NCBI GenBank assembly: GCA_027482185.1
Contig: JAIXWF010000022.1
Location: 372,001 to 436,000 of the forward strand
Reading direction: 5' to 3'
Source of the DNA: Opitutaceae bacterium
GTDB taxonomy: Bacteria > Verrucomicrobiota > Verrucomicrobiia > Opitutales > Opitutaceae
DNA: 64,000 nucleotides
The number at the start of each line of letters is the position of its first letter. Positions within the stretch are counted from its first letter, which is position 1. This document shows, piece by piece, positions 1 to 64,000 of the stretch. The translations under genes were made by a program, and so were the position numbers. The notes below the pieces were generated by a model. It was not told where the DNA came from. It was given only the letters and a program-made list of their open reading frames with translations, and did no database searches.

Positions 1-2
1 GG

Positions 3-725
3 TCAGCTCCGGCGCCCGGGCCGGAGGCAGCCGAGGAGGGCGGCGAGGTCCCAGCGCCAGGCGCGGCCGAACGAAAAATACCGGCGGCGGGCGAGCCGTT
101 CGGCGCGGCAGGCGGCCCAGCGGGGAGCTTCGTCGCCGGGCAGGCGGTCGGTCGCCACGGCGCGGAGCGGGATCGGCTTGAAGCGAATGCGGCTTTTCCA
201 AAGCCGCAGATGGAATTCGTAGGCGGCGGCCGGGCCGCAGGCGGCGTCGAAGTCGCCGTTCTCGGCGAACAGGGTACGGCGGTAGAATGTGCCGGATTCG
301 GGCAGGAACGGACCGGCAATCGGATTGGCTGCGGCGGCCATCTTCACGATGCGGCCGTCGTCGCAGGCGACTTCGGCCACGACGATACCGGCTTCCGTCT
401 TGCGCATCCAATTGAGGCATTCGCTGAGAACGAGGTCGCCGACGAGGCGGTCGCCGGAGGTCAGGACGAGCACCCATTCGCCCGTCGCGGCGCGGAGGGC
501 GCGGTTGATGGCGGAAGTGCGGTCCGGGGCGGGCGCAGCGTCGGGCGGGACGGCGATGTCGGCGCTTCGCGCGGCGAAATCCGCGGCCGCGGCAGCGTTG
601 AGCGACGCGCCGATGCGCTCGGTCTCAACACCGCGTTGCGCGCGCAGGCTGGCGAGGGTGGCGTCGAGGCGGTCGGAGCCGCGATCGTGCACGAGAATCA
701 CGCTGAGGGGAGGCGCGCTGGACAT
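3..725 (-). CDS. Glycosyltransferase family 2 protein
   Basis: A 240-residue protein that begins with a GT-A type strand (LSVILVHDRGSDR) followed by the family-2 core. GEWVLVLTSGDRL occupies the place where GT2 enzymes carry the DxD metal-binding loop, but here it reads SGD, so the donor site is atypical. The later YEFHLRLWKSRIRF resembles the acceptor-side segment of GT2 enzymes. I place the start at the ATG 39 bases from the divergent glycosyltransferase at 765; the frame stays open far upstream, but that stretch is antisense to the neighbour. It probably transfers a sugar during surface polysaccharide assembly at the cytoplasmic face of the membrane. Donor and acceptor cannot be told. The protein is short for a GT2 and may be divergent or partly degenerate. 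Confidence 0.75.
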   Translation of the reverse strand: MSSAPPLSVILVHDRGSDRLDATLASLRAQRGVETERIGASLNAAAAADFAARSADIAVPPDAAPAPDRTSAINRALRAATGEWVLVLTSGDRLVGDLVLSECLNWMRKTEAGIVVAEVACDDGRIVKMAAAANPIAGPFLPESGTFYRRTLFAENGDFDAACGPAAAYEFHLRLWKSRIRFKPIPLRAVATDRLPGDEAPRWAACRAERLARRRYFSFGRAWRWDLAALLGCLRPGRRS

Positions 726-764
726 TGCGTTCGCGGGAGCATTCCGCAGCGTCCGCACGTGTCC

Positions 765-1670
765 ATGCCGGAGTTGCCGCTGCTCTCGATCATCATTGTC
801 GCGTACCGTTCGCGCGACGAGATCGGCGCCTGTCTCGGCTCGCTCCCGCGCGAGCTGGAGGGGCGCCGCGTCGAGATCGCGGTGGTGGACAATTCGCCCG
901 GCGACGGCACGGGGGATTTGGTGCGCGGCCGGTATCCGGAAGTCGCGTACCACGCGCCGGGGGAAAATCTCGGTTTCGGCCGGGCCAACAATCTCGGCTA
1001 CCGCGCGACGCGCGGCGAGTGCGTGCTGTTTCTCAACCCGGACACGGTGGCCAACGCGGCCGCGCTCGCGCACGGCGTGCGGCGAATCCGGGCCGAGGAT
1101 ACGATCGGCCTGTTCTCGCCGCGGCTGGTGCAGGCCGACGGCACGATGGACCTGGCTTGCCGGCGCTCGATCCCGACGCTGTGGGACGGATTCTGCCGGG
1201 CGAGCGGACTCGCGGCGGCGTTTCCCGGGACGGCGCGGTTTGCCGGCTACAACCTCACGCACCTGCCGGTCGGGGGCACCTACGACGTCGGGGCGATCAA
1301 CGGCGCTTTTATGCTGGGGCGGCGGGCGGTGTTCGATGCGGTGGCGGAGAACGGTGCGGTGTTCGACGAGGCGTTTTTCATGTACGGGGACGATCTCGAT
1401 CTCTGCCTGCGCGTGAGCCGCGCGGGTTACCGGATCGTCTACGACGGCAGCCACGAAATCATCCACCTGAAGGGCCTGAGTGTGGCGAAAAACTACGACG
1501 CGATGGCGACGGCGATCTTCGATGCGAACCGCGACGTTTACCTGAAGCACTTCAACCCGCGCGGGTCGGCGTTCGTGCGGTGGAAGTACGTCGCGGCCTT
1601 CGGGGCGTGGAAGCGCGTGGCGGCGCTGCGCGCGCGGCTGCGGGGGTACCGGCGGGTGAAGCCGCTTTGA
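765..1670 (+). CDS. Glycosyltransferase family 2, rhamnosyltransferase-like
   Basis: A 301-residue GT2 enzyme. The N-terminal LLSIIIVAYRSRDEI starts the nucleotide-sugar fold. NLGFGRANNLGYRATRGE and FLNPDT (the DxD position, here NPD) are hallmarks of the WbbL-like rhamnosyltransferase group, and FFMYGDDLDLCLRVSRAGYR followed by IHLKGLS matches the acceptor and metal region of the same group. The start is the ATG before PELPLLS; the open frame continues upstream only as antisense of the neighbour. It is divergent from the GT2 at 3..725 and convergent with the sugar transferase at 1830. Its likely role is adding a deoxysugar to a lipid-linked glycan; the substrate is inferred from family only. 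Confidence 0.87.
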   Translation: MPELPLLSIIIVAYRSRDEIGACLGSLPRELEGRRVEIAVVDNSPGDGTGDLVRGRYPEVAYHAPGENLGFGRANNLGYRATRGECVLFLNPDTVANAAALAHGVRRIRAEDTIGLFSPRLVQADGTMDLACRRSIPTLWDGFCRASGLAAAFPGTARFAGYNLTHLPVGGTYDVGAINGAFMLGRRAVFDAVAENGAVFDEAFFMYGDDLDLCLRVSRAGYRIVYDGSHEIIHLKGLSVAKNYDAMATAIFDANRDVYLKHFNPRGSAFVRWKYVAAFGAWKRVAALRARLRGYRRVKPL

Positions 1671-1674
1671 GATA

Positions 1675-1716
1675 AGACCGGAATGCGGAGACCGGAGACC
1701 GGAGTTCGGAGTTCGG
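1675..1716. repeat. Heptad word array, six 7-base units
   Basis: Six contiguous 7-base words of the AGACCGG / AGTTCGG type begin four bases after the stop codon of the upstream glycosyltransferase. The array lies between two convergent genes. The same words recur near 44.37 and 54.13 kb, also between convergent genes. Confidence 0.8.
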
Positions 1717-1829
1717 ACGCGAGCGGCTGGCATGACGGTAGATCGGGGTCGAGTTTCCCTGTGGGCCGGCCTTCCGGTGGGTTGTGCGCCCGAAGCCGGG
1801 TCCGCGGTACTCGTTTTTCCGAGCCGGCG

Positions 1830-3242
1830 TCAGTACGCGTTTTTCCAGCGGACGAAGGTCAGGAGCAAGATCTGCAGGTCGAGCCAGAGGGACCAATTTT
1901 CGATGTAGTAAATGTCGTGCTGGATGCGCTGGGCGATGGAGGTGTCGCCGCGGAGGCCGTTGACCTGGGCCCAGCCGCTCATGCCGGGTTTCACGAGGTG
2001 GCGCGGCAGGTAGTGCGCGATTTCGCCGGAGAGGCGGTCGACGTGGTGCGGGCGCTCGGGCCGCGGGCCGACGAGGCTCATGTGCCCGCAGAGGACGTTC
2101 CAAAACTGCGGCAGCTCGTCGAGGTTCCAGCGCCGCATGAAGGCGCCGATGCGCAGAAGCCGGGCGTCGCCGCGCGCGGTGCTTTGCCGCTCGCGGTCTC
2201 GGGCGGCGGCGTCGGGCACCATGCTGCGCAATTTCCACAGCGTGAAGGGCCGATGCCCGGTGCCGACGCGGGTCTGGGCGAAGAAGACGGGGCCGTCCGG
2301 CGATTCGCGTTTGATGAGCACCGCGAGGACGGCGACGAGCGGGGCCGAGAGCACGAGGCCGACGAGCGCGCCGACGAGATCGACGAGGCGCTTGAGCACG
2401 CGGTTGAAGAGGCGGTTGATCGCGAGTTCCTCGACGCCGAGCACGGGCAGGCGGCCGATCGTGTGCAGGCGCAGCCCGGAAAGGAGAATCTGGAACGACG
2501 ACGGGATGACCTTCCACTCGACGTACGCGCGTTCGCAGGCCTCGACGACGCGGAGCAATTGCTCGCGCGGCAAATCGGTGCGGGCGGCGATCAAAATATC
2601 GAGCTGGTGCCGTTCGAGGATGGCGGCGAGGTCGTCGAAGCCGCCGAGGGCCTCGGGCGGGGCGGGGTCGCCCGGCAGCGTGACGACACCGCAAAACTGA
2701 TACGGATGCGCGGGCTGCGCGGCGAGTTCGGCGGCGAGGGCGCGGGCTTCGTCGTTCCAACCGAGCACGGCGACGCGCTGCCGGACTTGATCGCGCCACG
2801 CGGGCCGGACGAGGAGTTCGTAGAACGCGGTGCGCCAGACAAACATCACCGCGAGCACGGAGCCGTAGGCGATCGGGATGAAGGCGCGGGAGATCGGCGG
2901 GTCGAACTTGATCACGAGCGCAAGGGCCAGGTAGCCGGCGAGCCAGAAGGTCGTGCCCTTCACGATCAGGGCGACGCTCTGGTATTTGCGGAGCAGCAGG
3001 CGCTCCTCGTACAGGTTCAGCTGCGCGTAGCCGGCGATGAGAAAGGCGGTGCCGAGCAGCAGGAGCGGCAGGTACGCGGCGAAGGTGGCGTCGGGCACGT
3101 CCATGCCGATGCGGCCGAGCGGCGAGCCGTAGCGGAGCCAAAAACCGAGCGCGAGGCCCGCGAAGGCGAACACGGCGTCGCCCACCACCAGCCAGGCCGG
3201 CAGGATGACTTTGCGCAGTCGGCTCGAGCGGGTGCGGCTCAT
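1830..3242 (-). CDS. Undecaprenyl-phosphate sugar phosphotransferase (WcaJ/WbaP-like)
   Basis: A 470-residue polyprenyl glycosylphosphotransferase. The N-terminal third has about four to five membrane helices, then a Rossmann-like region (RVAVLGWNDEARALAAEL). The C-terminal bacterial sugar transferase domain starts near KRLVDLVGALVGLV and carries FTLWKLRSMV, LDELPQFWNVLCGHMSLVGP and PGMSGWAQVNG, all signature blocks of the family. It transfers a hexose-1-phosphate to undecaprenyl phosphate to start exopolysaccharide or O-antigen synthesis at the inner membrane. The start is 10 bases after the stop of the O-antigen-ligase-like gene, so the two are probably co-transcribed. The sugar (glucose or galactose) cannot be decided from sequence. 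Confidence 0.93.
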   Translation of the reverse strand: MSRTRSSRLRKVILPAWLVVGDAVFAFAGLALGFWLRYGSPLGRIGMDVPDATFAAYLPLLLLGTAFLIAGYAQLNLYEERLLLRKYQSVALIVKGTTFWLAGYLALALVIKFDPPISRAFIPIAYGSVLAVMFVWRTAFYELLVRPAWRDQVRQRVAVLGWNDEARALAAELAAQPAHPYQFCGVVTLPGDPAPPEALGGFDDLAAILERHQLDILIAARTDLPREQLLRVVEACERAYVEWKVIPSSFQILLSGLRLHTIGRLPVLGVEELAINRLFNRVLKRLVDLVGALVGLVLSAPLVAVLAVLIKRESPDGPVFFAQTRVGTGHRPFTLWKLRSMVPDAAARDRERQSTARGDARLLRIGAFMRRWNLDELPQFWNVLCGHMSLVGPRPERPHHVDRLSGEIAHYLPRHLVKPGMSGWAQVNGLRGDTSIAQRIQHDIYYIENWSLWLDLQILLLTFVRWKNAY

Positions 3243-3252
3243 CGGGTTGCTC

Positions 3253-5700
3253 TCATCGCGGATCGGGCGGGAGCAAGGCGAGCAGGAAACGGCCGGGCAG
3301 CCAGCCTTTGCGCGGGAAGAGGCCGGCGGCGACGTCGGCGGCCAGCCGGTGCTCCTGCACGACGTAGGCGTCGCGGAGCGGCGGACCATCCGGATGCCGC
3401 GCGAGCACACCGTAGCCGGGGCGCTCGCGGCGGAAGGTGCGGACCAGTGCGGGATCGTCGCCGGCCGGCGCGCGGAGAAAAGCCACGAAGTCGGCCGCGC
3501 GTTGCGCCCGGCGCGCGAGCGCGGCGGCGTACGCGGCGTCGCCGCCGGACAGACGGAGGAAACGGTCCGCGCCGCCGCCGTGGCGCCATGATTCGTAGGC
3601 GTCGGCCCACGGGTAGACCCGGGCTGCCGGGGGCAGCGGCGCGCGTTGCGCGAGCGTCGGCCAGGCGGAAACGAAGGTCGCGCTCTCGGTGTTGAACGCG
3701 AGGTTGGCCGGCGGCGGTTCGGTGCCGGTGCCGGTCCACCAGCGCAGCCAAGCCGCGGTCGTGCGCGCGGGTGCGAAACGCGGGGCGAGGTCGTCGGCGA
3801 GGCGCAGCGTTTCCGCCCGGATCGCCGGCCGGAGCTCGGCAAGGAGCGGAATTTCCCACGCCGGCGAGGTCAGGTGGCGCGGATCGTTGAGCGGTTCGAG
3901 GGCGAAGGCGCGGACGGCATCGGCTTTGCGTCCGGCGGCGAGGTGGGCGAGGCCGAGCCCGAAGTAAACGCCGCCTTTGTCCGGCACGAGCCGCGCGGCG
4001 GCGGCGAATTGGCGTGCGGCGGCGTCGGCCTCGCCGAAACCGAGCCGCAGCCAGCCGAGGTTGAAGTGCGCGATCTCCAGATGGACGCCGGCGGCAAGGC
4101 CGTGTTCGAAGGCGGCGATCGCCGCGCGTTGGCGCGCCCGGGCTTCGTTCGCGGCGCCGGCAGCCGGGCCGTCGAGCGCCAGGCCGGCGAGCTGGTGCCG
4201 GTAGAACGGATCGTGTGGGGCGAGGTCCGCGGCCCGGTCGAGGGCGGCGGCAGCCGCGGTGGCATCGCCGGCCGCGAGGGCGGTCAAGGCCTGTTCGTAG
4301 CGGGCGCGGCCGGCGAGGTCGCGCACCGTCGCCGGCAGCGCGAGGCCCGCGGCCAAGGCCAGGGCGCCGGCCGCGAGGCGTGGTCCGGGGAAAACGGATA
4401 CGGCGGATACCGAGGCGCCCGGGGCGGCGGCGCGGGAGGCGCCGGCGGTGAGGAGGGCGGCGGCGGCGACGCCGAACGCGTTCACCAGCGGGAGATCGAG
4501 CGCGTGGTCGGTCAGCGCGAAAGCCGCGCCGCCGGCGAGTGCCGCGAGGGCGGCGAGGGTGACGCCGTCCCGCGGCGCGCGGCGGGCGGCGCCGAGCAGG
4601 GCGGCGGCGAGAAGCAGCGCGGCGCCGAGGCCCGTGCCGCCGAGCGTGGCCCAGAGCTGGGCGGGGGTGCTGTGCAATTGGAGGACGTTGTCGACGCCGG
4701 CGTCGAGGGCGGCGCGGACCTGCGGGTAGGCGAGCGGTACGCTGCCGGGGCCCCAGCCGAGGAGCGGCCGCTGCAGGCCGAGATGCCCGCCGGCGGCGAG
4801 CATGGCGTTGCGCTGGGCGTTGCTTTCGCGGGCGGATTCGCTCCACGTGCCGTGCAGGACGAGCTCGCGGAGCCGGGAGTTCGAGGCGACGAGGGCGAGA
4901 CCGGCGACCAAGGCCGCCGCCAGCACGAGGCCTTTGGTCCGCCGCGACCAGATGCTGCCGGCAAGCGCGCCGGCGACACCGATACCGGCGGCGGCCGCGG
5001 CCCCGGCGATGCCGCCGCGGCTGCCGGTCGAGGCGAGCACGAGGAGCGCGGCGATCGTGCCGAGCAACGCCGCGAGCCGCGCGGCGCCGCGCCGTTGCCA
5101 CAGGGCCCACGCCAGCCACGGCAACGCGAGTACGGCGGCGCCGGCGACGTAGTTGGAGTGGCCGAAAGGGACGGTATTGCGTGTGGCCCACGGTGTGGGT
5201 GCGTTGGCCGCGGCCCAGAGGACGAGGCTGCCGACGGCGAAGATGCCGCCGATCGCAGCAAGGGCGGCGGCGACGAAGGCGCGGCGGTCCGGCGCATGCG
5301 GCCCCGGAGGTTCCGAGGCGAAGTGGTGCAGGCCGAGCCAGAGGGCGGCGCCGCCGAGGGTGGGCCAGACCAGTGGGAGGCACGCTGCGGCGACGGGGCT
5401 GAGAAGGGCGGAGGCGAATGTGCCGCCGACAAGCAGACCGAGGCCGGCGAGCGTCCACGGGCCGGGAAGGCGGATCCCGGACGTGCGCGCGGCGGCGACG
5501 ATCACCCCGGCGAGCGGCAACAGCCAGAGAACGAGAAACCACGCGGCCCAGGGCCACGTGTGCTGCCGGGTGGCCGAAGGCTGGGCGAACGTGAGCGCAA
5601 GCAGGGCGGCGGCCGCGAGGAGGGCGCCGACTCCCGCACGACCGGGGCTGCGGCCGGACGCCGCCGCGGCGGCGGATTCGGGGACGGCGGGGCGCAGCAT
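3253..5700 (-). CDS. O-antigen ligase/polymerase-like membrane protein with TPR region
   Basis: An 815-residue membrane protein. The first ~450 residues hold about ten hydrophobic helices. Between them lies a periplasmic-loop-like stretch (STGSRGGIAG, then LGWGPGSVPLAYPQVR) typical of the Wzy_C / O-antigen ligase family. Residues ~470-640 are alanine-rich helical repeats (ALTALAAGDATAAAAAL, IAHFNLGWLRLGFGEADAA) that read as TPRs. This Wzy_C-TPR fusion is known in several phyla. It would ligate or polymerise lipid-linked glycans on the periplasmic side. I chose the ATG at MLRPAVPES, since the upstream extension is antisense to the divergent VTT gene. It leads an apparent two-gene operon with the sugar transferase. 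Confidence 0.85.
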   Translation of the reverse strand: MLRPAVPESAAAAASGRSPGRAGVGALLAAAALLALTFAQPSATRQHTWPWAAWFLVLWLLPLAGVIVAAARTSGIRLPGPWTLAGLGLLVGGTFASALLSPVAAACLPLVWPTLGGAALWLGLHHFASEPPGPHAPDRRAFVAAALAAIGGIFAVGSLVLWAAANAPTPWATRNTVPFGHSNYVAGAAVLALPWLAWALWQRRGAARLAALLGTIAALLVLASTGSRGGIAGAAAAAGIGVAGALAGSIWSRRTKGLVLAAALVAGLALVASNSRLRELVLHGTWSESARESNAQRNAMLAAGGHLGLQRPLLGWGPGSVPLAYPQVRAALDAGVDNVLQLHSTPAQLWATLGGTGLGAALLLAAALLGAARRAPRDGVTLAALAALAGGAAFALTDHALDLPLVNAFGVAAAALLTAGASRAAAPGASVSAVSVFPGPRLAAGALALAAGLALPATVRDLAGRARYEQALTALAAGDATAAAAALDRAADLAPHDPFYRHQLAGLALDGPAAGAANEARARQRAAIAAFEHGLAAGVHLEIAHFNLGWLRLGFGEADAAARQFAAAARLVPDKGGVYFGLGLAHLAAGRKADAVRAFALEPLNDPRHLTSPAWEIPLLAELRPAIRAETLRLADDLAPRFAPARTTAAWLRWWTGTGTEPPPANLAFNTESATFVSAWPTLAQRAPLPPAARVYPWADAYESWRHGGGADRFLRLSGGDAAYAAALARRAQRAADFVAFLRAPAGDDPALVRTFRRERPGYGVLARHPDGPPLRDAYVVQEHRLAADVAAGLFPRKGWLPGRFLLALLPPDPR

Positions 5701-5763
5701 CGGGGGCCGATGACAGGACGGCGCGCGGCGGCGCGCAAGCCCGGTCCCGGGCGGGCCGCACAC

Positions 5764-5769
5764 TTGACG
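5764..5769 (+). promoter_or_regulatory. Possible -35 box TTGACG
   Basis: TTGACG begins 36 bases before the ATG of the VTT gene. No good -10 box is visible. The same placement is seen before the genes at 10369, 14964 and 53569. Confidence 0.25.
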
Positions 5770-5799
5770 GTGGGCGGCGCGGCACGGCACGCTGGCGCA

Positions 5800-6501
5800 A
5801 TGTCCGTCGCACCGACCGTGCCGTCCAAAAAACTTCCGCTGGCGAAACTCGCGCTGGCCGCCGGCCTCGCGGCCGTGCTTTTGGCCGGTTTGGTCTACGC
5901 GCTGGGCTGGCAGGCGGTGCTGGCGCAGGCGCAGCGGATGCTGCAGCACGGCGTGGCGCTCGTGACGGGAGCGGGGCCGGGCGTGTATTTCGCCGCGATG
6001 GCGGTGCTGCCGGCAGTCGGGGCGCCGATGGCGCCGTTTGCCCTCGCGGCCGGGCCGTTGTTCGGGGAGCGCCTCGGGTTTCCGCTGCTGATTCTCTTCG
6101 GCGTGATCGCGATCACGATCAACCTGACGTTCACCTATTGGCTCGCGCGGCGTTGGCTGCGGCCGTTCTTCACGAAGGTTTTGGGTCGCTTCGGCTATGC
6201 GCTGCCGCAGGTCGGGCCCGGCGAAATCACCGACCTGATCGTGCTGCTGCGGGCGACGCCGGGCGTGCCGTTTCTCGTGCAGAACTACCTGCTCGGCCTC
6301 GCGAACGCGCCGTTTGTCCGCTATCTCGTGATCTCGTGCGGGATCCAGTGGACGCTGAACGTGGCGTTCATGCTCTTCGGCAACGCGCTCAACCAGGGCA
6401 AGGGCAAGACCGTGCTGACGGCGGTGCTGATCTTCGTCGCCGTGTCGGTGGCGCTGAACATCGCGCGCAAGCGGCTGGCCCAGAAGAAGGCGGCGGCGTG
6501 A
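5800..6501 (+). CDS. VTT-domain (TVP38/TMEM64-like) membrane protein
   Basis: A 233-residue integral membrane protein of the SNARE-associated/VTT (DedA-like) superfamily. An N-terminal helix (LALAAGLAAVLLAGLVYAL) is followed by the VTT core: AVGAPMAPFALAAGPLFGERLG, a helix with FTYWLARRW, and the re-entrant region RATPGVPFLVQNYLLGLANAPF. Family members are implicated in lipid scrambling and membrane homeostasis; the specific function here is unknown. The start ATG follows a divergent O-antigen-ligase gene. The stop TGA overlaps the GTG start of xseA by four bases, which suggests translational coupling. Confidence 0.85.
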   Translation: MSVAPTVPSKKLPLAKLALAAGLAAVLLAGLVYALGWQAVLAQAQRMLQHGVALVTGAGPGVYFAAMAVLPAVGAPMAPFALAAGPLFGERLGFPLLILFGVIAITINLTFTYWLARRWLRPFFTKVLGRFGYALPQVGPGEITDLIVLLRATPGVPFLVQNYLLGLANAPFVRYLVISCGIQWTLNVAFMLFGNALNQGKGKTVLTAVLIFVAVSVALNIARKRLAQKKAAA

Positions 6502-7778
6502 AACGGCCCGGCTTGGACGACGCCGGCGCGGAGCGGCCGGCCAGCGTCACGGAGTTCACGCGGCGCGTGAAGGAACTCCTGGAGGCCGGCATCCGGCCCG
6601 GTTGGGTGCGCGGCGAGGTGTCGAATCTGCGCGCGCAGGCGAGCGGGCATTTCTATTTCTCGCTCAAGGACGCCGGCGCGCAGCTGAGCGCGGTGATGTT
6701 CCGCGGCGACGCGGCGCGGCAGACCGTGAAGCTGCGCGACGGCCTGCAGGTTGTGGTTTACGGCGAGGTCAGCGTCTACGAGGCGCGGGGCCAGTACCAA
6801 CTCATCGTGCGGGTCGTGGTGGACGACGGCGTGGGCCGCCTGCAGCGCGAATTCGAGGCGCTGAAAGCGCGGCTGGCGGCGGAGGGACTCTTCGAAGCGG
6901 CGCGCAAGCGGCCGATCCCGGCGCTGCCGCGGACGGTGGGGTTCATCACGTCGCCGACGGGCGCGGCGGTGCAGGATTTCGCGCGCATCGTGATGCGGCG
7001 CGGGTGGCGCGGGCGGATCGTCGTGCTGCCGGCGAAGGTGCAGGGCGAAGGCGCGGCGGCGGAGCTGGCGGCGATGTTGCAGCTGGCGGCGGAGCTGGGG
7101 ATTTTCGACCTGCTGGTGATCGGCCGCGGCGGCGGCAGCCTCGAGGATCTCTGGGCTTTCAACGAGGAGGTGCTCGTGCGCGCGGTGGCGGCGTGTCCAC
7201 TGCCGGTCATTTCGGCGGTGGGCCACGAGATCGATTTCACGCTGTGCGATTTCGCGGCCGACGTGCGCGCGGAGACGCCGAGCGCGGCCGCCGAGTTGAT
7301 CACGAGCCGGTTTGTCGACGCCGCCGAGCGGGCGGCCCGCGCGGCGGAAACGCTCGCGGCGCGGACCGACGCGGGCCTGCGCGACGCGGCCGCGGCCCTC
7401 GACCACGCGCGCTCGCGGCTGCGGCTGCTCACGCCGTCGGCCCAGATCGAGCAGGGCTTCCTCCGCCTCGACGACCTGGCGAACCGGCTGGGCGCCGCGC
7501 TGCGGCACACGACGCAGGAGCGCCGCACCCGCCTCGGCGAGTTGCGCGCGCTGCTGGCCCAGCGTTCGCCGGCCCGGCGGGTGGAACTGGAGTCGCACCG
7601 GCTGCTCGCGCTCTGGAAACGCCTGCAGGCGGCCAGCCCGGCGTCCGTGCTCAACCGCGGCTTCGTAATTATCAAGGACGCGGCCGGCCGGCCGGTGACG
7701 CGACGGGCCGCGGTGGCGCCCGGCGCGGCGGTGAAGGCGACCTTTGCCGACGGCGACGTCGGCCTGAAGGCGGACTAG
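6498..7778 (+). CDS. xseA: Exodeoxyribonuclease VII large subunit
   Basis: A 426-residue XseA. The N-terminal OB-fold contains VRGEVSNLRAQASGHFYFSL and YGEVSVYEARGQYQLIV. The catalytic core shows FITSPTGAAVQDF, LLVIGRGGGSLEDLWAFN and SAVGHEIDFTLCDFAADVRA, with the C-terminal coiled coil after it. With XseB it degrades single-stranded DNA to oligonucleotides in the cytoplasm during mismatch and recombinational repair. I chose the GTG at 6498 because it overlaps the stop of the VTT gene as GTGA and lies just before the conserved VTEFTRRVKELLE. No xseB is visible in this window. Length is close to the usual 400-460. Confidence 0.95.
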   Translation: MKRPGLDDAGAERPASVTEFTRRVKELLEAGIRPGWVRGEVSNLRAQASGHFYFSLKDAGAQLSAVMFRGDAARQTVKLRDGLQVVVYGEVSVYEARGQYQLIVRVVVDDGVGRLQREFEALKARLAAEGLFEAARKRPIPALPRTVGFITSPTGAAVQDFARIVMRRGWRGRIVVLPAKVQGEGAAAELAAMLQLAAELGIFDLLVIGRGGGSLEDLWAFNEEVLVRAVAACPLPVISAVGHEIDFTLCDFAADVRAETPSAAAELITSRFVDAAERAARAAETLAARTDAGLRDAAAALDHARSRLRLLTPSAQIEQGFLRLDDLANRLGAALRHTTQERRTRLGELRALLAQRSPARRVELESHRLLALWKRLQAASPASVLNRGFVIIKDAAGRPVTRRAAVAPGAAVKATFADGDVGLKAD

Positions 7779-7822
7779 GCGCGGCTTGGCGGCGGCCGCA
7801 GATTCGGCTTGGCAGCACCCGC

Positions 7823-7832
7823 TTATTAATAA
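7823..7832. promoter_or_regulatory. AT-rich palindrome upstream of TonB receptor
   Basis: TTATTAATAA is a perfect 10-base palindrome inside a short AT island (about 7822-7836) in otherwise GC-rich DNA, roughly 60 bases before the receptor ATG. It could be a -10 region or an operator, for instance for an iron regulator. It does not match the full Fur consensus. Confidence 0.4.
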
Positions 7833-7891
7833 TTAACAGGCAAGCGGCGAACCCCTTTCCCGGCCCGTAGCGGCCCGCCGCCCGATCCCAC

Positions 7892-10285
7892 ATGAACCCT
7901 GCCTACCCGAGATTCCGGGGCGCCGCCGTGCGCTCCCTGTTGCAACGCGCCGGCTGCGCGGCCCTCGCCTGCGCCGCCGTCGGCGCCCGCGCCCAGGAGG
8001 CCCGCGCGAACGCCGCGGCCGACGACGTCGTGAAGCTGTCCGAGTTCCAGGTCTCGACGACCGCGGACAAGGGCTACCGCGCCGGCAATTCCGTTTCCGC
8101 GACGCGCATCGACACGCCGATCAAGGACCTGCCGTTCGCGATCAGCGCGTTCACGCCGCAGTTCATGGCGGACATCGGCGCGCGCGACCTCTTCGACGTC
8201 GTGCAGTACGCGCCGAGCGTCACCAGCGCGGGCCGCGAGTTCAACGCCGGCAACGCCGTCTTCAACATCCGCGGCTTCGACCAGTCGCCGCAGCGCAACG
8301 GCTTTGTCGGCGAAGGCTACGTCGACACCGTCAGCCTCGAGCGCGTCGAGGTCGTGAAGGGCCCGTCGTCGATGCTGTACGGCCAGGTCGCGCCCGGCGG
8401 CACGGTGAACTACATCACCAAGCGGCCCGGCACGAAGCGTTCCACCACGGTGGGCGCGCAGGTCGGCTCGCACAGCTTCTGGCGCACCACGGTGGACCAC
8501 AACCAGCCGCTGGCTGGGAAGAACCTGCTCTTCCGTTTCAACGGCGCGTTCGAGAACGGCCTCGAGTACATCACCCCGGGCAAGCAGACGACGACGGTGC
8601 TGGCGCCGGTCGTGACCTGGCGCATCAACGAGAAGGTCGCCCTCACCGTGGACTACAATTGGTTCTCGCGCCGCGAGACGCCGCCGTACGCCCACATCAA
8701 GCCGAACATCGAGATCGTGGCGCTGCCGCCGGCGAGCGGCATCCTCAGCGCGACCGGCGTGCTGATCAAACCGGACAACAGCGACCCCGGCTTCCTCGGC
8801 GCGTATCCGTTTTCCCGGAAGTTCAACTACGTCTCGAACAACGACCACCGCTTCAGCGACTACGAGTCGATCAACGCCGAGCTGACGGTGAAGCTCACGG
8901 ACACCTGGCTGGCGCGCGCGAATTTCAACTGGGACAAGCGCCGGACCGCGCAGAAGCTCACGGGCCTCGGCGCCGTCAGCATCACCGTGCCCACGACGTA
9001 CTACCCGGCGGGCGCGACGCTCCCGATCTCCGCGGCCAACTACCTCATCGCCGCGCAGGCCTACGCCAACGACCTGCTCGGCAATCCGAACCTCGCGTTG
9101 CTCGCGCCGCAGGCCCAGCTCGGCCGCCGCAAGCGCCTGCAGGAAGACTTCGGCCAGGGCAAATCGTCGCAGGTCGAGCTCGCGGGCAACTACACGCTGC
9201 AAGGCATGAAGGTGAAGCCGCTCATCGGCGCCTATTACAACGAATCGTACGGGTACGGCCGGCTCCGCCAGAGCGCGACGGCGCAGTTCTTCCCGGTTTG
9301 GGACATCAAGAATCCGGCGACCTGGGATTACACCACGGACTTCGATCCGGTGACGCTGCCGTTCTCGACCAACAACCGTTCCGTCCGCCGCAACAGCGCC
9401 GGCTACGCCGTGCTCAACGCCAGCTTCCTCGAGGACCGGCTGAACGCCGTCGTCGGCGCGCGTTACAACGAATCGTCGGGTTCGACGGACAATTTCCTCA
9501 ATCCCGCGACGAGTCTCTCGAAAGTTTCGAACAAGAAGACCACGCCGCAGGTCGGCCTCGGCTGGAAGGCGTCGCGCGACCTGATGGTCTACGCGTCGTA
9601 CAGCCAATCCTACGTCCTCAACGCCACGGCGCTGACGTTCGAAAACACGCCGATCGGCCCGGCCGCGCCGACGACCTCGGAAGGCTACGAAGTCGGCGTG
9701 AAGACCGACTTCCTCAACGGCCGCGTTTCTTCCACCGTCGCCGTTTACCGCATCGAGCAGAAGGACCGCGTGCTGCGTTTCAATTCGTTCAACGCCGCGG
9801 GCGTGACGGTGACGAACAGCCTGCAGGGCACGCTCGACCGCGCGAACGGCATCGAGGCCGAGCTCACCTGGTCGCCGCGCGACAACTGGCAGGTTTACCT
9901 GACCGGCGCGCTGAACGACATCCGCACCGTCAAGGTCCCGAAGGGCGAGGAAGTCTTCCTCGGCGCGCATCCCGAGGCGACGGCCAAGGCGCTCTTCAAC
10001 CTGTGGACGCGTTACACGTTCTCCACCGGCAACCTGAAGGGCCTGTGGGTCGCCGGCGGTTTCAACCACACCGGCAAGAAGGCGCAGCGCACGAACAACC
10101 CGAAGCTGTTCCTGCCGGCCGAGACGCTGTTCAACTCCGCCGTCGGCTACGATTGGAAGTGGGACGGCCGCCCGACGAGCGCGGCGCTGAACTGGATGAA
10201 CATGGAAAACATCGAGTACTTCCCGGCCAACCAGCAGCGCGGCATGCCCGGCCGCGCGGTACTGTCGCTGACCACGAAGTTCTGA
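7892..10285 (+). CDS. TonB-dependent siderophore-type receptor
   Basis: A 797-residue outer-membrane receptor. A signal peptide (about residues 1-34, ending near GARAQ) is followed by a short linker with DDVVKLSEFQVS, a possible TonB box. The plug domain contains TPIKDLPFAISAFTPQFM, VQYAPSVTSAG, FNIRGFDQ and VEVVKGPSSMLYGQVAPGGTVNYITK, the classic siderophore-receptor block. The beta-barrel ends in SLTTKF, with terminal phenylalanine as expected for BAM-dependent insertion. It would import a ferric siderophore or a similar ligand. It stands alone behind an AT-rich upstream palindrome. A cupin gene follows on the same strand about 80 bases later. Confidence 0.93.
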   Translation: MNPAYPRFRGAAVRSLLQRAGCAALACAAVGARAQEARANAAADDVVKLSEFQVSTTADKGYRAGNSVSATRIDTPIKDLPFAISAFTPQFMADIGARDLFDVVQYAPSVTSAGREFNAGNAVFNIRGFDQSPQRNGFVGEGYVDTVSLERVEVVKGPSSMLYGQVAPGGTVNYITKRPGTKRSTTVGAQVGSHSFWRTTVDHNQPLAGKNLLFRFNGAFENGLEYITPGKQTTTVLAPVVTWRINEKVALTVDYNWFSRRETPPYAHIKPNIEIVALPPASGILSATGVLIKPDNSDPGFLGAYPFSRKFNYVSNNDHRFSDYESINAELTVKLTDTWLARANFNWDKRRTAQKLTGLGAVSITVPTTYYPAGATLPISAANYLIAAQAYANDLLGNPNLALLAPQAQLGRRKRLQEDFGQGKSSQVELAGNYTLQGMKVKPLIGAYYNESYGYGRLRQSATAQFFPVWDIKNPATWDYTTDFDPVTLPFSTNNRSVRRNSAGYAVLNASFLEDRLNAVVGARYNESSGSTDNFLNPATSLSKVSNKKTTPQVGLGWKASRDLMVYASYSQSYVLNATALTFENTPIGPAAPTTSEGYEVGVKTDFLNGRVSSTVAVYRIEQKDRVLRFNSFNAAGVTVTNSLQGTLDRANGIEAELTWSPRDNWQVYLTGALNDIRTVKVPKGEEVFLGAHPEATAKALFNLWTRYTFSTGNLKGLWVAGGFNHTGKKAQRTNNPKLFLPAETLFNSAVGYDWKWDGRPTSAALNWMNMENIEYFPANQQRGMPGRAVLSLTTKF

Positions 10286-10331
10286 GTTCCGCGCGGGCGG
10301 GGCGGCCGCGGGGCCGCTCCGCGCCGCGGCT

Positions 10332-10337
10332 TTGACA
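10332..10337 (+). promoter_or_regulatory. Possible -35 box TTGACA
   Basis: TTGACA starts 37 bases before the cupin ATG. No convincing -10 sequence is seen between them. Confidence 0.25.
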
Positions 10338-10368
10338 CGCCGGCGGCGGCGGCCACCGTGGCGTTGCC

Positions 10369-10740
10369 ATGAGTGCGACCGCCGCCCCGAACGTCCCCGC
10401 GAAGAATTACCTGATCACGCAGCTGGACGAAGTGCCCCCCGTGGCCTGTCCCTGCGGCCAATCCCGCCGCGGCTTCGCGACGCCGGACAACAAGCTCGCG
10501 ACGATCCACCTCGTCGACATCTCGATCGACGCGCGGACGCACTACCACAAGCAGATGACCGAGATCTACCTCGTGCTCGAGGGCGAGGGCTTCATGGAGC
10601 TCGACGGCGAACGCATTCCCGCGAAGCCCATGATGTCGATTTTCATCAAGCCCGGCTGCCGCCACCGGCTCGTCGGCAAATTCAAGATCGTTAATGTCGC
10701 GATCCCCGCATTCGACCCGCGGGACGAGTGGTTTGATTGA
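10369..10740 (+). CDS. Small cupin-domain protein
   Basis: A 123-residue single-domain cupin. Motif 1 is HYHKQMTEIYLVLEGEG, with two His and the Glu that usually bind a metal. Motif 2 is SIFIKPGCRHRL, with the second-motif His. Such small cupins act as isomerases, dioxygenases or sugar-binding proteins, and the sequence does not say which. No signal peptide is seen, so it is probably cytoplasmic. It lies about 80 bases after the TonB receptor. Its stop is followed at once by a heptad array shared with the convergent cytochrome gene. Confidence 0.85.
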   Translation: MSATAAPNVPAKNYLITQLDEVPPVACPCGQSRRGFATPDNKLATIHLVDISIDARTHYHKQMTEIYLVLEGEGFMELDGERIPAKPMMSIFIKPGCRHRLVGKFKIVNVAIPAFDPRDEWFD

Positions 10741-10745
10741 AGGAA

Positions 10746-10877
10746 AGCTATAAGCTTTAAGCTGTAAGCGGTAAGCAGGGAGCTGTCAGCGGTCAGCTCT
10801 CAGCGGTCGGCTTCGGTGAGGGCTGTGCCGCTGGCGGATTGGGTTCAGAGCTTACGGCTTTAAGCTTACAGCTTACT
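10746..10877. repeat. Heptad word array with inverted arm
   Basis: Nine contiguous 7-base words of the AGCTGTA / AGCGGTC type run from 10746 to 10808. Four complementary words (GCTTACG and similar) run from 10850 to 10877, so the transcript can fold into a long imperfect hairpin. The right arm overlaps the stop codon of the cytochrome gene. It lies between convergent genes. Confidence 0.85.
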
Positions 10878-12747
10878 GCCTCCCACCCCCCCCGAACTCC
10901 GCTCTCAGATACGCCAGCACGGCGCGGCGTTGGCCGGCGGTCACGATGGCGCCGAAGGCGGGCATGCCTTTCTGGTCGTTGCCGTCGGCGATGACTTTGA
11001 GGAGGTCGGCGTCGGATTTGGCGAGGCGCGTCTTGTCGTCGCGGAAATTGGCCGCACCGCCGGGGATGCCGCGGCCGTCGGGTTGGTGGCAGGCGACGCA
11101 GTAGAGGCGGTAAACTTTTTCGCCGGCGGCCAGGAGTGCGGCGGCGGATGTGGTGTTCACGGCGGCTTCCTCCTTGGCGGTGGGCGCTTTTTCGTCGGCT
11201 CGCGGGAGGCGCGTGGTGTCGCCGATCGCGCGGCGACCGTCGCGCAGGCGGTTGGCCGTGTAGTAGGCGAGCGGGTTGGCGAGCGGCTCGCCGCCCGCGG
11301 TGCGCAGCGCGGCAACCGAAAGCTCATAGACGAAACCGGGCGCAAGGTCCGCGACCTCGAGTTCGGCCGCGCGGCCGTCGGCGGCGGGCCGGACCGCCGT
11401 GATGGCGACGCGGGCTTCGTCGACCCACGGCGAGCCGTACTTGTGCTGGTAGAGGTAGCGGAAGCGGTTGACCGAAAAATTGGCGGCGGCGGCGAGCGTC
11501 GCGGCGGACATCGGCTGCGTGAACGTCACGCGGAAGCCGCGGTCCGTGAGCGTGACCTCGCGGATTTCGGCGGGGACGGTCCCGTCGAACACGACGCGCT
11601 GGAGGCCGTCGGCGCCCGCGCCCCAACCGCCGGTGGCGCCGAGGACAAGGCTGCCGTCGGGCGCGAAGGCCGCGCGCATCGCGCCGGCGAGGAGTTTTTC
11701 CCCGGTGGTAAAGGGCGCGGTCTCGTTGCGGCCGAGGAACGGGTAACAGGCGCCCTGCCACGTGCCCGCGACCTGCTCGAGCGAGGCGCGCACGACGAGG
11801 CGCGTGTAATCGCCGGCGAAGACCTGGCCGGCAAAGGGACCGAAGCGGCCACCGGTGGTATCCCAGACGGGTTCGCCGCCGGACACGCCCATCGCGCCGT
11901 GCGGAAAAACGACGGCCGGGCCCTTGTAGCGGCGCCACGCCTGTTCGGTCGTGAATGTCGCGGGATCGAAGCCGGGTTCCCATTTCAGGCCGGCGACATG
12001 GCCGTGGAAATCGCCCGGCGCGACGTGGAGCAGACCGCAGGACGGTTTGTATTCGCCCTGGTTGTCGTTGACGAAGAGTTCGCCTGTCGGGCTGAGGCCG
12101 ACGCCGTTGGCCTGGCGGAAACCGGTGGCGAGCGGCACGAGTTTGCCGTCGGCGCCGATCTTCACCGCCCAACCGCGGTAGGGCAGGTCGGCGTGGTGAC
12201 CGGCCGTTTCGAGGATCGGCCGCGCATCGAGCGTGCCGCGGACTTCGTTCTGCTTGATCGCGAGTTTGTCGCCGAGCGACGTGAGGCCGATGACGCCGAG
12301 GAAATCGCCCGCGGCGTCGCGGCGCAGGCCGAAGAAGAATTCGTGGTAATTGTGCGAGATGCCCCATTGGCCGCCGAGCGCGTCGAAGGTCTCGGCGCGG
12401 CCGTCGCCGTCGGTGTCGGCGCATTTCAGCAACTCGGGCCGGTGCGCGACGTAGACGACGCGGTCGGATTCGGCGACGAGGCCGAGGGGTTCGTTGAGGC
12501 CGCGGGCGAAACAACGCCAAGCACCGTCGGGCGCGCGCAGCCAGATTTCGCCGTAGCGCGTGGCGACGACGAGCGTGCCGGTCGGCGTGAACGCGACGGC
12601 GGAAATGCCGCCGCGGAGTTCGGCCGGGCGCGGCACATTTTCGATGCGGTAGCCGGCGCGGAGCGCGGGTGCGGCGGCGAGTCCGGCGACCACGGCGGCG
12701 AGGGCGGCGGCACGCACGAGACGGGGGAATCGGGAAACGCGTTTCAT
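10873..12747 (-). CDS. Exported beta-propeller-like protein with C-terminal cytochrome c domain
   Basis: A 624-residue secreted protein. A signal peptide (about residues 1-32, ending ALRAG) precedes a long region like the PVC-group glucose/sorbosone-dehydrogenase-type propellers (GGISAVAFTPTGTLVVATRYGEIW, TDGDGRAETF, ANGVGLSPTGELFVNDNQG). An Ig-like segment follows. Near residue 550 comes a c-type cytochrome domain with heme motif CVACH and a probable axial Met in KGMPAFG. It is probably a periplasmic electron-transferring dehydrogenase of unknown substrate. The ATG overlaps the stop of the upstream gene as ATGA. This is the third gene of a coupled three-gene operon. Confidence 0.85.
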   Translation of the reverse strand: MKRVSRFPRLVRAAALAAVVAGLAAAPALRAGYRIENVPRPAELRGGISAVAFTPTGTLVVATRYGEIWLRAPDGAWRCFARGLNEPLGLVAESDRVVYVAHRPELLKCADTDGDGRAETFDALGGQWGISHNYHEFFFGLRRDAAGDFLGVIGLTSLGDKLAIKQNEVRGTLDARPILETAGHHADLPYRGWAVKIGADGKLVPLATGFRQANGVGLSPTGELFVNDNQGEYKPSCGLLHVAPGDFHGHVAGLKWEPGFDPATFTTEQAWRRYKGPAVVFPHGAMGVSGGEPVWDTTGGRFGPFAGQVFAGDYTRLVVRASLEQVAGTWQGACYPFLGRNETAPFTTGEKLLAGAMRAAFAPDGSLVLGATGGWGAGADGLQRVVFDGTVPAEIREVTLTDRGFRVTFTQPMSAATLAAAANFSVNRFRYLYQHKYGSPWVDEARVAITAVRPAADGRAAELEVADLAPGFVYELSVAALRTAGGEPLANPLAYYTANRLRDGRRAIGDTTRLPRADEKAPTAKEEAAVNTTSAAALLAAGEKVYRLYCVACHQPDGRGIPGGAANFRDDKTRLAKSDADLLKVIADGNDQKGMPAFGAIVTAGQRRAVLAYLRAEFGGGGRQ

Positions 12748-13346
12748 GGCGCGGAGCGGGCGGGCAACGGGGTCGTGAGGACGAAGGTGCCGTCGGCCTG
12801 CGGAGTGACGGCGCGGGGCGGTTGGCCGTCGACGACGAACCACCAGCGCGAGTCGGCGCCGGTGCGGTCGAAGCGGAACGTGCGCACCAACGCGCGGCCG
12901 TCGGGCGCGGCGCGCAGTTCTTCGCGGACGGGCACGCCGTCGACCGTGTAACGCAGCTCGACCACGCCGGGGCGCAGGGTGTAGCCGGAGAATTCGAGCA
13001 CGGGCACGCGCGCGGCGTCGCCGCGGCGCAACGGGCCGGGCCCGGCTTCGCGGTGCACGACCGGGCCGAGGAGGTCGGCGGCTTTGATGAGTTTGTTGAC
13101 GGGGCGGATGTTGGTCAGGTCGATGAAGCCGCCGGTCCAGATGTAGTTCACGCCGCCGCGGACGGGGTCGTAGCAGACGTTGACGCCGCCGGGCAGGCCG
13201 AAGGCGAAGCTGCCGGCGTGGGCCTCGGGCAGCATCGTGCGCTCGATCTGGACTTCGTCGGGCGCGAGGCGCGGTTGGGCGAGGGCGAGCGGGAATTGCG
13301 CCGCGGCAACGAGCAACGCGGCCGAGGCGGCGAGGCGGGGATTCAT
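12744..13346 (-). CDS. Exported protein of unknown function
   Basis: A 200-residue protein with a clear signal peptide (ASAALLVAAAQFPLALAQ). The mature part includes HAGSFAFGLPGGVNVCYDP and VNYIWTGGFIDLTNIRP, then beta-rich sequence ending with FVLTTPLPARSAP. I do not recognise a named family. It is coupled on both sides by ATGA overlaps, to the FG-GAP gene upstream and the cytochrome gene downstream, so the three products are likely made in fixed ratio and act together in the periplasm. Proteins like its N-terminal half may occur fused to the cytochrome protein elsewhere; that could be tested by similarity search. Confidence 0.75.
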   Translation of the reverse strand: MNPRLAASAALLVAAAQFPLALAQPRLAPDEVQIERTMLPEAHAGSFAFGLPGGVNVCYDPVRGGVNYIWTGGFIDLTNIRPVNKLIKAADLLGPVVHREAGPGPLRRGDAARVPVLEFSGYTLRPGVVELRYTVDGVPVREELRAAPDGRALVRTFRFDRTGADSRWWFVVDGQPPRAVTPQADGTFVLTTPLPARSAP

Positions 13347-14596
13347 CGGGCGGAGCGCAGGGTGCGGAAGAAGAAGGCGCCGAGTTTCGACGCGGCAAGC
13401 ACGTCGGGCGCGCCGTCGCCGTCGACATCCTCGGCGACAATCTGCGTGCCAAGGCCGGAGGCGTCGTCGATCAAGGTCGGCACAAACTTCGCGCCGCCGG
13501 GGGCGTTGGGATCGCGGCGCAGGAGGAAAGCGTAGTTCACCGGCGTGGCCATGGGTTCGACGTCGCCCTTGGGGCCGTGGGCCCAGCGGCGTTTGCCGGT
13601 GATCACATCGGGGAGGCCGTCGCCGTCGAGGTCGGCCGAGGTCAGCGCGTGGGGTTGGGAAAACGCGACGCCGAAGGCGGCTTCTTCCTCGCGCGTGCCC
13701 ATCATGCGGTGTTCGGAGAACGAGATCGTGCCGTCGGCGGCGCGGATTTGTTCGAACCAAGAGAGACCCCAGCCGTGGGCGTTCTTGGCGGTGACGACGT
13801 CGTTGCGGCCGTCGCCGTTGACGTCGAAGACGAGGATCTGCGCGCCGCCGCGATCGGTGCTGAAAACGAAGGGATGCTTTTTCCACAACGTGCCGGCGGG
13901 CGCGCCGGGCGCGGGTTGCTCCCACCAGCCTTCGTTGAGGACGAGGTCGTGGCGGCCGTCGCCGTTCACGTCGCCGATGCCTTCGCCGTGGTAGTAATGG
14001 TTGAACTCGGCTTTTTCGGTGACGGCGACGAAGCGCCACGGCTGCGTCGGGTTTTTCCAATCGGGCGCGTACCAGCCCCATTGTTTGATTTTGTCGGCGG
14101 CGGTTTCGCCGGAGATCGAGACGAGCTCGGGTTTGCCGTCGCCGTCGACGTCGGTGAAGAGCGGCGATTCGCCGAAGACACGGCGGGCGACGAGGTGTTT
14201 TTTCCAGCGCGCGTCGGGACGGAGCGCGGCCTCGGGGCCGGGATTTTCGTACCAGACGGCTTCGTGGAACAGCACGCGGCCGAGCACGAGGAGATCGGTG
14301 CGGCCGTCGCCGTTGAAGTCGTAGGGGAACGTGAACATGCTGTTCGTGGGGTTGGCCTCGAGGGCCTGCGGCACGGGTTCGTAGAACGCATGCCGTACCT
14401 TGAAGTCCGGCCCGCGGTACCAGAAGGGTCCGGCGACGATGTCGCGGCGGCCGTCGCCGTCGATGTCCGCGGCTTTGATGCCGTCGCACCAATATTCGGC
14501 GGTGAGAATCTGTTTGCCGAAACGCAAAGCCGCGGGCGCGGCGACGGCAGCCACGGTGGAAACGCAAAGAAGCAAAGCGAACCGGAGGGAGAGCAT
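13343..14596 (-). CDS. FG-GAP/VCBS repeat exported protein
   Basis: A 417-residue secreted protein. After the signal peptide (LRFALLLCVSTVAAVAAPA), six or seven blades each carry the calcium-binding type loop D-x-D-G-D-G (for example DIDGDGRRDIV, DFNGDGRTDLL, DVDGDGKPELV, DVNGDGRHDLV, DLDGDGLPDVI). This is the FG-GAP/VCBS integrin-like beta-propeller fold. It probably binds a partner or polysaccharide in the periplasm or at the surface. It is the first gene of the three-gene coupled operon, and its stop overlaps the next ATG by four bases. Upstream is a long spacer filled with nonad repeats, divergent from the Tat dehydrogenase. Confidence 0.87.
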   Translation of the reverse strand: MLSLRFALLLCVSTVAAVAAPAALRFGKQILTAEYWCDGIKAADIDGDGRRDIVAGPFWYRGPDFKVRHAFYEPVPQALEANPTNSMFTFPYDFNGDGRTDLLVLGRVLFHEAVWYENPGPEAALRPDARWKKHLVARRVFGESPLFTDVDGDGKPELVSISGETAADKIKQWGWYAPDWKNPTQPWRFVAVTEKAEFNHYYHGEGIGDVNGDGRHDLVLNEGWWEQPAPGAPAGTLWKKHPFVFSTDRGGAQILVFDVNGDGRNDVVTAKNAHGWGLSWFEQIRAADGTISFSEHRMMGTREEEAAFGVAFSQPHALTSADLDGDGLPDVITGKRRWAHGPKGDVEPMATPVNYAFLLRRDPNAPGGAKFVPTLIDDASGLGTQIVAEDVDGDGAPDVLAASKLGAFFFRTLRSAR

Positions 14597-14684
14597 GGGG
14601 TGGGGCGTCGGTGATGGAGACGCAGGGGCGGGGACGAAGATGCGGGGCGGCGCAGGCGACTGCCAAGAGCGATATGTCGGTCGG

Positions 14685-14903
14685 GAGGACAGGATCGACA
14701 GGACGGACGGAGACGGGATGAACCGGAAAAGGTGAGCTATGATCCTGAGTTCGTCACTCAGGGCACGGAGGGAGAGGCGGAGGTCACGGAGCAAGGCCTC
14801 GGGGTTTGGCTCGGTGAACTCCATCTCTCCTCCGTGCCCACTGTGACTCTGCTCCACTCCTGTTGATCCGGTCTCCGCCCGTCCTGTCCTTCCTGTCCTC
14901 ACG
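14685..14903. repeat. Nonad word arrays with inverted arms
   Basis: This fills most of the divergent spacer at 14597-14963. Four 9-base words of the GAGGACAGG type run 14685-14720. Four more of the ACGGAGGGA type run 14756-14791. Ten contiguous 9-base words run 14814-14903, including CCGTGCCCA and GCCCGTCCT, and are largely complementary to the first two blocks. The layout is nested inverted repeats with a 9-base period. Confidence 0.8.
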
Positions 14904-14922
14904 GGCGAAACGTTTTCGTCCG

Positions 14923-14928
14923 TTGACG
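14923..14928 (+). promoter_or_regulatory. Possible -35 box TTGACG
   Basis: TTGACG starts 41 bases before the ATG of the first Tat dehydrogenase and just after the nonad repeats. The -10 region is not clear. Confidence 0.25.
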
Positions 14929-14963
14929 AATCGGGGCTCCGCGGCACCTGTTGCGATCTCCCC

Positions 14964-16073
14964 ATGAAGACTCCCCGCTTTCCCGCCTCGCGTCGTTCCT
15001 TTTTGGCCCAGCTCACTGCCGGTGCGGCGGTGGCGGCCTTTGCGCCGTCGATCCGCGCGCAGCCGGCGGCGCCGCGCAAACTCGGTGTCGCACTCGTCGG
15101 TCTCGGCGGCTATGCGAAAGGCCAATTGTTGCCCGCGTTGAAGGTGACGAAGGATTGCCGGCTCGCCGGCGTCGTCACGGGTTCGAAGGACAAAGGCGTG
15201 CAGTGGGCGAAGGAGCACGGGTTTCCCGAGACGAGCGTGTATTCGTACGACACGATGGCGCGGCTCGCCGACAACAAGGACATCGACATCGTCTACGTCG
15301 TCACGCCGAACGCCCTGCACGCCGAGCACACGATCGCGGCGGCGAAGGCGGGCAAGCACGTGATCTGCGAGAAGCCGATGGCGAACACCGTCGCCGAGTG
15401 CGACGCGATGCTCGCGGCGTGCCGCGCGGCCAAGGTGAAACTCTCGATCGGCTACCGCCTGCACTTCGATCCGTACCACGAGGAATTGCGCCGGCTGGTG
15501 CGCACGGGCGAGTTCGGGGCGTTCACGAAGCTGACGGGCGGGTTTGCGTTCAAGATGACGCGGCCGCAGTGGCGCGCGGAGCGGAAGCTGGCCGGCGGCG
15601 GTCCGCTGATGGACCTCGGCGTGTACGTGATCCAGGAGGCGTACATGGCCACGAAGGCGAAGCCAGTGGCGATCACGGCGAAGGAGCAGCCGAAAACGCG
15701 GCCGGAGTTTTTCAAGGACGTGGAGGAAACGCTGACGTGGACGACGGAGTTTTCCGACGGCGCGCGCGGCGAGTTCGCGACGAGCTACGAGCAAAGTTAC
15801 AACCGCTTCCGCGCCGAGGCGGCGGGCGGCTGGTTCGAGATCGGGCCGGCGTACAGCTACAAGGGACTGGCGGCGAAGACCTCGCGGCAGACCCTGAGTT
15901 TCGAACCGCCGGTCGTGCAGCAGGCGCTGCAGATGGACGACTTCGCGCAGTGCGTGCGCGAAGGCCGCGAATCGCGGATCCCCGGCGAGATGGGCCGCCG
16001 CGACATGGTGATCGTCGAGGCGATCTACGCTTCGGCGGCCGCGGGCGGGAAGCGGATCGAAGTGAAGGGATGA
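14964..16073 (+). CDS. Tat-exported Gfo/Idh/MocA oxidoreductase (paralogue 1)
   Basis: A 369-residue dehydrogenase. It begins with a twin-arginine signal (SRRSFLAQLTAGAAVAAF, cleavage near SIRAQ), so it is folded with its cofactor in the cytoplasm and exported, as with Zymomonas glucose-fructose oxidoreductase. The Rossmann motif is VALVGLGGYAKGQL. CEKPMANTVAECDAM is the conserved EKP block, and the C-terminal domain holds GGGPLMDLGVYVIQ. It probably oxidises or interconverts sugars with tightly held NADP; the substrate is unknown. A close paralogue follows at 16313, and the two share long near-identical stretches, which points to recent tandem duplication. Confidence 0.9.
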   Translation: MKTPRFPASRRSFLAQLTAGAAVAAFAPSIRAQPAAPRKLGVALVGLGGYAKGQLLPALKVTKDCRLAGVVTGSKDKGVQWAKEHGFPETSVYSYDTMARLADNKDIDIVYVVTPNALHAEHTIAAAKAGKHVICEKPMANTVAECDAMLAACRAAKVKLSIGYRLHFDPYHEELRRLVRTGEFGAFTKLTGGFAFKMTRPQWRAERKLAGGGPLMDLGVYVIQEAYMATKAKPVAITAKEQPKTRPEFFKDVEETLTWTTEFSDGARGEFATSYEQSYNRFRAEAAGGWFEIGPAYSYKGLAAKTSRQTLSFEPPVVQQALQMDDFAQCVREGRESRIPGEMGRRDMVIVEAIYASAAAGGKRIEVKG

Positions 16074-16077
16074 GCGG

Positions 16078-16258
16078 AGGTCACTGAGATCACGGAAGGG
16101 ACACAGAGGTCACTGAGGCGAGCCGGAGGGCACGGAGGGTGGTGGGGTTTTCGGGGCTGTTTCGCTTTGGGAAAAGGGATGAGTCCTCGGAGCAATCGAG
16201 AAGGTCGGCTGTTGTCCTCCGTGGCCTCGGTGTTCCGCTCCGTGAACTCCGTGACCTG
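16078..16258. repeat. Nonad word arrays, inverted arms
   Basis: Seven contiguous 9-base words of the AGGTCACTG type run 16078-16140, starting five bases after the stop of the first dehydrogenase. Five complementary words (GTCCTCCGT, CGTGACCTG and others) run 16214-16258. The spacer separates two co-directional paralogues, and the arms could form a long imperfect hairpin. Confidence 0.8.
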
Positions 16259-16312
16259 TCTTAGGGCTTGGAGGCGGAGGCGCCTTGGGCCAGACCGAGG
16301 GCACCCCGCCCC

Positions 16313-17452
16313 ATGAAGACTCCCAGACTGCCGGCCCTGCGTTCGCGTCGATCCTTTCTCGGTGAACTCGCCGCGGGCGCGGCGGTGGCGGCGTTCGCGC
16401 CGTCGGTGCGCGGGCAGCCGGCGGCGCCGCGCAAGCTCGGCATCGCGATCGCCGGACTCGGCGGTTACGCGGCGGGGCAATTGGCGCCGGCGCTGCAGCT
16501 GACGCAGCACTGCGAGGTGCGCGGGGTTGTCACGGGCACGCCGGCGAAGGGCCGCGAATGGGCGCAGCATTTCCGTTTTCCCGAGACGAGCATCTACTCG
16601 TACGACACAATGGCGCGGTTGGCGGACAACCGGGACATCGACCTTGTCTATGTCGTGACGCCGAACGCGTTGCATCCGGCGCACACGATCGCGGCGGCGA
16701 AGGCGGGCAAGCACGTGATCTGCGAGAAACCGATGGCGAATACGGTGGCCGAGTGCGACGCGATGTTGGCGGCCTGCCGCGCGGCCAAGGTGAAACTTTC
16801 GATCGGCTACCGCCTGCAGTTCGAGCCGCATAACCTGGCGATGAAGGAACGCGCGCGGAGCGCGGAGTTCGGCCCTTACCTGAAGCTCAGCGGGGCGCTC
16901 GCGTTTCCGATCCGGCGGCGCGTGTGGCGCGTGGAAAAGGCGCTGGCGGGCGGCGGACCGCTGATGGACGTGGGCATCTACTGCATCCAGGCGGCGGGCA
17001 TGGCGGCGGATACGACCGGCACGAATCATGCGAAATTCGCGCCGGTGGCGATCACGGCGCGCGAGCACCCGAAGACGCGGCCGGAGTTCTTCCTCGATGT
17101 GGAGGAAGGCATCGACTGGACGATGGAGTTCGCGAACGGCGCGAAGGGCGAATTCATGACGAGCTACAACGTCGGCGCGGACCGCTTCCGCGCCGAGGGG
17201 GCAAAGGATTGGATCGAGTTCGCGCCGGCGTTTCCGTACGGCGGCCTGAAGGTGACGACGGCGCGCGGGCCCTTGGCTCTGGCGGTGCCGCCGAGCCAAC
17301 AGGCGGTGCAGATGGACCATTTCGCGCAGTGCGTGCGCGAAGGCCGAGAGTCGCCCGTGTCCGGGGAAATGGGGCGGCGCGACATGGTGATCATCGAGGC
17401 GATCTACGCGTCGGCCGCGGGGGGCGGGAAGCGGGTCGCGGTGAAGGTGTGA
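16313..17452 (+). CDS. Tat-exported Gfo/Idh/MocA oxidoreductase (paralogue 2)
   Basis: A 379-residue paralogue of the preceding gene. The twin-arginine signal is SRRSFLGELAAGAAVAAF. The nucleotide-binding motif is IAIAGLGGYAAGQL, followed by CEKPMANTVAECDAM, identical to paralogue 1, and GGGPLMDVGIYCIQ. A short insertion (ADTTGTNHAKFAP) distinguishes its substrate domain, so the two may accept different sugars. The start ATG repeats the MKTPR start of paralogue 1. It is followed by an inverted REP pair and a second REP-type hairpin before the convergent transglutaminase gene. Confidence 0.9.
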   Translation: MKTPRLPALRSRRSFLGELAAGAAVAAFAPSVRGQPAAPRKLGIAIAGLGGYAAGQLAPALQLTQHCEVRGVVTGTPAKGREWAQHFRFPETSIYSYDTMARLADNRDIDLVYVVTPNALHPAHTIAAAKAGKHVICEKPMANTVAECDAMLAACRAAKVKLSIGYRLQFEPHNLAMKERARSAEFGPYLKLSGALAFPIRRRVWRVEKALAGGGPLMDVGIYCIQAAGMAADTTGTNHAKFAPVAITAREHPKTRPEFFLDVEEGIDWTMEFANGAKGEFMTSYNVGADRFRAEGAKDWIEFAPAFPYGGLKVTTARGPLALAVPPSQQAVQMDHFAQCVREGRESPVSGEMGRRDMVIIEAIYASAAGGGKRVAVKV

Positions 17453-17475
17453 GGCCGGCGCGCGGGCGGGCAGGC

Positions 17476-17538
17476 GTAGGGGCGCGCCTCGTGCGCGCCT
17501 GGGGCGGACGGGTGGGCGCGGACGAGCCGCGCCCCTAC
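17476..17538. repeat. REP1 hairpins, inverted pair (BIME-like)
   Basis: Two 25-base elements face each other: 17476-17500 on plus and 17514-17538 on minus, 13 bases apart. Each begins with GTAG, then an 8-base arm, the loop CTCGT and a complementary 8-base arm. The left copy uses the arm GGGCGCGC and the right copy GGGCGCGG, each matched by its own second arm apart from one terminal mismatch in the left copy. Confidence 0.85.
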
Positions 17539-17550
17539 GGCGGAATAAGA

Positions 17551-17573
17551 CCCGGGCTGAAGCGCCGGGCTAC
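17551..17573 (-). repeat. REP2 hairpin
   Basis: A 23-base element read on minus: GTAG, arm CCCGGCG, loop CTTCA, arm GCCCGGG. Five of seven arm positions pair. It sits 12 bases from the REP1 pair, next to the 3' end of the convergent transglutaminase gene. Confidence 0.7.
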
Positions 17574-17594
17574 GTGGTCGGCGCCGCGTTCGGG

Positions 17595-18476
17595 CTACGC
17601 GGCGGGTTCGACGGTGACGCCGGTGGTCAGCGTGTGGTGGCCGCCGCCGGTGAAGAGGCCTTTGACGGGGCTGACGTCGGAGTAGTCGCGGCCGCGGGCG
17701 GCGACGATGTGGCCGGCGGCGACGTAGCAGGCGTTGGTCGGGTCGTAGTCGATCCAGCCCGTGCCGGGCACGTAGACCGAGACCCAGGCGTGCGAGGCGT
17801 CGGCGCCGCGCAGGCGCGGTTTGCCGGGCGGGGGCGTGGTCAGCAGGTAGCCGCTCACGTACGCGGCGGGGAGGCCATGCTGGCGGATGCAGCTGATGAA
17901 GAGGTGGGCGAAGTCCTGGCAGACGCCGCGTTTGAGGCGGAGGACGTCGGTGAGCGGCGTCGCGATCGTCGTAGCCTTGGCGTCGAACGTGAACTGCGTC
18001 GCGAAGCGCGCCCCGAGCGCGGTCAGCCACGTGAGCACGGTGGGGTCGTCGGCGTCGAGCCCGGCGGCGAGTTCGCGGGCGCCGGGGACGAGCGGCACCT
18101 GCGGGGAGGCGTGCAGGTATTGCTCGAGCGAATACTCGGTGCCGGCGGCGATGAGGTCCGCGACCTGGCGGCGCGCGGCGGACAGGGTCGGCGTGAGGCC
18201 GGGCATGGGCAGGACGGGTTCCTCGCGTTGCACGAGGCTGCGGCTCGTAATCACGAGCTCGGTGTGGGGCTCGCGCAGGGAAAAGAAATGCTGGCGGTTG
18301 CCGAAGACATCGGTGCGAGCGGCGAGGTCGGCGGGATGGGGCGCGATCTCGAGTTCGAAGGATTCGCGGCGCTGGGCGGCTTCGTTGCGCGGCTCGAGGT
18401 GCAGGGCCTGCCAGGCGACCGTCGTGGAGAACGTGTGCCGGTAGCGCGTGGTGTGGATGACGTGGTAGGCGGGCAT
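17595..18476 (-). CDS. Transglutaminase-like cysteine protease family protein
   Basis: A 293-residue protein with an N-terminal bacterial transglutaminase-associated domain (YHVIHTTRYRHTFSTTV) and a papain-like transglutaminase core. The catalytic triad is visible as Cys186 (RGVCQDFAHLFI), His229 (SHAWVSVYVPG) and Asp245 (DYDPTN). There is no signal peptide, so it is cytoplasmic. Its start lies two bases after the stop of the ATP-grasp/alpha-E gene, so the pair is coupled. This gene set is the conserved cluster described by Aravind and colleagues as a predicted peptide ligation and processing system. The substrate is unknown. Confidence 0.92.
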   Translation of the reverse strand: MPAYHVIHTTRYRHTFSTTVAWQALHLEPRNEAAQRRESFELEIAPHPADLAARTDVFGNRQHFFSLREPHTELVITSRSLVQREEPVLPMPGLTPTLSAARRQVADLIAAGTEYSLEQYLHASPQVPLVPGARELAAGLDADDPTVLTWLTALGARFATQFTFDAKATTIATPLTDVLRLKRGVCQDFAHLFISCIRQHGLPAAYVSGYLLTTPPPGKPRLRGADASHAWVSVYVPGTGWIDYDPTNACYVAAGHIVAARGRDYSDVSPVKGLFTGGGHHTLTTGVTVEPAA

Positions 18477-18478
18477 CG

Positions 18479-21031
18479 TCAGGTCGTCCGGGCGCCGGGC
18501 GTTTCCGCGTGGGTGAAGTAGACCTGAGTGACGCGGTCGCTGATCTCGGCGAGGGTGGCGTAGCTCTCGTTGAAGAACGCGGCGCTCTGGCCCGGGGCGG
18601 CGACAAGGGCGGCGGCGTCGAGGAGCCGCACGCGGCTGACGAGCCGGAAGGCGGTGGCGCGGAGGGCGGAGACGGCGCGCGGGGCGAGGTCGTCGGGCAG
18701 GGCGGCGAGGTGCTGGTCCATCTGGTCCGCGAGAAAGCGCAGGCTGCGCGGATTCTCGGGCGCGGAGAACAGCCACGCGATCACCGGCGCGGGCTGGAAC
18801 ATGCCGTGGAAGGTCGTGCGGTAGCTGAAGAGGCTGTCGGCGAAATGCAGGAGCGACTGGAGGCGGAACTCCGACGGCACCGCGGGCACCGCCGGCGCCG
18901 GCGGCGGCACGGGCGGGCGGCTCGCGCCGGCGGCGGGAGCGGGGGCCGGGGCGGCGACGTTGCCGCCGAGCAAGTGGCGCGCGAGGAAGACGAGCTGCTG
19001 GCCGCGCTCGAGGTGGCGGCCGAGCATGAGGAAGCGCCAGGCGAGATCGTGGGCGAGGGTTTCGTTGACGATGGCCTCGAGGGCGGCGAGGTGCGGCGCG
19101 AGTTCGAGGGCGGCGGGCGGCTCGGGCGAGTCGGCGGCTTGGCGCAGAAGGCGCAGGCAGCGCCAGGCTTCGGGGGGCAGGCGGACCTTGGCCTGATCAA
19201 GGTTGCGGATCAGGTGGTTGAGATTGGTGGCGAGGCTGCCGGGCAAAGCGGGGTTGTCGATCGAGGCGTCGAGCAGCGTATCCAGTTCCTCGAGCTTGGC
19301 GCCGGGCGGAATCGGCGCGCCCTGGATGTCGAGCAGGAGGCGGATCGCGGCGCCGGCGACGGCGGGATCGAGGGCGGCGATTTCGTCGCGGAGCAGCGGA
19401 TCGAGTTTGCCGAGCAGGCGTGTGAGCTGGCTCGTGCGCTCGAGGTAACGGCCGAGCCAGAAAAGATTGTCGGCGAGGCGGCTCGGCGTGTCGGCGGCGC
19501 GGCTGACCTGATCCGCCAACGGCACGGTCGGCGGGAGCGGAGCGGGATCGGCGCCGCCGGAGCGGAGGACCCAGGTGTCTTTCGTGATGCCGCCTTGCTG
19601 GAGCGTGACGATGGCGTCGTCGCCGTCGGGGTGGAAACGCGTGAGGCCGCCGGGCATGACGCGGTAGTCGCCGTCCTGCCACGTGACGAAGAGCCGCAGA
19701 ATGAACGGCACGGGGCGGAGGGCGCCGTCGGTCCACGACGGCGTGGTGCCGAGATGGACGCGTTCCTGGCCGCAGTAGGCGAAGGGGCGGGCGCGGATTT
19801 CGGCGGCGAGTTTTTCACGTTGCGCGGCGTCGAGCAGTTGGCCGAAGCGGCTGGTCGAGGGGCCGGGCAGGCGGAAGGTGGGTTTGACGACGAGGGAGTC
19901 GAGGCGGCCGAGGACGGTTTCGCGGGCGTCCTCGTGGCCGCACCACCAGGTGGCGACGCTCGGCAACTGGAGTTTCTCGCCGAGGACCTCGCGGGCGAGC
20001 GGGGCGAGGAAGGCGAGGAGACCGTTGGTTTCGAGGGCGCCGCCGCCGAGTTGGTTGGCGACGGCGACGCGCTGGCCGTGGGCGGCGTTCACGAGGCCGG
20101 GTACACCGAGGAGGGAGTGGCCGTGGAGCTCGAGCGGATCGCAGAAGGAGGAGTCGACGCGGCGGATGACGGTGTCGACGCGCTTGAGGCCGCCGACGGT
20201 GCGGAGGAAGACCTGGCGGTCGCGGGTGGTGAGGTCGGCGCCCTCGACGAGGGGGTAGCCGAGGTAGCGCGCAAGGTAGGCGTGTTCGAAGTAGGCTTCG
20301 TTGGCGGGGCCGGGCGTGAGGAAAACGACGCGCGGATCGATGCCGTGGCGATGGGGCGAGAGCTCGGTGACGGAAGTGCGGAAGCCGCGGAAGAAATCGT
20401 AGAGGCGCTCGACGGGGGCGCGGTTGAAAACCTGCGGGAGGGACTGGCGCGTGATGATCCGGTTCTGGAGCGAATAGCCGAGGCCGGAGGGAGCGTCGAT
20501 GCGGTCGCGGAGGACCCACCATTGGCCGTCGGGCGAGCGGGCGAGGTCGACGGCGCAGGTGTGGAGCATCACATCCTTCGGGCGGCCGAGGCCGGCGCAG
20601 GGCCGGAGGAAGTGGGGATTGGCGAGGGCGAGGGCGGCGGGGAGCGTGCCTTTCTTGAGCAGGCGCTGCGGGCCGTAGAGATCGCGGAAGATCTCGTTGA
20701 GCAGACGCGCGCGCTGGCGGAGGCCGGCGGAGAGGACGGCCCAGTCGTCGGGCGCGATGAGGAAGGGAACGACGTCGAGGGGCCAGGCCTGCACGGCGGA
20801 GCGTTCGCCGGCGTAGACGTTCATGCTGACGTCCTGCTCGACGACGGCGCGCTGGCAGGCGGCGTGGGCGGAGCGGAGGGCGGCGGCGGGGTCGGGCCCG
20901 AGGAGGCGGAGAAACTCGGCCCAATGCGGGCGCACGGTGCCGTCGGCGGCGAAGCACTCGTCGTGACGGTCGTCCGCGGCCGCGTAGGCGGCGAACGGAT
21001 CGGCGGGGGGCGACGAGACGGCGGCGGACAT
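18479..21031 (-). CDS. Circularly permuted ATP-grasp / alpha-E fusion protein
   Basis: An 850-residue fusion. The N-terminal ~470 residues are the circularly permuted ATP-grasp type 2 family (VPFLIAPDDWAVLSAGLRQRA, RIDAPSGLGYSLQNRIITRQ, RPVPFILRLFVT). Residues from about 490 onward are the alpha-E helical domain (SRLADNLFWLGRYLERTSQL, AWRFLMLGRHLERGQQL), interrupted by a proline/alanine linker. In many bacteria these are two genes; here they are fused. The ATP-grasp part is predicted to join a carboxylate to an amine using ATP. The start is the ATG at MSAAVSSPP. It lies between the transglutaminase-DUF2126 gene and the second transglutaminase and is probably co-transcribed with both. Confidence 0.92.
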   Translation of the reverse strand: MSAAVSSPPADPFAAYAAADDRHDECFAADGTVRPHWAEFLRLLGPDPAAALRSAHAACQRAVVEQDVSMNVYAGERSAVQAWPLDVVPFLIAPDDWAVLSAGLRQRARLLNEIFRDLYGPQRLLKKGTLPAALALANPHFLRPCAGLGRPKDVMLHTCAVDLARSPDGQWWVLRDRIDAPSGLGYSLQNRIITRQSLPQVFNRAPVERLYDFFRGFRTSVTELSPHRHGIDPRVVFLTPGPANEAYFEHAYLARYLGYPLVEGADLTTRDRQVFLRTVGGLKRVDTVIRRVDSSFCDPLELHGHSLLGVPGLVNAAHGQRVAVANQLGGGALETNGLLAFLAPLAREVLGEKLQLPSVATWWCGHEDARETVLGRLDSLVVKPTFRLPGPSTSRFGQLLDAAQREKLAAEIRARPFAYCGQERVHLGTTPSWTDGALRPVPFILRLFVTWQDGDYRVMPGGLTRFHPDGDDAIVTLQQGGITKDTWVLRSGGADPAPLPPTVPLADQVSRAADTPSRLADNLFWLGRYLERTSQLTRLLGKLDPLLRDEIAALDPAVAGAAIRLLLDIQGAPIPPGAKLEELDTLLDASIDNPALPGSLATNLNHLIRNLDQAKVRLPPEAWRCLRLLRQAADSPEPPAALELAPHLAALEAIVNETLAHDLAWRFLMLGRHLERGQQLVFLARHLLGGNVAAPAPAPAAGASRPPVPPPAPAVPAVPSEFRLQSLLHFADSLFSYRTTFHGMFQPAPVIAWLFSAPENPRSLRFLADQMDQHLAALPDDLAPRAVSALRATAFRLVSRVRLLDAAALVAAPGQSAAFFNESYATLAEISDRVTQVYFTHAETPGARTT

Positions 21032-21087
21032 CAAAGGGGGAGCTTCGCGGCGGGCGCGGCGGCGGCAAGCCGGCTTCTCGGGCTGAG

Positions 21088-21126
21088 GCGCCGGCGATGA
21101 AGCCACTCGCCGGCGCCCGCGGCTAC
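21088..21126 (-). repeat. GTAG-led long hairpin, REP2-like
   Basis: A perfect 10-base inverted repeat (GCGCCGGCGA at 21088-21097, its complement at 21107-21116) is separated by 9 bases. On the minus strand it is preceded by GTAG and its loop ends in CTTCA, like REP2. It lies between the DUF2126 gene and the ATP-grasp gene and could also affect read-through. Confidence 0.55.
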
Positions 21127-21157
21127 GGGAGGCGCGGCGGGATCAGGGGCGGGCGGG

Positions 21158-24100
21158 TCAGGGGCGGGCGACTTTGAAGGGATCGCGGAGGTCGAGGGTG
21201 TGCGGGTGCTCGGGGGCGATTTCGCGCGGGGCCGCGGGGAGCGGGCGGCCGGGCGTGTGGCCGTAGGGGAAGAAGCGCGCGAGGCGGCGGCTTTCGGCCT
21301 CGTAGGAATTCACGGGGAAGGTCGCGTAGTTGCGGCCGCCGGGATGGGCGACGTGGTAGGTGCAGCCGCCGAGGGCCTTGTCGTTCCACGCGTCGACGAG
21401 GTCGAAGACGAGCGGACTGTGCACGCCGATGGTCGGGTGGAGGCAGGACGGCGGCTGCCAGGCGCGGTAGCGCACGCCGGCGACGAACTCGCCGTTGACG
21501 CCGGTGGGCCGGAGCGGGACGCGGGCGCCGTTGCAGGCGACGTAGTAGCGCTCGGGCACGAGGCCCGTCACCTTGATCTGGATACGTTCGACGGAGGAGT
21601 CGACGAAACGCACGGTGCCGCCGGCGGCGCCCTCCTCGCCCATGACGTGCCAGGGTTCGAGGGCGTGGCGCAGCTCGAGCTCCATGCCGCGGTAGTTGAC
21701 GCGGCCGTTGAGCGGGAAGCGGAACTCGAAGTGCGGGTCGAACCAGGCGTCCTCGAAGCCGAGGTCCCAGGCGCGCAGGTCGGCCATGACGTCGGCGAAA
21801 TCCTGCCGGCACCAATGCGGCAGCAGGAAACGGTCGTGGAGGTCGGTGCCCCAGCGGACGAGGCGGTTGGGCGCGTAGGGGTGATCCCAGAAGCGCGCGA
21901 CGAAGGCGCGGAGGAGCAACTGCTGCGCGAGACTCATGCGCGCGTGGGGCGGCATCTCGAAGGCGCGCAACTCGAGCAGGCCGAGGCGGCCGGTGGCGCT
22001 GTCGGGCGAGTAGAGCTTGTCGATGCAGAACTCGGCGCGGTGGGTGTTGCCGGAGGCGTCGGTGAGGAGATTGCGGAAGATGCGGTCGACGAGCCAGGGC
22101 GGGACGGCGGCGAGGTTTTCCTGCTGTTTGGCGAGTTCGCGGAAAGCGATTTCGAGTTCGTAGAGGGAATCGTTGCGGGCCTCGTCGACGCGCGGCGCCT
22201 GGGACGTGGGCCCGATGAAGAGGCCGGAGAACAGGAAGCTGAGCGACGGGTGGTTGTGCCAGTAGGCGAGCAGACTCGGCAGCAGGTGGGGCCGGCGGAG
22301 GAGCGGGCTGTCGACGGGACGTTCGCCGCCGAGAATGAGGTGGTTGCCGCCGCCGGTGCCGGTGTGGCGGCCGTCGACCATGAACTTGTCGGTGCCGAGG
22401 CGGGATTCGCGGGCGGCGGCGTAGAGGTATTCGGTTTTCTCGGACAGCTCGCGCCAGGTGGACGAGGGGTGGATGTTGACCTCGATGACGCCGGGATCGG
22501 GCGTGACCTTGATGGAATTGAGGCGCGGATCGTAGGGCGGGAGGTAGCCCTCGATGACGATCGGCAGGTCGAGGTCGGCGGCGGTGGCTTCGAGGGCGGC
22601 GAGCAGATCGAGGTAGTCCTCGGTCGTGCGGACCGGCGGCATGAAGACGAAGAGATGGCCTTCGCGCGGCTCGATGCAGAGGGCGGTGCGCACGATCCAA
22701 GCCGCGCTTTCCTGCGCGGCGGGCACGCGGTCGGCGGGCGGCAGCGATTGCGGGCGCGGGTCGTGGTCGAGTCCGGGCGAGCCGCCGCGGGCGGCGCGCA
22801 GGGCTTCGGACGAGGAGACGGTGCGGCCGGCGGCGGGAATCGAGTACTGGCGGGCGAGGGCGGCGGCGTCGGGCAGCGGCGGCAGATCGAGCTGCGGGTC
22901 GGGCGGCGCGAGGTGGCGCACATCGGTCGGGGCGATCCACGGCTGGGAATCGAGGGGCAGGCGGAAGCCCATCGGCGAATCGCCGGGGATGAGGAACATC
23001 GTTTCCGGGCGGAGGAACCACGGACCGCTGGCCCAGCCCCAGGGGGCGGCGCGTTCGAGCGGGAGGGCGTAGCCGACGACGCGGTCGAGGCCCTGCTCGA
23101 AGATCTTGGCGAGGCGGGTGCGTTCCTCGGCGTTGGCGAGGTTGCTCTTGAGCGGGTCGACGTTGGCGGGGAGACGGCGCTCTTTCCAGAGGTAGTACCA
23201 GCTGTCCTCGTAGCCGGGGAGGAGCCATTTGGAGTCGACGCCGAGGTGCTGGGCGAGGCGGCGGGAGAAACGTTCGGCGTCGGCGGCGGTGCGGCCGGCG
23301 GGCTGGGCGATATCGGCGAGGAGGGCGGGATTCTTCCAGACGGGTTGGCCGTCGCGGCGCCAAATGGCGCTGAAGGCCCAGCGCGGGAGGGATTCGCCGG
23401 GGTACCATTTGCCCTGGCCGTAGTGGATGAAGCCGCCGGCGCCGTAGTGGTTCCAGAGGCGTTTGATCAGGGCTTCGGCGAGTTGGCGTTTCCGGGGGCC
23501 GACGGCGGCGGTGTTCCACTCGGGGCCGTCCATGTCGTCGATCGAGATGAAGGTGGGTTCGCCGCCCATGGTGAGGCGGACATCGCGTTCGCGGAGCTGG
23601 GCGTCGATTTTTTCGCCGAGGGCGTCGATCGCGGCCCACTGCAGATCGGTGTAGGGAAACGTGACGCGCGGGCTCTCGTAGATCCGGGAAACGGACATGG
23701 CGAAGTCGAAGGTGACTTCGCTCTTGTCGACGCCGCCGGAGATGGGGGCGGCGCTGGAGGGCTCGGGCGAGCAGGCGAGGGGCAGGTGGCCTTCGCCGGC
23801 GAGCAGGCCGGACGTGGGATCGAGGCCGACCCAGCCGGCGCCGGGGAGGTAGACCTCGCACCAGGCATGGAGATCGGTGAAGTCCTTTTCGGTGCCGGAG
23901 GGGCCGTCGAGGGATTTCTGGTCGGCGCGGAGTTGAATCAGGTATCCCGATACGAAGCGGGCGGCGAGGCCGCAGTGGCGGAAAGCCTGGACGAGGAGCC
24001 AGGCGGAATCGCGGCAGGAGCCGGAGGCTTTCGTGAGCGTTTCCTCGGGGGACTGGACGCCGGGTTCGAGGCGGATGATGTAGCGGACGAGCTGGTTGAT

Positions 24101-24559
24101 CCGGCGGTTAAGGCCGACGATGAAATCGATCGTGCGGACCTCCTTGCGATCGATGCCGGCGACAAAGGCGGCGAAGGCGGGCGTGGCGGCGAGGTCGTCT
24201 TTGCGGAGGAAGGGGGCGAGTTCGACCTGGAGTTTCGGTTCGTAGGCGAAGGGGAATTTCTCGGCGGCGGGTTCGAGGAAGAAGTCGAAGGGGTTGTAGA
24301 CGGCCATCTCGGCGACGAGATCGACCTCGATGGAGAACGAGCGCGTGGGCTGCGGGAAGACGAGGCGGGCGAGGTAGTTGCCCTGGGGGTCCTGCTGCCA
24401 ATTGATGAAGTGGCAGGCGGGTTCGACCTTGAGCGAGTAGCTGAGGACGGGCGTGCGGCAATGCGGGGCGGGGCGGAGCCGGACGACTTGGGGCCCGAGG
24501 CGGACGAGGCGGTCGTAGCGGTACGCGGTCTTGTGGTGGAGGGCGACGTGGATGGCCAT
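21158..24559 (-). CDS. Transglutaminase / DUF2126 large protein
   Basis: A 1133-residue protein. Residues 1-290 form a transglutaminase module with an N-terminal domain (HHKTAYRYDRLVRLGPQVVRL) and the triad Cys182 (SGSCRDSAWLLV), His231 (DLHAWCEVYLPG) and Asp247 (LDPTSG). The rest is DUF2126, with blocks such as RLTMGGEPTFISIDDMDGPEW, GQGKWYPGE and HPSSTWRELSEKTEYLYAAA. This two-part architecture is typical of the conserved ATP-grasp/alpha-E/transglutaminase cluster. It has no signal peptide. It is the first gene of the three-gene set and starts at the only good ATG before AIHVALHHKT. The biochemical role is unproven; peptide cleavage or cross-linking is inferred. Confidence 0.93.
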   Translation of the reverse strand: MAIHVALHHKTAYRYDRLVRLGPQVVRLRPAPHCRTPVLSYSLKVEPACHFINWQQDPQGNYLARLVFPQPTRSFSIEVDLVAEMAVYNPFDFFLEPAAEKFPFAYEPKLQVELAPFLRKDDLAATPAFAAFVAGIDRKEVRTIDFIVGLNRRINQLVRYIIRLEPGVQSPEETLTKASGSCRDSAWLLVQAFRHCGLAARFVSGYLIQLRADQKSLDGPSGTEKDFTDLHAWCEVYLPGAGWVGLDPTSGLLAGEGHLPLACSPEPSSAAPISGGVDKSEVTFDFAMSVSRIYESPRVTFPYTDLQWAAIDALGEKIDAQLRERDVRLTMGGEPTFISIDDMDGPEWNTAAVGPRKRQLAEALIKRLWNHYGAGGFIHYGQGKWYPGESLPRWAFSAIWRRDGQPVWKNPALLADIAQPAGRTAADAERFSRRLAQHLGVDSKWLLPGYEDSWYYLWKERRLPANVDPLKSNLANAEERTRLAKIFEQGLDRVVGYALPLERAAPWGWASGPWFLRPETMFLIPGDSPMGFRLPLDSQPWIAPTDVRHLAPPDPQLDLPPLPDAAALARQYSIPAAGRTVSSSEALRAARGGSPGLDHDPRPQSLPPADRVPAAQESAAWIVRTALCIEPREGHLFVFMPPVRTTEDYLDLLAALEATAADLDLPIVIEGYLPPYDPRLNSIKVTPDPGVIEVNIHPSSTWRELSEKTEYLYAAARESRLGTDKFMVDGRHTGTGGGNHLILGGERPVDSPLLRRPHLLPSLLAYWHNHPSLSFLFSGLFIGPTSQAPRVDEARNDSLYELEIAFRELAKQQENLAAVPPWLVDRIFRNLLTDASGNTHRAEFCIDKLYSPDSATGRLGLLELRAFEMPPHARMSLAQQLLLRAFVARFWDHPYAPNRLVRWGTDLHDRFLLPHWCRQDFADVMADLRAWDLGFEDAWFDPHFEFRFPLNGRVNYRGMELELRHALEPWHVMGEEGAAGGTVRFVDSSVERIQIKVTGLVPERYYVACNGARVPLRPTGVNGEFVAGVRYRAWQPPSCLHPTIGVHSPLVFDLVDAWNDKALGGCTYHVAHPGGRNYATFPVNSYEAESRRLARFFPYGHTPGRPLPAAPREIAPEHPHTLDLRDPFKVARP

Positions 24560-24715
24560 GAGGGCGGGTTTTGCGCGGCGAACAGGAACATTTAGCAGGA
24601 GCCGGGCCGCAATGGCAGGAACGTGAGGATTGGGTTAATTCCAATCTGTCATGCGGTTAAGGGCGGAGGTTCAGGCGATTGGCGGTAGGGCGGGGCGGGG
24701 GGATGGGACGGATGA

Positions 24716-24738
24716 CCCGGGCTGAAGGCCCGGGCTAC
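24716..24738 (-). repeat. REP2 hairpin, perfect copy
   Basis: Read on minus: GTAG, arm CCCGGGC, loop CTTCA, arm GCCCGGG, a perfect 7-base stem. It lies 27 bases upstream of the envelope protein start, in a divergent spacer. Confidence 0.8.
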
Positions 24739-24765
24739 GGGCGGAGGGCGAAACCTTTGGGAGCG

Positions 24766-25485
24766 ATGCGCGTCCCAAGCGGCATGATGCTTCGATTTTG
24801 CCGGCGGGTGGTGTTGGGTTCGGGGGTCGCGGTGCTCGTGTTTTCCGCGGCGGGCGGGTTGGCGGCGCAGGGAATCGGCAACGCGCCGACGGTGGCGCCG
24901 GCGCCGATGGTCGATCAGCCGCTGGCGCCGGTGGCCAACGACACGCCGGACGAGCGGCCTTCGGACCAACACGTGTGGGTGCCCGGGCATTGGCGGTGGA
25001 GCGAAGGCGCGTATGTGTGGGAGAGCGGGCGTTGGACCGTGCCGCCGGCGGCCGGGGCGATCTGGCAGGGGCCGGAGTGGCAGCGGCAGACAAACGGGTA
25101 CGTCTTGAAGGAAGGGAATTGGCTGGCGGGCAATGTGAGCGCGCCGGCACCGGCGGCCGTGACGTCCCCGGCCCCCGCGGTCGGGCAAGTCGTGCGCGCG
25201 GCGCCGACCTCGCCGACGCAGGTGGTGGTGGCGGCTCCGACGCGGCCGGCGCCGGACGTCGTGGTCGTGATGGCGCCGCCGGCGCTGCGGCGCGAGGTGG
25301 TGCTGGTGCGGCCGTCGCCGCGGCACGTGTGGGTGCCGGGCTATTGGTCGTGGCGCGGGGGGCGCCACGTGTGGATCGCGGGGCACTATACGTTGCCGCC
25401 GCGGGGGTATGTGGCGTGGGTGGAACCGCGGTGGGAACGGCGCGGCGGGGGATATTTCTTTGTGGAGGGTAGTTGGCGGCGCTGA
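24766..25485 (+). CDS. Exported YXWGXW-like envelope protein
   Basis: A 239-residue secreted protein. The signal peptide follows MMLRFCRRV and ends near GGLAAQG. The mature protein contains tryptophan-rich repeats, HVWVPGHWRWSEGAYVWESG in the first half and HVWVPGYWSWRGGRHVWIAG in the second. They flank an alanine/proline/valine linker (PAPAAVTSPAPAV). Such repeats occur in small outer-membrane or periplasmic proteins of unknown function, often called YXWGXW proteins. I use the ATG preceded by GGGAG; two further ATGs at 24784 and 24787 are possible starts. It is monocistronic, with the gene-free repeat spacer 25486-25857 after it. Confidence 0.78.
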   Translation: MRVPSGMMLRFCRRVVLGSGVAVLVFSAAGGLAAQGIGNAPTVAPAPMVDQPLAPVANDTPDERPSDQHVWVPGHWRWSEGAYVWESGRWTVPPAAGAIWQGPEWQRQTNGYVLKEGNWLAGNVSAPAPAAVTSPAPAVGQVVRAAPTSPTQVVVAAPTRPAPDVVVVMAPPALRREVVLVRPSPRHVWVPGYWSWRGGRHVWIAGHYTLPPRGYVAWVEPRWERRGGGYFFVEGSWRR

Positions 25486-25518
25486 GCGCGGTTCGGCGTT
25501 TTTGAAGATTTTGAGGGA

Positions 25519-25592
25519 AACGCGAAGACGCCAAGGAGGCGAAGAAACGCAAAGCGCAGGGGCGAGCCTTTGCGCTGCCTCGCGACTTTGCG
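25519..25592. repeat. Nonad word arrays, inverted arms
   Basis: Four contiguous 9-base words of the AACGCGAAG type run 25519-25554. Three complementary words (GCCTTTGCG, GACTTTGCG) run 25566-25592. They can fold into an imperfect hairpin 34 bases after the envelope protein stop. Confidence 0.75.
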
Positions 25593-25611
25593 TTTAGGTC
25601 GGGGGGCGGAG

Positions 25612-25741
25612 GTTTGGAGTTTGGGGTTTGGGGTTCGGAGTTGGGGGCGGAGACGGAGGGAGGTTTTGGGTTTTGAGTTTTGGGTTCTGGGGCGGAGGGG
25701 GGCGAAATTTGGAGTTCGGAGTTCGGGGTTCGGAGTTGGGG
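25612..25741. repeat. Heptad word arrays, composite element copy 1
   Basis: There are three blocks of 7-base words. The first has five words of the GTTTGGG / GTTCGGA kind (25612-25646). The second has four of the GTTTTGG kind (25663-25690). The third again has GTTCGGA-type words (about 25707-25741). The same block order is found at 32249-32385, and a compact form at 38673-38756. Confidence 0.85.
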
Positions 25742-25747
25742 GGCATG

Positions 25748-25777
25748 AAAAAAGGCGCGCCGGTTAGGGCGCGCCTT
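25748..25777 (-). terminator. Rho-independent terminator of the TonB receptor gene
   Basis: On the minus strand a perfect 10-base stem (AAGGCGCGCC and its complement) with a 6-base loop is followed by TTTTTT. It lies 81 bases after the stop codon of the receptor at 25858. A GCATGAAAAAA context is shared with the terminator near 32.4 kb. Confidence 0.9.
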
Positions 25778-25815
25778 GGAAGTGGGGAATTGGGAGGAGG
25801 GGCCGTGGGTCGATC

Positions 25816-25843
25816 GCTCAACTCTCAGCGCTCAGCTCTCAAC
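25816..25843 (-). repeat. Heptad array at the 3' end of the receptor gene
   Basis: Four contiguous 7-base words of the TCTCAAC / GCTCAGC type lie between the receptor stop codon and its terminator. The adjoining TCTCAACTTATCCC recurs as its exact reverse complement near 52.2 kb. Confidence 0.8.
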
Positions 25844-25857
25844 TTATCCCGAAGGGA

Positions 25858-28575
25858 TCAGAACGACTTCGTGAGCTGGATGTAGGCCCAGCGGGGGAGG
25901 AAGTTGCTGGCGCGCTCGGCGTATCCGGTCGAGAAGGACGTCGCGGGCGCAAGGCGGTCGAAGATGTTGTTCACGCCGATCGTGCCGCGGAGGCCCCAGG
26001 GCAGGTCGTGGCTGAACTGCACATCCGTCGTCACCTGCTGTTTCACGAAGAGCAGGCTCGGGGACGTGTCCTGGAAGCCGCCGATGTAGTTCACATTGAG
26101 GGCGGCGGAGGCGTGCTGGTGCGTCCAGAGGAGGGACGCGTCGCCGCGCCAGCGCGGGATTTCGTAGAGGCCGACGGTTTCGACCTGCGGGAGGTCGGGG
26201 CGCGTGCGGAGGGTCTGCGAGTTGATGAGCGTCGCGACGCCGCGGGCGGTGAAGCGGCCGAGGCGGGTCGGGGCGAAGCGGTACTCGGCGGCGAAGTCGA
26301 AGCCCTTGGCTTTGGTGCTTCCGTAATTGCCGAGGACGGTGCGGATTTCGCGGAGTTCGCCGGAGAGGCCGGCGGCGGTGTCGGCCGCGGTGGGATCGGC
26401 GCGGACGACGGCGCCGGGGAAGAGGGCGGCGTTGGCGAGGATGATCGCGGGCGTGGCGGGCTGGCCGATGCGGTTGGTGACTTCGACCTCGTAGAGGTCG
26501 ACGCTGAGGGAGAGGCCCTTGAGGAACTTGGGGGCGAGTTGGACGCCGAAGTTCTTCGACTCGGATTTCTCGGGGGCGAGGAGCGGGTTGCCGCCGGAGC
26601 GGATCAGGCGCTGGCCGGTGCCGCTGTCGTTGACGTTGGCGCCGGGGCGGCCGAAGCGGAGCGGGTCGGGGATGTTGAAGGTGACGGCGACCGTCTGGGG
26701 CAGGTAGAGCTCGGCGAGGGCGGGGGCGCGGAAGCCCTTGCCCCAGGAGGCGCGGAACGTGATCTGCTCGGCGACGGGCTGCCAACGCAGACCGAGGCGC
26801 GGGACGGTGGTGTCGCCGACGCCGGCGTCGGAGAACTTCTCGAGGCGGCCCGCGGCGTTGAGCTCGAGCGTGTGGAAGCCGGCGACTTTCTGCGCGGCGG
26901 AGATCACGGGCAGCGAGGCCTCGACGTAGGCGGCGCTGACGCGGCGGGTGCCGCGGGCGATCGGAACGGGGGCGCCTTGATTGAGGAGCTGGATCTGCGT
27001 GCGCTGGTCGCGGAAGCGTTCTTCGCGCCACTGGGCGCCGACGGCGACGGCGATCGGGCCGGCGGGCAATTGGAAGACGGAGCCGGTGCTGCGGGCGTCG
27101 AAGGCCGTGAGCTCGGTCTTGGCGTCGCGGGTGACGCCGCCTTCAAGGCCGGCGAGGGTGGCCGGGTTGTTGCGGATGGTGGTGCCGTTGGCGAACAGGT
27201 TCAGCGCGGTGGCGCGGTTGGTGTCGGCGAGGGCGGCGTTGACCTTGTCCTGGCCGGGGAAGTTCTTGAGGTCGAGGTGCGAGGTCTGGCGGTTCCAGGT
27301 GACGGAGGCGTCCCAGGTCCAGCCGCCGCCGAGTTGGCCGTCGAGGCCGGCGACGAGGCGGGACATCTCGCTGGTCGTCGTGGTGAGGCGGTCGCCCATT
27401 TCGAGGAAACGGAAGAACATCGTCTGCGTGGCGTTGGAGACGACCGGCACGCCGAAGGGATTGAACGGGTTGCTCGCGGGCAACGTGATCGTGTTCAGGG
27501 TCGAGATCGGCGCGGGGGAGAGGCCCTCGACGTTCTCGTTGCGCTGCCAGCCGAGCTCGGCGAAGGCGGCGATCTTTTCGGAGAACTCATGGCGCAGCGT
27601 GGCGACGAGGCCGCGGCGCTCGGCGGAGGTCTGCGGGCGGATGGCGGCGTTGGCGTCGAAGGTATTCTGCGTCTGCAGCTGGCGGGTGAACGTCGCGTTC
27701 GGGCCCGTGGAGTTGCGGTCGACGGTGAAGGTGCGGGCCGCGGCGGCGGCGCCGGCGGGGATGACCTGGCCGGTGATCGGGTCGGTGGCGCCGGCGGGGA
27801 CGACGAAGGAGCCCGGGGTGTTGCTCGCGAGGAGCAGCTGGCGCTTCACGGGCTGCGGCAGTTCGCGGAAGAGGAATTCGTCGCGCTCGTACCAGTCGCC
27901 GATGACGGAGAGGGTGGTGCGGCCGGACTTGGCGCCGACGGTGAAGGAGCCGCGCATCGTCGGGGCGGTGATGCCGCCGGTGAAGTCGCCGTAGCTGACG
28001 GTGGCGGTGCTGCCGGCAAGATCCTTCTTGAGGATGATGTTCACGACGCCGGCGACGGCATCGGCGCCGTAGACGGCGGAGGCGCCGTCCTTGAGCACCT
28101 CGATGCGCGCGATGGCGGCGACGGGGATCATGTTGACGTCGACGAATTGCTCGGTGCCGAGACCGGCGGCGGAGCCGCCCTGGCCGAAGGGCGCGAGGGT
28201 GACGCGGCGGCCGTTGAGGAGGACGAGGGTGGAGTTGACGCCGAGGCCGCGCATGGAGACGGCGGCGGAGCCGGGCGAGGAGGTGTTGACGCGGTTTTCG
28301 GCGAAGCCCTGGGCGCCGATTTCCGGGATTTTGCGGAGGAGGTTGGCGAGGTTGACCTGGCCGGAGGCCTCGATCTCGGCGGGCGTGAGCACGCGGAGAT
28401 TGGCGGCGCCGGTGGATTCACCCATGCGCAGGTTGGAGCCCGTGACCGTGAAGGCCTCGAGTTTGGTCGGCGCGCCGGCGGCGGCCGGGGCGGCGTTGGT
28501 CTGGGCCGAGGCCGCCCGGGGCAGGGCGGCCGCGGCGATCACCGCGAGCAGAAGGGCGGGAGTGCTGGTTTTCAT
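25858..28575 (-). CDS. TonB-dependent receptor (possible nucleoside/purine uptake)
   Basis: A 905-residue outer-membrane receptor. The signal peptide (LLLAVIAAAALPRAASAQ) is followed by KLEAFTVTGSN, probably the TonB box region and plug start. The plug shows VNLANLLRKIPEIGAQGF, VSMRGLGVNSTLVLLNGRR and RIEVLKDGASAVYGADAVAG. The barrel ends with YIQLTKSF, terminal Phe. The start codon lies 32 bases after the stop of the exported deaminase-like amidohydrolase, so they are probably co-transcribed. Together with the nucleoside hydrolase upstream, this suggests uptake of nucleosides or bases. That substrate is inferred from neighbours only. An intrinsic terminator follows. Confidence 0.9.
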   Translation of the reverse strand: MKTSTPALLLAVIAAAALPRAASAQTNAAPAAAGAPTKLEAFTVTGSNLRMGESTGAANLRVLTPAEIEASGQVNLANLLRKIPEIGAQGFAENRVNTSSPGSAAVSMRGLGVNSTLVLLNGRRVTLAPFGQGGSAAGLGTEQFVDVNMIPVAAIARIEVLKDGASAVYGADAVAGVVNIILKKDLAGSTATVSYGDFTGGITAPTMRGSFTVGAKSGRTTLSVIGDWYERDEFLFRELPQPVKRQLLLASNTPGSFVVPAGATDPITGQVIPAGAAAAARTFTVDRNSTGPNATFTRQLQTQNTFDANAAIRPQTSAERRGLVATLRHEFSEKIAAFAELGWQRNENVEGLSPAPISTLNTITLPASNPFNPFGVPVVSNATQTMFFRFLEMGDRLTTTTSEMSRLVAGLDGQLGGGWTWDASVTWNRQTSHLDLKNFPGQDKVNAALADTNRATALNLFANGTTIRNNPATLAGLEGGVTRDAKTELTAFDARSTGSVFQLPAGPIAVAVGAQWREERFRDQRTQIQLLNQGAPVPIARGTRRVSAAYVEASLPVISAAQKVAGFHTLELNAAGRLEKFSDAGVGDTTVPRLGLRWQPVAEQITFRASWGKGFRAPALAELYLPQTVAVTFNIPDPLRFGRPGANVNDSGTGQRLIRSGGNPLLAPEKSESKNFGVQLAPKFLKGLSLSVDLYEVEVTNRIGQPATPAIILANAALFPGAVVRADPTAADTAAGLSGELREIRTVLGNYGSTKAKGFDFAAEYRFAPTRLGRFTARGVATLINSQTLRTRPDLPQVETVGLYEIPRWRGDASLLWTHQHASAALNVNYIGGFQDTSPSLLFVKQQVTTDVQFSHDLPWGLRGTIGVNNIFDRLAPATSFSTGYAERASNFLPRWAYIQLTKSF

Positions 28576-28607
28576 GGTTGGTGTCAAAAAATCGGATACG
28601 GGGCGGA

Positions 28608-30014
28608 TCATTTCAGGCCGGCGGCGATGGCGGCGTTGATCCGGGCGGAAAGGACGCGCATCTTCGCCTTCACGGCGGGGGCGTCGAGGGTCTTGACCAC
28701 GCGGTCTTCCATCAGAATGCGGCCGTGGACGATCGTGGTGCGGATGTCGCGGGGGCTGGCGGCGTACACGAGGGCCGAATACACATCGTAGAGCGGCAGC
28801 ATGGCGGTGCTGTCGGTGTCGACGATGACGAGGTCGGCGAGTTTGCCCGGCTCGAGGGAGCCGATCTTGTCCTCGAGGTGGAGGGCGCGGGCGCCGCCGA
28901 GGGTGGCCATTTCGACGACGGCGGCGGCGGGCATGACGTTGCGGTCCTTGCGGTCGAGCTTGTGGACCTTGGCGACGTAGCCGAGCTGGCCGACGATATC
29001 GAGGGTGTTGCCGCTCATGGGGCCGTCGGTGGCGAGGCCGACGCGGAGGCCGTCGTTGAACATCTTGAGCGCGGGGGCGACGCCCTTGGCGGACTTGATG
29101 TTGGCGACCATGGCGTGGGCGACGCCGGCGTCGCGGGCCTTGAGCAGGGCGATGTCGGAGTCGGTGACGAAGATGCAATGCGCCGCGAGGAGGCGGCGGT
29201 TGAGGAGGCCGAGCGAGTCGAGGTACTCGACCGGCGTCATGTTATGGTCTTTCCGCAGCGAGGTCATTTCCTCGGTCATTTCCGCGAGGTGGATCATGAC
29301 CGGGGCGTCGAGGGCGGCGGAGGCCTCGGCGATCAGGCGGAGGTGGACGGCGTCGACGGTGTACGGGGCGTGCGGGGCGAAGGCGGGGGTGATGAGCGGA
29401 TCGCCGCGGTGTTCGGCGATGAATTTCTTCGCGAGGGCGAGGCCGCCGTAGGGTTCGGGGCTGTCGGGGGCGGGGAAGTTGAGGATGGTCTGGCCGAGGA
29501 CGGCGCGGAGGCCGGCCTGTTTGGTGGCGCGGGCGACCTCGTCCTCGAAGTAGTACATGTTCGCGAAGGTCGTGACGCCGCCCTCGATCATTTCGAGGAG
29601 CCCGAGGAGGGCGCCGCCGGCGACGACCTCGCGGGTGACGAACGACTTTTCGAGCGGGAAAATGAAACGGCGGAGGCGGTCGGGCACATCGTCGCCGAGA
29701 CCGCGGAAGACGGTCATCGGGATGTGCGTGTGGGTGTTGACCATGCCGGGCATCACGATGCCGCCGCGGGCGTCGATGGTGCGGGGGGCGGAGTAGGCCG
29801 CGGCGATGGCCGCGGGGCCGACGGCGAGGATCTTTTCGCCGCGGATGACGACGGCGCCGTCGTCGATGACCTCGCGGGCGGCGTTCATGGTGATGACGCG
29901 GGCGCGGGTGACGATGAGATCGGCGGGGATCACGGCGGGGGATTGCGCGACGGCGCCGGCGGCGGCCGCGAGGAGTGCGGCGAGCAGAAAGACCGGGCGG
30001 GCGAGAAGGCGCAT
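28608..30014 (-). CDS. Exported amidohydrolase, MTA/SAH (adenosine) deaminase-like
   Basis: A 468-residue amidohydrolase with a TIM-barrel metal centre. NTHTHIPMT gives the first two His ligands, HLAEMTEE and AAHCIFVTDSD supply later His ligands, and TDGPMSGNTLD contains the catalytic Asp. The HNMTPVEYLDSLGLLNRRLL block is typical of 5'-methylthioadenosine/S-adenosylhomocysteine deaminases. Unusually for that family there is a clear signal peptide (LARPVFLLAALLAAAAGAVAQ), so the enzyme is probably periplasmic. It sits between a nucleoside hydrolase and a TonB receptor, which supports extracellular purine processing. Guanine deaminase or another amidohydrolase is possible. Confidence 0.87.
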   Translation of the reverse strand: MRLLARPVFLLAALLAAAAGAVAQSPAVIPADLIVTRARVITMNAAREVIDDGAVVIRGEKILAVGPAAIAAAYSAPRTIDARGGIVMPGMVNTHTHIPMTVFRGLGDDVPDRLRRFIFPLEKSFVTREVVAGGALLGLLEMIEGGVTTFANMYYFEDEVARATKQAGLRAVLGQTILNFPAPDSPEPYGGLALAKKFIAEHRGDPLITPAFAPHAPYTVDAVHLRLIAEASAALDAPVMIHLAEMTEEMTSLRKDHNMTPVEYLDSLGLLNRRLLAAHCIFVTDSDIALLKARDAGVAHAMVANIKSAKGVAPALKMFNDGLRVGLATDGPMSGNTLDIVGQLGYVAKVHKLDRKDRNVMPAAAVVEMATLGGARALHLEDKIGSLEPGKLADLVIVDTDSTAMLPLYDVYSALVYAASPRDIRTTIVHGRILMEDRVVKTLDAPAVKAKMRVLSARINAAIAAGLK

Positions 30015-30172
30015 GCGTTTGGGACACAAAGGAGATTCGCGGCGCGCTGCAACTGCCGGGACAGCAAACGACCGGCGGCGGGAAAAATACTCCCGGATTC
30101 GAAACGGACGCGGAACCATGCGTCCGTGCAGCAACGGCGGTGCCAGCCTGGGGGTGGCGCGGCGGAATCCGT

Positions 30173-31168
30173 TTACCGGGAGCAAAGCGCGACGAACAGG
30201 GCCCGGAAACGGGCTTCGTCGATGGCGAATTCCACGCGGGCCGAGCGTTCGCCGTGGCCCGGGCCGGTGCCGGGGTGCCAGCTCAAGGTGTCGCCGTAGT
30301 GGGCGCCGGGATCGAGCTCGATGTCGAGCAGGAGGGTTTCGGCGCGCGTGACGAGGCTGGGATCGATCCAGGTGGCGGCGGCGACTTCGTCCCACATCGG
30401 CCGGTTCCGGGGACCGAAGCGGTCGAGGTAGCGAGCCAGCGGGGTGTTGGCGCGGGCGATGGCGGCAAAGAGATCGGGGTGGGCGCGGACGTTTTGGGAG
30501 ACGTCGATCGGGGAGCAGACGACCTTTGGCCAGGGGGCGCGGATGACGGCGCGGGCGGCCTCGGCGTCGAAGCGGAAATTGAATTCGCGGCGCGGCGTGC
30601 GGGCGAATTCGCGGTCGGCGGTGGCGGGGGCGAAGGAGCCGCCCATGAAGTGGAGCTCGCGCACGAGGGCGGGCAGCTGCGGCTCGAGACGGAGGGCGAG
30701 GGCGATATTGGTGAACGGGGCGGCGCACCAGAGGGAGATTTCGCCGGGGCGCGCGCGGCAGTGGCGCACGATGAAGGCGGCGGCGGATTCGGCGGCGGGG
30801 GCGGTCGCGGGATTGCCTTCGGGCAAATCGGGGGTGTGGCGCGGGTCGGCCCAACGGCCGGGGCGGGCGAGGTCCCAGGCGCCGTTGTAGATGAGTTTGC
30901 CGTGGCGGGCTTCCCAGGCGGCGACGGCGTCGGGCGTGTTGACGAGCGGCATTTCGGCGCCGGGGACGACGGGGATGTCGGGGCGGCCGGCGACCTCGAG
31001 GAAACGCAGGGCCTGGCGGACCTGATGGTCGCGCCAGTGGTCGCCGGTGCAGACGGTGACGCCGAGGACGTCGGTGTCGGGGGCGTTGAGCAGGAGGGCG
31101 ACGGCCTGAAGATTGGTGCCGGCGGGGCCGTGGGTGTCCTGGTCGATGATGAGGGCGCGGCGCGACAT
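30173..31168 (-). CDS. Nucleoside hydrolase-like protein (divergent metal site)
   Basis: A 331-residue member of the nucleoside hydrolase fold. Family blocks are present: LHFMGGSF, REFNFRFDAEAARAVI and MWDEVAAATWIDPSLV. However, the N-terminal calcium motif, normally DxDxxxDD, reads IIDQDTHGPAGTNLQA, with a short insertion and Thr-Asn at the place of the second Asp pair. The His before the last conserved Asp is Trp. It may therefore cleave an unusual ribosidic substrate. There is no signal peptide, so it is cytoplasmic. It lies upstream of the exported deaminase and divergent from a phosphoribosyltransferase gene, consistent with purine salvage. Confidence 0.82.
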   Translation of the reverse strand: MSRRALIIDQDTHGPAGTNLQAVALLLNAPDTDVLGVTVCTGDHWRDHQVRQALRFLEVAGRPDIPVVPGAEMPLVNTPDAVAAWEARHGKLIYNGAWDLARPGRWADPRHTPDLPEGNPATAPAAESAAAFIVRHCRARPGEISLWCAAPFTNIALALRLEPQLPALVRELHFMGGSFAPATADREFARTPRREFNFRFDAEAARAVIRAPWPKVVCSPIDVSQNVRAHPDLFAAIARANTPLARYLDRFGPRNRPMWDEVAAATWIDPSLVTRAETLLLDIELDPGAHYGDTLSWHPGTGPGHGERSARVEFAIDEARFRALFVALCSR

Positions 31169-31254
31169 GCAGGCGGGGAGGTTGGCGGGAAAGAGAGCGG
31201 AGGCGGAGAAAAAGATTCTGGCTGGCGGCGGGGCGATCGCGCGAAGGTGGCGGG

Positions 31255-31764
31255 GTGGATTACCTGAGCCTGATCGACCGCAGCAAGCTGCACTACAAAC
31301 GGAGCGACGTGACGCCGATCTTTGCGGAGCCGGCGGCGTTCGCGGCGCTCACGGAGGATCTGGCGGCGCCGTTCCGCGACGCAGGCGTGCAGCGGGTGGT
31401 CGGGACGGATGCGCTGGGGTTCGTGGTGGGTACGGCGCTGGCGTTGAAGTTCGGCGTCGGGTTCGTGCCGGTCCGCAAAGGCGGGAAATTGCCGGTGCGG
31501 AACGAGCGGGTGACGTTCCGGGATTATTCGGGGAGCGAGAAGACCTTCGAGTTGAGGGCGGAGCCGTGGCCGGCGGGCACGCGCGTGCTGCTGTGCGACG
31601 AATGGATCGAGACGGGGGCGACGGCGCAGGCGGCGGCGACGTTGATCGAGCGGTGCGGCGGCACGGTGGTCGGCATTGCGGCGATCGCATTCCGGAAGAA
31701 CGAACGCACGGCGCCGCTGTGGGCGAAGTACCGGTGCCACGGGGTTTGGCCGGAGCAGGTGTAA
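31255..31764 (+). CDS. Phosphoribosyltransferase-like protein (purine type)
   Basis: A 169-residue type I PRTase. The PRPP-binding loop is VLLCDEWIETGATAQAA, related to the usual VDDxxxTGGT but with Cys-Asp-Glu and Gly-Ala-Thr, so binding may be altered. VGTDALGFVVGTALALKFGVGF resembles the base-proximal loop of adenine PRTases, and FVPVRKGGKLP is the flexible-loop lysine region. The start is GTG at 31255 with a GAAGG ribosome site upstream. It is divergent from the nucleoside hydrolase. A canonical apt lies at 37113, so this one probably has a different base specificity. Confidence 0.82.
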   Translation: MDYLSLIDRSKLHYKRSDVTPIFAEPAAFAALTEDLAAPFRDAGVQRVVGTDALGFVVGTALALKFGVGFVPVRKGGKLPVRNERVTFRDYSGSEKTFELRAEPWPAGTRVLLCDEWIETGATAQAAATLIERCGGTVVGIAAIAFRKNERTAPLWAKYRCHGVWPEQV

Positions 31765-31791
31765 GCGCCGTGCGCCGCGCGGGCGCGGCGC

Positions 31792-31820
31792 GGTTGAAAG
31801 GGGGGAGGTTGAAGGTTGAA
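31792..31820 (+). repeat. Short heptad run
   Basis: Three copies of the word GGTTGAA lie at 31792, 31807 and 31814, just after the phosphoribosyltransferase gene. They match the words of the 55.8 kb hairpin. Confidence 0.55.
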
Positions 31821-31861
31821 GGAACGGAACGGTGCGGCGGATTTGCGCGGGCGGTGGGGGT

Positions 31862-31920
31862 GTAGGGGCGCGCCTCGTGCGCGCCCAGGTTGAATGGGCG
31901 CGCACGAGGCGCGCCCCTAC
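31862..31920. repeat. REP1 inverted pair with perfect 25-base arms
   Basis: The copy at 31862-31886 (plus) and the copy at 31896-31920 (minus) are exact reverse complements over all 25 bases, with a 9-base spacer (AGGTTGAAT). Each alone folds as GTAG plus an 8-base stem with loop CTCGT. It is the best conserved BIME-like unit in the window. Confidence 0.92.
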
Positions 31921-31932
31921 GGCGGAATAATG

Positions 31933-31942
31933 CCCGGGCTAC
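31933..31942 (-). repeat. Half REP2 element
   Basis: On minus it reads GTAGCCCGGG, the first part of REP2. The bases before it (GGCGGAATAA) are also found before the REP2 at 17551. This copy therefore looks like a deletion derivative. Confidence 0.55.
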
Positions 31943-32210
31943 GCGAGGCGGGATTGAGTAGATTCCGGGTTACACGCGGCGGCGGGGGCGGCCGATTCTA
32001 GGGGCAAGCAGCGAACGCTGCCTCTGTCTTCAAGGATGAAAACGGCGAACGTGCCGGGCAATGGATTGCCCCAGACGCAGCCGGCGGACCGACGGGTTCA
32101 CCGGAGCGGCGGGTGATTTGGCGTCGGAATTCCGCGAGGGTCGGGGCCGCCTTGGCCGCGAACTCAAGAAACCAACATCAACAATCGTGGTGGATTGTCC
32201 TGATGTGCCC

Positions 32211-32252
32211 AAACTCCACGTCGCCGCGCGCAAGCACGGGGACGTGGAGTTT
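32211..32252. repeat. 12-base perfect inverted repeat
   Basis: AAACTCCACGTC at 32211-32222 is exactly complementary to 32241-32252, with an 18-base loop. Its right arm runs into the first heptad word of the following array. Confidence 0.65.
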
Positions 32253-32385
32253 CTTGTTTGGAGTTTGGAGTTCGGAGTTTGGAGTTGGAGGAGCGCGGCG
32301 GTTTTGGGTTTTGGGTTCTGGGTTTTGGGTTGGAGCGCGGAGGCGCGGAAGTTTGGGGTTCGGGGTTTGGAGTTGGGAGTTGGGA
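32249..32385. repeat. Heptad word arrays, composite element copy 2
   Basis: Six words of the GTTTGGA kind (32249-32290) are followed by a 10-base spacer and five GTTTTGG-type words (32301-32335). After another spacer come five GTTTGGG / GTTGGGA-type words (32351-32385). Block order and words match the element at 25612, and the same GCATGAAAAAA terminator module follows. Confidence 0.87.
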
Positions 32386-32398
32386 AAATGCGGGCATG

Positions 32399-32427
32399 AA
32401 AAAACGCCCGCCGGGGTGGGCGGGCGT
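32399..32427 (-). terminator. Rho-independent terminator of the Gfo/Idh gene
   Basis: On minus, a 9-base GC stem (ACGCCCGCC at 32404-32412 and its complement at 32419-32427) with a 6-base loop is followed by a T run. It lies 46 bases after the stop of the gene at 32474. Confidence 0.9.
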
Positions 32428-32441
32428 CGGGAGGGTTTGGC

Positions 32442-32469
32442 TCTCAACCCTCAACTCTCAGCGCTCAAC
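32442..32469 (-). repeat. Heptad array at the 3' end of the Gfo/Idh gene
   Basis: Four 7-base words of the TCTCAAC / GCTCAAC type lie between the stop codon and the terminator. The arrangement is the same as at 25816-25843. Confidence 0.8.
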
Positions 32470-32473
32470 TCTT

Positions 32474-33643
32474 TCAGAACTTCGGGAACTTGACCCACTT
32501 GGCGCCGGCTTTGCCTGACTTCACGGCGGTCTCGATGAAGGCCATGCCGGCGAGGCCGTCGTCGATATTCGGGAAGTCGTAGCCGGTCTTCGGCGCTTTG
32601 CGGCCGGCGATGGAGTCGGCGATGGCGGCGCCGGCGCTGCGGTACACGTTGGCGAAGGCTTCGATGAAGCCTTCCGGATGCGCGAACGGCGTGCGGATCG
32701 CGCCCTTGGCGGCGGCGCTGTGGTAGCTGTTGCCGCGGCGGTGGATTTGCTGCGGGGCGTCGGCTTTTTTCCAGATGAGCTCGTTGGGATTTTCCTGGAA
32801 CCACTGCAGCGAGCCCTGGGTGCCGAAGACGCGGATGTTGAGGTTGTTTTCCTCGCCGCTGGAGATCTGCGAGGCGAAGAGGATGCCCTTCACGCCGCCG
32901 GAGAAACGCACGAGGCAGTTGCCGTCGTCGTCGAGCAGGCGGCCGGGAATGAACGTCGAAAGCTCGGCGCAGATTTCCTCGATCTCGAGGCCGGTGATGT
33001 AGCGGGCGAGGTTGTGCGCGTGGGTGCCGATGTCGCCCATGCAATTCGAGACGCCGGAGACGTTGGGATCCATGCGCCAGTTGGCGATCTGCGAGGGCTT
33101 GGCGTCCTCGAAGGCGCTCGTCGCGTAGCCCTGCGGGTACTCGACGACGACCTTGAGCAGCTTGCCGAGTTTGCCGGCGCGGACCCAGTCGCGGGCCTCC
33201 TTCACCATCGGGTAGCCGGTGTAATTGTGCGTGAGGGCGAAGACCTTGCCGGACTTCTTCACGATCTCGCGGAGCTTGAGGCCTTCCTTGAGGGTGAAGC
33301 AGAGGGGCTTGTCGCAGACGACGTGGAAGCCGGCCTCGAGAAACGTTTTCGCGACGGCGGCGTGGGTGTTGTTGCGCGTGACGATCGATACGAAGTCGAT
33401 GCGTTGGTCGGCGGGGAGCGCGGCCTCGGCCTTCGCCATTTCCTGGTACGTGCCGTAGACGCGCGCGGGATCGAGGAAGAAGTCGGCGCCGGAGGCCTTG
33501 GACTTGGCGGGATCGGAGGAGAAGCAGCCGGCGACGAGGTCGATCTCGCCGTCGAGGCGGGCGGCCATGCGGTGGACGGCGCCGATGAAAGCGCCGCGGC
33601 CGCCGCCGATCATGCCCATGCGGAGTTTGCGGGGGAGGTTCAT
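32474..33643 (-). CDS. Gfo/Idh/MocA family oxidoreductase
   Basis: A 389-residue NAD(P)-dependent sugar dehydrogenase without an export signal. The Rossmann motif is MGMIGGGRGAFIGAVH. The EKP block is VVCDKPLCFTLKEGLKL (Asp for Glu), and the catalytic region has SNCMGDIGTHAHNLARYITG with the conserved Asp and His. It belongs to a group often encoded with sugar isomerases and probably oxidises a hexose or glycoside, perhaps at C3 as in known 3-keto-glycoside pathways. That reaction is inference. It is the last gene of a minus-strand series with another Gfo/Idh and a sugar isomerase-like gene, and it ends in an intrinsic terminator. Confidence 0.92.
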   Translation of the reverse strand: MNLPRKLRMGMIGGGRGAFIGAVHRMAARLDGEIDLVAGCFSSDPAKSKASGADFFLDPARVYGTYQEMAKAEAALPADQRIDFVSIVTRNNTHAAVAKTFLEAGFHVVCDKPLCFTLKEGLKLREIVKKSGKVFALTHNYTGYPMVKEARDWVRAGKLGKLLKVVVEYPQGYATSAFEDAKPSQIANWRMDPNVSGVSNCMGDIGTHAHNLARYITGLEIEEICAELSTFIPGRLLDDDGNCLVRFSGGVKGILFASQISSGEENNLNIRVFGTQGSLQWFQENPNELIWKKADAPQQIHRRGNSYHSAAAKGAIRTPFAHPEGFIEAFANVYRSAGAAIADSIAGRKAPKTGYDFPNIDDGLAGMAFIETAVKSGKAGAKWVKFPKF

Positions 33644-33652
33644 GTGCGGGGG

Positions 33653-33739
33653 AAGTAGCGGGTAGCGGGTAGTGGGTAGCGAGTAGGTGATGGGCGGGCG
33701 CGAGCGGTGATGCTCGCTACCCGCTACACGCTCCTCGCT
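33653..33739. repeat. Heptad arrays, inverted arms
   Basis: Five 7-base words of the GTAGCGG type (33653-33687) are followed by four complementary words (TCGCTAC, CCGCTAC; 33712-33739). They fill the spacer between two co-directional Gfo/Idh genes and can fold into a hairpin. Confidence 0.82.
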
Positions 33740-33749
33740 ACGGTTCGGA

Positions 33750-34832
33750 TCAGAGCGCGACCGGCTTGCCGGTGGCGGCGGATTTGTAGGCGCCGTCGAT
33801 GATCTTCATCAGCGAGAGGGCCTGGTCCGGGGTGTTGAGCGGTTTCTCGGTGCCTTCGAGGACGCGGATGAAGTTGGTCGCGGAACGGACGCGGCCCATC
33901 GTCTCGTCGGCGGGGACGATGATGTCGCGGTTCACGTGGCGGCCGTTTTCCAGCGAGTAGAGCTGGCAGGCGTCGAGCGCGGTGGCGTCGATGCCGTCGG
34001 TGCCGAAGAGACGGCGGACGAGGCCGCCGGCCTTGGTGCCCTGGAAGGTGACGGACACTTCCTCGCGGTGGTTGAGCTCGGCCCAGGAAACGGCGAACGA
34101 CATCGACTGGCCGGTCTTGAAGGTGACGAAACCGTGCGCGGCGGCTTCGACATCGGTGACGCCCTTGGCAACATCGGGGATGCCCCAGGGGCCCTTGAAG
34201 GCCTTGTTGTCGATGTTGTCTTTGTACGTGCGCGCGAGCACGTGGGCGGGTTCGGGGTAGCCCATGAAGTGGAGCCCGAGGTCGATCATGTGGAGCAGAT
34301 CGATGAGGGGGCCGCCGCCGGAGAGGGCCTTGGTGGTGAACCAGCCGCCGAAGCCGGGGATGCCGGCGCGGCGGATCCATTTCGCCTGGCAGGTGTTGAT
34401 GGTGCCGACGGCGCCCTGGGCGATGTACTCCATCATCGCGTAGCTCTCGGGGCGGGCGCGGTTGTTGAAGTTGAACATCAGGGTGCGCTTGGCCTTTTCG
34501 CCGGCGGCCTTGAGGGCGGCCATTTCCTTGGCGCTGAGGGCGGGCGGCTTTTCGCAGAACACGTGCTTGCCGGCCTTGAGGGCCTGGAGGGCGAGGGGCG
34601 CGTGGAATTTGTTCGGGACGATGATGGAGACGGCGTCGAGCTCGGGCACGGCGCGGAGCATCTCGGCGACGTCGGAGAAGACGCGCGGGATGCCGTGTTT
34701 GGCGGCGGCCTTTTCGGCGGCGGCCTGGTTGACGTCGGCGAGCGCGACGATCTCGGCGCCGGCCTCGCGGAAACCCTTGGCGTGATAGGCGGCCATGCCG
34801 CCGGCGCCGATGATGGCGATTTTGATAGGCAT
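33750..34832 (-). CDS. Gfo/Idh/MocA family oxidoreductase
   Basis: A 360-residue cytoplasmic dehydrogenase. IAIIGAGGMAAYHAKGF is the dinucleotide site, HVFCEKPPALSAKEM the EKP motif, and SGGGPLIDLLHMIDLGLHFMG the substrate-domain block with conserved Asp and His. The ending (GAYKSAATGKPVAL) is typical of the family. It is likely involved in oxidising or reducing a keto-sugar or inositol-like compound together with the flanking genes. It is separated from both neighbours by spacers that each contain the GTAGCGG-type heptad hairpin, an unusual sharing within one gene series. Confidence 0.92.
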   Translation of the reverse strand: MPIKIAIIGAGGMAAYHAKGFREAGAEIVALADVNQAAAEKAAAKHGIPRVFSDVAEMLRAVPELDAVSIIVPNKFHAPLALQALKAGKHVFCEKPPALSAKEMAALKAAGEKAKRTLMFNFNNRARPESYAMMEYIAQGAVGTINTCQAKWIRRAGIPGFGGWFTTKALSGGGPLIDLLHMIDLGLHFMGYPEPAHVLARTYKDNIDNKAFKGPWGIPDVAKGVTDVEAAAHGFVTFKTGQSMSFAVSWAELNHREEVSVTFQGTKAGGLVRRLFGTDGIDATALDACQLYSLENGRHVNRDIIVPADETMGRVRSATNFIRVLEGTEKPLNTPDQALSLMKIIDGAYKSAATGKPVAL

Positions 34833-34837
34833 ATGAA

Positions 34838-34939
34838 GTAGCGTGTAGCGACTAGCGGGTAGTGAGTAGAAAGAAGGCGCGAAAGCAGAGCGGGTATCGA
34901 AAGCGTGATGCTCGCTACCCGCTGCCCGCTACCCGCTAC
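34838..34939. repeat. Heptad arrays, inverted arms
   Basis: Four words of the GTAGCGT / CTAGCGG type (34838-34865) are followed by four complementary words (TCGCTAC, CCGCTAC; 34912-34939). The right arm ends at the first base of the isomerase gene's stop codon. It is a second copy of the hairpin at 33653. Confidence 0.82.
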
Positions 34940-35979
34940 TACTTCTGTTTGTCGAACTGCGCGTCGAAGACGATCGCGCTGGAGGGGAAGTCGATCTTGC
35001 GGACGAAGGCGGCGGCCTCGGTGCCGCCGTGGATGCGGTCCATGCGGCTGTCTTCCCATTCGACGGAAAGCGGGCCGCGGTAGCCGACATCGTTGAGGGC
35101 GACGATGATGTCCTCGAACTTGATGTCGCCGTGGCCGGGCGAACGGAAATCCCAGAAACGGCGGGCGTCGCCGAAGCTGACGTGGCCGCCGAACACGCCG
35201 ACGGTGCCGTCGCCGTGGCCCCACCACACGTCCTTGACGTGCATGTGGAAGATGCGGGGGCCGAAGGTGCGGATGAACTTCACGTAATCGACGCCCTGAT
35301 ACCCGAGGTGGGAGGGGTCGTAGTTGAAACCGAAGCGGCGGTGGCCCTTGACGGCTTCGATCGCGCGCTGGGAGCTGGCGATATCGAAGGCGATTTCCGT
35401 CGGATGGACCTCGAGGGCGAAGTTGACGTCGGCCTTTTCGAAGGCGTCGAGGATGGGGCCGAAGCGTTTGCCGAAGTCGGCGAAGCCGGCGTCCCAGAAC
35501 GCCTGCGAGGTCGGCGGGAAGGCGTAGATGGAGTGCCAGATGCTGGAGCCGGTGAAGCCGTTGACCACGGCGGGGAAGTCGTCCTTGGCGCCGCGGCCGG
35601 GTTTGGCGTCGAAGAAGGCGCGGGCGGCCTTGGCCGTGAGCGCGAGTTTGCGGGCGGCGCGCTTGCGGACGCCCTCGGGGTCGCCGTCGCCCCACACATC
35701 GGAGGGAAGGATCGACTTGTGGCGTTCGTCGATCAGGTCGCAGACGGCCTGGCCGACGAGGTGGCTCGAGATGGCGTTGCAGGTGAGGCCGTGGTCCTTG
35801 AGCAGCGCCCATTTGTCATGGACGTACTTCTTGCTCGAGGCGGCGGCATCGACGTCGAAGTGATCGCCCCAGCAGGCGAGTTCGACGCCGTCGTAGCCCA
35901 TCTTCTTGACGAGCGGGGCGAGTTTTTCGAGCGGGAGATCGGCCCATTGGCCGGTGAACAGGGTGACAGTACGGGGCAT
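34939..35979 (-). CDS. Sugar phosphate isomerase/epimerase-like TIM-barrel protein
   Basis: A 346-residue xylose-isomerase-like TIM barrel (AP endonuclease 2 superfamily). It starts [22 protein letters not shown]. Metal-binding residues are expected in [12 protein letters not shown] (Glu), [14 protein letters not shown] (Asp, His), [10 protein letters not shown] (His) and [11 protein letters not shown] (Glu), and all are visible. It probably isomerises or epimerises a keto-sugar produced by the neighbouring Gfo/Idh enzymes. The start is the ATG at MPRTVTLF. It is first in the minus-strand series and divergent from another TIM-barrel gene, with a REP1 pair in the spacer. Confidence 0.92.
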
Positions 35980-36070
35980 GGTAATTGAGAAAGGACGGAG
36001 CATGCTCCCGCGCGTCCCAGAGGGCGCAAGGCGGAAGTTGGCGCGGCGGCGGGCGGCGGCGCGGTTTGGG

Positions 36071-36122
36071 GGAGGGGCGTCCCTCGTGGGCGCCCTCGGG
36101 CGTGGACGAGCCCCGCCCCTAC
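36071..36122. repeat. REP1 inverted pair, divergent copies
   Basis: The copy at 36071-36095 (plus) starts with GGAG instead of GTAG, has the arm GGGCGTCC, loop CTCGT and arm GGGCGCCC. The copy at 36098-36122 (minus) starts with GTAG and has one stem mismatch. Only two bases separate them. Confidence 0.75.
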
Positions 36123-36136
36123 AGTCGGGTCGACCG

Positions 36137-36164
36137 GAAAACCGCGGCGGGCGCGGCGGTTTTC
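36137..36164. terminator. Terminator-like hairpin in a divergent spacer
   Basis: GAAAACCGC (36137-36145) pairs with GCGGTTTTC (36156-36164) around a 10-base loop, and both strands end in a T run. It lies upstream of the TIM-barrel gene at 36227 rather than behind a gene. It may insulate the divergent units or act as an attenuator. Confidence 0.4.
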
Positions 36165-36226
36165 GTGTCATGCCGCCGGCGATTCTGCGCTTCGCTCCGG
36201 CGGCGGCACCGGCCAACGTCGGCGTC

Positions 36227-37027
36227 ATGCCTTTGCTGCGCTGTCTTTCCTCGCTCGGTTGCGCCGACCTCACGTTGGCGGAGACGCAGGCGTTGGCGCG
36301 GGCGCACGGCGTGGATACGATCGAGCTGCGGGCGCTCGAAGGCACGACGGACCTGCCGGCATTGTTTGCCCGGCGCTTCGGCACGCCGGCGGAGTTGGCC
36401 GCGGCGGTGCGGGCGGGCGGCGTGCCGGTGGTCGGGCTCAATGCTTCGCTGAAGTTGGCCAACGCGACCGCGGCCGACCGGGCAGCGTTGCTCGCTTACG
36501 TGACGTGGGCGGACGCGCTGGGGGCGTGCCGGCTGCGGGTCTTCGACGGGGGCGCGACGGCGAGCCCGGAAGAATTGGCGGCGGCGGCGGCGACGTGGCG
36601 ATGGTGGCGCGAGTGGCGCGCGGCGCAGCCGGGGCCGGCGGAGCTGGCGGTGGAGACGCACGATTCGCTGTTCACGGCGGCGGCGCTGGAGCGTTTTCTG
36701 CAGGCCGTGCCGGATGCGCCGATCCTGTGGGACGCGCACCACACCTGGCGCAAGGGCGGCGAGGACCCGCTCGTCACCTGGGCGGCGATCCGCGGGCGCA
36801 CCGTGCACGTCCACATCAAGGACAGCATCCCGGTGCCGAGCGCGCGGCATCCGTTCACCTATGTGTTGCCGGGGGACGGCGGGTTTCCGGTGGCGCCGTT
36901 GCTCGCGGCGCTGCGGGCGGAGGCGTTCGCCGGGCCGGTGAGCCTCGAGTGGGAAAAGCTGTGGCACCCGTATCTGCCGACCTTGGACGAGGCGTTGCGC
37001 ACGGCGGCGGCGCGGCGGTGGTGGTGA
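36227..37027 (+). CDS. Xylose-isomerase-like TIM-barrel protein
   Basis: A 266-residue small TIM barrel of the sugar isomerase/AP endonuclease 2 superfamily. It shows [28 protein letters not shown] at the start, then [33 protein letters not shown] and [11 protein letters not shown], which hold the usual Glu, Asp, His, His and Glu metal ligands. An alternative in-frame ATG at 36170 would add 19 residues, but the terminator-like hairpin ends just before it and the added residues look unstructured. It is divergent from the larger isomerase at 34939 and followed by apt on the same strand. Confidence 0.85.
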
Positions 37028-37112
37028 GCGGGCGGGCCGCGGAATCCGGTTTCGCCGGCTTGCCCCGGGCGCACCGGGCCGCTGTGGTTTTCGTTTTCCC
37101 CCTCCCGCCCCG

Positions 37113-37664
37113 ATGACTTCCGCCGACCTGGCCGTTTTCCTGAAATCCCGCGTGCGCACCGTGCGCGATTGGCCGATCGCGGGGGTGAACTTCCGCGACG
37201 TGACGACGCTGTTCGGCGACCCCGATGCGTTCCGCGCCATCGTGGACGCGCTGGCGGCGGAGGCGCAGCGGCTGCGCATCGCGCGGATCGCGGCGGTCGA
37301 TGCGCGCGGCTTTCTGCTCGGCGGCGCGGTGGCGTACGTCACGCACACGCCCTTCGCGCTCGTGCGGAAGAAGGGCAAGCTGCCGTACCGCACGGTCGCG
37401 ACCGAGTACGCGCTCGAGTACGGCAAGGCCACGATCGAGATCCACGCCGACGCCTGCGCGCCGGGCGACCGCGTGCTGATCGTCGACGACCTCATCGCGA
37501 CCGGCGGCACGCTGCTGGCGGCGGCGAAACTCTTCCGCCAGCTCGGCGGCGAAGTCGTGGGCGTGGCCGCCGTGATCGATCTGCCCGGGCTCGGCGGATC
37601 CGAAAAACTGCGGGCCGACGGGCTCGGCGTGCACACCCTCTGCGCTTTTTCCGAACATGAGTAA
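37113..37664 (+). CDS. apt: Adenine phosphoribosyltransferase
   Basis: A 183-residue enzyme converting adenine and PRPP to AMP. The N-terminal RTVRDWPIAGVNFRDVTTLFGD is diagnostic for Apt. AAVDARGFLLGGAVAY is the base-side loop and FALVRKKGKLP the flexible loop. VLIVDDLIATGGT is the canonical PRPP-binding motif. Length matches the family. The stop lies inside the following dehydrogenase gene (8-base overlap), so the two are co-translated. Together with the PRTase at 31255 the window encodes two purine-type PRTases, and this is the standard one. Confidence 0.96.
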   Translation: MTSADLAVFLKSRVRTVRDWPIAGVNFRDVTTLFGDPDAFRAIVDALAAEAQRLRIARIAAVDARGFLLGGAVAYVTHTPFALVRKKGKLPYRTVATEYALEYGKATIEIHADACAPGDRVLIVDDLIATGGTLLAAAKLFRQLGGEVVGVAAVIDLPGLGGSEKLRADGLGVHTLCAFSEHE

Positions 37665-38643
37665 GCCGACCGCCCCGCTCACCATCTGGTGCAACGCGCA
37701 GTTCGGCGAGGCCGACACGCGGTTGCTGGCCGAAGGGACGGGGCGGCATCGGCTTGTTTTTTCCGCCGCGGCCTCGAAGCAATATCTGGCCGCCGGAAAA
37801 CCCGATCCCGTGCTCGCCGCGGCGGACATCGCGTTCGGCCAACCCGACGTCGCGCAATGCCTCGCGAACCCGCGGCTGCGCTGGGTCGAGGTGACGACGG
37901 CGGGCTACACGCGGTACGACACGCCGGAATTCCAGGAGACGTTCCGCGCCCGCGGTTCCGCTTTTTCCAATGTATCGTCGGTCTTCGCGGATTCCTGCGC
38001 GCAGCATGTGCTCGCAATGATGCTGGCGCTCGGCCGCCAATTGTTGCCGTCGTTCCGGGACCAATTGGGCGACCACAGTTGGCACTACGACGAGCGCCGT
38101 TACGAGTCGCGCCTGCTCACGGGCCAGACGGTGCTCCTCCTCGGTTTCGGCGCGATCGGGCGCCGGTTGGCGGAACTGCTGGCGCCCTTTGGGATGACGA
38201 TCCTCGCCGTGCGGCGGCAGGTGCGCAGCGAACGCGGTGTGCGCATCTTGCCGGAAGAGCAATTGAGCAGCGCGCTCGCGCAGGCGGACCACGTCGTGAA
38301 TATCCTGCCCGACAACGCGAGCACGCGGAACTACGTCAACGCCCGCCGGCTCGGCTGCGTGAAGCCGGGTGCGCGTTTCTACAACGTCGGCCGCGGCGTC
38401 ACGGTGGACGAGAACGCGTTGCTCGAGGCGCTGCGCTCGAAACGCCTCGGCGCGGCCTACCTCGATGTGTTCGCGACGGAGCCGTTGCCCGTCGACCACC
38501 CGCTCTGGTCCGAGCCGAACTGTTTCATCACCCCGCACACGGCGGGCGGTCGCCACGATCAGGATACGGCGATCGTGCGGCACTTCCTCGAAAATCTGGC
38601 CGCCTTCGAAAAGGGCGCGCCGATGATGGATCGGGTGGTGTGA
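37657..38643 (+). CDS. D-2-hydroxyacid dehydrogenase family protein
   Basis: A 328-residue NAD-dependent dehydrogenase. The dinucleotide fold is VLLLGFGAIGRRLAELLAPFG. The catalytic Arg lies in YNVGRGVTVDENAL, the Glu in DVFATEPLPVDHPLW and the His in TPHTAGG, so the full Arg-Glu-His triad is present. It reduces a 2-keto acid or oxidises a 2-hydroxy acid in the cytoplasm; the substrate is unknown. The start ATG overlaps the end of apt by eight bases. A run of twelve perfect heptad words begins 30 bases after its stop. Confidence 0.92.
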   Translation: MSKPTAPLTIWCNAQFGEADTRLLAEGTGRHRLVFSAAASKQYLAAGKPDPVLAAADIAFGQPDVAQCLANPRLRWVEVTTAGYTRYDTPEFQETFRARGSAFSNVSSVFADSCAQHVLAMMLALGRQLLPSFRDQLGDHSWHYDERRYESRLLTGQTVLLLGFGAIGRRLAELLAPFGMTILAVRRQVRSERGVRILPEEQLSSALAQADHVVNILPDNASTRNYVNARRLGCVKPGARFYNVGRGVTVDENALLEALRSKRLGAAYLDVFATEPLPVDHPLWSEPNCFITPHTAGGRHDQDTAIVRHFLENLAAFEKGAPMMDRVV

Positions 38644-38672
38644 GGCGGAAACGGACGCGGAGCGGATAGTGG

Positions 38673-38756
38673 GTTTTGAGTTTTGGGTTCTGGGTTTGGG
38701 GTTCGGAGTTCGGAGTTTGGGGTTTGGGGTTCGGAGTTGGGGGTTCGGAGTTGGGG
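38673..38756. repeat. Twelve contiguous heptad words, composite element copy 3
   Basis: Twelve uninterrupted 7-base words start with GTT: three of the GTTTTGG kind, then nine of the GTTTGGG, GTTCGGA or GTTGGGG kinds. It lies between the 3' ends of the hydroxyacid dehydrogenase and the RAYT-like gene, 30 bases from the RAYT stop codon. It has the same words as 25612 and 32249 but lacks the terminator module. Confidence 0.92.
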
Positions 38757-38785
38757 GCGCGGTTGCGCGCGAGGCCGCGTGTCGG

Positions 38786-39388
38786 TCAGCGCGTCGAGGG
38801 GTGGGCTTCGCCGGGATGGGCGAAGCCGGCCAAGACGGGATTGCGCCGGAGCAATGCGACCGCCTCGGCCCAGCTGCGGGGATGGCGGAGGCGTTGTTCG
38901 GTCCACGCGGATTCCCAGAGCGGGCCGGGAGGGGCGCCAAGGCGGCGGAGGGCGGCGGCGGTGCGGCTCTTGAGGCGGCGGACGGCGTCGGCGCAGGCCT
39001 GCGCGCAGCGCGGCCCGGGCACGAGGAGGGCGTGCCAGTGGTTCGGCATCACGGCGAAATGCGGGACGGCGATGTCCCACTCGGCGAGGGCTTCGAATTC
39101 GGCGACCACGGCGGCGGCGGCCTGCGGATCGCGCAGCCGGCAGGCGCCGCCGTCGGCGTGGAGCAACATTTCGAGCAGGCGGAAGCCGTGGCGTTGCCAG
39201 CCGGCGAGGTCGGCGGGGCGAAGGCGGAGATCGGCCGGGGCGGATTCGAAATCGCGGAAACGCAACCGCGAGGCCGCGGCGAGGCTGTCGGCCAGCCGCA
39301 CCGTGACGAGCCGCGCGCCGGTGCGGGCGGAGTCGCGGCGGCCCGAGACCGGGCGGAGATCGGCGACAGCAGGGGCGGGGGCGGACAC
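38786..39388 (-). CDS. RAYT-family HUH protein lacking the catalytic tyrosine
   Basis: A 200-residue protein of the REP-associated tyrosine transposase (Y1/IS200-like) family. LVTVRLADSL (residues 27-36) is the conserved first strand block. PHFAVMPNHWHALLVPG holds the HUH metal motif (H117, H119). VRRLKSRTAAALRR matches the K-x-x-T-A helix, and LRRNPVLAGFA the C-terminal block. In relatives the nucleophile is the Tyr four residues before the Asn of NPV; here that position is Leu179, and the whole protein has no tyrosine. The frame is intact. Flanks carry a heptad array (3' side) and a REP2 copy about 100 bases upstream. It may bind REP hairpins without cleaving them. Confidence 0.88.
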   Translation of the reverse strand: MSAPAPAVADLRPVSGRRDSARTGARLVTVRLADSLAAASRLRFRDFESAPADLRLRPADLAGWQRHGFRLLEMLLHADGGACRLRDPQAAAAVVAEFEALAEWDIAVPHFAVMPNHWHALLVPGPRCAQACADAVRRLKSRTAAALRRLGAPPGPLWESAWTEQRLRHPRSWAEAVALLRRNPVLAGFAHPGEAHPSTR

Positions 39389-39492
39389 GGGCCCAGCGCA
39401 GGCGGCGCCGGGGCGGAAGGAAGCGGGCGGAGGCCCGAAATCTCGGTAGAGGCGGGACTTGACGGCAGCGGACCGGGGTGTCGGCGGAAGGG

Positions 39493-39515
39493 CACGGGCT
39501 GAAGCTCCGTGCTAC
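39493..39515 (-). repeat. REP2 hairpin near the RAYT gene
   Basis: On minus: GTAG, arm CACGGAG, loop CTTCA, arm GCCCGTG. Five outer pairs form, including an A-T pair where the 24716 copy has C-G, a compensatory change. It lies 105 bases before the RAYT start. Confidence 0.7.
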
Positions 39516-39669
39516 GCGGGCGGCGAGTGCGGTGGGCGGAGAGAACGGCGAGGGCGGCTGAGCTGAACTGAGGCAGTTGAGAGAGCCTGGCTAAGAGGAT
39601 AGAGCGAAACAGTCCGGTTCGCGAGGTTGCCGGCTTGGACGACGTTTTCCGCGGCTCGGCGGATCGGTC

Positions 39670-39697
39670 TCTCAACCCTCAACTTTGAACTCCCAAC
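39670..39697 (-). repeat. Heptad array at the 3' end of the lipoprotein gene
   Basis: Four 7-base words (TCTCAAC, CCTCAAC and two variants) end 14 bases from the stop codon of the binding lipoprotein. The placement is the same as at 25816 and 32442. Confidence 0.75.
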
Positions 39698-39711
39698 TGG
39701 ATGATCCCAGA

Positions 39712-41331
39712 TCAGGGCTCGAGCCGGAGGTCTTTGTAGTTGCGGAAGCCGAGCGGGGAAAGTTTCCAGCCGCGCACCGAGGGGGCGACGAGGGTCGTGC
39801 GGGAGCCCCAATAGACGGGGGCGACGGGCATCTGGTCCATGAGGTAGGTCTCGGCGCGTTGGAAGGCGGCGAGGCGGGCGGCGGGCGCGGCTTCGGTCTG
39901 GGCGGCGGCGAGGAGGGCGTCGTACTGCGGGTCGGCGAAGCCGGTGCCGTTCACGCCGTTGCCGGTGGTGAACATGGTCAGGTAGGTGAGCGGGTCCGGG
40001 TATTCCGCGATCCAGCGGCCGCGGGCGATGGTGTAGTCGAGGGTGTCGAGGCTATCGAGCAGCACCTTGAATTCCTTCTGCGTGATCCGGACTTCGACGC
40101 CGAGGTCGCGGCGCCACATCTGTTGCACGGCCTCGGCGATGCGCTGGTTGATTTCCGAGGAAATGGTCACGAGGTCGAGGACGGGCAGGCCTTTGCCTTC
40201 CGGGTATCCCGCTTCGGCCAGCAGCGCCTTGGCGGCGGCGAGGTCGGTGCGCACGGCGGCGGGCGGGGTGTATCCGCCGAGGCCTGACGGCGTGAGCGAC
40301 GTCGCCGCGCTTTGGCCGCCGCGAAGGACGTTTTTCACGATCGCCTCGCGGTCGATCGTGAGGGCGAGGGCGCGGCGGAGGCGCGGATCGCGGAGCTGCG
40401 GGTGGCGCGTGTTGAAACGGAAGAAGTAGCTTTCGAAGTAGGGCTCGGTGCGGAGGAGCTCCGGCGACTCGCGGCGGTAGGCCTCGACCTTGCTCAAGGG
40501 CACGTCCCAGGTCGTGTGCAATTGCCCGGCGCGAAACGCCAGCTCCTGGGCCTGGGTCGATTCGCTCGGATAGAAGTAGAGAGCGTTGAGGCGGACGTTG
40601 GCGGCGTCCCAGTAGTGCGGGTTTTTCTCGAGGGCGACGTGGCGGTGATCGGCCCATTCGCGGAGGCGGAAAGGGCCGTTGCCGACGAAGGGCGCGGTGC
40701 GCGTCCACTTGGCGGAACGGTCGTCGGGGCGGGCGCCGTCGCGTTGGACGGAGGCCGGGTGGACGGGGAAGCAGACGTTGGCGCGGAGGACGGTGATGAA
40801 GTGGGGCGTCGGGCGCTCGAGCGTGATCTCGACGGTGAAGTCGTCGGGGGCGCGGAAGCCGACGGCGGCGAAGTCGGCGAGTTTCCCTTTGGCGAAGGCC
40901 TCGGCGTTCAGGACCGGATACAGGGCGTCTTTGTATTCGGAGCCGAGGGCGGGCGTGAGGGCGCGGCGGAAACCGAAAAGGAAGTCGCCTGCGGTGAGCG
41001 GGTCGCCGTTGGACCACTTGCCCGTGCGGTGGAGGTGGAACGTGTAGACGCGGCCGTCGGGCGAGAGCTCCCAGCGTGCGGCGGCGCCGGGGCGGGGTTG
41101 GAGCGTGGCTTCGTCGAGCGTGACCAAGCCCTCGAAGAGGGCGCTGAGGACGTTGTGGTCGACGGCGCCGCCGGCGAGGTGCGGATCGAGGGATTGGATT
41201 TCGGCGCCGTTGCCGACGTGGAGGGTGCCGTCGCGGTTGCCGCGGGCGACGGCGGTCTCGCGTTTCGCGCAGCCGGCGGCGAGGAGCGCGGCGGCCGCGA
41301 AGCAGACGAGGAGCGGCCGACGCGCGAGCAT
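39712..41331 (-). CDS. Peptide/oligopeptide ABC transporter substrate-binding lipoprotein
   Basis: A 539-residue OppA-like (SBP family 5) protein. The lipobox LLAAGC gives a lipidated N-terminal Cys, so it is anchored in the membrane facing the periplasm. Typical blocks are GAEIQSLDPHLAGG, YTFHLHRTGKWSNGDPLTAGDF, FVGNGPFRL, ALALTIDREAIVKNVLRGG and the C-terminal ATYWGS-like PVYWGSRTTL. It binds peptides or similar compounds for import. No permease or ATPase genes are adjacent, so it is an orphan that may serve a distant transporter or a murein-peptide recycling system. It is downstream of asnS, with a REP1 copy in the short spacer. Confidence 0.93.
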   Translation of the reverse strand: MLARRPLLVCFAAAALLAAGCAKRETAVARGNRDGTLHVGNGAEIQSLDPHLAGGAVDHNVLSALFEGLVTLDEATLQPRPGAAARWELSPDGRVYTFHLHRTGKWSNGDPLTAGDFLFGFRRALTPALGSEYKDALYPVLNAEAFAKGKLADFAAVGFRAPDDFTVEITLERPTPHFITVLRANVCFPVHPASVQRDGARPDDRSAKWTRTAPFVGNGPFRLREWADHRHVALEKNPHYWDAANVRLNALYFYPSESTQAQELAFRAGQLHTTWDVPLSKVEAYRRESPELLRTEPYFESYFFRFNTRHPQLRDPRLRRALALTIDREAIVKNVLRGGQSAATSLTPSGLGGYTPPAAVRTDLAAAKALLAEAGYPEGKGLPVLDLVTISSEINQRIAEAVQQMWRRDLGVEVRITQKEFKVLLDSLDTLDYTIARGRWIAEYPDPLTYLTMFTTGNGVNGTGFADPQYDALLAAAQTEAAPAARLAAFQRAETYLMDQMPVAPVYWGSRTTLVAPSVRGWKLSPLGFRNYKDLRLEP

Positions 41332-41349
41332 GGAGGAATCGGACGGAAA

Positions 41350-41374
41350 GGGCGTGCGCGAGGCGCGCCCCTAC
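41350..41374 (-). repeat. REP1 hairpin, single copy
   Basis: On minus: GTAG, arm GGGCGCGC, loop CTCGC, arm GCACGCCC, with one stem mismatch. It fills the spacer between asnS (stop at 41377) and the binding lipoprotein. Confidence 0.8.
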
Positions 41375-41376
41375 GG

Positions 41377-42774
41377 TCAGAAGTCGGCGGTGCCCGGGGT
41401 GCGGGCGAAGGGGATGACGTCGCGGATGTTGCCGACGCCGGTGACGAACATGAGCATGCGTTCGAAGCCAAGGCCGAAGCCGGCGTGCGGCACGCTGCCG
41501 TAGCGGCGCAGGTCGAGGTACCACCAGTAGGCTTTTTCGTCGAGGTGGTGGAGGGCCATGCCCTCGCGGAGGACGTCGAGGCGTTCCTCGCGTTGGCTGC
41601 CGCCGATGATTTCGCCGATGCCGGGAACGAGGAGGTCCATGGCGGCGACGGTCTGGCGCTCGGGCGTCTCGCCGTCGTTTTTGCGCATGTAGAACGCTTT
41701 GATCGCGCGCGGGTAATTGTAGACGGTGACCGGGCACTTGAAGTGCTCCTCGGTGAGGTAGCGTTCGTGCTCGGCCTGGAGGTTGGCGCCCCAGGAGACG
41801 GGGTGCTCCCAGGTGCGGCCGCTCTTTTCGAGGATGGCGACGGCTTCGGTGTAACTGCAGCGCTGGAAGGGGCGCTCGAGGACGAAGTCGAGGCGCGTGA
41901 GCAGCTCTTTGTCGACGAACTTGGAGAAGAATTCGAGGTCGGCGGCGCAGTGCGTGCGGGCGTCGCGGATGAGGTATTTCACGAACTCCTCGGCGAGGTC
42001 CATGTTGCCGTGGATGTCGCAGAACGCGACCTCGGGCTCGATCATCCAGAACTCGGCGGCGTGGCGGGAGGTGTTGGAATTTTCCGCGCGGAAGGTCGGG
42101 CCGAAGGTGTAGATGTTGGACAACGCGTGCGCGAAGATCTCGCCCTCGAGCTGGCCGGAGACGGTGAGAAACGTCTTCTTGCCGAAGAAGTCCTTGGTGA
42201 CGTCGACGGCGCCGTCCTCGGTCATCGGCGGATGCGCGAGGTCGAGGGTGGTGACGCGGAACATATCTCCCGCGCCCTCGGCGTCGCTGGCCGTGATGAT
42301 GGGCGTGTGGACGTAGTGGAAATGCCGTTCCTGGAAGAATTGGTGGACGGCGTAGGCGAGGCGGCTGCGGACGCGGAAGACGGCGCCGAAGAGGTTGGAG
42401 CGCGGGCGGAGGTGCGCGATTTCGCGGAGGAACTCGAGGGTGTGGCCCTTCTTTTGGAGCGGGTAGGTGGCGTCGGCTTCGCCGAGGATCTTGAAACTTT
42501 CGGCGACGACCTCCCATTGCTGGCCCTGGCCCTTGGAGGGGACGAGTTTGCCGCGGACCTCGATGGAGGCGCCGGTGTTGGCGCGTTGGATCTGGGCGTA
42601 GTCGGGCAGGCCGGCATCGGCGATGACCTGGATGCCCTTGAGGCAGGAGCCGTCGTTGATTTCGAGGAACGAAAAGGCTTTGGCGTCGCGGCGGGTGCGG
42701 ACCCAGCCTTGGAGGAGAATCGAGTCCGCCGGCGCGGTGGCGGCGAGGGCGGCTTTGACGAGGGTGCGGGACAT
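41377..42774 (-). CDS. asnS: Asparaginyl-tRNA synthetase
   Basis: A 465-residue class IIb aminoacyl-tRNA synthetase that charges tRNA-Asn. The N-terminal OB-fold ([20 protein letters not shown]) binds the anticodon. Class II motif 2 is visible in [20 protein letters not shown] and motif 3 in [10 protein letters not shown]. The sequence [19 protein letters not shown]-like block ([17 protein letters not shown]) identifies AsnRS rather than AspRS, and length matches bacterial AsnRS. A direct Asn pathway is therefore present. It is convergent with no gene and divergent from the PAS sensor at 42942. Confidence 0.97.
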
Positions 42775-42941
42775 GGAGTTTTGCGGCGCAGCGAAGCGGT
42801 CACCCGGTGGCGAAGCAAATCCGGAAAGCGAACTGATGGACGGGTTTAAGGGCCGTGATCAAGGCAAGCAGTTCTCAATTTCGATCCGAAACGTGCCGAA
42901 AGGAAAGCAACGCCGGGTTTTGCCCAATTCCCCGGCGCCCT

Positions 42942-44354
42942 ATGCAAGCGACGTTGCCTCTTACGAAAGACGAATCGTGCCACTTTGCGGCCGACGAAGT
43001 CTTCTTTTCCACCACCGATGCCCGCGGCGTGATCACGTCGGGGAACGAAGTCTTTGTCCGCATCAGCGGCTACCGCCCGGAGGAGCTGATCGGTCGCGCG
43101 CACAACGTCGTGCGCCACCCGGACATGCCGCGGTCGGCGTTCCGGCTCGTGTGGGGTTTCCTCAAGGCGGGCCAGCCGGTGGCGGCGCTGGTGAAGAACC
43201 GGGCGAAGGACGGGCGGTACTATTGGGTGGTGGCGTTGATCGCGCCGACGGCGGACGGAGGGTATTTGTCGGTGCGTTTCAAGCCGACGGGCCGACTGTT
43301 CGCCGCGGTGCAGGGATTGTACGCGGAGATGCTGGCGGAGGAACGCCGGGTGCGCGGCGAAGGCGGCGACGAGACGGCGGCGATGGACGCGGGCGCCGCG
43401 GTGTTGACGAATTATCTGCGCGGCAGCGGCCAGGCCGACTACGGGACCTTCATGCAGGAATTGCTGTGCGGGGAATTGAAGGCCCGCGACGAGACCTTGC
43501 GGCGGGAGAACCGGCGCATCGTCCGGACCATCGCCCCGGGGAGCGGGCGGCAGGGCGCGCTCGCGCACCTCGTATCGCTCTACGGCGACGGTTGCCGGGC
43601 CTACGAGCACCTGAATTTGTTGTACCGGCGGCTGGACGATTTCGTGGCCGTGCACGCGGCGCTCGAGAACAAATCCTCTTTCGTCAACAACCTGACCCGC
43701 GAGCTGCGCCTGGCCTCGATGAACGTCGCGCTGGCGTCGAGCCGGCTGGGCAGCGGCGGCGTCGGCCTCGGCGTGATCTCGCACTTCATGGGCGCGTCGT
43801 CGCTCGAGGTGGCGTCGGCGGTGCGCATCCTCAGCGACGGGATCCACACGGTGTCGCAGCGGCTGCGGGCGGTGATTTTCAACCTCGCCGCGGCGCGCCT
43901 GCAGATCGAGATGGTGCTCGGCTTCATCCATGAACTCGTGACGGCGCCGCCGTCGGTCGAGCTGCGCCAGCAGCGCCATGCCCTCGTGCACACGCTGCAC
44001 GGTGCCTTCGCCGCGGCGCTCGGCCGGGCGAGCGAGGCGCTGCACGAATTGGAAGAGCGCGCCGTGGGGCTGAACGCGACGTCGACCGATCTCGGCCGGC
44101 ACATGCTCGGGCTCGAGGTGGCCCAGCTCGGCGGCGTGATCGAGAGCACGCGGCTCGTGGAGCAGGAGAAATTCGGCGCGGTTTTCGCGGACATCCGCGG
44201 CCAGATCGAACGCACGCACCGCGAACTCGCGGGGCTGGGCGATGCGCTGGAAAAGTTGGTCGCGCTGGCGGACGAAACGCCGTTCATCGCCCGGGAAATC
44301 GAAACGGCGGCCGGAAAGATGGAGGAAGATCTCGCGCAGCTGGCGACGGCGTAG
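42942..44354 (+). CDS. PAS-domain sensor with divergent chemoreceptor-like tail
   Basis: A 470-residue cytoplasmic protein. Residues ~15-125 are an Aer-type PAS domain (FSTTDARGVITSGNEVFVRI, then HNVVRHPDMPRSAF and LVKNRAKDGRYYWVVAL), the type that can hold FAD for redox sensing. There is no transmembrane segment. Around residues 250-310, ELRLASMNVALASSRLGSGG and GLGVISHFM follow the spacing of the chemoreceptor tip (LALNAAIEAARAGE), but the core residues are changed. The rest is helical. I placed the start at the ATG before QATLPLTKDES. It may be a soluble energy-taxis-like or degenerate signalling protein. No che genes are nearby. Confidence 0.8.
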   Translation: MQATLPLTKDESCHFAADEVFFSTTDARGVITSGNEVFVRISGYRPEELIGRAHNVVRHPDMPRSAFRLVWGFLKAGQPVAALVKNRAKDGRYYWVVALIAPTADGGYLSVRFKPTGRLFAAVQGLYAEMLAEERRVRGEGGDETAAMDAGAAVLTNYLRGSGQADYGTFMQELLCGELKARDETLRRENRRIVRTIAPGSGRQGALAHLVSLYGDGCRAYEHLNLLYRRLDDFVAVHAALENKSSFVNNLTRELRLASMNVALASSRLGSGGVGLGVISHFMGASSLEVASAVRILSDGIHTVSQRLRAVIFNLAAARLQIEMVLGFIHELVTAPPSVELRQQRHALVHTLHGAFAAALGRASEALHELEERAVGLNATSTDLGRHMLGLEVAQLGGVIESTRLVEQEKFGAVFADIRGQIERTHRELAGLGDALEKLVALADETPFIAREIETAAGKMEEDLAQLATA

Positions 44355-44365
44355 GCGCCGCTGAA

Positions 44366-44484
44366 AGACCGGAGTTCGGAAACCGGAAACCGGAATTCGG
44401 AAACCGCAGATCCGAAAGCGGAAGCTGAGAGCCGAAAGCTGATCGCTGATCGCCGAGCGCGCTACCGATCTTTCAACTTTCACC
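44366..44484. repeat. Long heptad array, about 17 units
   Basis: Seventeen contiguous 7-base words keep phase from 44366 to 44484. They begin with AGACCGG / AAACCGG words, pass through AAGCTGA / TCGCTGA words and end in TTTCAAC / TTTCACC words. It thus joins three word families seen separately elsewhere. It lies between convergent genes. Confidence 0.9.
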
Positions 44485-44511
44485 TGCGGCGGCGCGCGGG
44501 CGCGCCGACGC

Positions 44512-45273
44512 TTAGACTTTCGGGCGCGGGCGCAGGTGGGCCATGCCGCCGTCGACGGACCAGACTTGGCCGGTGACCCAATCGGCGTCGGCGGAGAGCA
44601 GCCAGGCGATGAGGCCGGCGACATTCGCGGGGCGGCCGACCTGGCCGAGCGGGTGCAGTTTTTCGGAAAACGTCCGCGCCTGTTCCGTGCCGAGCAAGGG
44701 GGCGGCGAGCGGGGTGTCGACGAGTCCGGGGGCGACGGCGTTGATGCGGATGCGGCGCGGGGCGTAGCTGGCGGCGGCGGCACGGACGAGGCCGTTGATC
44801 CCGCCTTTGGCGGCGGCGATCGCTTCGTGGCTGGGCAGGCCGGTTTGCGCGGCGGCGGAGCTGACGAGCACGATGGCGCCGCCGTTCTGCGTCTGCATCG
44901 GACCGACGGCGGCGCGCAGGCCGTAGAAGGCGGAGTTGAGGTTCACGTCGAGCACGCGGTGCCATTCCTCGAGTTTCGTGAGGTGCGCGGACTTGATCAG
45001 AATCGAGCCGATGCAATGGACGTAGGCGTCGAGGCGTCCGAACTGCGCGACCGTGCCGGCGACGGCGGCCTCGACCTGCGCGGCATCGGTGGCTTCGGCG
45101 ACAAGGGTGTGCAGCCCGGGCAATTCGGCCTGCAGGGCGGCGAGTTTCTCGGCGGAACGCGCGTAGCCGGCGATTTGACAGCCGGCCGCGGCGAGGCGGC
45201 GGGCGAGTTCGGAACCGATGCCGCCGGTGATGCCGGCGATCAGGGCGACGGGAGCGGGAGCGGAGGCGGTCAT
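44512..45273 (-). CDS. SDR-family protein lacking the catalytic Tyr
   Basis: A 253-residue short-chain dehydrogenase/reductase. The cofactor motif is LIAGITGGIGSELARRLAAAG (a TGxxxGxG variant). The VLVSSAAAQTG strand supplies the catalytic Ser, and INAVAPGLVDTPLA is the conserved PG block. The active-site YxxxK reads IAAAK here, so the Tyr is replaced by Ile while Lys remains. A subfamily with this change exists, and its members may be non-redox or use another acid. No signal peptide is present. The downstream side has the long heptad array; the upstream spacer has an octad array. Confidence 0.87.
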   Translation of the reverse strand: MTASAPAPVALIAGITGGIGSELARRLAAAGCQIAGYARSAEKLAALQAELPGLHTLVAEATDAAQVEAAVAGTVAQFGRLDAYVHCIGSILIKSAHLTKLEEWHRVLDVNLNSAFYGLRAAVGPMQTQNGGAIVLVSSAAAQTGLPSHEAIAAAKGGINGLVRAAAASYAPRRIRINAVAPGLVDTPLAAPLLGTEQARTFSEKLHPLGQVGRPANVAGLIAWLLSADADWVTGQVWSVDGGMAHLRPRPKV

Positions 45274-45277
45274 GAGA

Positions 45278-45357
45278 ATTGGGAAAGTGGAAAATCGGAA
45301 AATCGGGAAACGGCCGCGGGCGGAGGTTGGAAAATCGGGAATTTGGGAAATCGGAAC
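45278..45357. repeat. Octad word array
   Basis: Ten contiguous 8-base positions are filled, eight by words such as ATCGGGAA or AGTGGAAA and two by GC-rich words. It lies between the SDR start and the end of the AttH-like gene. It is the only clear 8-base period in the window, and less regular copies continue to about 45400. Confidence 0.7.
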
Positions 45358-45426
45358 TGCGGCGGATTGGAGGGAGGGAAATTGGAAAAACGGAAATGGG
45401 CGGGACGGGATCGGCGCGGCGGGCGG

Positions 45427-46629
45427 TCAGAGTTTCAATTCCTTGGCGTAGCCGGTGAGCTCGAGGTAACCGGAACCGAGGACGCGGCCGTCGGGGGCGA
45501 CGATCCGGCAGGCGCCTTCCCAATACGGTACGCCGCCGAGTGTGCCGGGCAGTTCCTGCGCGGCGGCGAGCGGTTCGACGAGGAATTCGACGGGCCGGCC
45601 GTTGGCCGGATCGGTGGTGGAAACCCGGATACGCGAGGGGTAGGTCGCGCCGGTCTGCGGACTCGTCCAGCGGGCGACCACTTCCCAGGTGAACGGTTGT
45701 TTCCGCGGCAATCCCGCGGCGTCGATCCACGTGAGCGAGGAGGCGGGATCGGCGGTGCCGTCGCGCAGGCGCAACCGGTAGAGCATGAGCTCGCGGCCGT
45801 CGGTAAACTGCACGCTGAGCCAATCCCAGCCGACTTGGCCCGCGCTCAGTTGGCTGCTGCTGATTTCGTGGTCCATCCACGCTTCGCCGGCGACGCGCAG
45901 GTTTTCCGTTTTGCCCTCGGAGCGGAGCACGAGTTCGCCGTCGGCAAGCAGGCGCGAGAACGTGAGGTAGTAGCTCGCGGCGGTGGGATCGGCGCCTTTG
46001 CGGGAAACGCCGTTCTCGCCGAACACGACGAGCGGTTTCGCCGGTTTCAAGGTGAGCGCGAAGGCGGCGTCGGCGTGTACGCTGCCGCGGAGCAACAGCG
46101 TCGGTTGCAAGGTGGCGTCGGCGGGATCGGCGAGGCGCAGCGACCAATCGCCGTTGCGCACGTCGAGCGTGGCGGTGGCCGCGGCGGCGTCCCAGCCCTC
46201 GCGGTTGAGGCGTTCCTGATGGACGAATTTCCCGGTCTGCACATCGACCAGCGCCATGTGCGCGAGAAAGAGGTGGGCGGAGCCGAAGGCGGGATTGGCG
46301 TCGGTGCCGCCGCGCGGGCCGGCCTGCCGGAAGAATGTCGCCTGAAAACCGAAGCGTCGCGGGGGCGCGCCGGGCGCAGGCGCGGCGGCGTAGAGATGGC
46401 CGGTGAGGTACCACCACTCGATCTTGAAATCCGGATGGCTGCCGTGGTCGCGCGGGAATTGGAAACGGGTGCCCGGCTGCGGCACGGCGAAACCGTCGGC
46501 GGTGAACGGCGGGGGCGGCGGCCCGGCGGGCTGGGCGGCATGGGCAACCGGCAGCGCGAGGATCGCGACCAAGAAAACAAGGAGGAGGCGGACCGAAGAG
46601 CGCATGCGGCGGAAGGGACGCGGTTTCAT
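45427..46629 (-). CDS. AttH-like lipocalin-type exported protein
   Basis: A 400-residue exported protein of the AttH/CrtC (carotenoid 1,2-hydratase-like) lipocalin superfamily. A signal peptide (VRLLLVFLVAILALPVAHAAQ) precedes the first lipocalin domain with the hallmark DFKIEWWYLTGHLYA. The second domain holds GEAWMDHEISSSQL and VGWDWLSVQFTDGRELMLY. The start ATG overlaps the stop of the permease gene by four bases. It forms an AttEFGH-type set with the permease and the ATPase at 49500: ATPase, permease and periplasmic lipocalin partner, probably moving a lipid or other hydrophobic compound. Confidence 0.9.
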   Translation of the reverse strand: MKPRPFRRMRSSVRLLLVFLVAILALPVAHAAQPAGPPPPPFTADGFAVPQPGTRFQFPRDHGSHPDFKIEWWYLTGHLYAAAPAPGAPPRRFGFQATFFRQAGPRGGTDANPAFGSAHLFLAHMALVDVQTGKFVHQERLNREGWDAAAATATLDVRNGDWSLRLADPADATLQPTLLLRGSVHADAAFALTLKPAKPLVVFGENGVSRKGADPTAASYYLTFSRLLADGELVLRSEGKTENLRVAGEAWMDHEISSSQLSAGQVGWDWLSVQFTDGRELMLYRLRLRDGTADPASSLTWIDAAGLPRKQPFTWEVVARWTSPQTGATYPSRIRVSTTDPANGRPVEFLVEPLAAAQELPGTLGGVPYWEGACRIVAPDGRVLGSGYLELTGYAKELKL

Positions 46630-49286
46630 TCTTCGCGGTCGGCCGGCAGGCGCGCGCCCCAGCGGCCGACGGTGTAGCTGACGACGGCGCCGGTCGCGAC
46701 GACGGCGGCGGCGAGGGCGGCGAGTTGGCCGAACGGCAACGCGAAGCCGAGGGTCCAGCCGAAGGACTGTTTGTTGATGACGTAGATCAGCAGCCAGCCG
46801 AGGCCGAGGCTGAGGGCGAGGCCGCCGGTGGCGGCGCAGACGGCGAGGGCGGTGCCTTCAAGGGCGGTGGCGCCGGCGATCTCGCGGTGCGTGAAACCGA
46901 GGGCGCGCAGGGTGGTGAGTTCGTCGCGCCGATCGAGCAGCACGCTGACGAGCGTGAGTGCGAGACCGATGACGGCGACGGCCACGCCGATCACCTCGAG
47001 CGCGTAGGTGATCGAAAACGTTTGCCGGAAGATCCGGAGAATCTCGGTGCGCAGCGCGGCGTGCGTGTAGATCGCGAGGCCGGGATACTGCGCGAGCAAT
47101 TCGGCGCGGAGGGCGGCGGCGTCGGTGCCGGGCTTGAGGTAAAGCGAGACGTTGGCGGCGTAGTCGTCGGCGAACCACGCGACGTAGTGGCGGCGGTCGA
47201 TCAGGAGGGAGCCGCGTTCGTTGCCGTAGTCGGCGAAGATGCCGGCGAGCACGAGGGTCTTGGGGCCGGCGGGCGTGGGGAGGACGACGGTGTCGCCGCG
47301 TTTTTTCCGGAAACGTTCGGTGAAGCTTTCGCTGGCGAGGACGAGGCCGGCGTTGCGGTCGGCGTCGTAGACCGCGGCGTCGGCCGGCGCCTCGACCCAG
47401 GGCAGATCGGCGCGCGTGCGCACGAGGGCGAGGTCGGCGCCGCTGAGGACGGTCGAGGTGCCGGCGAGCTCGATGGGCAGGGCGGCGAGGACGGCGGCGA
47501 CGTCGGTGGCGGGGTGGGCGGCGAGGGCGCGCCAGGTGGCGGGGGAAACGCGGTTCTGGGTCGAGGCGTTTTGCGCGCCGTTGCTCGAAATGTAGAGATC
47601 GGCGTGGAGCGTGCGGGCGACCCAGCCTTGGACGGTGCGTTCGAAACTCGCGACGAGGATGGCCATGCCGGCGGTCATCGCGATGGCGCAGAGCAAAGCG
47701 GCGACGGCGAGACGGTGGCGGCCGGAAGGTTGCGCGAGGTGGCTGAGCGCGATGCGCGCGGTGGCGAAACGCGCCGCCAGCCCGCGGCCGAGCGATGCGA
47801 GGGGCGACAGCAGGAAACTGCAGAGAATGCCGCCGCCGAAAATCCACAGCAGCGCGGCCGCGTAGCCGCCGAGCGGAAAACCGCCGCCGCCGGCGAAGCG
47901 CAGCGGCGGCAGCGCCGCGCAGACGAGACCGAGGGCGACGCAGCCGAGTCCCAGCCCGGCGTGGCGGAACAGCACCTGCCCGGGCGCGGCGGCGGCGTGG
48001 CGGACGAGCACCTGGGCGGGCGGCGTGGCGGCGGCGGCGCGGGCGGGCCACCAACCGGCGACGAGGCTGGCGCCGAGTCCGAGGCCGAGGCCGAGCAGAA
48101 TTTCGCCGGGGCCGGGCGTCGCGGAGGCGACGGTGGTGGCGTAGTAGAGGGCGTTGACGGTTTGGCCGACGGCGCGGACAGAGAACTGCGCGCCGGCCCA
48201 GCCGAGGAGCACGCCGAGGGCGCCGCCGACGAGACCGAGGACGGCGGCTTCGGCGAGCCAGGCACGGCGGATGGCGCGTTCCTCGACGCCGAGGGAACGC
48301 AGAATCGCGATCTCGCCGCGGCGCCGGACGACGGCGCCGTCGAGAGCCTGGAAAATGAGATACAGCCCCACGAGCAGCGCGATGAGCGAGAGGACGGTGA
48401 GGTTGAGGCGGAACGCGCGCGTCATGGTGTCGGCGGTTTCGCGTTTCGCGCCCGGCGAACTCACGAGCCAGCGCGTGCCGTTTTGGCCGAGGGCGGAAAG
48501 CGTTTGCTCCAGTTGGGCGCGGCGGGCCTCGAGCTGCGGGCCGGGCTCGACGATGAACTCGACGCGGTCGAGGCGCCCGAGGCGGCCGGTGAGTTGCTGC
48601 AGATGCGGCAGATCGAAGAGGAGCAGATTGGCCGGGGCCTGGGGTGCGTCTTTGGCCGACGGGATCGTGCCGGCGACGGGGATGGCGTGGCGCGTATCGT
48701 CGATGACGAGATCGAGGACGGCCCGGTCGTCGAGCTCGCGGGCGAGGGCGTCGCTCACCCACGCGCGGGGGCCGCTGCGGAAACTGCGCCAGAAGTCGGC
48801 GTTGGGATCGGGGGCGCGGCCGGTCTGCGCGGCGGAGGAGGTGCGCTGGGTGAAGATCGAATCGCCGCCGGTCTGCTGGCGCGCGAGGTTGGTCAGCGAG
48901 ATCAGATCGACGCCGAGCAACGTGAACGTGGCGCGGCCGAAGGCGGCGGTGTCGTCGGGCCCGGGCGGTCGCGCGGCGGTGGATTCGACGACGGGAAACA
49001 GGAGCACGGCTTGGCCGGCGAGGGCAGTGCGCAGCTCGGGCAGGACGCTTTCCGGCAAAGTGCCGGCGGGGGCCTGGATCAGCCAATCGCTCTGGCCGGT
49101 GAGCGTATCCGTAAAGTGGGTAAAGCTCGCGACGGCGGCGCGGTTGGCGAGGCGGATGGAAATGAAGACGGCGACGCCGAGCGCGAGGATACCGGCGAGC
49201 AAAGCGGTCTGGCGCGGCGCGAGCCGGGCGTGGCGCGCGGCGAAGCGGCGGAGCAGCAACAGGACGGTGGCGGCGGCGGAGGTCAT
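46626..49286 (-). CDS. ABC transporter permease, FtsX/AttFG-like
   Basis: An 886-residue permease with two FtsX units in one chain. An N-terminal helix (ALLAGILALGVAVFISIRLA) is followed by a large periplasmic region. Three helices around ~330-470 include GEIAILRSLGVEERAIRRAW, the coupling segment to the ATPase. A middle helical region follows, then a second large periplasmic loop. A C-terminal FtsX unit contains DELTTLRALGFTHREIAGA. It probably works with the ATPase at 49500 and the AttH-like lipocalin to extract or export lipophilic substrates. The start ATG is at MTSAAATVLLLL; the spacer to the ATPase gene carries nonad repeats. Confidence 0.92.
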   Translation of the reverse strand: MTSAAATVLLLLRRFAARHARLAPRQTALLAGILALGVAVFISIRLANRAAVASFTHFTDTLTGQSDWLIQAPAGTLPESVLPELRTALAGQAVLLFPVVESTAARPPGPDDTAAFGRATFTLLGVDLISLTNLARQQTGGDSIFTQRTSSAAQTGRAPDPNADFWRSFRSGPRAWVSDALARELDDRAVLDLVIDDTRHAIPVAGTIPSAKDAPQAPANLLLFDLPHLQQLTGRLGRLDRVEFIVEPGPQLEARRAQLEQTLSALGQNGTRWLVSSPGAKRETADTMTRAFRLNLTVLSLIALLVGLYLIFQALDGAVVRRRGEIAILRSLGVEERAIRRAWLAEAAVLGLVGGALGVLLGWAGAQFSVRAVGQTVNALYYATTVASATPGPGEILLGLGLGLGASLVAGWWPARAAAATPPAQVLVRHAAAAPGQVLFRHAGLGLGCVALGLVCAALPPLRFAGGGGFPLGGYAAALLWIFGGGILCSFLLSPLASLGRGLAARFATARIALSHLAQPSGRHRLAVAALLCAIAMTAGMAILVASFERTVQGWVARTLHADLYISSNGAQNASTQNRVSPATWRALAAHPATDVAAVLAALPIELAGTSTVLSGADLALVRTRADLPWVEAPADAAVYDADRNAGLVLASESFTERFRKKRGDTVVLPTPAGPKTLVLAGIFADYGNERGSLLIDRRHYVAWFADDYAANVSLYLKPGTDAAALRAELLAQYPGLAIYTHAALRTEILRIFRQTFSITYALEVIGVAVAVIGLALTLVSVLLDRRDELTTLRALGFTHREIAGATALEGTALAVCAATGGLALSLGLGWLLIYVINKQSFGWTLGFALPFGQLAALAAAVVATGAVVSYTVGRWGARLPADREE

Positions 49287-49299
49287 CTTAACAGCCGCC

Positions 49300-49478
49300 G
49301 ATGGACACAGAGGCCACGGAGGGAGACCGGGAGGACACAGAGCGAAAAGGTGAGTATGTTGCCGCGACGGCATTCATCATCCACCGAATGAACCGCGTGA
49401 ATCCGAACCGGAGGACCGTCGGATCAACAACGGCCGCTCGGTGGACTCGTTTTCCTGCTCCGTGCCCTCTGTGACCCA
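49300..49478. repeat. Nonad word arrays, inverted arms
   Basis: Five 9-base words of the AGAGGCCAC / CACAGAGCG type (49300-49344) and three complementary words (TTCCTGCTC, CGTGCCCTC, TGTGACCCA; 49452-49478). A further nonad run (CCGAATGAA, CCGCGTGAA) starts near 49384. It occupies the spacer inside the ABC gene set. Confidence 0.75.
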
Positions 49479-49499
49479 AGATGACTGTGTACGCTGGAT

Positions 49500-50177
49500 T
49501 CATCCGGTGACGCGGCCGTCGCGGAGATGGATGCGGTGGTGGCAGATCGCGGCGGCTTCCTCGCTGTGGGTGACGAGGACGAGGGCCGTCTGCGTTTCGT
49601 CGGTGAGCTCGCGCAGGAGGCGGAGGATGTTTTCGCCGTTGGCGGTATCGAGGTTGCCCGTGGGTTCGTCGGCGAGGATGAGGGCGGGGCGGTGGACGAG
49701 GGCACGGGCGATGGCGACGCGCTGCTGTTCGCCGCCGGAGAGTTGGCCGGGGCGGGCGTGGGCGCGGGCGGCGAGACCCACGCGTTCGAGCAGGGCGGCG
49801 ACGCGCGGGGCGCGTTCCGCGGGCGGCAGGCCGAGGAGCTGGAGCGGGAGCTCGATGTTTTCCGCCGCGGACAACGTGGGCAGCAGATGGAAGAACTGGA
49901 AAACGGTGCCGATCTTTTCGCGGCGCAGGCGGGCGAGGCCGTCGGAATCGAGCCGGTCGATGCGTTGCCCGTGGAGCTCGAGGCTGCCGCTGTCGGGACG
50001 GTCGATGCCGCCGAGGCAATTGAGAAGCGTGGTCTTGCCGCTGCCGGAGGGGCCGGTGAGGGCGAAGCGTTCGCCGGCGGCGACCCGGAAGGAAACGCCG
50101 TCGAGCACGCGCCGCGGGCCGTAGGCCTTGGTGACGGCGTTGACCTCGAGGACGGCGGAGACGGGCGCGGCGGACAT
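49500..50177 (-). CDS. ABC transporter ATPase, AttE/LolD-like
   Basis: A 225-residue ATPase of the MacB/LolD family. Walker A is GPSGSGKTT, the Q-loop FQFFHLLPTLSAAENIELPL, the signature LSGGEQQRVAIARAL and Walker B LILADEPTGNLD, with the switch His in LVTHSEEA. All catalytic residues are intact. It is upstream of the AttFG-like permease and AttH-like gene on the same strand, about 210 bases away, so it is the probable energy module of that exporter. The start is the ATG at MSAAPVSAVLEV. It is divergent from a second ABC operon at 50309. Confidence 0.95.
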   Translation of the reverse strand: MSAAPVSAVLEVNAVTKAYGPRRVLDGVSFRVAAGERFALTGPSGSGKTTLLNCLGGIDRPDSGSLELHGQRIDRLDSDGLARLRREKIGTVFQFFHLLPTLSAAENIELPLQLLGLPPAERAPRVAALLERVGLAARAHARPGQLSGGEQQRVAIARALVHRPALILADEPTGNLDTANGENILRLLRELTDETQTALVLVTHSEEAAAICHHRIHLRDGRVTG

Positions 50178-50308
50178 GGCGGATGGTAAAAAGAGATACG
50201 CGCCAAAGCGAGGCTCGGGCGCAGCGGAACGGCCGGCGCGCGCCGTTTGCAAAACGGCGTTTGTTTTTCGGCAATCTTGGTTCCTAGTAACCGTTCATCC
50301 TACCCCGC

Positions 50309-50986
50309 ATGCTTGCCGTCACCGACCTGATCAAATCGTACCCGTCGCCCGAGGGCGGCCGGGTGGAAATCGTCAACGTCGCGTCCTTCCGCCTCGCGGC
50401 CGGCGAGCAACTCGCGCTGCGCGGCGAGAGCGGGTCGGGGAAAACGACGTTTCTCAATCTGATCGCCGGCATTCTCGCGGCGGACGCGGGCACGGTGGAG
50501 ATCGACGGCACGGCGATGACGGCGTTGTCGGAGCCGAAGCGCGACCGTCTGCGGGCGGACAAGCTCGGGTACATTTTCCAAACCTTCAATTTGCTCCAGG
50601 GCTACACGGTGCTGGAAAACGTGCTGCTCGGCATGAGTTTCGGGCCGCGCGGCGCGGACCGGGCGCACGCGCGCGAGATGCTCGGGCGCGTCGGCCTCGG
50701 GCACCGGCTCGACCATTTCCCGAACCAATTGTCGACGGGCCAGCAGCAGCGTGTGGCCGTGGCGCGGGCGCTGGCGAACCGGCCGAAGTTGGTGCTCGCC
50801 GACGAACCGACGGGCAACCTCGACCGCAAGCACAGCCGCGAGGCGCTGGCGCTGATCCGCGAGGTGAGCAAGGAGCAGGGCGCGGCGCTGCTGCTGGTGA
50901 GCCACGACGAGGAAGTACTCGGGGCCTTCGAAAACCGGAGCGATTTCGCCGCGCTGAACCGCGCGCGGCAGGAGGTGCGGTCGTGA
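50309..50986 (+). CDS. ABC transporter ATPase, LolD/MacB-like
   Basis: A 225-residue ATPase. Walker A is GESGSGKTT, the Q-loop FQTFNLLQGYTVLENVLLGM, the signature LSTGQQQRVAVARAL (Thr variant of LSGGQ) and Walker B LVLADEPTGNLD, with the switch His in LVSHDEE. It pairs with the permease that follows, and its stop TGA overlaps the GTG start of that gene. The pair is divergent from the AttEFGH-like set, so two similar transporters are encoded back to back. The substrate is probably a lipoprotein, lipid or other envelope molecule. Confidence 0.94.
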   Translation: MLAVTDLIKSYPSPEGGRVEIVNVASFRLAAGEQLALRGESGSGKTTFLNLIAGILAADAGTVEIDGTAMTALSEPKRDRLRADKLGYIFQTFNLLQGYTVLENVLLGMSFGPRGADRAHAREMLGRVGLGHRLDHFPNQLSTGQQQRVAVARALANRPKLVLADEPTGNLDRKHSREALALIREVSKEQGAALLLVSHDEEVLGAFENRSDFAALNRARQEVRS

Positions 50987-52188
50987 CGCTCCCGCTGATT
51001 GTCTATCGTTCGCTGCGGCAGCACGCGCTGTCCACGATTGTCACCGCGGGCGGCATCGCCTTGGCCTGCGGACTCCTGATGTGCGTGTGGATGGTGAAGA
51101 CGCAGGCGCAGGCGGCGTTCACCTCGACGACGTCGGGCTTCGACGCGGTGCTCGGCGCGCGCGGCTCGAAACTGCAGCTCGTGCTCAACGCGATTTTCCA
51201 CCTCGAGGCCTCGCCCGGCAACGTGGCCGCGGCGGACTTCGAGATGATCAAGCGCCATCCGATGATCAAAACGGCGATTCCGCTGGCCGTGGGCGACAAC
51301 CTGCGCGGCTTCCGGCTGGTGGGCACGGCGCCGGAGTTGTTCACGAATGTCGAATATGCGCCGGGCAAGAAGTTCACGGTGCGGGCCGGCGGCAAAGTGT
51401 TCGCCGCCGATGCGAAGGAGGCGTTGGCGGGCAGCTTCGCGGCGCAGCGGCTCGGGTTGAAAGTCGGGGATACGTTCCGGCCGTTCCACGGCCTCGCCTT
51501 CGATCCAAAGGCGGAGCATGCGGACGATTTCAAAGTCACGGGCATCCTTGAGCCGACGAATACGCCGGTCGACCGCGTGATCTGGATTCCGTTGCGCGGC
51601 CTGCAGACGATGAGCGGACACGATCCGAAGGCGGCGACGGATGTGAGCGCGGTGCTGCTGCAGCTGCGGACGCCGATGGCGGGCCTGCAGCTCGACATGA
51701 TGTACAACAAGCAGGGCAACCGGCTCACGTTCGCCTATCCGGTGGGCGCGATCGTCGCGGAGCTCTTCGGCAAGATCGCGTGGTTCGACCAGGTGCTGGC
51801 GCTCGTGGCGTACCTGGTCGCGCTGGTCGCGGCGGGCTCGGTGCTCGCGAGCATCTACAATTCGATGAGCGCGCGGCGGCGCGATCTGGCGATTCTGCGC
51901 GCGCTCGGCGCGCGGCGCCGGACGGTGTTCGGCGCGGTCTTGGCGGAAGCGGCGGCGATCGGGGCGCTCGGCGCGGCGGTCGGCTTCGCGGTCTACTATG
52001 GGCTCTTCGCGGGCGTCGCGGCGGTCATCCGGGCGGAGACCGGCGTCGTGCTCGATCTCGCGGCCAAACATCCGGTGCTGTGGATTTGCCCGCTGGCGAT
52101 GATCGGACTCTGCGCCCTCGGCGGCATCGTGCCGGCGTGGAAAGCGTACCGGACGCCGGTGGCGGAGACGCTCGCGCCGGTGTCGTGA
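50983..52188 (+). CDS. ABC transporter permease, FtsX/MacB-like
   Basis: A 401-residue permease. One N-terminal helix (ALSTIVTAGGIALACGLLMC) is followed by a periplasmic domain of ~220 residues and three C-terminal helices. SARRRDLAILRALGARRRTVFG is the conserved cytoplasmic coupling segment, and the end has PAWKAYRTPVAETLAPVS. This is the standard four-helix MacB/LolC topology. The GTG start overlaps the ATPase stop (GTGA), giving translational coupling. The gene ends 15 bases before a heptad array shared with the convergent Gfo/Idh gene. Confidence 0.93.
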   Translation: MTLPLIVYRSLRQHALSTIVTAGGIALACGLLMCVWMVKTQAQAAFTSTTSGFDAVLGARGSKLQLVLNAIFHLEASPGNVAAADFEMIKRHPMIKTAIPLAVGDNLRGFRLVGTAPELFTNVEYAPGKKFTVRAGGKVFAADAKEALAGSFAAQRLGLKVGDTFRPFHGLAFDPKAEHADDFKVTGILEPTNTPVDRVIWIPLRGLQTMSGHDPKAATDVSAVLLQLRTPMAGLQLDMMYNKQGNRLTFAYPVGAIVAELFGKIAWFDQVLALVAYLVALVAAGSVLASIYNSMSARRRDLAILRALGARRRTVFGAVLAEAAAIGALGAAVGFAVYYGLFAGVAAVIRAETGVVLDLAAKHPVLWICPLAMIGLCALGGIVPAWKAYRTPVAETLAPVS

Positions 52189-52203
52189 GGAATAGGGGGA
52201 TAA

Positions 52204-52231
52204 GTTGAGAGTTGAGGGTTGAGAGTTGAGA
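52204..52231 (+). repeat. Heptad array, four units
   Basis: Four contiguous words, three of them GTTGAGA and one GTTGAGG. With the preceding GGGATAA, the start is the exact reverse complement of the sequence at 25837-25850. It lies between convergent genes. Confidence 0.85.
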
Positions 52232-52244
52232 GAACCGACGGCGT

Positions 52245-53348
52245 TCAGCGGCCGACGTGACCGGCGGCGAGGCCGCCGTGCAGGGCGGCGTAGAAGGGGT
52301 CGCCGGGTTTGATCTCGCCCGCGGCGACGGGCCGGCCGGTGAAGGCGCTCTTGTAGAGCGCGGTGACGAGTTCGAGGGTGCGGCGCGCGTCGGCGCCGCT
52401 GGCGAAGGGCCGGCGGCCGGCGTCGAATTCGGCGAGCACGGCGGCGAGTTGCGCGCCGTGGGCCGAAGTGCCGTCGGGCGGGAAATTTTGCCATGCCTGG
52501 GCGAGGGGGTTGCCTTCCTCCGCGGCGGCGGGAGCGAGCGTGAGTTTCCAGTTGTCGCGGCTGTAGCCGTAGAGGTGGGTGAGCTCCACCGTGGCGCGCT
52601 GATAGTCGAGGCGAAGATAGGTTTCCTGCCGCGGGCTGAGGGCGCTGTTGACCACGGCGGCGACGGCGCCGTTGGCGAAACGGATCAGCGCCGTGGATAC
52701 GTCCTCGACCTCGATCGCGCGGTCGAGGGTGGCGGCGTCGGCCCGGATCTCGGCCCAGTCGCCGAGCAGGTGCAGGAGGTGGTCCATCGCGTGGATGCCG
52801 AGGCCGAGGGTCGGGCCGCCGAGCTCGGTGGACCAGCGGCCGCGCCAGGGCGCGCCGTAGTAGGCGTCGTCGCGGTACCACAGCGTGTGGCAGACGGCGA
52901 CGAGCGGGCGGCCGAACAGACCCTCGGCGGCGAGCCGGCGCACGTGGGCGGTCGAGGGGCCGAACCGTTGCTGGAAAACGCAGGCGGTGAACCGGCCCGT
53001 GCGCGACTCCGCGGCCGCGATGCGGTCGAACTCCGCGAGCGACGCGCACAACGGTTTCTCGCACCAGACCCAGGCGCCCGCCTCCATCCCCGCGATGCAC
53101 ATGGCGGCGTGTTCGGCGGGCGGCGCGGCGATGACGAGCAGGTCGGGCCGCACGGCGGCGAGGGCTTCGCGGTAGTCGGTGTGCGCGCGGGCGAGGCCGT
53201 GGCGGGCGCAGAATTGGTTCACGCGGGCGGCGTCGACATCGACGGCCGCGACCAATTGGACTTTTCCGGCGCTCTCCGCGATGGCGCGCACGTGGGAATC
53301 GGCGACGGCGCCGGTGCCGACGAGCACGGCGCGGTAGGACTTGCTCAT
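52245..53348 (-). CDS. Gfo/Idh/MocA family oxidoreductase
   Basis: A 367-residue cytoplasmic sugar dehydrogenase. The Rossmann motif is AVLVGTGAVADSHVRAI, the EKP block WVWCEKPLCASLAEF, and the substrate domain has GGPTLGLGIHAMDHLLHLLG with the conserved Asp and His. RFANGAVAAVVNSAL is the typical central sheet. The substrate is unknown. It stands alone, convergent with the MacB-like permease and divergent from the DUF3299 gene at 53569. It is distinct from the other four Gfo/Idh proteins in the window, and none looks like its recent duplicate. Confidence 0.92.
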   Translation of the reverse strand: MSKSYRAVLVGTGAVADSHVRAIAESAGKVQLVAAVDVDAARVNQFCARHGLARAHTDYREALAAVRPDLLVIAAPPAEHAAMCIAGMEAGAWVWCEKPLCASLAEFDRIAAAESRTGRFTACVFQQRFGPSTAHVRRLAAEGLFGRPLVAVCHTLWYRDDAYYGAPWRGRWSTELGGPTLGLGIHAMDHLLHLLGDWAEIRADAATLDRAIEVEDVSTALIRFANGAVAAVVNSALSPRQETYLRLDYQRATVELTHLYGYSRDNWKLTLAPAAAEEGNPLAQAWQNFPPDGTSAHGAQLAAVLAEFDAGRRPFASGADARRTLELVTALYKSAFTGRPVAAGEIKPGDPFYAALHGGLAAGHVGR

Positions 53349-53483
53349 GGGGGTTCGGCGTTTCCGTGCCGCGGCGTCCGGGATGGGTCAAAAGCAAAGC
53401 CGGCCGCAGGGGGCCGGATGTGTGCCAGACTGTCCGGCGGGGGCGGGGATTTTCGGGGTGCGTGTGGCGGGGCGTCGGCAATC

Positions 53484-53508
53484 GGGCGCGGACGAGCCGC
53501 GCCCCTAC
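53484..53508 (-). repeat. REP1 hairpin, single copy
   Basis: On minus: GTAG, arm GGGCGCGG, loop CTCGT, arm CCGCGCCC, a perfect 8-base stem. It is identical to the copy at 17514-17538 and lies in the divergent spacer. Confidence 0.87.
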
Positions 53509-53534
53509 GGGGCGAGGCGCCGGCAAAATCGCTT

Positions 53535-53562
53535 TTGACGAATGCGGCGGTGCTCGTACGGT
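53535..53562 (+). promoter_or_regulatory. Possible sigma-70 promoter
   Basis: TTGACG (53535-53540) and TACGGT (53557-53562) are separated by 16 bases. The predicted transcript start is close to the ATG at 53569, so the mRNA would have little or no leader. Confidence 0.35.
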
Positions 53563-53568
53563 CGCAGC

Positions 53569-54120
53569 ATGATTACCCTGCGTCGCTCCCTCCTCGGCTC
53601 TTTGGCTTGCGCGGTGTGGTTGCCGTTGGCGGCGGTGGGGGCGGAACCGGCGGCAAAGCCCGCGGCGCCGGCGGCGCCGTTGACCGCTCCGGCGGTGGAG
53701 AACGGTTACCTGAAGCTCGGGTTCGAGCAGTTGGCGTCGTACACGTTCAATCCGCCGCCTTTCGATCCGGCCGCCGACCCGAAGGTGAAGCCGCCGACCG
53801 GCGAGGAACAGATTCCCGATCTCGTGAAATCGTGGAACGGCAAGAAGGCGATGATCACCGGCTACATGGTCCCGGTTAAAATGGACAAGGGCCTCGTCAC
53901 GGAATTTCTGCTCATGCGCAACACGATGGCCTGCTGCTTCGGCACGGTGCCGGCGATGAACGAATGGGTCGTCGTGAAAATGAAGAAGGGTGTCGCGCCG
54001 ATGATGGACGTGCCCGTCGCGTTTTTCGGCGAGCTCAAGGTCGGCGCGATGTTCGAGAACGGCTACATGACCGGGCTCTACGAACTCGAGGCGGACCGGA
54101 TGGCGGAAGTGCAAAGCTGA
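53569..54120 (+). CDS. DUF3299 exported protein
   Basis: A 183-residue protein with a signal peptide (LRRSLLGSLACAVWLPLAAVGAE) and an alanine/proline-rich linker, followed by a DUF3299 domain. The core has LKLGFEQLASYTFNPPP, KAMITGYMVPVKMDKGLVTE and FLLMRNTMACCFGTVPAMNE, the conserved cysteine-pair block of the family. DUF3299 proteins are periplasmic and of unknown function; some are encoded with ABC or lipoprotein-handling genes. Here the nearby ABC operon is on the other side of a Gfo/Idh gene. A heptad hairpin follows the stop. Confidence 0.88.
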   Translation: MITLRRSLLGSLACAVWLPLAAVGAEPAAKPAAPAAPLTAPAVENGYLKLGFEQLASYTFNPPPFDPAADPKVKPPTGEEQIPDLVKSWNGKKAMITGYMVPVKMDKGLVTEFLLMRNTMACCFGTVPAMNEWVVVKMKKGVAPMMDVPVAFFGELKVGAMFENGYMTGLYELEADRMAEVQS

Positions 54121-54126
54121 TCTATA

Positions 54127-54297
54127 AAACCGGAATTCGGAGACCGGAAACCGGAGTCGGAGGAATTGCGGATTGCGGGGTGCGGATTGATCGATCCGCC
54201 CTATCGCCGGGCGAAAAGGTGGAAACGGGTGCTTTGCCCTGACCGCTGACGGCTGAAAGCCGACAGCTCCGTCTTTCGACCTTCAGCTTTCGGCTTT
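54127..54297. repeat. Heptad arrays between convergent genes
   Basis: The left part has four words of the AAACCGG / AATTCGG type (54127-54154). The right part has eight contiguous words, including ACGGCTG, CAGCTTT and CGGCTTT (54242-54297), with internal complementarity. They occupy the spacer between DUF3299 and the ACT gene. Confidence 0.8.
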
Positions 54298-54322
54298 CAA
54301 CTGCCGGCCCTGCGGGCCGGCT

Positions 54323-54778
54323 TCAGCGCGAGATGTCGCTTTGCGTGAGGATGCGGAAGCCGCGTTGCGCGAGGGCCTGCGAGGCGACGTCGGGATCCTC
54401 GACGTTCATCGCCAGCGCGCAGCGGCCCTCGGGGCGTTTGATGAAGCTGTAGATGTAGTGGATGTTGATCTCGGCCTCGAGCAGGGCGGCGAGGACGCCG
54501 TTGAGTTCCGATTCGTCGCCGATCTCGACGGCGAGCACGGCGCATTCGGAGTACGGAAAATCGTTGTTCACCATCAGCTCGCGGGCCTTGTCGGGGTCGT
54601 CGACGATCAGGCGGTCGATCGCGCAGTCCGTGGTGTCGAGAATGGTGAGCGCCATGATGTGCACGTTGTGCGCTTTGAAGAGCGAGGTGAGATCGTGGAG
54701 CCGGCCGACGCGGTTCTCGGTGAAGACGGAGAACTGGCGGACCGGATCGTTGCGGGCGGCGCTGGTCTTTGAACCCAT
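54323..54778 (-). CDS. Tandem ACT-domain protein
   Basis: A 151-residue protein made of two ACT domains. The first is at residues ~14-75 (QFSVFTENRVGRLHDLTSLF, then VHIMALTILDTTDCAIDRLIVDD) and the second at ~82-150 (VLAVEIGDESELNGVLAALLEAEINIHYIYSF-type sequence). Such stand-alone double ACT proteins bind amino acids or act as small regulators. There is no DNA-binding or catalytic domain. The ligand is unknown. It is convergent with DUF3299 and divergent from the CDF transporter; the start is the ATG at MGSKTSAARN. Confidence 0.88.
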   Translation of the reverse strand: MGSKTSAARNDPVRQFSVFTENRVGRLHDLTSLFKAHNVHIMALTILDTTDCAIDRLIVDDPDKARELMVNNDFPYSECAVLAVEIGDESELNGVLAALLEAEINIHYIYSFIKRPEGRCALAMNVEDPDVASQALAQRGFRILTQSDISR

Positions 54779-54840
54779 GGCGGCGTGAGAGTGGCGCGCA
54801 CCGGCGGCAGGGTCAATGTCCGGTCCGCGCGCCGGGGCAA

Positions 54841-55833
54841 ATGCAGGTTGAGCCGGCGGCGGGAGGGACTCACGGTGGCGCGGTGCCGTCGACCCCGCCC
54901 GATCCGCATGCCGCCAACCAGCTCCGGGCGGAGCTGAGCGCGCGGCTGGTGCTGCGGGGGATCTTGCTCAACGCCGTGCTCGCGGCGGTGAAGTTTGCCG
55001 GCGGCATTTTCGGCAACACGTACGCGCTGATCGCGGACGGCGCGGAGTCGCTGCTCGACATCCTTTCCTCGGCGCTGGTCTGGGCCGGGTTCCGGGTGGC
55101 GTCGCGGCCGCCGGACGCCGACCACCCCTATGGCCACGGCAAGGCGGAGCCGTTGGCGGGACTCGCGGTGGCGCTGTTCATTTTTGCGATGGCGGGCTGG
55201 ATCGCGGTGCACGCGGTGCGCGAGATCATCACGCCGCACCAAGGGCCGGCGTGGTGGACCTTGCTGGTGCTCGCCGGCGTGGTCGCGACGAAGGTCTGGT
55301 TTTCGCGGCGCCTGGGCGCGGCGGGCGAGGAGGCGGGCAGCACGGCGCTCGGCGTCGAGGCGATGCACCATTGGTCGGACGCGATGACCTCGGCGGCGGC
55401 GTTTGTCGGCATCTGCATCGCGCTGTGGGGCGGGCCGGGCTGGGAAACGGCGGACGATTGGGCGGCGCTGTTTGCCTGCGTGATCGTGGCGTTCAACGGC
55501 TTCGCGATGATCGGCAAAGCGCTCGGCGACGTGATGGATTCCGCGGTGCCGGAGGCCTTCGACCGCGAGGTCCGCGCCCTGGCGCTGGCGGTGCCCGGCG
55601 TGCGCGCGCTGGACAAGGTGCGCATGCGCAAGAGCGGCCTGAGCCACCTCGTCGACATCCAGATCCGCGTGGATGGCGATCTCTCGGTGCGCGCCGGCCA
55701 CGACATCGCTCATGCGGTGAAGGATGCGTTGCTCGCGTCGGAGCCGCACCGGATCAGCGACGTGACGGTGCACGTGGAGCCGGCGGATGTGGCGCCGGGA
55801 CCGGCGCCGATTGGGCCGGCGGTTGAAAGGTGA
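54841..55833 (+). CDS. Cation diffusion facilitator (CDF) transporter
   Basis: A 330-residue metal efflux protein. Six membrane helices are visible from GILLNAVLAAVKFAGGIFGN onward. The transport-site motifs are ADGAESLLD (helix 2) and HHWSDAMTS (helix 5). DADHPYGHGKAE is the conserved loop that begins the second hairpin. The C-terminal cytoplasmic metal-binding domain has VRMRKSGLSHLVDIQIRVDG. It exports Zn, Fe or Mn in exchange for protons. I use the ATG at 54841; a GTG at 54883 is also possible. A heptad array begins within its last codons. Confidence 0.9.
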   Translation: MQVEPAAGGTHGGAVPSTPPDPHAANQLRAELSARLVLRGILLNAVLAAVKFAGGIFGNTYALIADGAESLLDILSSALVWAGFRVASRPPDADHPYGHGKAEPLAGLAVALFIFAMAGWIAVHAVREIITPHQGPAWWTLLVLAGVVATKVWFSRRLGAAGEEAGSTALGVEAMHHWSDAMTSAAAFVGICIALWGGPGWETADDWAALFACVIVAFNGFAMIGKALGDVMDSAVPEAFDREVRALALAVPGVRALDKVRMRKSGLSHLVDIQIRVDGDLSVRAGHDIAHAVKDALLASEPHRISDVTVHVEPADVAPGPAPIGPAVER

Positions 55834-55923
55834 AAGTTGAAAGTTGAAGGATCGGAAACCGGCCGAGGACCTGCCGCCGCAACCCGGATCGGTCTTTCAA
55901 CCTTCAACTTTCACCTTTCAACC
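55821..55923. repeat. Heptad hairpin overlapping the CDF stop codon
   Basis: The left arm has GGTTGAA, AGGTGAA and two AGTTGAA words and continues in phase to 55862. The right arm at 55886-55923 holds complementary words (TCTTTCA, ACCTTCA). The first words lie inside the CDF coding end and include its TGA. It is placed between convergent genes. Confidence 0.88.
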
Positions 55924-55956
55924 GCCTGAGCCTGAGGCCGCGCCCGCGGCGCGGGC

Positions 55957-56661
55957 TCAGGCCTCCGGGTAACCGGCGGCGGCCATCGCTTCGAGGATAC
56001 GTTCGCCGCCGCGGCGGATGTGCTGTTCCATGAGATGGCGGGCTTGGTCGGCGTCGCGGGCGGCGAGGGCGGCGACGATTTCGCGGTGGCGGGCGGACGG
56101 ATTGGCCGGATCGAGTTGGCGGCCGACGCGGAGGTAGGTGGGGCGCTGGTACAGGTCGAGGGCCGACATCACGAGGTTTTCGAGCCGCGGATTGCGGGCG
56201 GTGCGGACGATGCGGAGATGGAAGCGGGCGTTGCCGCGGCAGTAGTCGGCGAAGCCTTGGTCGTGGCTGGGGTCGTAGGGCAAGTCGGCGCAGGCGGCGA
56301 GGTCCGCCAGGTCGGCCGGCGTGGCGCGGACCGCGGCGAGGGCGCTGGCCGGCGGCTCGATGATGAGGCGCAGTTCGATGAGACTGCGGAAGCCGGCGAG
56401 CGTGATGGGGGCGACGCGGTAGCCGGCGTTGGGTTGGAGGATGACGAGTTCCTCGTGGTTGAGGCGGTTGAGGGCCTCGCGGAGCGGAGTGCGGGAAACG
56501 CCGAATTCGTCGCAGAGGGTTTTCTCCACCAGCCGGGACCCCGGCAGCAGGACGCACGAAAGGATCTTCTGCTTGAGGACGGCGTAGAGGTGGTCGGGCA
56601 GGGCGGTCGGGCGGATCTCGGCCGAGCCGAGTTCAACCAGCGAGGGACGGACAAGGTTCAT
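55957..56661 (-). CDS. GntR-family regulator, FadR/FCD type
   Basis: A 234-residue regulator. The N-terminal winged helix has LPDHLYAVLKQKILSCVLLPG, then LCDEFGVSRTPLREALNRLN, the GntR recognition helix. Residues ~90 on are an FCD ligand domain (FRSLIELRLIIEPPASALAA, HDQGFADYCRGNARFHLRIV, the last holding metal-binding His). FCD regulators respond to carboxylic acids. It is divergent from dctA, and a palindrome in the shared spacer is a likely operator, so it probably controls dicarboxylate uptake. I chose the ATG at MNLVRPSL; a GTG 18 bases upstream is an alternative. Confidence 0.92.
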   Translation of the reverse strand: MNLVRPSLVELGSAEIRPTALPDHLYAVLKQKILSCVLLPGSRLVEKTLCDEFGVSRTPLREALNRLNHEELVILQPNAGYRVAPITLAGFRSLIELRLIIEPPASALAAVRATPADLADLAACADLPYDPSHDQGFADYCRGNARFHLRIVRTARNPRLENLVMSALDLYQRPTYLRVGRQLDPANPSARHREIVAALAARDADQARHLMEQHIRRGGERILEAMAAAGYPEA

Positions 56662-56704
56662 TCCGGGATGCGTAAACACGGGAGTTAACGGGAGGAAAAT
56701 CTAC

Positions 56705-56722
56705 TTGCATACGTGTATACAA
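56705..56722. promoter_or_regulatory. Probable GntR/FCD operator
   Basis: TTGCATACGTGTATACAA is an imperfect palindrome (14 of 18 positions symmetric) containing the perfect core TGTATACA. It is close to the TTGTATACAA type recognised by FCD regulators. It lies in the spacer between the regulator and dctA. Confidence 0.6.
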
Positions 56723-56772
56723 TCCAGACTTTCCCTCGCTACCTCCTCCGAATTTGTCGGAGCCTTTCGCGT

Positions 56773-58059
56773 ATGCGCTTCTTTCGCCACCTCTACGTCC
56801 AGGTTTTGATCGGGATCATCGTAGGCGGGGCGATCGGGTTTGTGTGGCCGACGTTCGGCGCCCAGCTGAAGCCGTTGGGCGATGCGTTCGTGAACTTGGT
56901 GAAGATGCTGATCGCCCCGATCATCTTCACGACGGTCGTCGTCGGCCTCGCCGGCATGGGCGAAATGAAGAAGGTTGGCCGCGTCGGCGGCAAAGCGCTG
57001 CTCTACTTTGAAATCGTCACCACGATCGCGCTGATCATCGGCCTCGTGGTGGCGAATGTGTTCCAGCCCGGCGCCGGTTTCCACGCCACGCCCGAGTCGC
57101 TCGATGCGAAGGCGGTCGAGCAGTACACCAAGGCTGCGGCCAAGGGCATGAGCACCGTGGACTTTTTGCTCCACATCATCCCGAAGACCTTCGTCAGCGC
57201 CTTTTCCGAGGGTGAGATTCTCCAGGTCCTGTTGCTCGCCATCCTCTTCGGCCTGGCCCTCGGCAAACTCGGCGATCACGGCCGTCCGGTGATGAATCTG
57301 CTCCACGAGGTCGCGCGGGTTTTCTTCGGTATCGTGGGCCTGGTCACGAAGCTCGCGCCGCTCGCGGCCGCCGGCGCCATGGCCTTCACCATCGGCCGCT
57401 ACGGCATCGGCACTCTGGCCCAGCTCGGCCAGCTCATGCTCTGCGTCTACCTGACCTGCGCGATCTTCATCGTGGTGATCCTCGGCGGGATCGCCCGGCT
57501 TTTCGGCTTCAGTCTCTGGAAGATCATCAAATACATCCGCGAGGAACTGCTGATCGTGATCGGCACCTCTTCCTCGGAATCGGCGCTGCCGGGCCTGATG
57601 GAGAAAATGGAGCGTGCCGGCTGCGCGCGCACCACCGTCGGGATCGTCGTGCCGTCGGGGTATTCGTTCAACCTGGACGGCACCTGCATCTACCTGACGA
57701 TGGCGGCGCTGTTCATCGCGCAGGCGACCGACACGGCCCTCACGTTGAGCCAGCAACTCGGCCTGCTCGGCGTGCTGCTCGTCACCTCGAAGGGCGCGGC
57801 CGGTGTGACGGGCTCCGGCTTCATCACCTTGGCCGCCACGCTGGCCGCGACCGGCACGGTTCCCGTTGCCGGCATGGCGCTCATCCTCGGCGTCGACCGC
57901 TTCATGTCGGAGGCCAGGGCGATCACGAACTTCATCGGCAACACCGTCGCCACCCTCGTGGTCGCGAAATGGAACGGCGATTTCGACCCGCGCCTCGCCG
58001 CCGCCGTGCTGGCCAAGCCGCTGCCGCCCGCCCCCGACGAACCCGCCCCGGCGGCCTGA
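56773..58059 (+). CDS. dctA: C4-dicarboxylate transporter, DctA-like
   Basis: A 428-residue sodium/proton dicarboxylate symporter (DAACS family), the same length as E. coli DctA. The signature blocks are [20 protein letters not shown] (re-entrant loop 1), [20 protein letters not shown] and [19 protein letters not shown] (re-entrant loop 2), and [17 protein letters not shown] with the substrate-binding Arg and Asn. It imports succinate, fumarate or malate. The start is the ATG at [10 protein letters not shown]; an upstream GTG would fall inside the operator. It is divergent from its likely GntR regulator. It fits with pckG further downstream for growth on C4 acids. Confidence 0.93.
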
Positions 58060-58149
58060 CCGGAGCCGCGGGCGCGGTTTGCTTTCGCGGCATTTTCGTT
58101 CTGAATCGTCGGTTTCTTCCACGCGTCCCCCCTTTACACCAAGCCAACC

Positions 58150-61100
58150 ATGAAACCCTCCCCCCACCTCCGTCGCTGGTCCGGCGGCCTCCTGCTGCTG
58201 GCCGCGGCCGCCGGCCTCCGTGCGCAGACCGCCCCCGTCCCCTCGGCCGCCGCGGCGCCCGAGCAGCCCCTGAAGCTCGAGGCCTTCACGGTCACGGGCT
58301 CGAACATCAAGCGCCTCGACATTGAAAAGGTGCTGCCCGTCACGGTCTTCGACCAGGCCGCGATAGAGGTCCGCGACGCCGCCCAGCCTTCCGAATTGCT
58401 GACCGCGCTCCCGCAGGTCACCGGCATGCCCGGCAATGAAACCGCCACGCTCGGCGCCACCGCCCGCGGCGACAACGCCAGCGTCTCGCTCCGCGGCATC
58501 CCGTCGAGCAACACGCTCATTCTCCTCAACGGCCGCCGCCTCGTGCCGCACCCGATCAGCCAGGGCGAAGCCGGCGTCCCCACGCTCTCCACCAACGTCA
58601 ACACGCTGCCCAACCGCGGCCTCGACCGCGTCGAGGTCCTGCGCGACGGCGCCTCTTCGGTGTACGGCACCGACGCCGTCGCCGGCGTCGTGAACTACGT
58701 CACGCAACGGATGTTCCGCGGCACCGAGCTCTCCCTGCGCTACGGCCAGACCCGCTACAACGACGGCGAGGAGTACCGCGCGACGCTCACGCACGGCTTC
58801 GATTTCGCCAAGGGCCGCGGCCGCGCGATGTTTACCGCCGACTTCTACAGCCGCGCCGCGATGTACGCGCGCGACCGCGATTTCGCCGCCGACAACGACC
58901 ACAGCAGCGTCGCGCCGGCCCCGTGGAACGTCGCGACCAACACCACCTTCAACGCCCGTTCCGCCACCACGGCGTTCGGCAATTTCCTGCTCGGTACCGT
59001 CACCGCCACCAACGCCTTCGGCAGTGTCACCGGCTTCGCCGGCGCCCGCCCCGCCGGCGTGCCCGCGACCATGGCGGCCGCTTCCGGTCTCTTCGTCCTC
59101 CAACCCAACGGCAGCGGCGGCGCCGTCTTCGGCACCGCGGCCCCGAGCCGCGCCGGCGTGACGCGCGACTACTACTGGAACAACAACGCCTACCGCGTCA
59201 TCCAGCCCGCTTCCGACCGCACGAACGTGTTCGCCAGCGCCGAGTTCGATGCCACGGACCGCATCACGGTCTTCACCGAGGCCAGTCTCTACCGCGCCCA
59301 CTCGGTCACCTACCGCGAACCCGACGGCATCACGCAGAGCACCGACGGCTTCATCATCGTCCCGGCGACGAATCCGTGGAATCCCTTCGGCACGCGTTTC
59401 TGGTCCCCGACCGGCGCGCCCAATGCCGACGGCACCGCGCGCCTCACCGGCACGCCCTCCGCGGTTTCCATCACCAACAAGCGCCTCACCGATCTCGCCA
59501 CGCGTACCGACTACGTCGATACGGCCGTCTACCGCGGCCTCGCCGGCCTGCGCGGCAAGCTCTCCGGCTCCTGGAGCTGGGAAGCCGTCGTCCTCTATTC
59601 CGCCGCCCGCGTGACGGAAAACGAAGAAGGCCCGACCCGGAAGAGCCAGCTGATCGCCGCGATCAACCAGACCGATCCGGCCCGCGCCTTCAATCCGTTC
59701 ACCCGCACCTTCGGGGTGCAGAACGGCAATCTCGTCGTCACCGGGCCGTACGTGAACCCGGAGAGCGTGCAGTCGACCTTCCGCTCGAGCTTCATCCGCA
59801 ACGGCATCACCCGCCTCGGCAGCTTCGACTTCCGCGCCAACGGCGATCTCTTCTCCCTCTGGGGCGGCAACAAGGTCGGCGGCGCCGTCGGCGGCGAATT
59901 CCGCTTCGAGGCCTACGACGACTATCGTCCGCCCTATGCCGGCCTGAACCCGGCCGACTCCGGCCTTGATCCGACGTCGAACGACTTCCTCGGCTTCTCG
60001 CCCAACTCCGACACCCACGGCAACCGCCATGTCTCCGCGCTGTACGCCGAGACCGTCATTCCCCTCGTCGGCCGCGAATCGCGCCTGCCGCTGGTCGAAT
60101 CCCTCGAGCTCACCGCCTCGGCCCGTTACGAGAGCTACACCGACTTCGGCGAGACCACGAAACCGAAATACGGCGTCAACTGGCGCCCGGCCCGCTGGGT
60201 CATGGTGCGCGCTTCCTACAACGAAGGCTTCAAGGCGCCCAATCTCGCCCAGCTCTTCACCGGCACGCTCATCCGCACCGTCACCGGCAGCACCGACACC
60301 TACCGCAGCGCCGTCACCGGCCTGATCACCGACGGGCCCTCGAACCGCCGCAGCGTGGCCTCCGGCAACCGCGCGCTCCGGCCCGAGACCGCCACCGGCA
60401 AATCCGCCGGCGTCGTCGTCGAAGTCCCCGGCGTCCGCGGCCTCTCCGTCTCCGTCGACTACTACGAGATCCGCCAGCAGAGCCTCATCGCCTCGGGCGG
60501 CGGCATCCCCGACGACACCGCGGCCCTGCAGGCCGCCACGCAGCGGGCCCTCGCCGCCGGCCAAGCCATCGGCTCGATCGACCTCGGCAGCGGCACCGCC
60601 GCCTACCAGGGCGACCAGTCCGTCGTCCGCCTGCCCGTCACGCAGGCCGACCGCGACGCCTTCGCCGCCTACAACGCGCGCCAGACCAATCCCGGCAACC
60701 AGCGCGCCGTCGTCGGTGCGATCGACATCCTCCGCACGTCCTACTTCAACCGCTCGGAGCAGTTCACCAACGGCTTCGACTTCGACGTGAACTACCGTTT
60801 CCCGTCGTTCGCGGTCGGCCAGTTCAACCTCAACACGAATTGGTCCTACCTGAACGATTTCCACGGCTACGCGACGGCGTCGTCTCCGCGGACCGAATAC
60901 CGCGACGGCAACAGCGCCAATGTCGGCGGCGCGACGCCGAAGTGGCGCGGCGGCTCGACCCTCACCTGGCGAAAGAAACAGTGGAGCGGCGGTTTCGGTT
61001 TCTACTACATCGGCCGCTTCACCGACCTTAACGCCACCACGACCCAGGCGGTCTGGGATTCGCTGGGCAATCCGGCCTACATCCAGCCGATCTTCAACAA

Positions 61101-61338
61101 CGGCGCCATGTCCTACCGTTACGTCGTGCGCGATTCGAAGACCTACAACCTCTTCGGTTCGTACCGGGTCTCGGCCTCCAGCCGTTGGCTGAACCAGATG
61201 ACGATCCGCGTCGGCATCAACAACCTCTTCGATGCCAAGCCGCCGCTCTCCGCCGACTCCCGCGGCTACGAGCCGTCGGTGCACAACACGATCGCCCGCG
61301 GCCGCACCTACACGCTGCAGGTCACCAAGAAACTCTGA
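58150..61338 (+). CDS. TonB-dependent receptor
   Basis: A 1062-residue outer-membrane receptor. A signal peptide (LLLLAAAAGLRAQ) is followed by KLEAFTVTGSN, identical to the receptor at 25858 and a probable TonB-interacting region. The plug has QPSELLTALPQVTGM, VSLRGIPSSNTLILLNGRR and RVEVLRDGASSVYGTDAVAG. The barrel is long, with extended loops around residues 250-420, and ends in TLQVTKKL. The terminal residue is Leu, not the usual Phe. The substrate is unknown; neighbouring dctA may hint at carboxylates or their complexes, but that is weak. A strong intrinsic terminator follows. Confidence 0.92.
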   Translation: MKPSPHLRRWSGGLLLLAAAAGLRAQTAPVPSAAAAPEQPLKLEAFTVTGSNIKRLDIEKVLPVTVFDQAAIEVRDAAQPSELLTALPQVTGMPGNETATLGATARGDNASVSLRGIPSSNTLILLNGRRLVPHPISQGEAGVPTLSTNVNTLPNRGLDRVEVLRDGASSVYGTDAVAGVVNYVTQRMFRGTELSLRYGQTRYNDGEEYRATLTHGFDFAKGRGRAMFTADFYSRAAMYARDRDFAADNDHSSVAPAPWNVATNTTFNARSATTAFGNFLLGTVTATNAFGSVTGFAGARPAGVPATMAAASGLFVLQPNGSGGAVFGTAAPSRAGVTRDYYWNNNAYRVIQPASDRTNVFASAEFDATDRITVFTEASLYRAHSVTYREPDGITQSTDGFIIVPATNPWNPFGTRFWSPTGAPNADGTARLTGTPSAVSITNKRLTDLATRTDYVDTAVYRGLAGLRGKLSGSWSWEAVVLYSAARVTENEEGPTRKSQLIAAINQTDPARAFNPFTRTFGVQNGNLVVTGPYVNPESVQSTFRSSFIRNGITRLGSFDFRANGDLFSLWGGNKVGGAVGGEFRFEAYDDYRPPYAGLNPADSGLDPTSNDFLGFSPNSDTHGNRHVSALYAETVIPLVGRESRLPLVESLELTASARYESYTDFGETTKPKYGVNWRPARWVMVRASYNEGFKAPNLAQLFTGTLIRTVTGSTDTYRSAVTGLITDGPSNRRSVASGNRALRPETATGKSAGVVVEVPGVRGLSVSVDYYEIRQQSLIASGGGIPDDTAALQAATQRALAAGQAIGSIDLGSGTAAYQGDQSVVRLPVTQADRDAFAAYNARQTNPGNQRAVVGAIDILRTSYFNRSEQFTNGFDFDVNYRFPSFAVGQFNLNTNWSYLNDFHGYATASSPRTEYRDGNSANVGGATPKWRGGSTLTWRKKQWSGGFGFYYIGRFTDLNATTTQAVWDSLGNPAYIQPIFNNGAMSYRYVVRDSKTYNLFGSYRVSASSRWLNQMTIRVGINNLFDAKPPLSADSRGYEPSVHNTIARGRTYTLQVTKKL

Positions 61339-61347
61339 CCCGTTCCG

Positions 61348-61376
61348 GGGCCGGTCTTCGGACCGGCCCTTTTTTT
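61348..61376 (+). terminator. Rho-independent terminator with TTCG loop
   Basis: A 9-base stem (GGGCCGGTC and its complement) closed by the stable tetraloop TTCG is followed by seven T. It begins 10 bases after the TonB receptor stop codon. Confidence 0.95.
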
Positions 61377-61389
61377 GCCCGGCCGCCGG

Positions 61390-61623
61390 CTACTCGCCGA
61401 GCTTCCGGGCCAGCTTCCAACCCGCATACACGCCCGCGAGACTGCCGATCCCGCTCAGCACAAACGCCCCGCCGAAACCCAAGCCGACCGCCTCGCCCAG
61501 GGCCCAGCCGGCGTACCCGCCGAGCGTCGTCCCGACCAAGATGCACAGGCGGTTCACGGTCCGACCGTGGCCGCTCCCGCGGCCGCCCGCGAGCCGGTTC
61601 TCGCATCTAATCTTCCCGCCCAC
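61390..61623 (-). CDS. Small glycine-rich membrane protein
   Basis: Up to 77 residues. The second half has two hydrophobic, glycine-zipper-like segments ([20 protein letters not shown] and [20 protein letters not shown]) and ends KLARKLGE. No named family is recognised. The start is uncertain: the ATG at 61623 gives 77 residues, a GTG at 61557 gives 55 and leaves only the membrane part. It is convergent with the TonB receptor, next to its terminator, and divergent from pckG. Coding potential is supported by the coherent two-helix pattern. Confidence 0.55.
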
Positions 61624-61695
61624 GTCCGCTTCTTGCCGTCCGCCCCCGGGCTTTGCCGTTTACTCTCCCTGCCTCCCGAAACACCCTCGATCGCT

Positions 61696-63522
61696 ATGAA
61701 AAAGAGCCCTGCTGCGAAACCGCTCGCGACCAACAAGCACCTCCTGCGCTGGGTCGAAAAGATGGCCGACCTGTGCAAGCCCGACGCGATCCATTGGGTC
61801 GACGGCTCCAAGGCCGAGTACGACGCGCTCTGCGCGCAGATGGTCGGGGCCGGCACGTTCACCAAGCTGAACCAAAAGCTGTGGCCGGGCTGCTACCTCG
61901 CCCGCTCCGACGCGAGCGACGTCGCCCGCGTCGAGGACCGCACCTACATCTGCGCGCTCTCCAAGGAAGCCGCCGGCCCGACGAACAACTGGGTCGATCC
62001 CTTCGAGATGCGGAAGACCCTGAAGGGGCTTTTCGCCGGCTGCATGCGCGGCCGCACGATGTACGTGCTCGCGTTCAGCATGGGCCCGGTCGGCTCGCCG
62101 ATGTCGCAGATCGGCGTCCAGCTCACCGATTCGCCCTACGTGGTCGTCAACATGCGCATCATGGCGCGCATCGGCAAAAAGGTCTTCGAGCTGATCGACC
62201 GCAACTTCAAGCGCGTCGTCCCCTGCATCCATTCCGTCGGCGCCCCGCTCAAGCCCGGCCAGGCCGACGTCGCGTGGCCGTGCAACAAGGAGAAGTACAT
62301 CGTGCACTTCCCCGAGACGCGCGAGATCTGGAGCTTCGGCTCCGGCTACGGCGGCAACGCCCTCCTCGGCAAAAAGTGCTTCGCGCTCCGCATCGCGTCC
62401 GCGATGGCGCGCGACGAAGGCTGGATGGCCGAGCACATGCTGATCCTCGGCGTCGAGAATCCCGAGGGCAAAAAGACCTACGTCGCGGCCGCGTTCCCCA
62501 GCGCCTGCGGCAAAACCAATTTCGCGATGCTCATCCCTCCCGCGCATTTCTCGCAGCAGGGCTGGAAGGTGTGGACCGTCGGCGACGACATCGCGTGGAT
62601 CAAACCCGACGACCAGGGCCGCCTGCGCGCGATCAATCCCGAGGCCGGTTTCTTCGGCGTCGCGCCCGGCACGAGCAACAAGACCAACCCGAACGCGATG
62701 GCCGCGCTCGCGAAGAACACGATCTTCACGAACGTCGCCTACACGCCCGAGGGCGGCGTCTGGTGGGAAGGCATGACCGACGAGCCGCCGGCGTCGGCGA
62801 TTGATTGGCAGGGCAAGCCCTGGACGCCCGAGATCGCGAAGGCGACGGGCGCCAAGGCTGCGCACGCCAACGCGCGTTTCACCGCGCCGGCCTCGCAGTG
62901 CCCGACGATCGATCCGGATTGGGAGAAACCCGAGGGCGTGCCGATCAGCGCCTTCATTTTCGGCGGCCGCCGCGCGACGACGATGCCGTTGGTTTACCAG
63001 GCCTTCAATTGGTCCAGCGGCGTCTACGTCGGCGCCACGATGGGCTCGGAAATGACCGCCGCCGCCGCCGGCACGATCGGCAAAGTGCGCCGCGACCCGA
63101 TGGCGATGCTGCCGTTCTGCGGGTACAACATGGGCGACTACTTCCGCCACTGGATCCACATGCAGCGCCGCCTGAGCGAGACGCCGCGCGTGTTCCACGT
63201 GAATTGGTTCCGCAAAGACAAAGACGGGAAATTCATGTGGCCGGGCTTCAGCGAAAACATGCGCGTGCTCAAATGGATCGTCGACCGCGTGCGGGCCGGC
63301 GGCCGCGCCAAGGAGACGCCGATCGGCTGGGTGCCCCGTTACAAGGACATCGATTGGACCGGCATGGATTTCCCGGAAGCCAAGTTCGACGAACTGCAGG
63401 CCTTCGACCGCGCCGCCTGGCGCGCCGAGGTCCTCGGCCACGAGGAACTCTTCATCGACCTGCATTCGCACTTGCCGAAGGAGATGGTCTACGAGCGCGA
63501 GTTGCTGATCTGCCGCATGTGA
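61696..63522 (+). CDS. pckG: Phosphoenolpyruvate carboxykinase (GTP)
   Basis: A 608-residue GTP-dependent PEPCK, the usual length. It converts oxaloacetate and GTP to PEP, GDP and CO2 in gluconeogenesis. The kinase-1a P-loop with the reactive Cys is [13 protein letters not shown]. Metal-binding and substrate blocks are [44 protein letters not shown] and [16 protein letters not shown]. The start is the ATG at MKKSPAAKP. It is monocistronic, and a GC hairpin follows. It works with DctA when C4 acids are the carbon source. Confidence 0.97.
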
Positions 63523-63531
63523 CCGCCGGCG

Positions 63532-63554
63532 CCGGGGCCGCCCGGCCCCGGTTT
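63532..63554 (+). terminator. Probable terminator after pckG
   Basis: CCGGGGCC (63532-63539) pairs with GGCCCCGG (63544-63551) around a 4-base loop and is followed by only three T. The stem is strong but the T run weak. Confidence 0.5.
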
Positions 63555-63616
63555 GGGTAGAAACGCACGGGGGCCGGACCCTTAAATTCCGGCCTGCTGT
63601 GCCGATAGCATGGGAC

Positions 63617-64000
63617 ATGTCCGCTGTCCCGGCCCCGTCGTCGATTTTTCCCCGCGAGAAGCTCCTGCAGGTGGCGCGTGCGCTGCCGGCCGACCTCCGG
63701 GTCCTCGCCTCCCTCGGCGAACTGCTCCAGGATCCGAATTCCGACCTCGACCAAGTGGCCGATTTGCTGCGGCGCGATGTGGCCATGGCCGCCCGGATCG
63801 TGCGCATCAGCAACAGCCCGCTGTTCGGCGGCAGCGGCGCGATCGCGTCCGTCGAACAGGCCGTGAACCGCGTCGGTTTCGGGGAGATTCTCAAGTTGGT
63901 CGGCACCGCCACGGCGGCGCGTTTCACCGAATCCGCCCTCGACCACTACGGCATCGGCGCGCACCGCCTGCGGGCCAACATGCTCTACGGCGCGCTCGCC
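63617..64000 (+). CDS. HDOD-domain protein, 3' end cut by window
   Basis: The first 128 codons of a gene that runs off the window. The sequence LLQVARALPADLRVLASLGE, then DLDQVADLLRRDVAMAARIV and RISNSPLFGGSGAIASVEQAVNRVG, is the start of an HDOD domain (the inactive HD-GYP relative), the segment with the conserved NSPLF. HDOD proteins take part in signalling, often with c-di-GMP or chemotaxis partners. Downstream domains cannot be seen. The start is the ATG at MSAVPAPSS, 94 bases after pckG. Confidence 0.85.
   Translation, partial: MSAVPAPSSIFPREKLLQVARALPADLRVLASLGELLQDPNSDLDQVADLLRRDVAMAARIVRISNSPLFGGSGAIASVEQAVNRVGFGEILKLVGTATAARFTESALDHYGIGAHRLRANMLYGALA

Follow-up and report, generated by a model that had tools for sequence, protein, structure and literature searches.

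A RAYT-derived open reading frame without tyrosine in an Opitutaceae genome, probably an orphaned remnant of a REP-associated transposase

RAYTs have been described as vertically inherited, domesticated transposases whose exact function is unknown (PMC8049555), and the catalytic Tyr and the HUH motif are conserved in every RAYT of the alignment presented in PMC3733652. In the 64,000 nucleotides of Opitutaceae DNA analysed here (contig JAIXWF010000022.1; the window), one RAYT-like open reading frame (ORF) encodes no Tyr at all. Does it specify an enzyme with another chemistry, a protein kept for binding alone, or a relic under relaxed selection? Relics of mobile-element genes are common. Previously, a sequence-only reading had taken the gene as one that lost cleavage, had not decayed and may have been retained as a REP-hairpin binder. 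Our literature search, limited to open-licence PMC, found no report of a Tyr-less or pseudogene RAYT. The relevant features of the gene are as follows.

38786 to 39388, minus strand: RAYT-derived ORF of 200 codons with a GTG start and no Tyr in its translation (ORF and profile match)
39032 to 39040, minus strand: His117-Trp118-His119 (HWH), the HUH metal motif, retained (alignment with relatives)
38885 to 38917, minus strand: W158 to R168, a degenerate version of the WQxEWFDRWxR motif (alignment with relatives and PDB 4er8)
38852 to 38854, minus strand: Leu179 (TTG), where the nucleophilic Tyr sits (alignment with relatives and 4er8)
38840 to 38842, minus strand: Asn183, aligned to the metal ligand N119 of E. 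coli TnpAREP, retained (alignment)

The segments VTVRLADSL, MPNHWH and NPVLAG are all present in the focal protein, which matches NCBIfam REP_Tyr_transpos (E 4.3e-10, 39.7 bits; curated cut-off 80) and Pfam Y1_Tnp (E 0.0013, 19.3 bits; cut-off 23). As judged from the sequence, the ORF is RAYT-derived beyond chance. The other two RAYT-like genes of the same genome keep the Tyr and score 78.5 and 63.4 bits, also below 80. Therefore, the NCBIfam cut-off cannot separate living from dead genes here, and low family scores were dropped as a sign of decay. The lack of a Shine-Dalgarno sequence was likewise dropped as such a sign, as none is evident for the focal gene or for its relatives. No promoter, terminator or Rfam match was found between 38600 and 39760, and PHROGs gave no match.

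The gene has a GC content of 0.76 (GC1 0.80; GC3 0.88, which is host-like). Two frames on the plus strand, of 277 and 257 codons, are also open there, and hence an open frame of 200 codons is weak evidence. GARP residues make up 48% of the protein (93rd percentile of 198 called genes) and FYMINK residues 6% (2nd percentile), and 5 of the 40 called genes of 150-250 aa, the focal gene among them, are without Tyr; these percentiles and this count rest on crude gene calls. The absence of Tyr is consistent with the overall composition of the protein. The stop-to-stop frame holds one Tyr, which lies 5′ of the GTG.

The class 2 HUH motif is given as Y---NP in PMC6006769, where N119 of E. coli TnpAREP binds the metal together with the HUH histidines. 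A profile of the relatives places positions 179 and 183 on Y115 and N119 of PDB 4er8 (residues counted by hand). H117, H119 and N183 are present in the focal protein, so that the HUH motif and the Asn metal ligand are in place. Residue 179, four positions ahead of the N in NP where a RAYT carries Tyr, is Leu (codon TTG, within AEAVALLRRNPVLAG). The comparison set comprised 81 rows (80 GTDB loci and L003, the same gene as L137), found via intact-motif patterns and thus biased to intact proteins; 78 of the 79 rows with a residue at position 179 have Tyr there, and one has Cys. Y115F and Y130F mutants were inactive in the assays reported in PMC8266576. Since the focal protein has no Tyr, the known covalent Y1 chemistry is unusable and, as far as its sequence tells, the protein cannot cut DNA by that chemistry. 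The sequence-only reading was right to describe a Tyr-less RAYT-family frame with Leu179, MPNHWH and the NPVLAG block, and its claim that no covalent DNA link can form holds. The loss of the Tyr is not a shared feature of the comparison rows, and no Tyr was found at another aligned position.

How far has the rest of the protein changed? No close homologue of the focal gene was found in the genus (27 genomes), in the family (252 genomes), on plasmids, or on GTDB contigs among the best 80 of 185 loci, and dN/dS was therefore not computable. Another search of GTDB contigs confirmed no relative. Six of the 27 genus genomes, the source genome counted, match the focal protein at E 1e-12, and matches occur in 26 of the 252 family genomes. 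The six best genus matches are 38-41% identical (E down to 3.5e-41), and the top identity over the 27 genus and 252 family genomes is 43%, or 44% for a partial, stop-bearing hit (L038). Opitutaceae RAYTs of the same subfamily (L003-L007, L031-L037, L039-L041; L137-L148) are colinear with the focal protein and 36-43% identical over most of codons 23-200; across codons 24-200 (177 codons) there is no gap relative to L003 or L004. However, the 15 aligned Opitutaceae relatives keep LPHWE, WFDRWxR and the Tyr (Cys for Tyr in L035/L146), whereas the focal protein does not.

Of the 44 columns that are invariant among these 15 relatives, the focal protein keeps 23 and has lost 21; in leave-one-out comparisons every relative retains 94-100% of the invariant columns. 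Its terminal branch is the longest of the 27 rows in the tree (2.28 versus a median of 0.32), and its placement beside L003 is weak (59/66), with a differing composition. The losses include LPHWE near the N-terminus, Y26 and F27 of the first strand, K74, D77, and most of WQxEWFDRWxR (Q159E, E161A, F163T, D164E, R165Q and W166R). In PMC8266576, Q95, D100 and R104 of E. coli TnpAREP are among the residues contacting the REP GTAG; these match Q159, D164 and R168 (counted by hand on the 4er8 alignment). Two of these three GTAG-contact positions are changed in the focal protein (E159 and E164), and R168 is kept. Q159 occurs in 80 of the 81 comparison rows, and the change at 164 may be mild, as the 4er8 chain itself has Glu at 100.

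The searches also returned other unusual RAYT-like sequences. L149:3001-3591 (= L043, in G226) is a RAYT relative with one in-frame stop and is likely a broken copy. In L011 (508-3375, plus strand), L012 (703-2895, minus strand) and L025 (526-2925, plus strand), RAYT-like domains lie in-frame inside unrelated host proteins. In this set, one lies between HSDR_N and SWI2_SNF2 of a type I restriction R protein, one in an ORF with two creatininase stretches, and one ahead of the chorismate-binding domain of an isochorismate synthase-like ORF. The joints of the RAYT domain in L012 and L025 resemble translated repeats.

An AlphaFold2 model of the focal protein (26 rows) has a mean pLDDT of 87.6, and its only longer segments below 50 are residues 1-9 and 13-17. 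The best PDB match of the model is 4er8, a RAYT bound to a REP hairpin (Foldseek E 2.9e-6), and VIA-align superposes the two with Z 14.6 and rmsd 2.3 over 129 residues, that is, with the TnpAREP fold. As the AlphaFold2 alignment included relatives, the model indicates a sequence compatible with the fold rather than a protein that does fold. The RAYT fold can probably still form, as far as such a model tells. The focal protein is like E. coli TnpAREP (PDB 4er8; class 2 Y1 HUH) in predicted fold, HUH motif, Asn of the NP and a nearby GTAG hairpin; in contrast to TnpAREP, it has no catalytic Tyr, its GTAG-reading positions are altered, and its gene has no flanking REP pair of the class found beside relatives.

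Does the gene still have a repeat partner? The elements and genes that bear on this question in the window are as follows.

39491 to 39515, minus strand: REP1-type singlet, GTAGCACGGAGCTTCAGCCCGTGCC, about 105 bp ahead of the focal start (repeat search)
31862 to 31920, no strand assigned: inverted pair of REP2, no REP2 adjoining the focal gene (repeat search)
32474 to 38643, no strand assigned: gene block of w32474, w33750, w34939, w36496, a phosphoribosyltransferase and a hydroxyacid dehydrogenase (locus comparison)

At up to 3 mismatches, the genome contains 96 matches to REP1 (GTAGCNCGGGNCTTCAGCCCGNG), with 1 in the control, and the REP1 stem covaries at its second position (A-T, C-G, G-C). 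REP2 has 89 matches genome-wide (control 2), many in inverted pairs. A third class, REP3, is GTAG-SGCSGGTC-TNN-GACCSGCS or near variants, and REP3-type hairpins adjoin 7 of the 11 RAYT loci examined; CTTCAG-type repeats occur at three of the 11 (L130, L132 and the genome's own RAYT on contig C21), with none at L133. Within 450 bp of the focal gene, we found no REP pair and no REP3-class element, only the one REP1 singlet; REP singlets are regarded as mostly decaying remnants in PMC3116915 and PMC8049555. A decayed REP3 copy just upstream (39446) was considered and rejected, since 303 of 1500 random stretches score as well.

REP3 was counted in 11 chosen genomes. The source genome has 1 match at up to 2 mismatches and the control also 1, which is background. 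At the same threshold G006 has 0, G015 5 and G164 22, and genomes with intact relatives have 20 (G025), 115 (G017), 141 (G010), 136 (G001), 13 (G253), 99 (G085) and 355 (G101). In Pseudomonas, REP number is linked to the cognate RAYT according to PMC3390384, and Opitutus terrae is said in PMC3733652 to be highly enriched in GTAG repeats. REP2 as the cognate REP of the focal gene is unsupported: it is richest in G004 (325) and G005 (142), neither of which matches the focal protein at E 1e-12. The focal gene may nevertheless have switched to REP1 or REP2. As for the description of the gene as lying among REP-like elements, the elements are real, but most relatives have a different class beside them.

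Three further observations concern the repeats. The 64-kb window holds 7 of the 89 genome REP2 matches, between 17476 and 53508, which is about 8 times the 0.9 that an even spread would place in it. Three stretches, 25597-25742, 32234-32386 and 38665-38757, consist of imperfect G/T-rich repeats of 7 nt (GTTYGGR-like), and a CTCAACCCTCAACT-like tract follows each of them at a distance of no more than about 1 kb. Furthermore, L146:3001-3579 (= L035, in G164), another RAYT of the focal subfamily, carries Cys in place of the catalytic Tyr and is otherwise intact, with REP3-type elements on both sides and the 22 REP3 matches of G164 mentioned above.

The location of the gene also differs from that of its relatives. 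In 4 of 10 relative loci (G025, G017, G253 and G085; three genera), the RAYT lies directly downstream of the orthologue of w32474-33643, and three of these four loci also carry w33750, w34939 and w36496; the other 6 RAYT loci are elsewhere. In the source genome the block is present, and the RAYT-derived ORF lies at its opposite end, 143 bp past the hydroxyacid dehydrogenase. No convincing tblastn match to a RAYT remnant was found at the shared site (10285-32474). Of the dehydrogenase loci in the genus, those of the 24 other genomes with a match all lack a RAYT in the flank (up to 1.5 kb), and none of 12 OppA orthologue loci has one in its flank (8 with the full 1.5 kb). The closest OppA neighbour found is that of G006 (93%), whose contig ends inside that gene. 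Either the gene moved, or the region was rearranged, or the ORF stems from an independent copy; the locus comparison accommodates all three. In other words, the Opitutaceae relatives are mostly flanked by REP3-type elements and occupy one shared site in 4 of 10 loci, and neither applies to the focal gene. A shared position of the RAYT behind one 389-aa gene (loci L126, L127, L133 and L134; four genomes, three genera) is consistent with vertical inheritance.

Contig C21 of the source genome holds a second RAYT (L064:1512-2128) that has the Tyr and is split over two frames at about 1953. Like the focal gene, it is a RAYT of this genome that is likely broken; unlike the focal gene, it keeps the Tyr and WFDRW, belongs to another subgroup and is adjoined by REP1, as an inverted pair at 1453 and 1490. 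Its break is a single frameshift and possibly an assembly error.

Could mere neutral change have produced the focal ORF? Neutral substitution runs began from the relatives other than L039 (14 of 15) and were stopped once they had lost 15 of 38 core invariants, the same loss that the focal core shows; the models were simple and covered substitutions only. About 0.2 substitutions per site suffice for this loss. The runs stayed stop-free in 10-17% of cases at an equilibrium GC of 0.695-0.76 and in 38% at 0.87; in DNA so rich in G+C, an open frame therefore does not prove retention. In profile score, the focal protein does no better than the neutral runs (P 0.14-0.20 with left-out profiles; P 0.32-0.38 in the other run set). 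Its GC3 of 0.88 was reached by no run starting at the relatives' own GC3 (0.53-0.82) and by 9-73% of runs whose starts were recoded to GC3 0.90, and its GC1 lies above nearly all runs (P 0-0.0125).

Some signs of constraint were nonetheless seen. The longest kept run of conserved columns spans 14 of 71 (L85-P124, including HWH; permutation P 0.006); on the 40 fully invariant columns the same test gave P 0.23, and runs tests gave 0.12 and 0.25. Hydrophobic core, absence of helix proline and absence of stops are jointly unusual in the simulations (P 0.011-0.013) and singly not significant. With an assumed indel:substitution ratio of 0.05-0.1, several gaps would be expected after about 0.2 substitutions per site, and none is present relative to L003 or L004 over codons 24-200. 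These results suggest to us that selection relaxed while the fold stayed under some constraint until recently; they do not prove a function.

Which explanation accounts best for these observations? With both the Tyr and the REP association missing, the ORF is classed as a degenerate derivative rather than a RAYT. The reading we favour is that it is an orphaned RAYT (TnpAREP) remnant under relaxed selection, which is likely though far from certain. The lost invariant columns, the long branch, REP3 at background, a position away from the shared RAYT site, the frameshifted C21 RAYT and the share of neutral runs without stops favour this reading; the missing gaps, GC1 and GC3, the kept run around HWH, the joint fold test, the retained HWH and Asn183 and the pLDDT of the model weigh against it. 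That the ORF results from a sequence or assembly error, or from the spurious reading of a frameshifted gene, is very improbable: the genome assembly consists of 24 contigs and the high-G+C stretch has open frames on both strands, but the differences from the relatives are many separate replacements in a single frame of colinear length, and neither WFDRW nor LPHW occurs in the other ORFs listed at the place. It is hardly credible that another nucleophile or another mechanism replaced the Tyr in a recently active enzyme. Leu is not a nucleophile, no Tyr is found anywhere, WFDRW and LPHWE are lost and REP3 is at background, against which stand the retained metal ligands and the Cys at the same position in the otherwise intact L035/L146, a relative from another genus with 22 REP3 matches in its genome.

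Alternatively, selection may have kept the HUH fold and the metal site as a non-catalytic binder of single-stranded or hairpin DNA after the Tyr was lost, the fast change reflecting a new ligand. This is doubtful, although it deserves some weight. It would agree with the gap-free 177 codons relative to L003 and L004, the joint fold-retention test (P about 0.01), the HUH segment that is unusually intact in one of the four clustering tests, the kept HWH and Asn183 within a predicted RAYT fold, and the host-like GC3. However, about half of the family-invariant positions and LPHWE are lost, two of the three aligned GTAG-reading positions are changed, REP3 is at background, no homologue above 44% identity was found in the 27 genus or 252 family genomes, and the profile score does not exceed that of neutral runs. 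The earlier assertion that the gene has not decayed is thus not established, given the 21 of 44 invariants lost, the longest of 27 branches, and a frame that stays open in 10-38% of neutral runs. Its retention as a REP-hairpin binder is weakened as well: the changed GTAG-reading positions (Q159E and D164E, with R168 kept) and the missing REP3 population argue against REP binding, and LPHWE and Y26-F27 are gone. Broken relatives do exist, namely the frameshifted C21 copy and the stop-bearing L149, but neither is orthologous at the focal locus.

For the orphaned remnant, we infer the following order of events, with relaxed selection as the cause. The ancestral lineage would once have served the GTAG-hairpin class REP3. 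The copy now lies about 6 kb from the RAYT site shared by four relatives, without flanking REP3 and without LPHWE. With REP3 at background in the genome, the enzyme would have been left without a substrate of that class. Selection would then have relaxed, and drift would have changed the Tyr, the residues that read GTAG and about half the invariant positions, mostly towards GC-rich codons, the high G+C helping to keep the frame free of stops. With the known chemistry, the resulting protein could not cleave DNA, and it has most likely ceased to serve REPs.

If the ORF is under selection after all, the fold would be useful without cutting. Specifically, a RAYT without nucleophile or REP partner may have been selected as a metal-containing, non-cutting HUH binder of structured single-stranded DNA or RNA; this is unlikely, but such a binder, if true, would be a second domestication step past the known domestication of RAYTs. 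Here, the nucleophile and the cognate repeats are gone while same-genus relatives keep both, and the locus thus constitutes a natural experiment on the death of a REP-RAYT pair.
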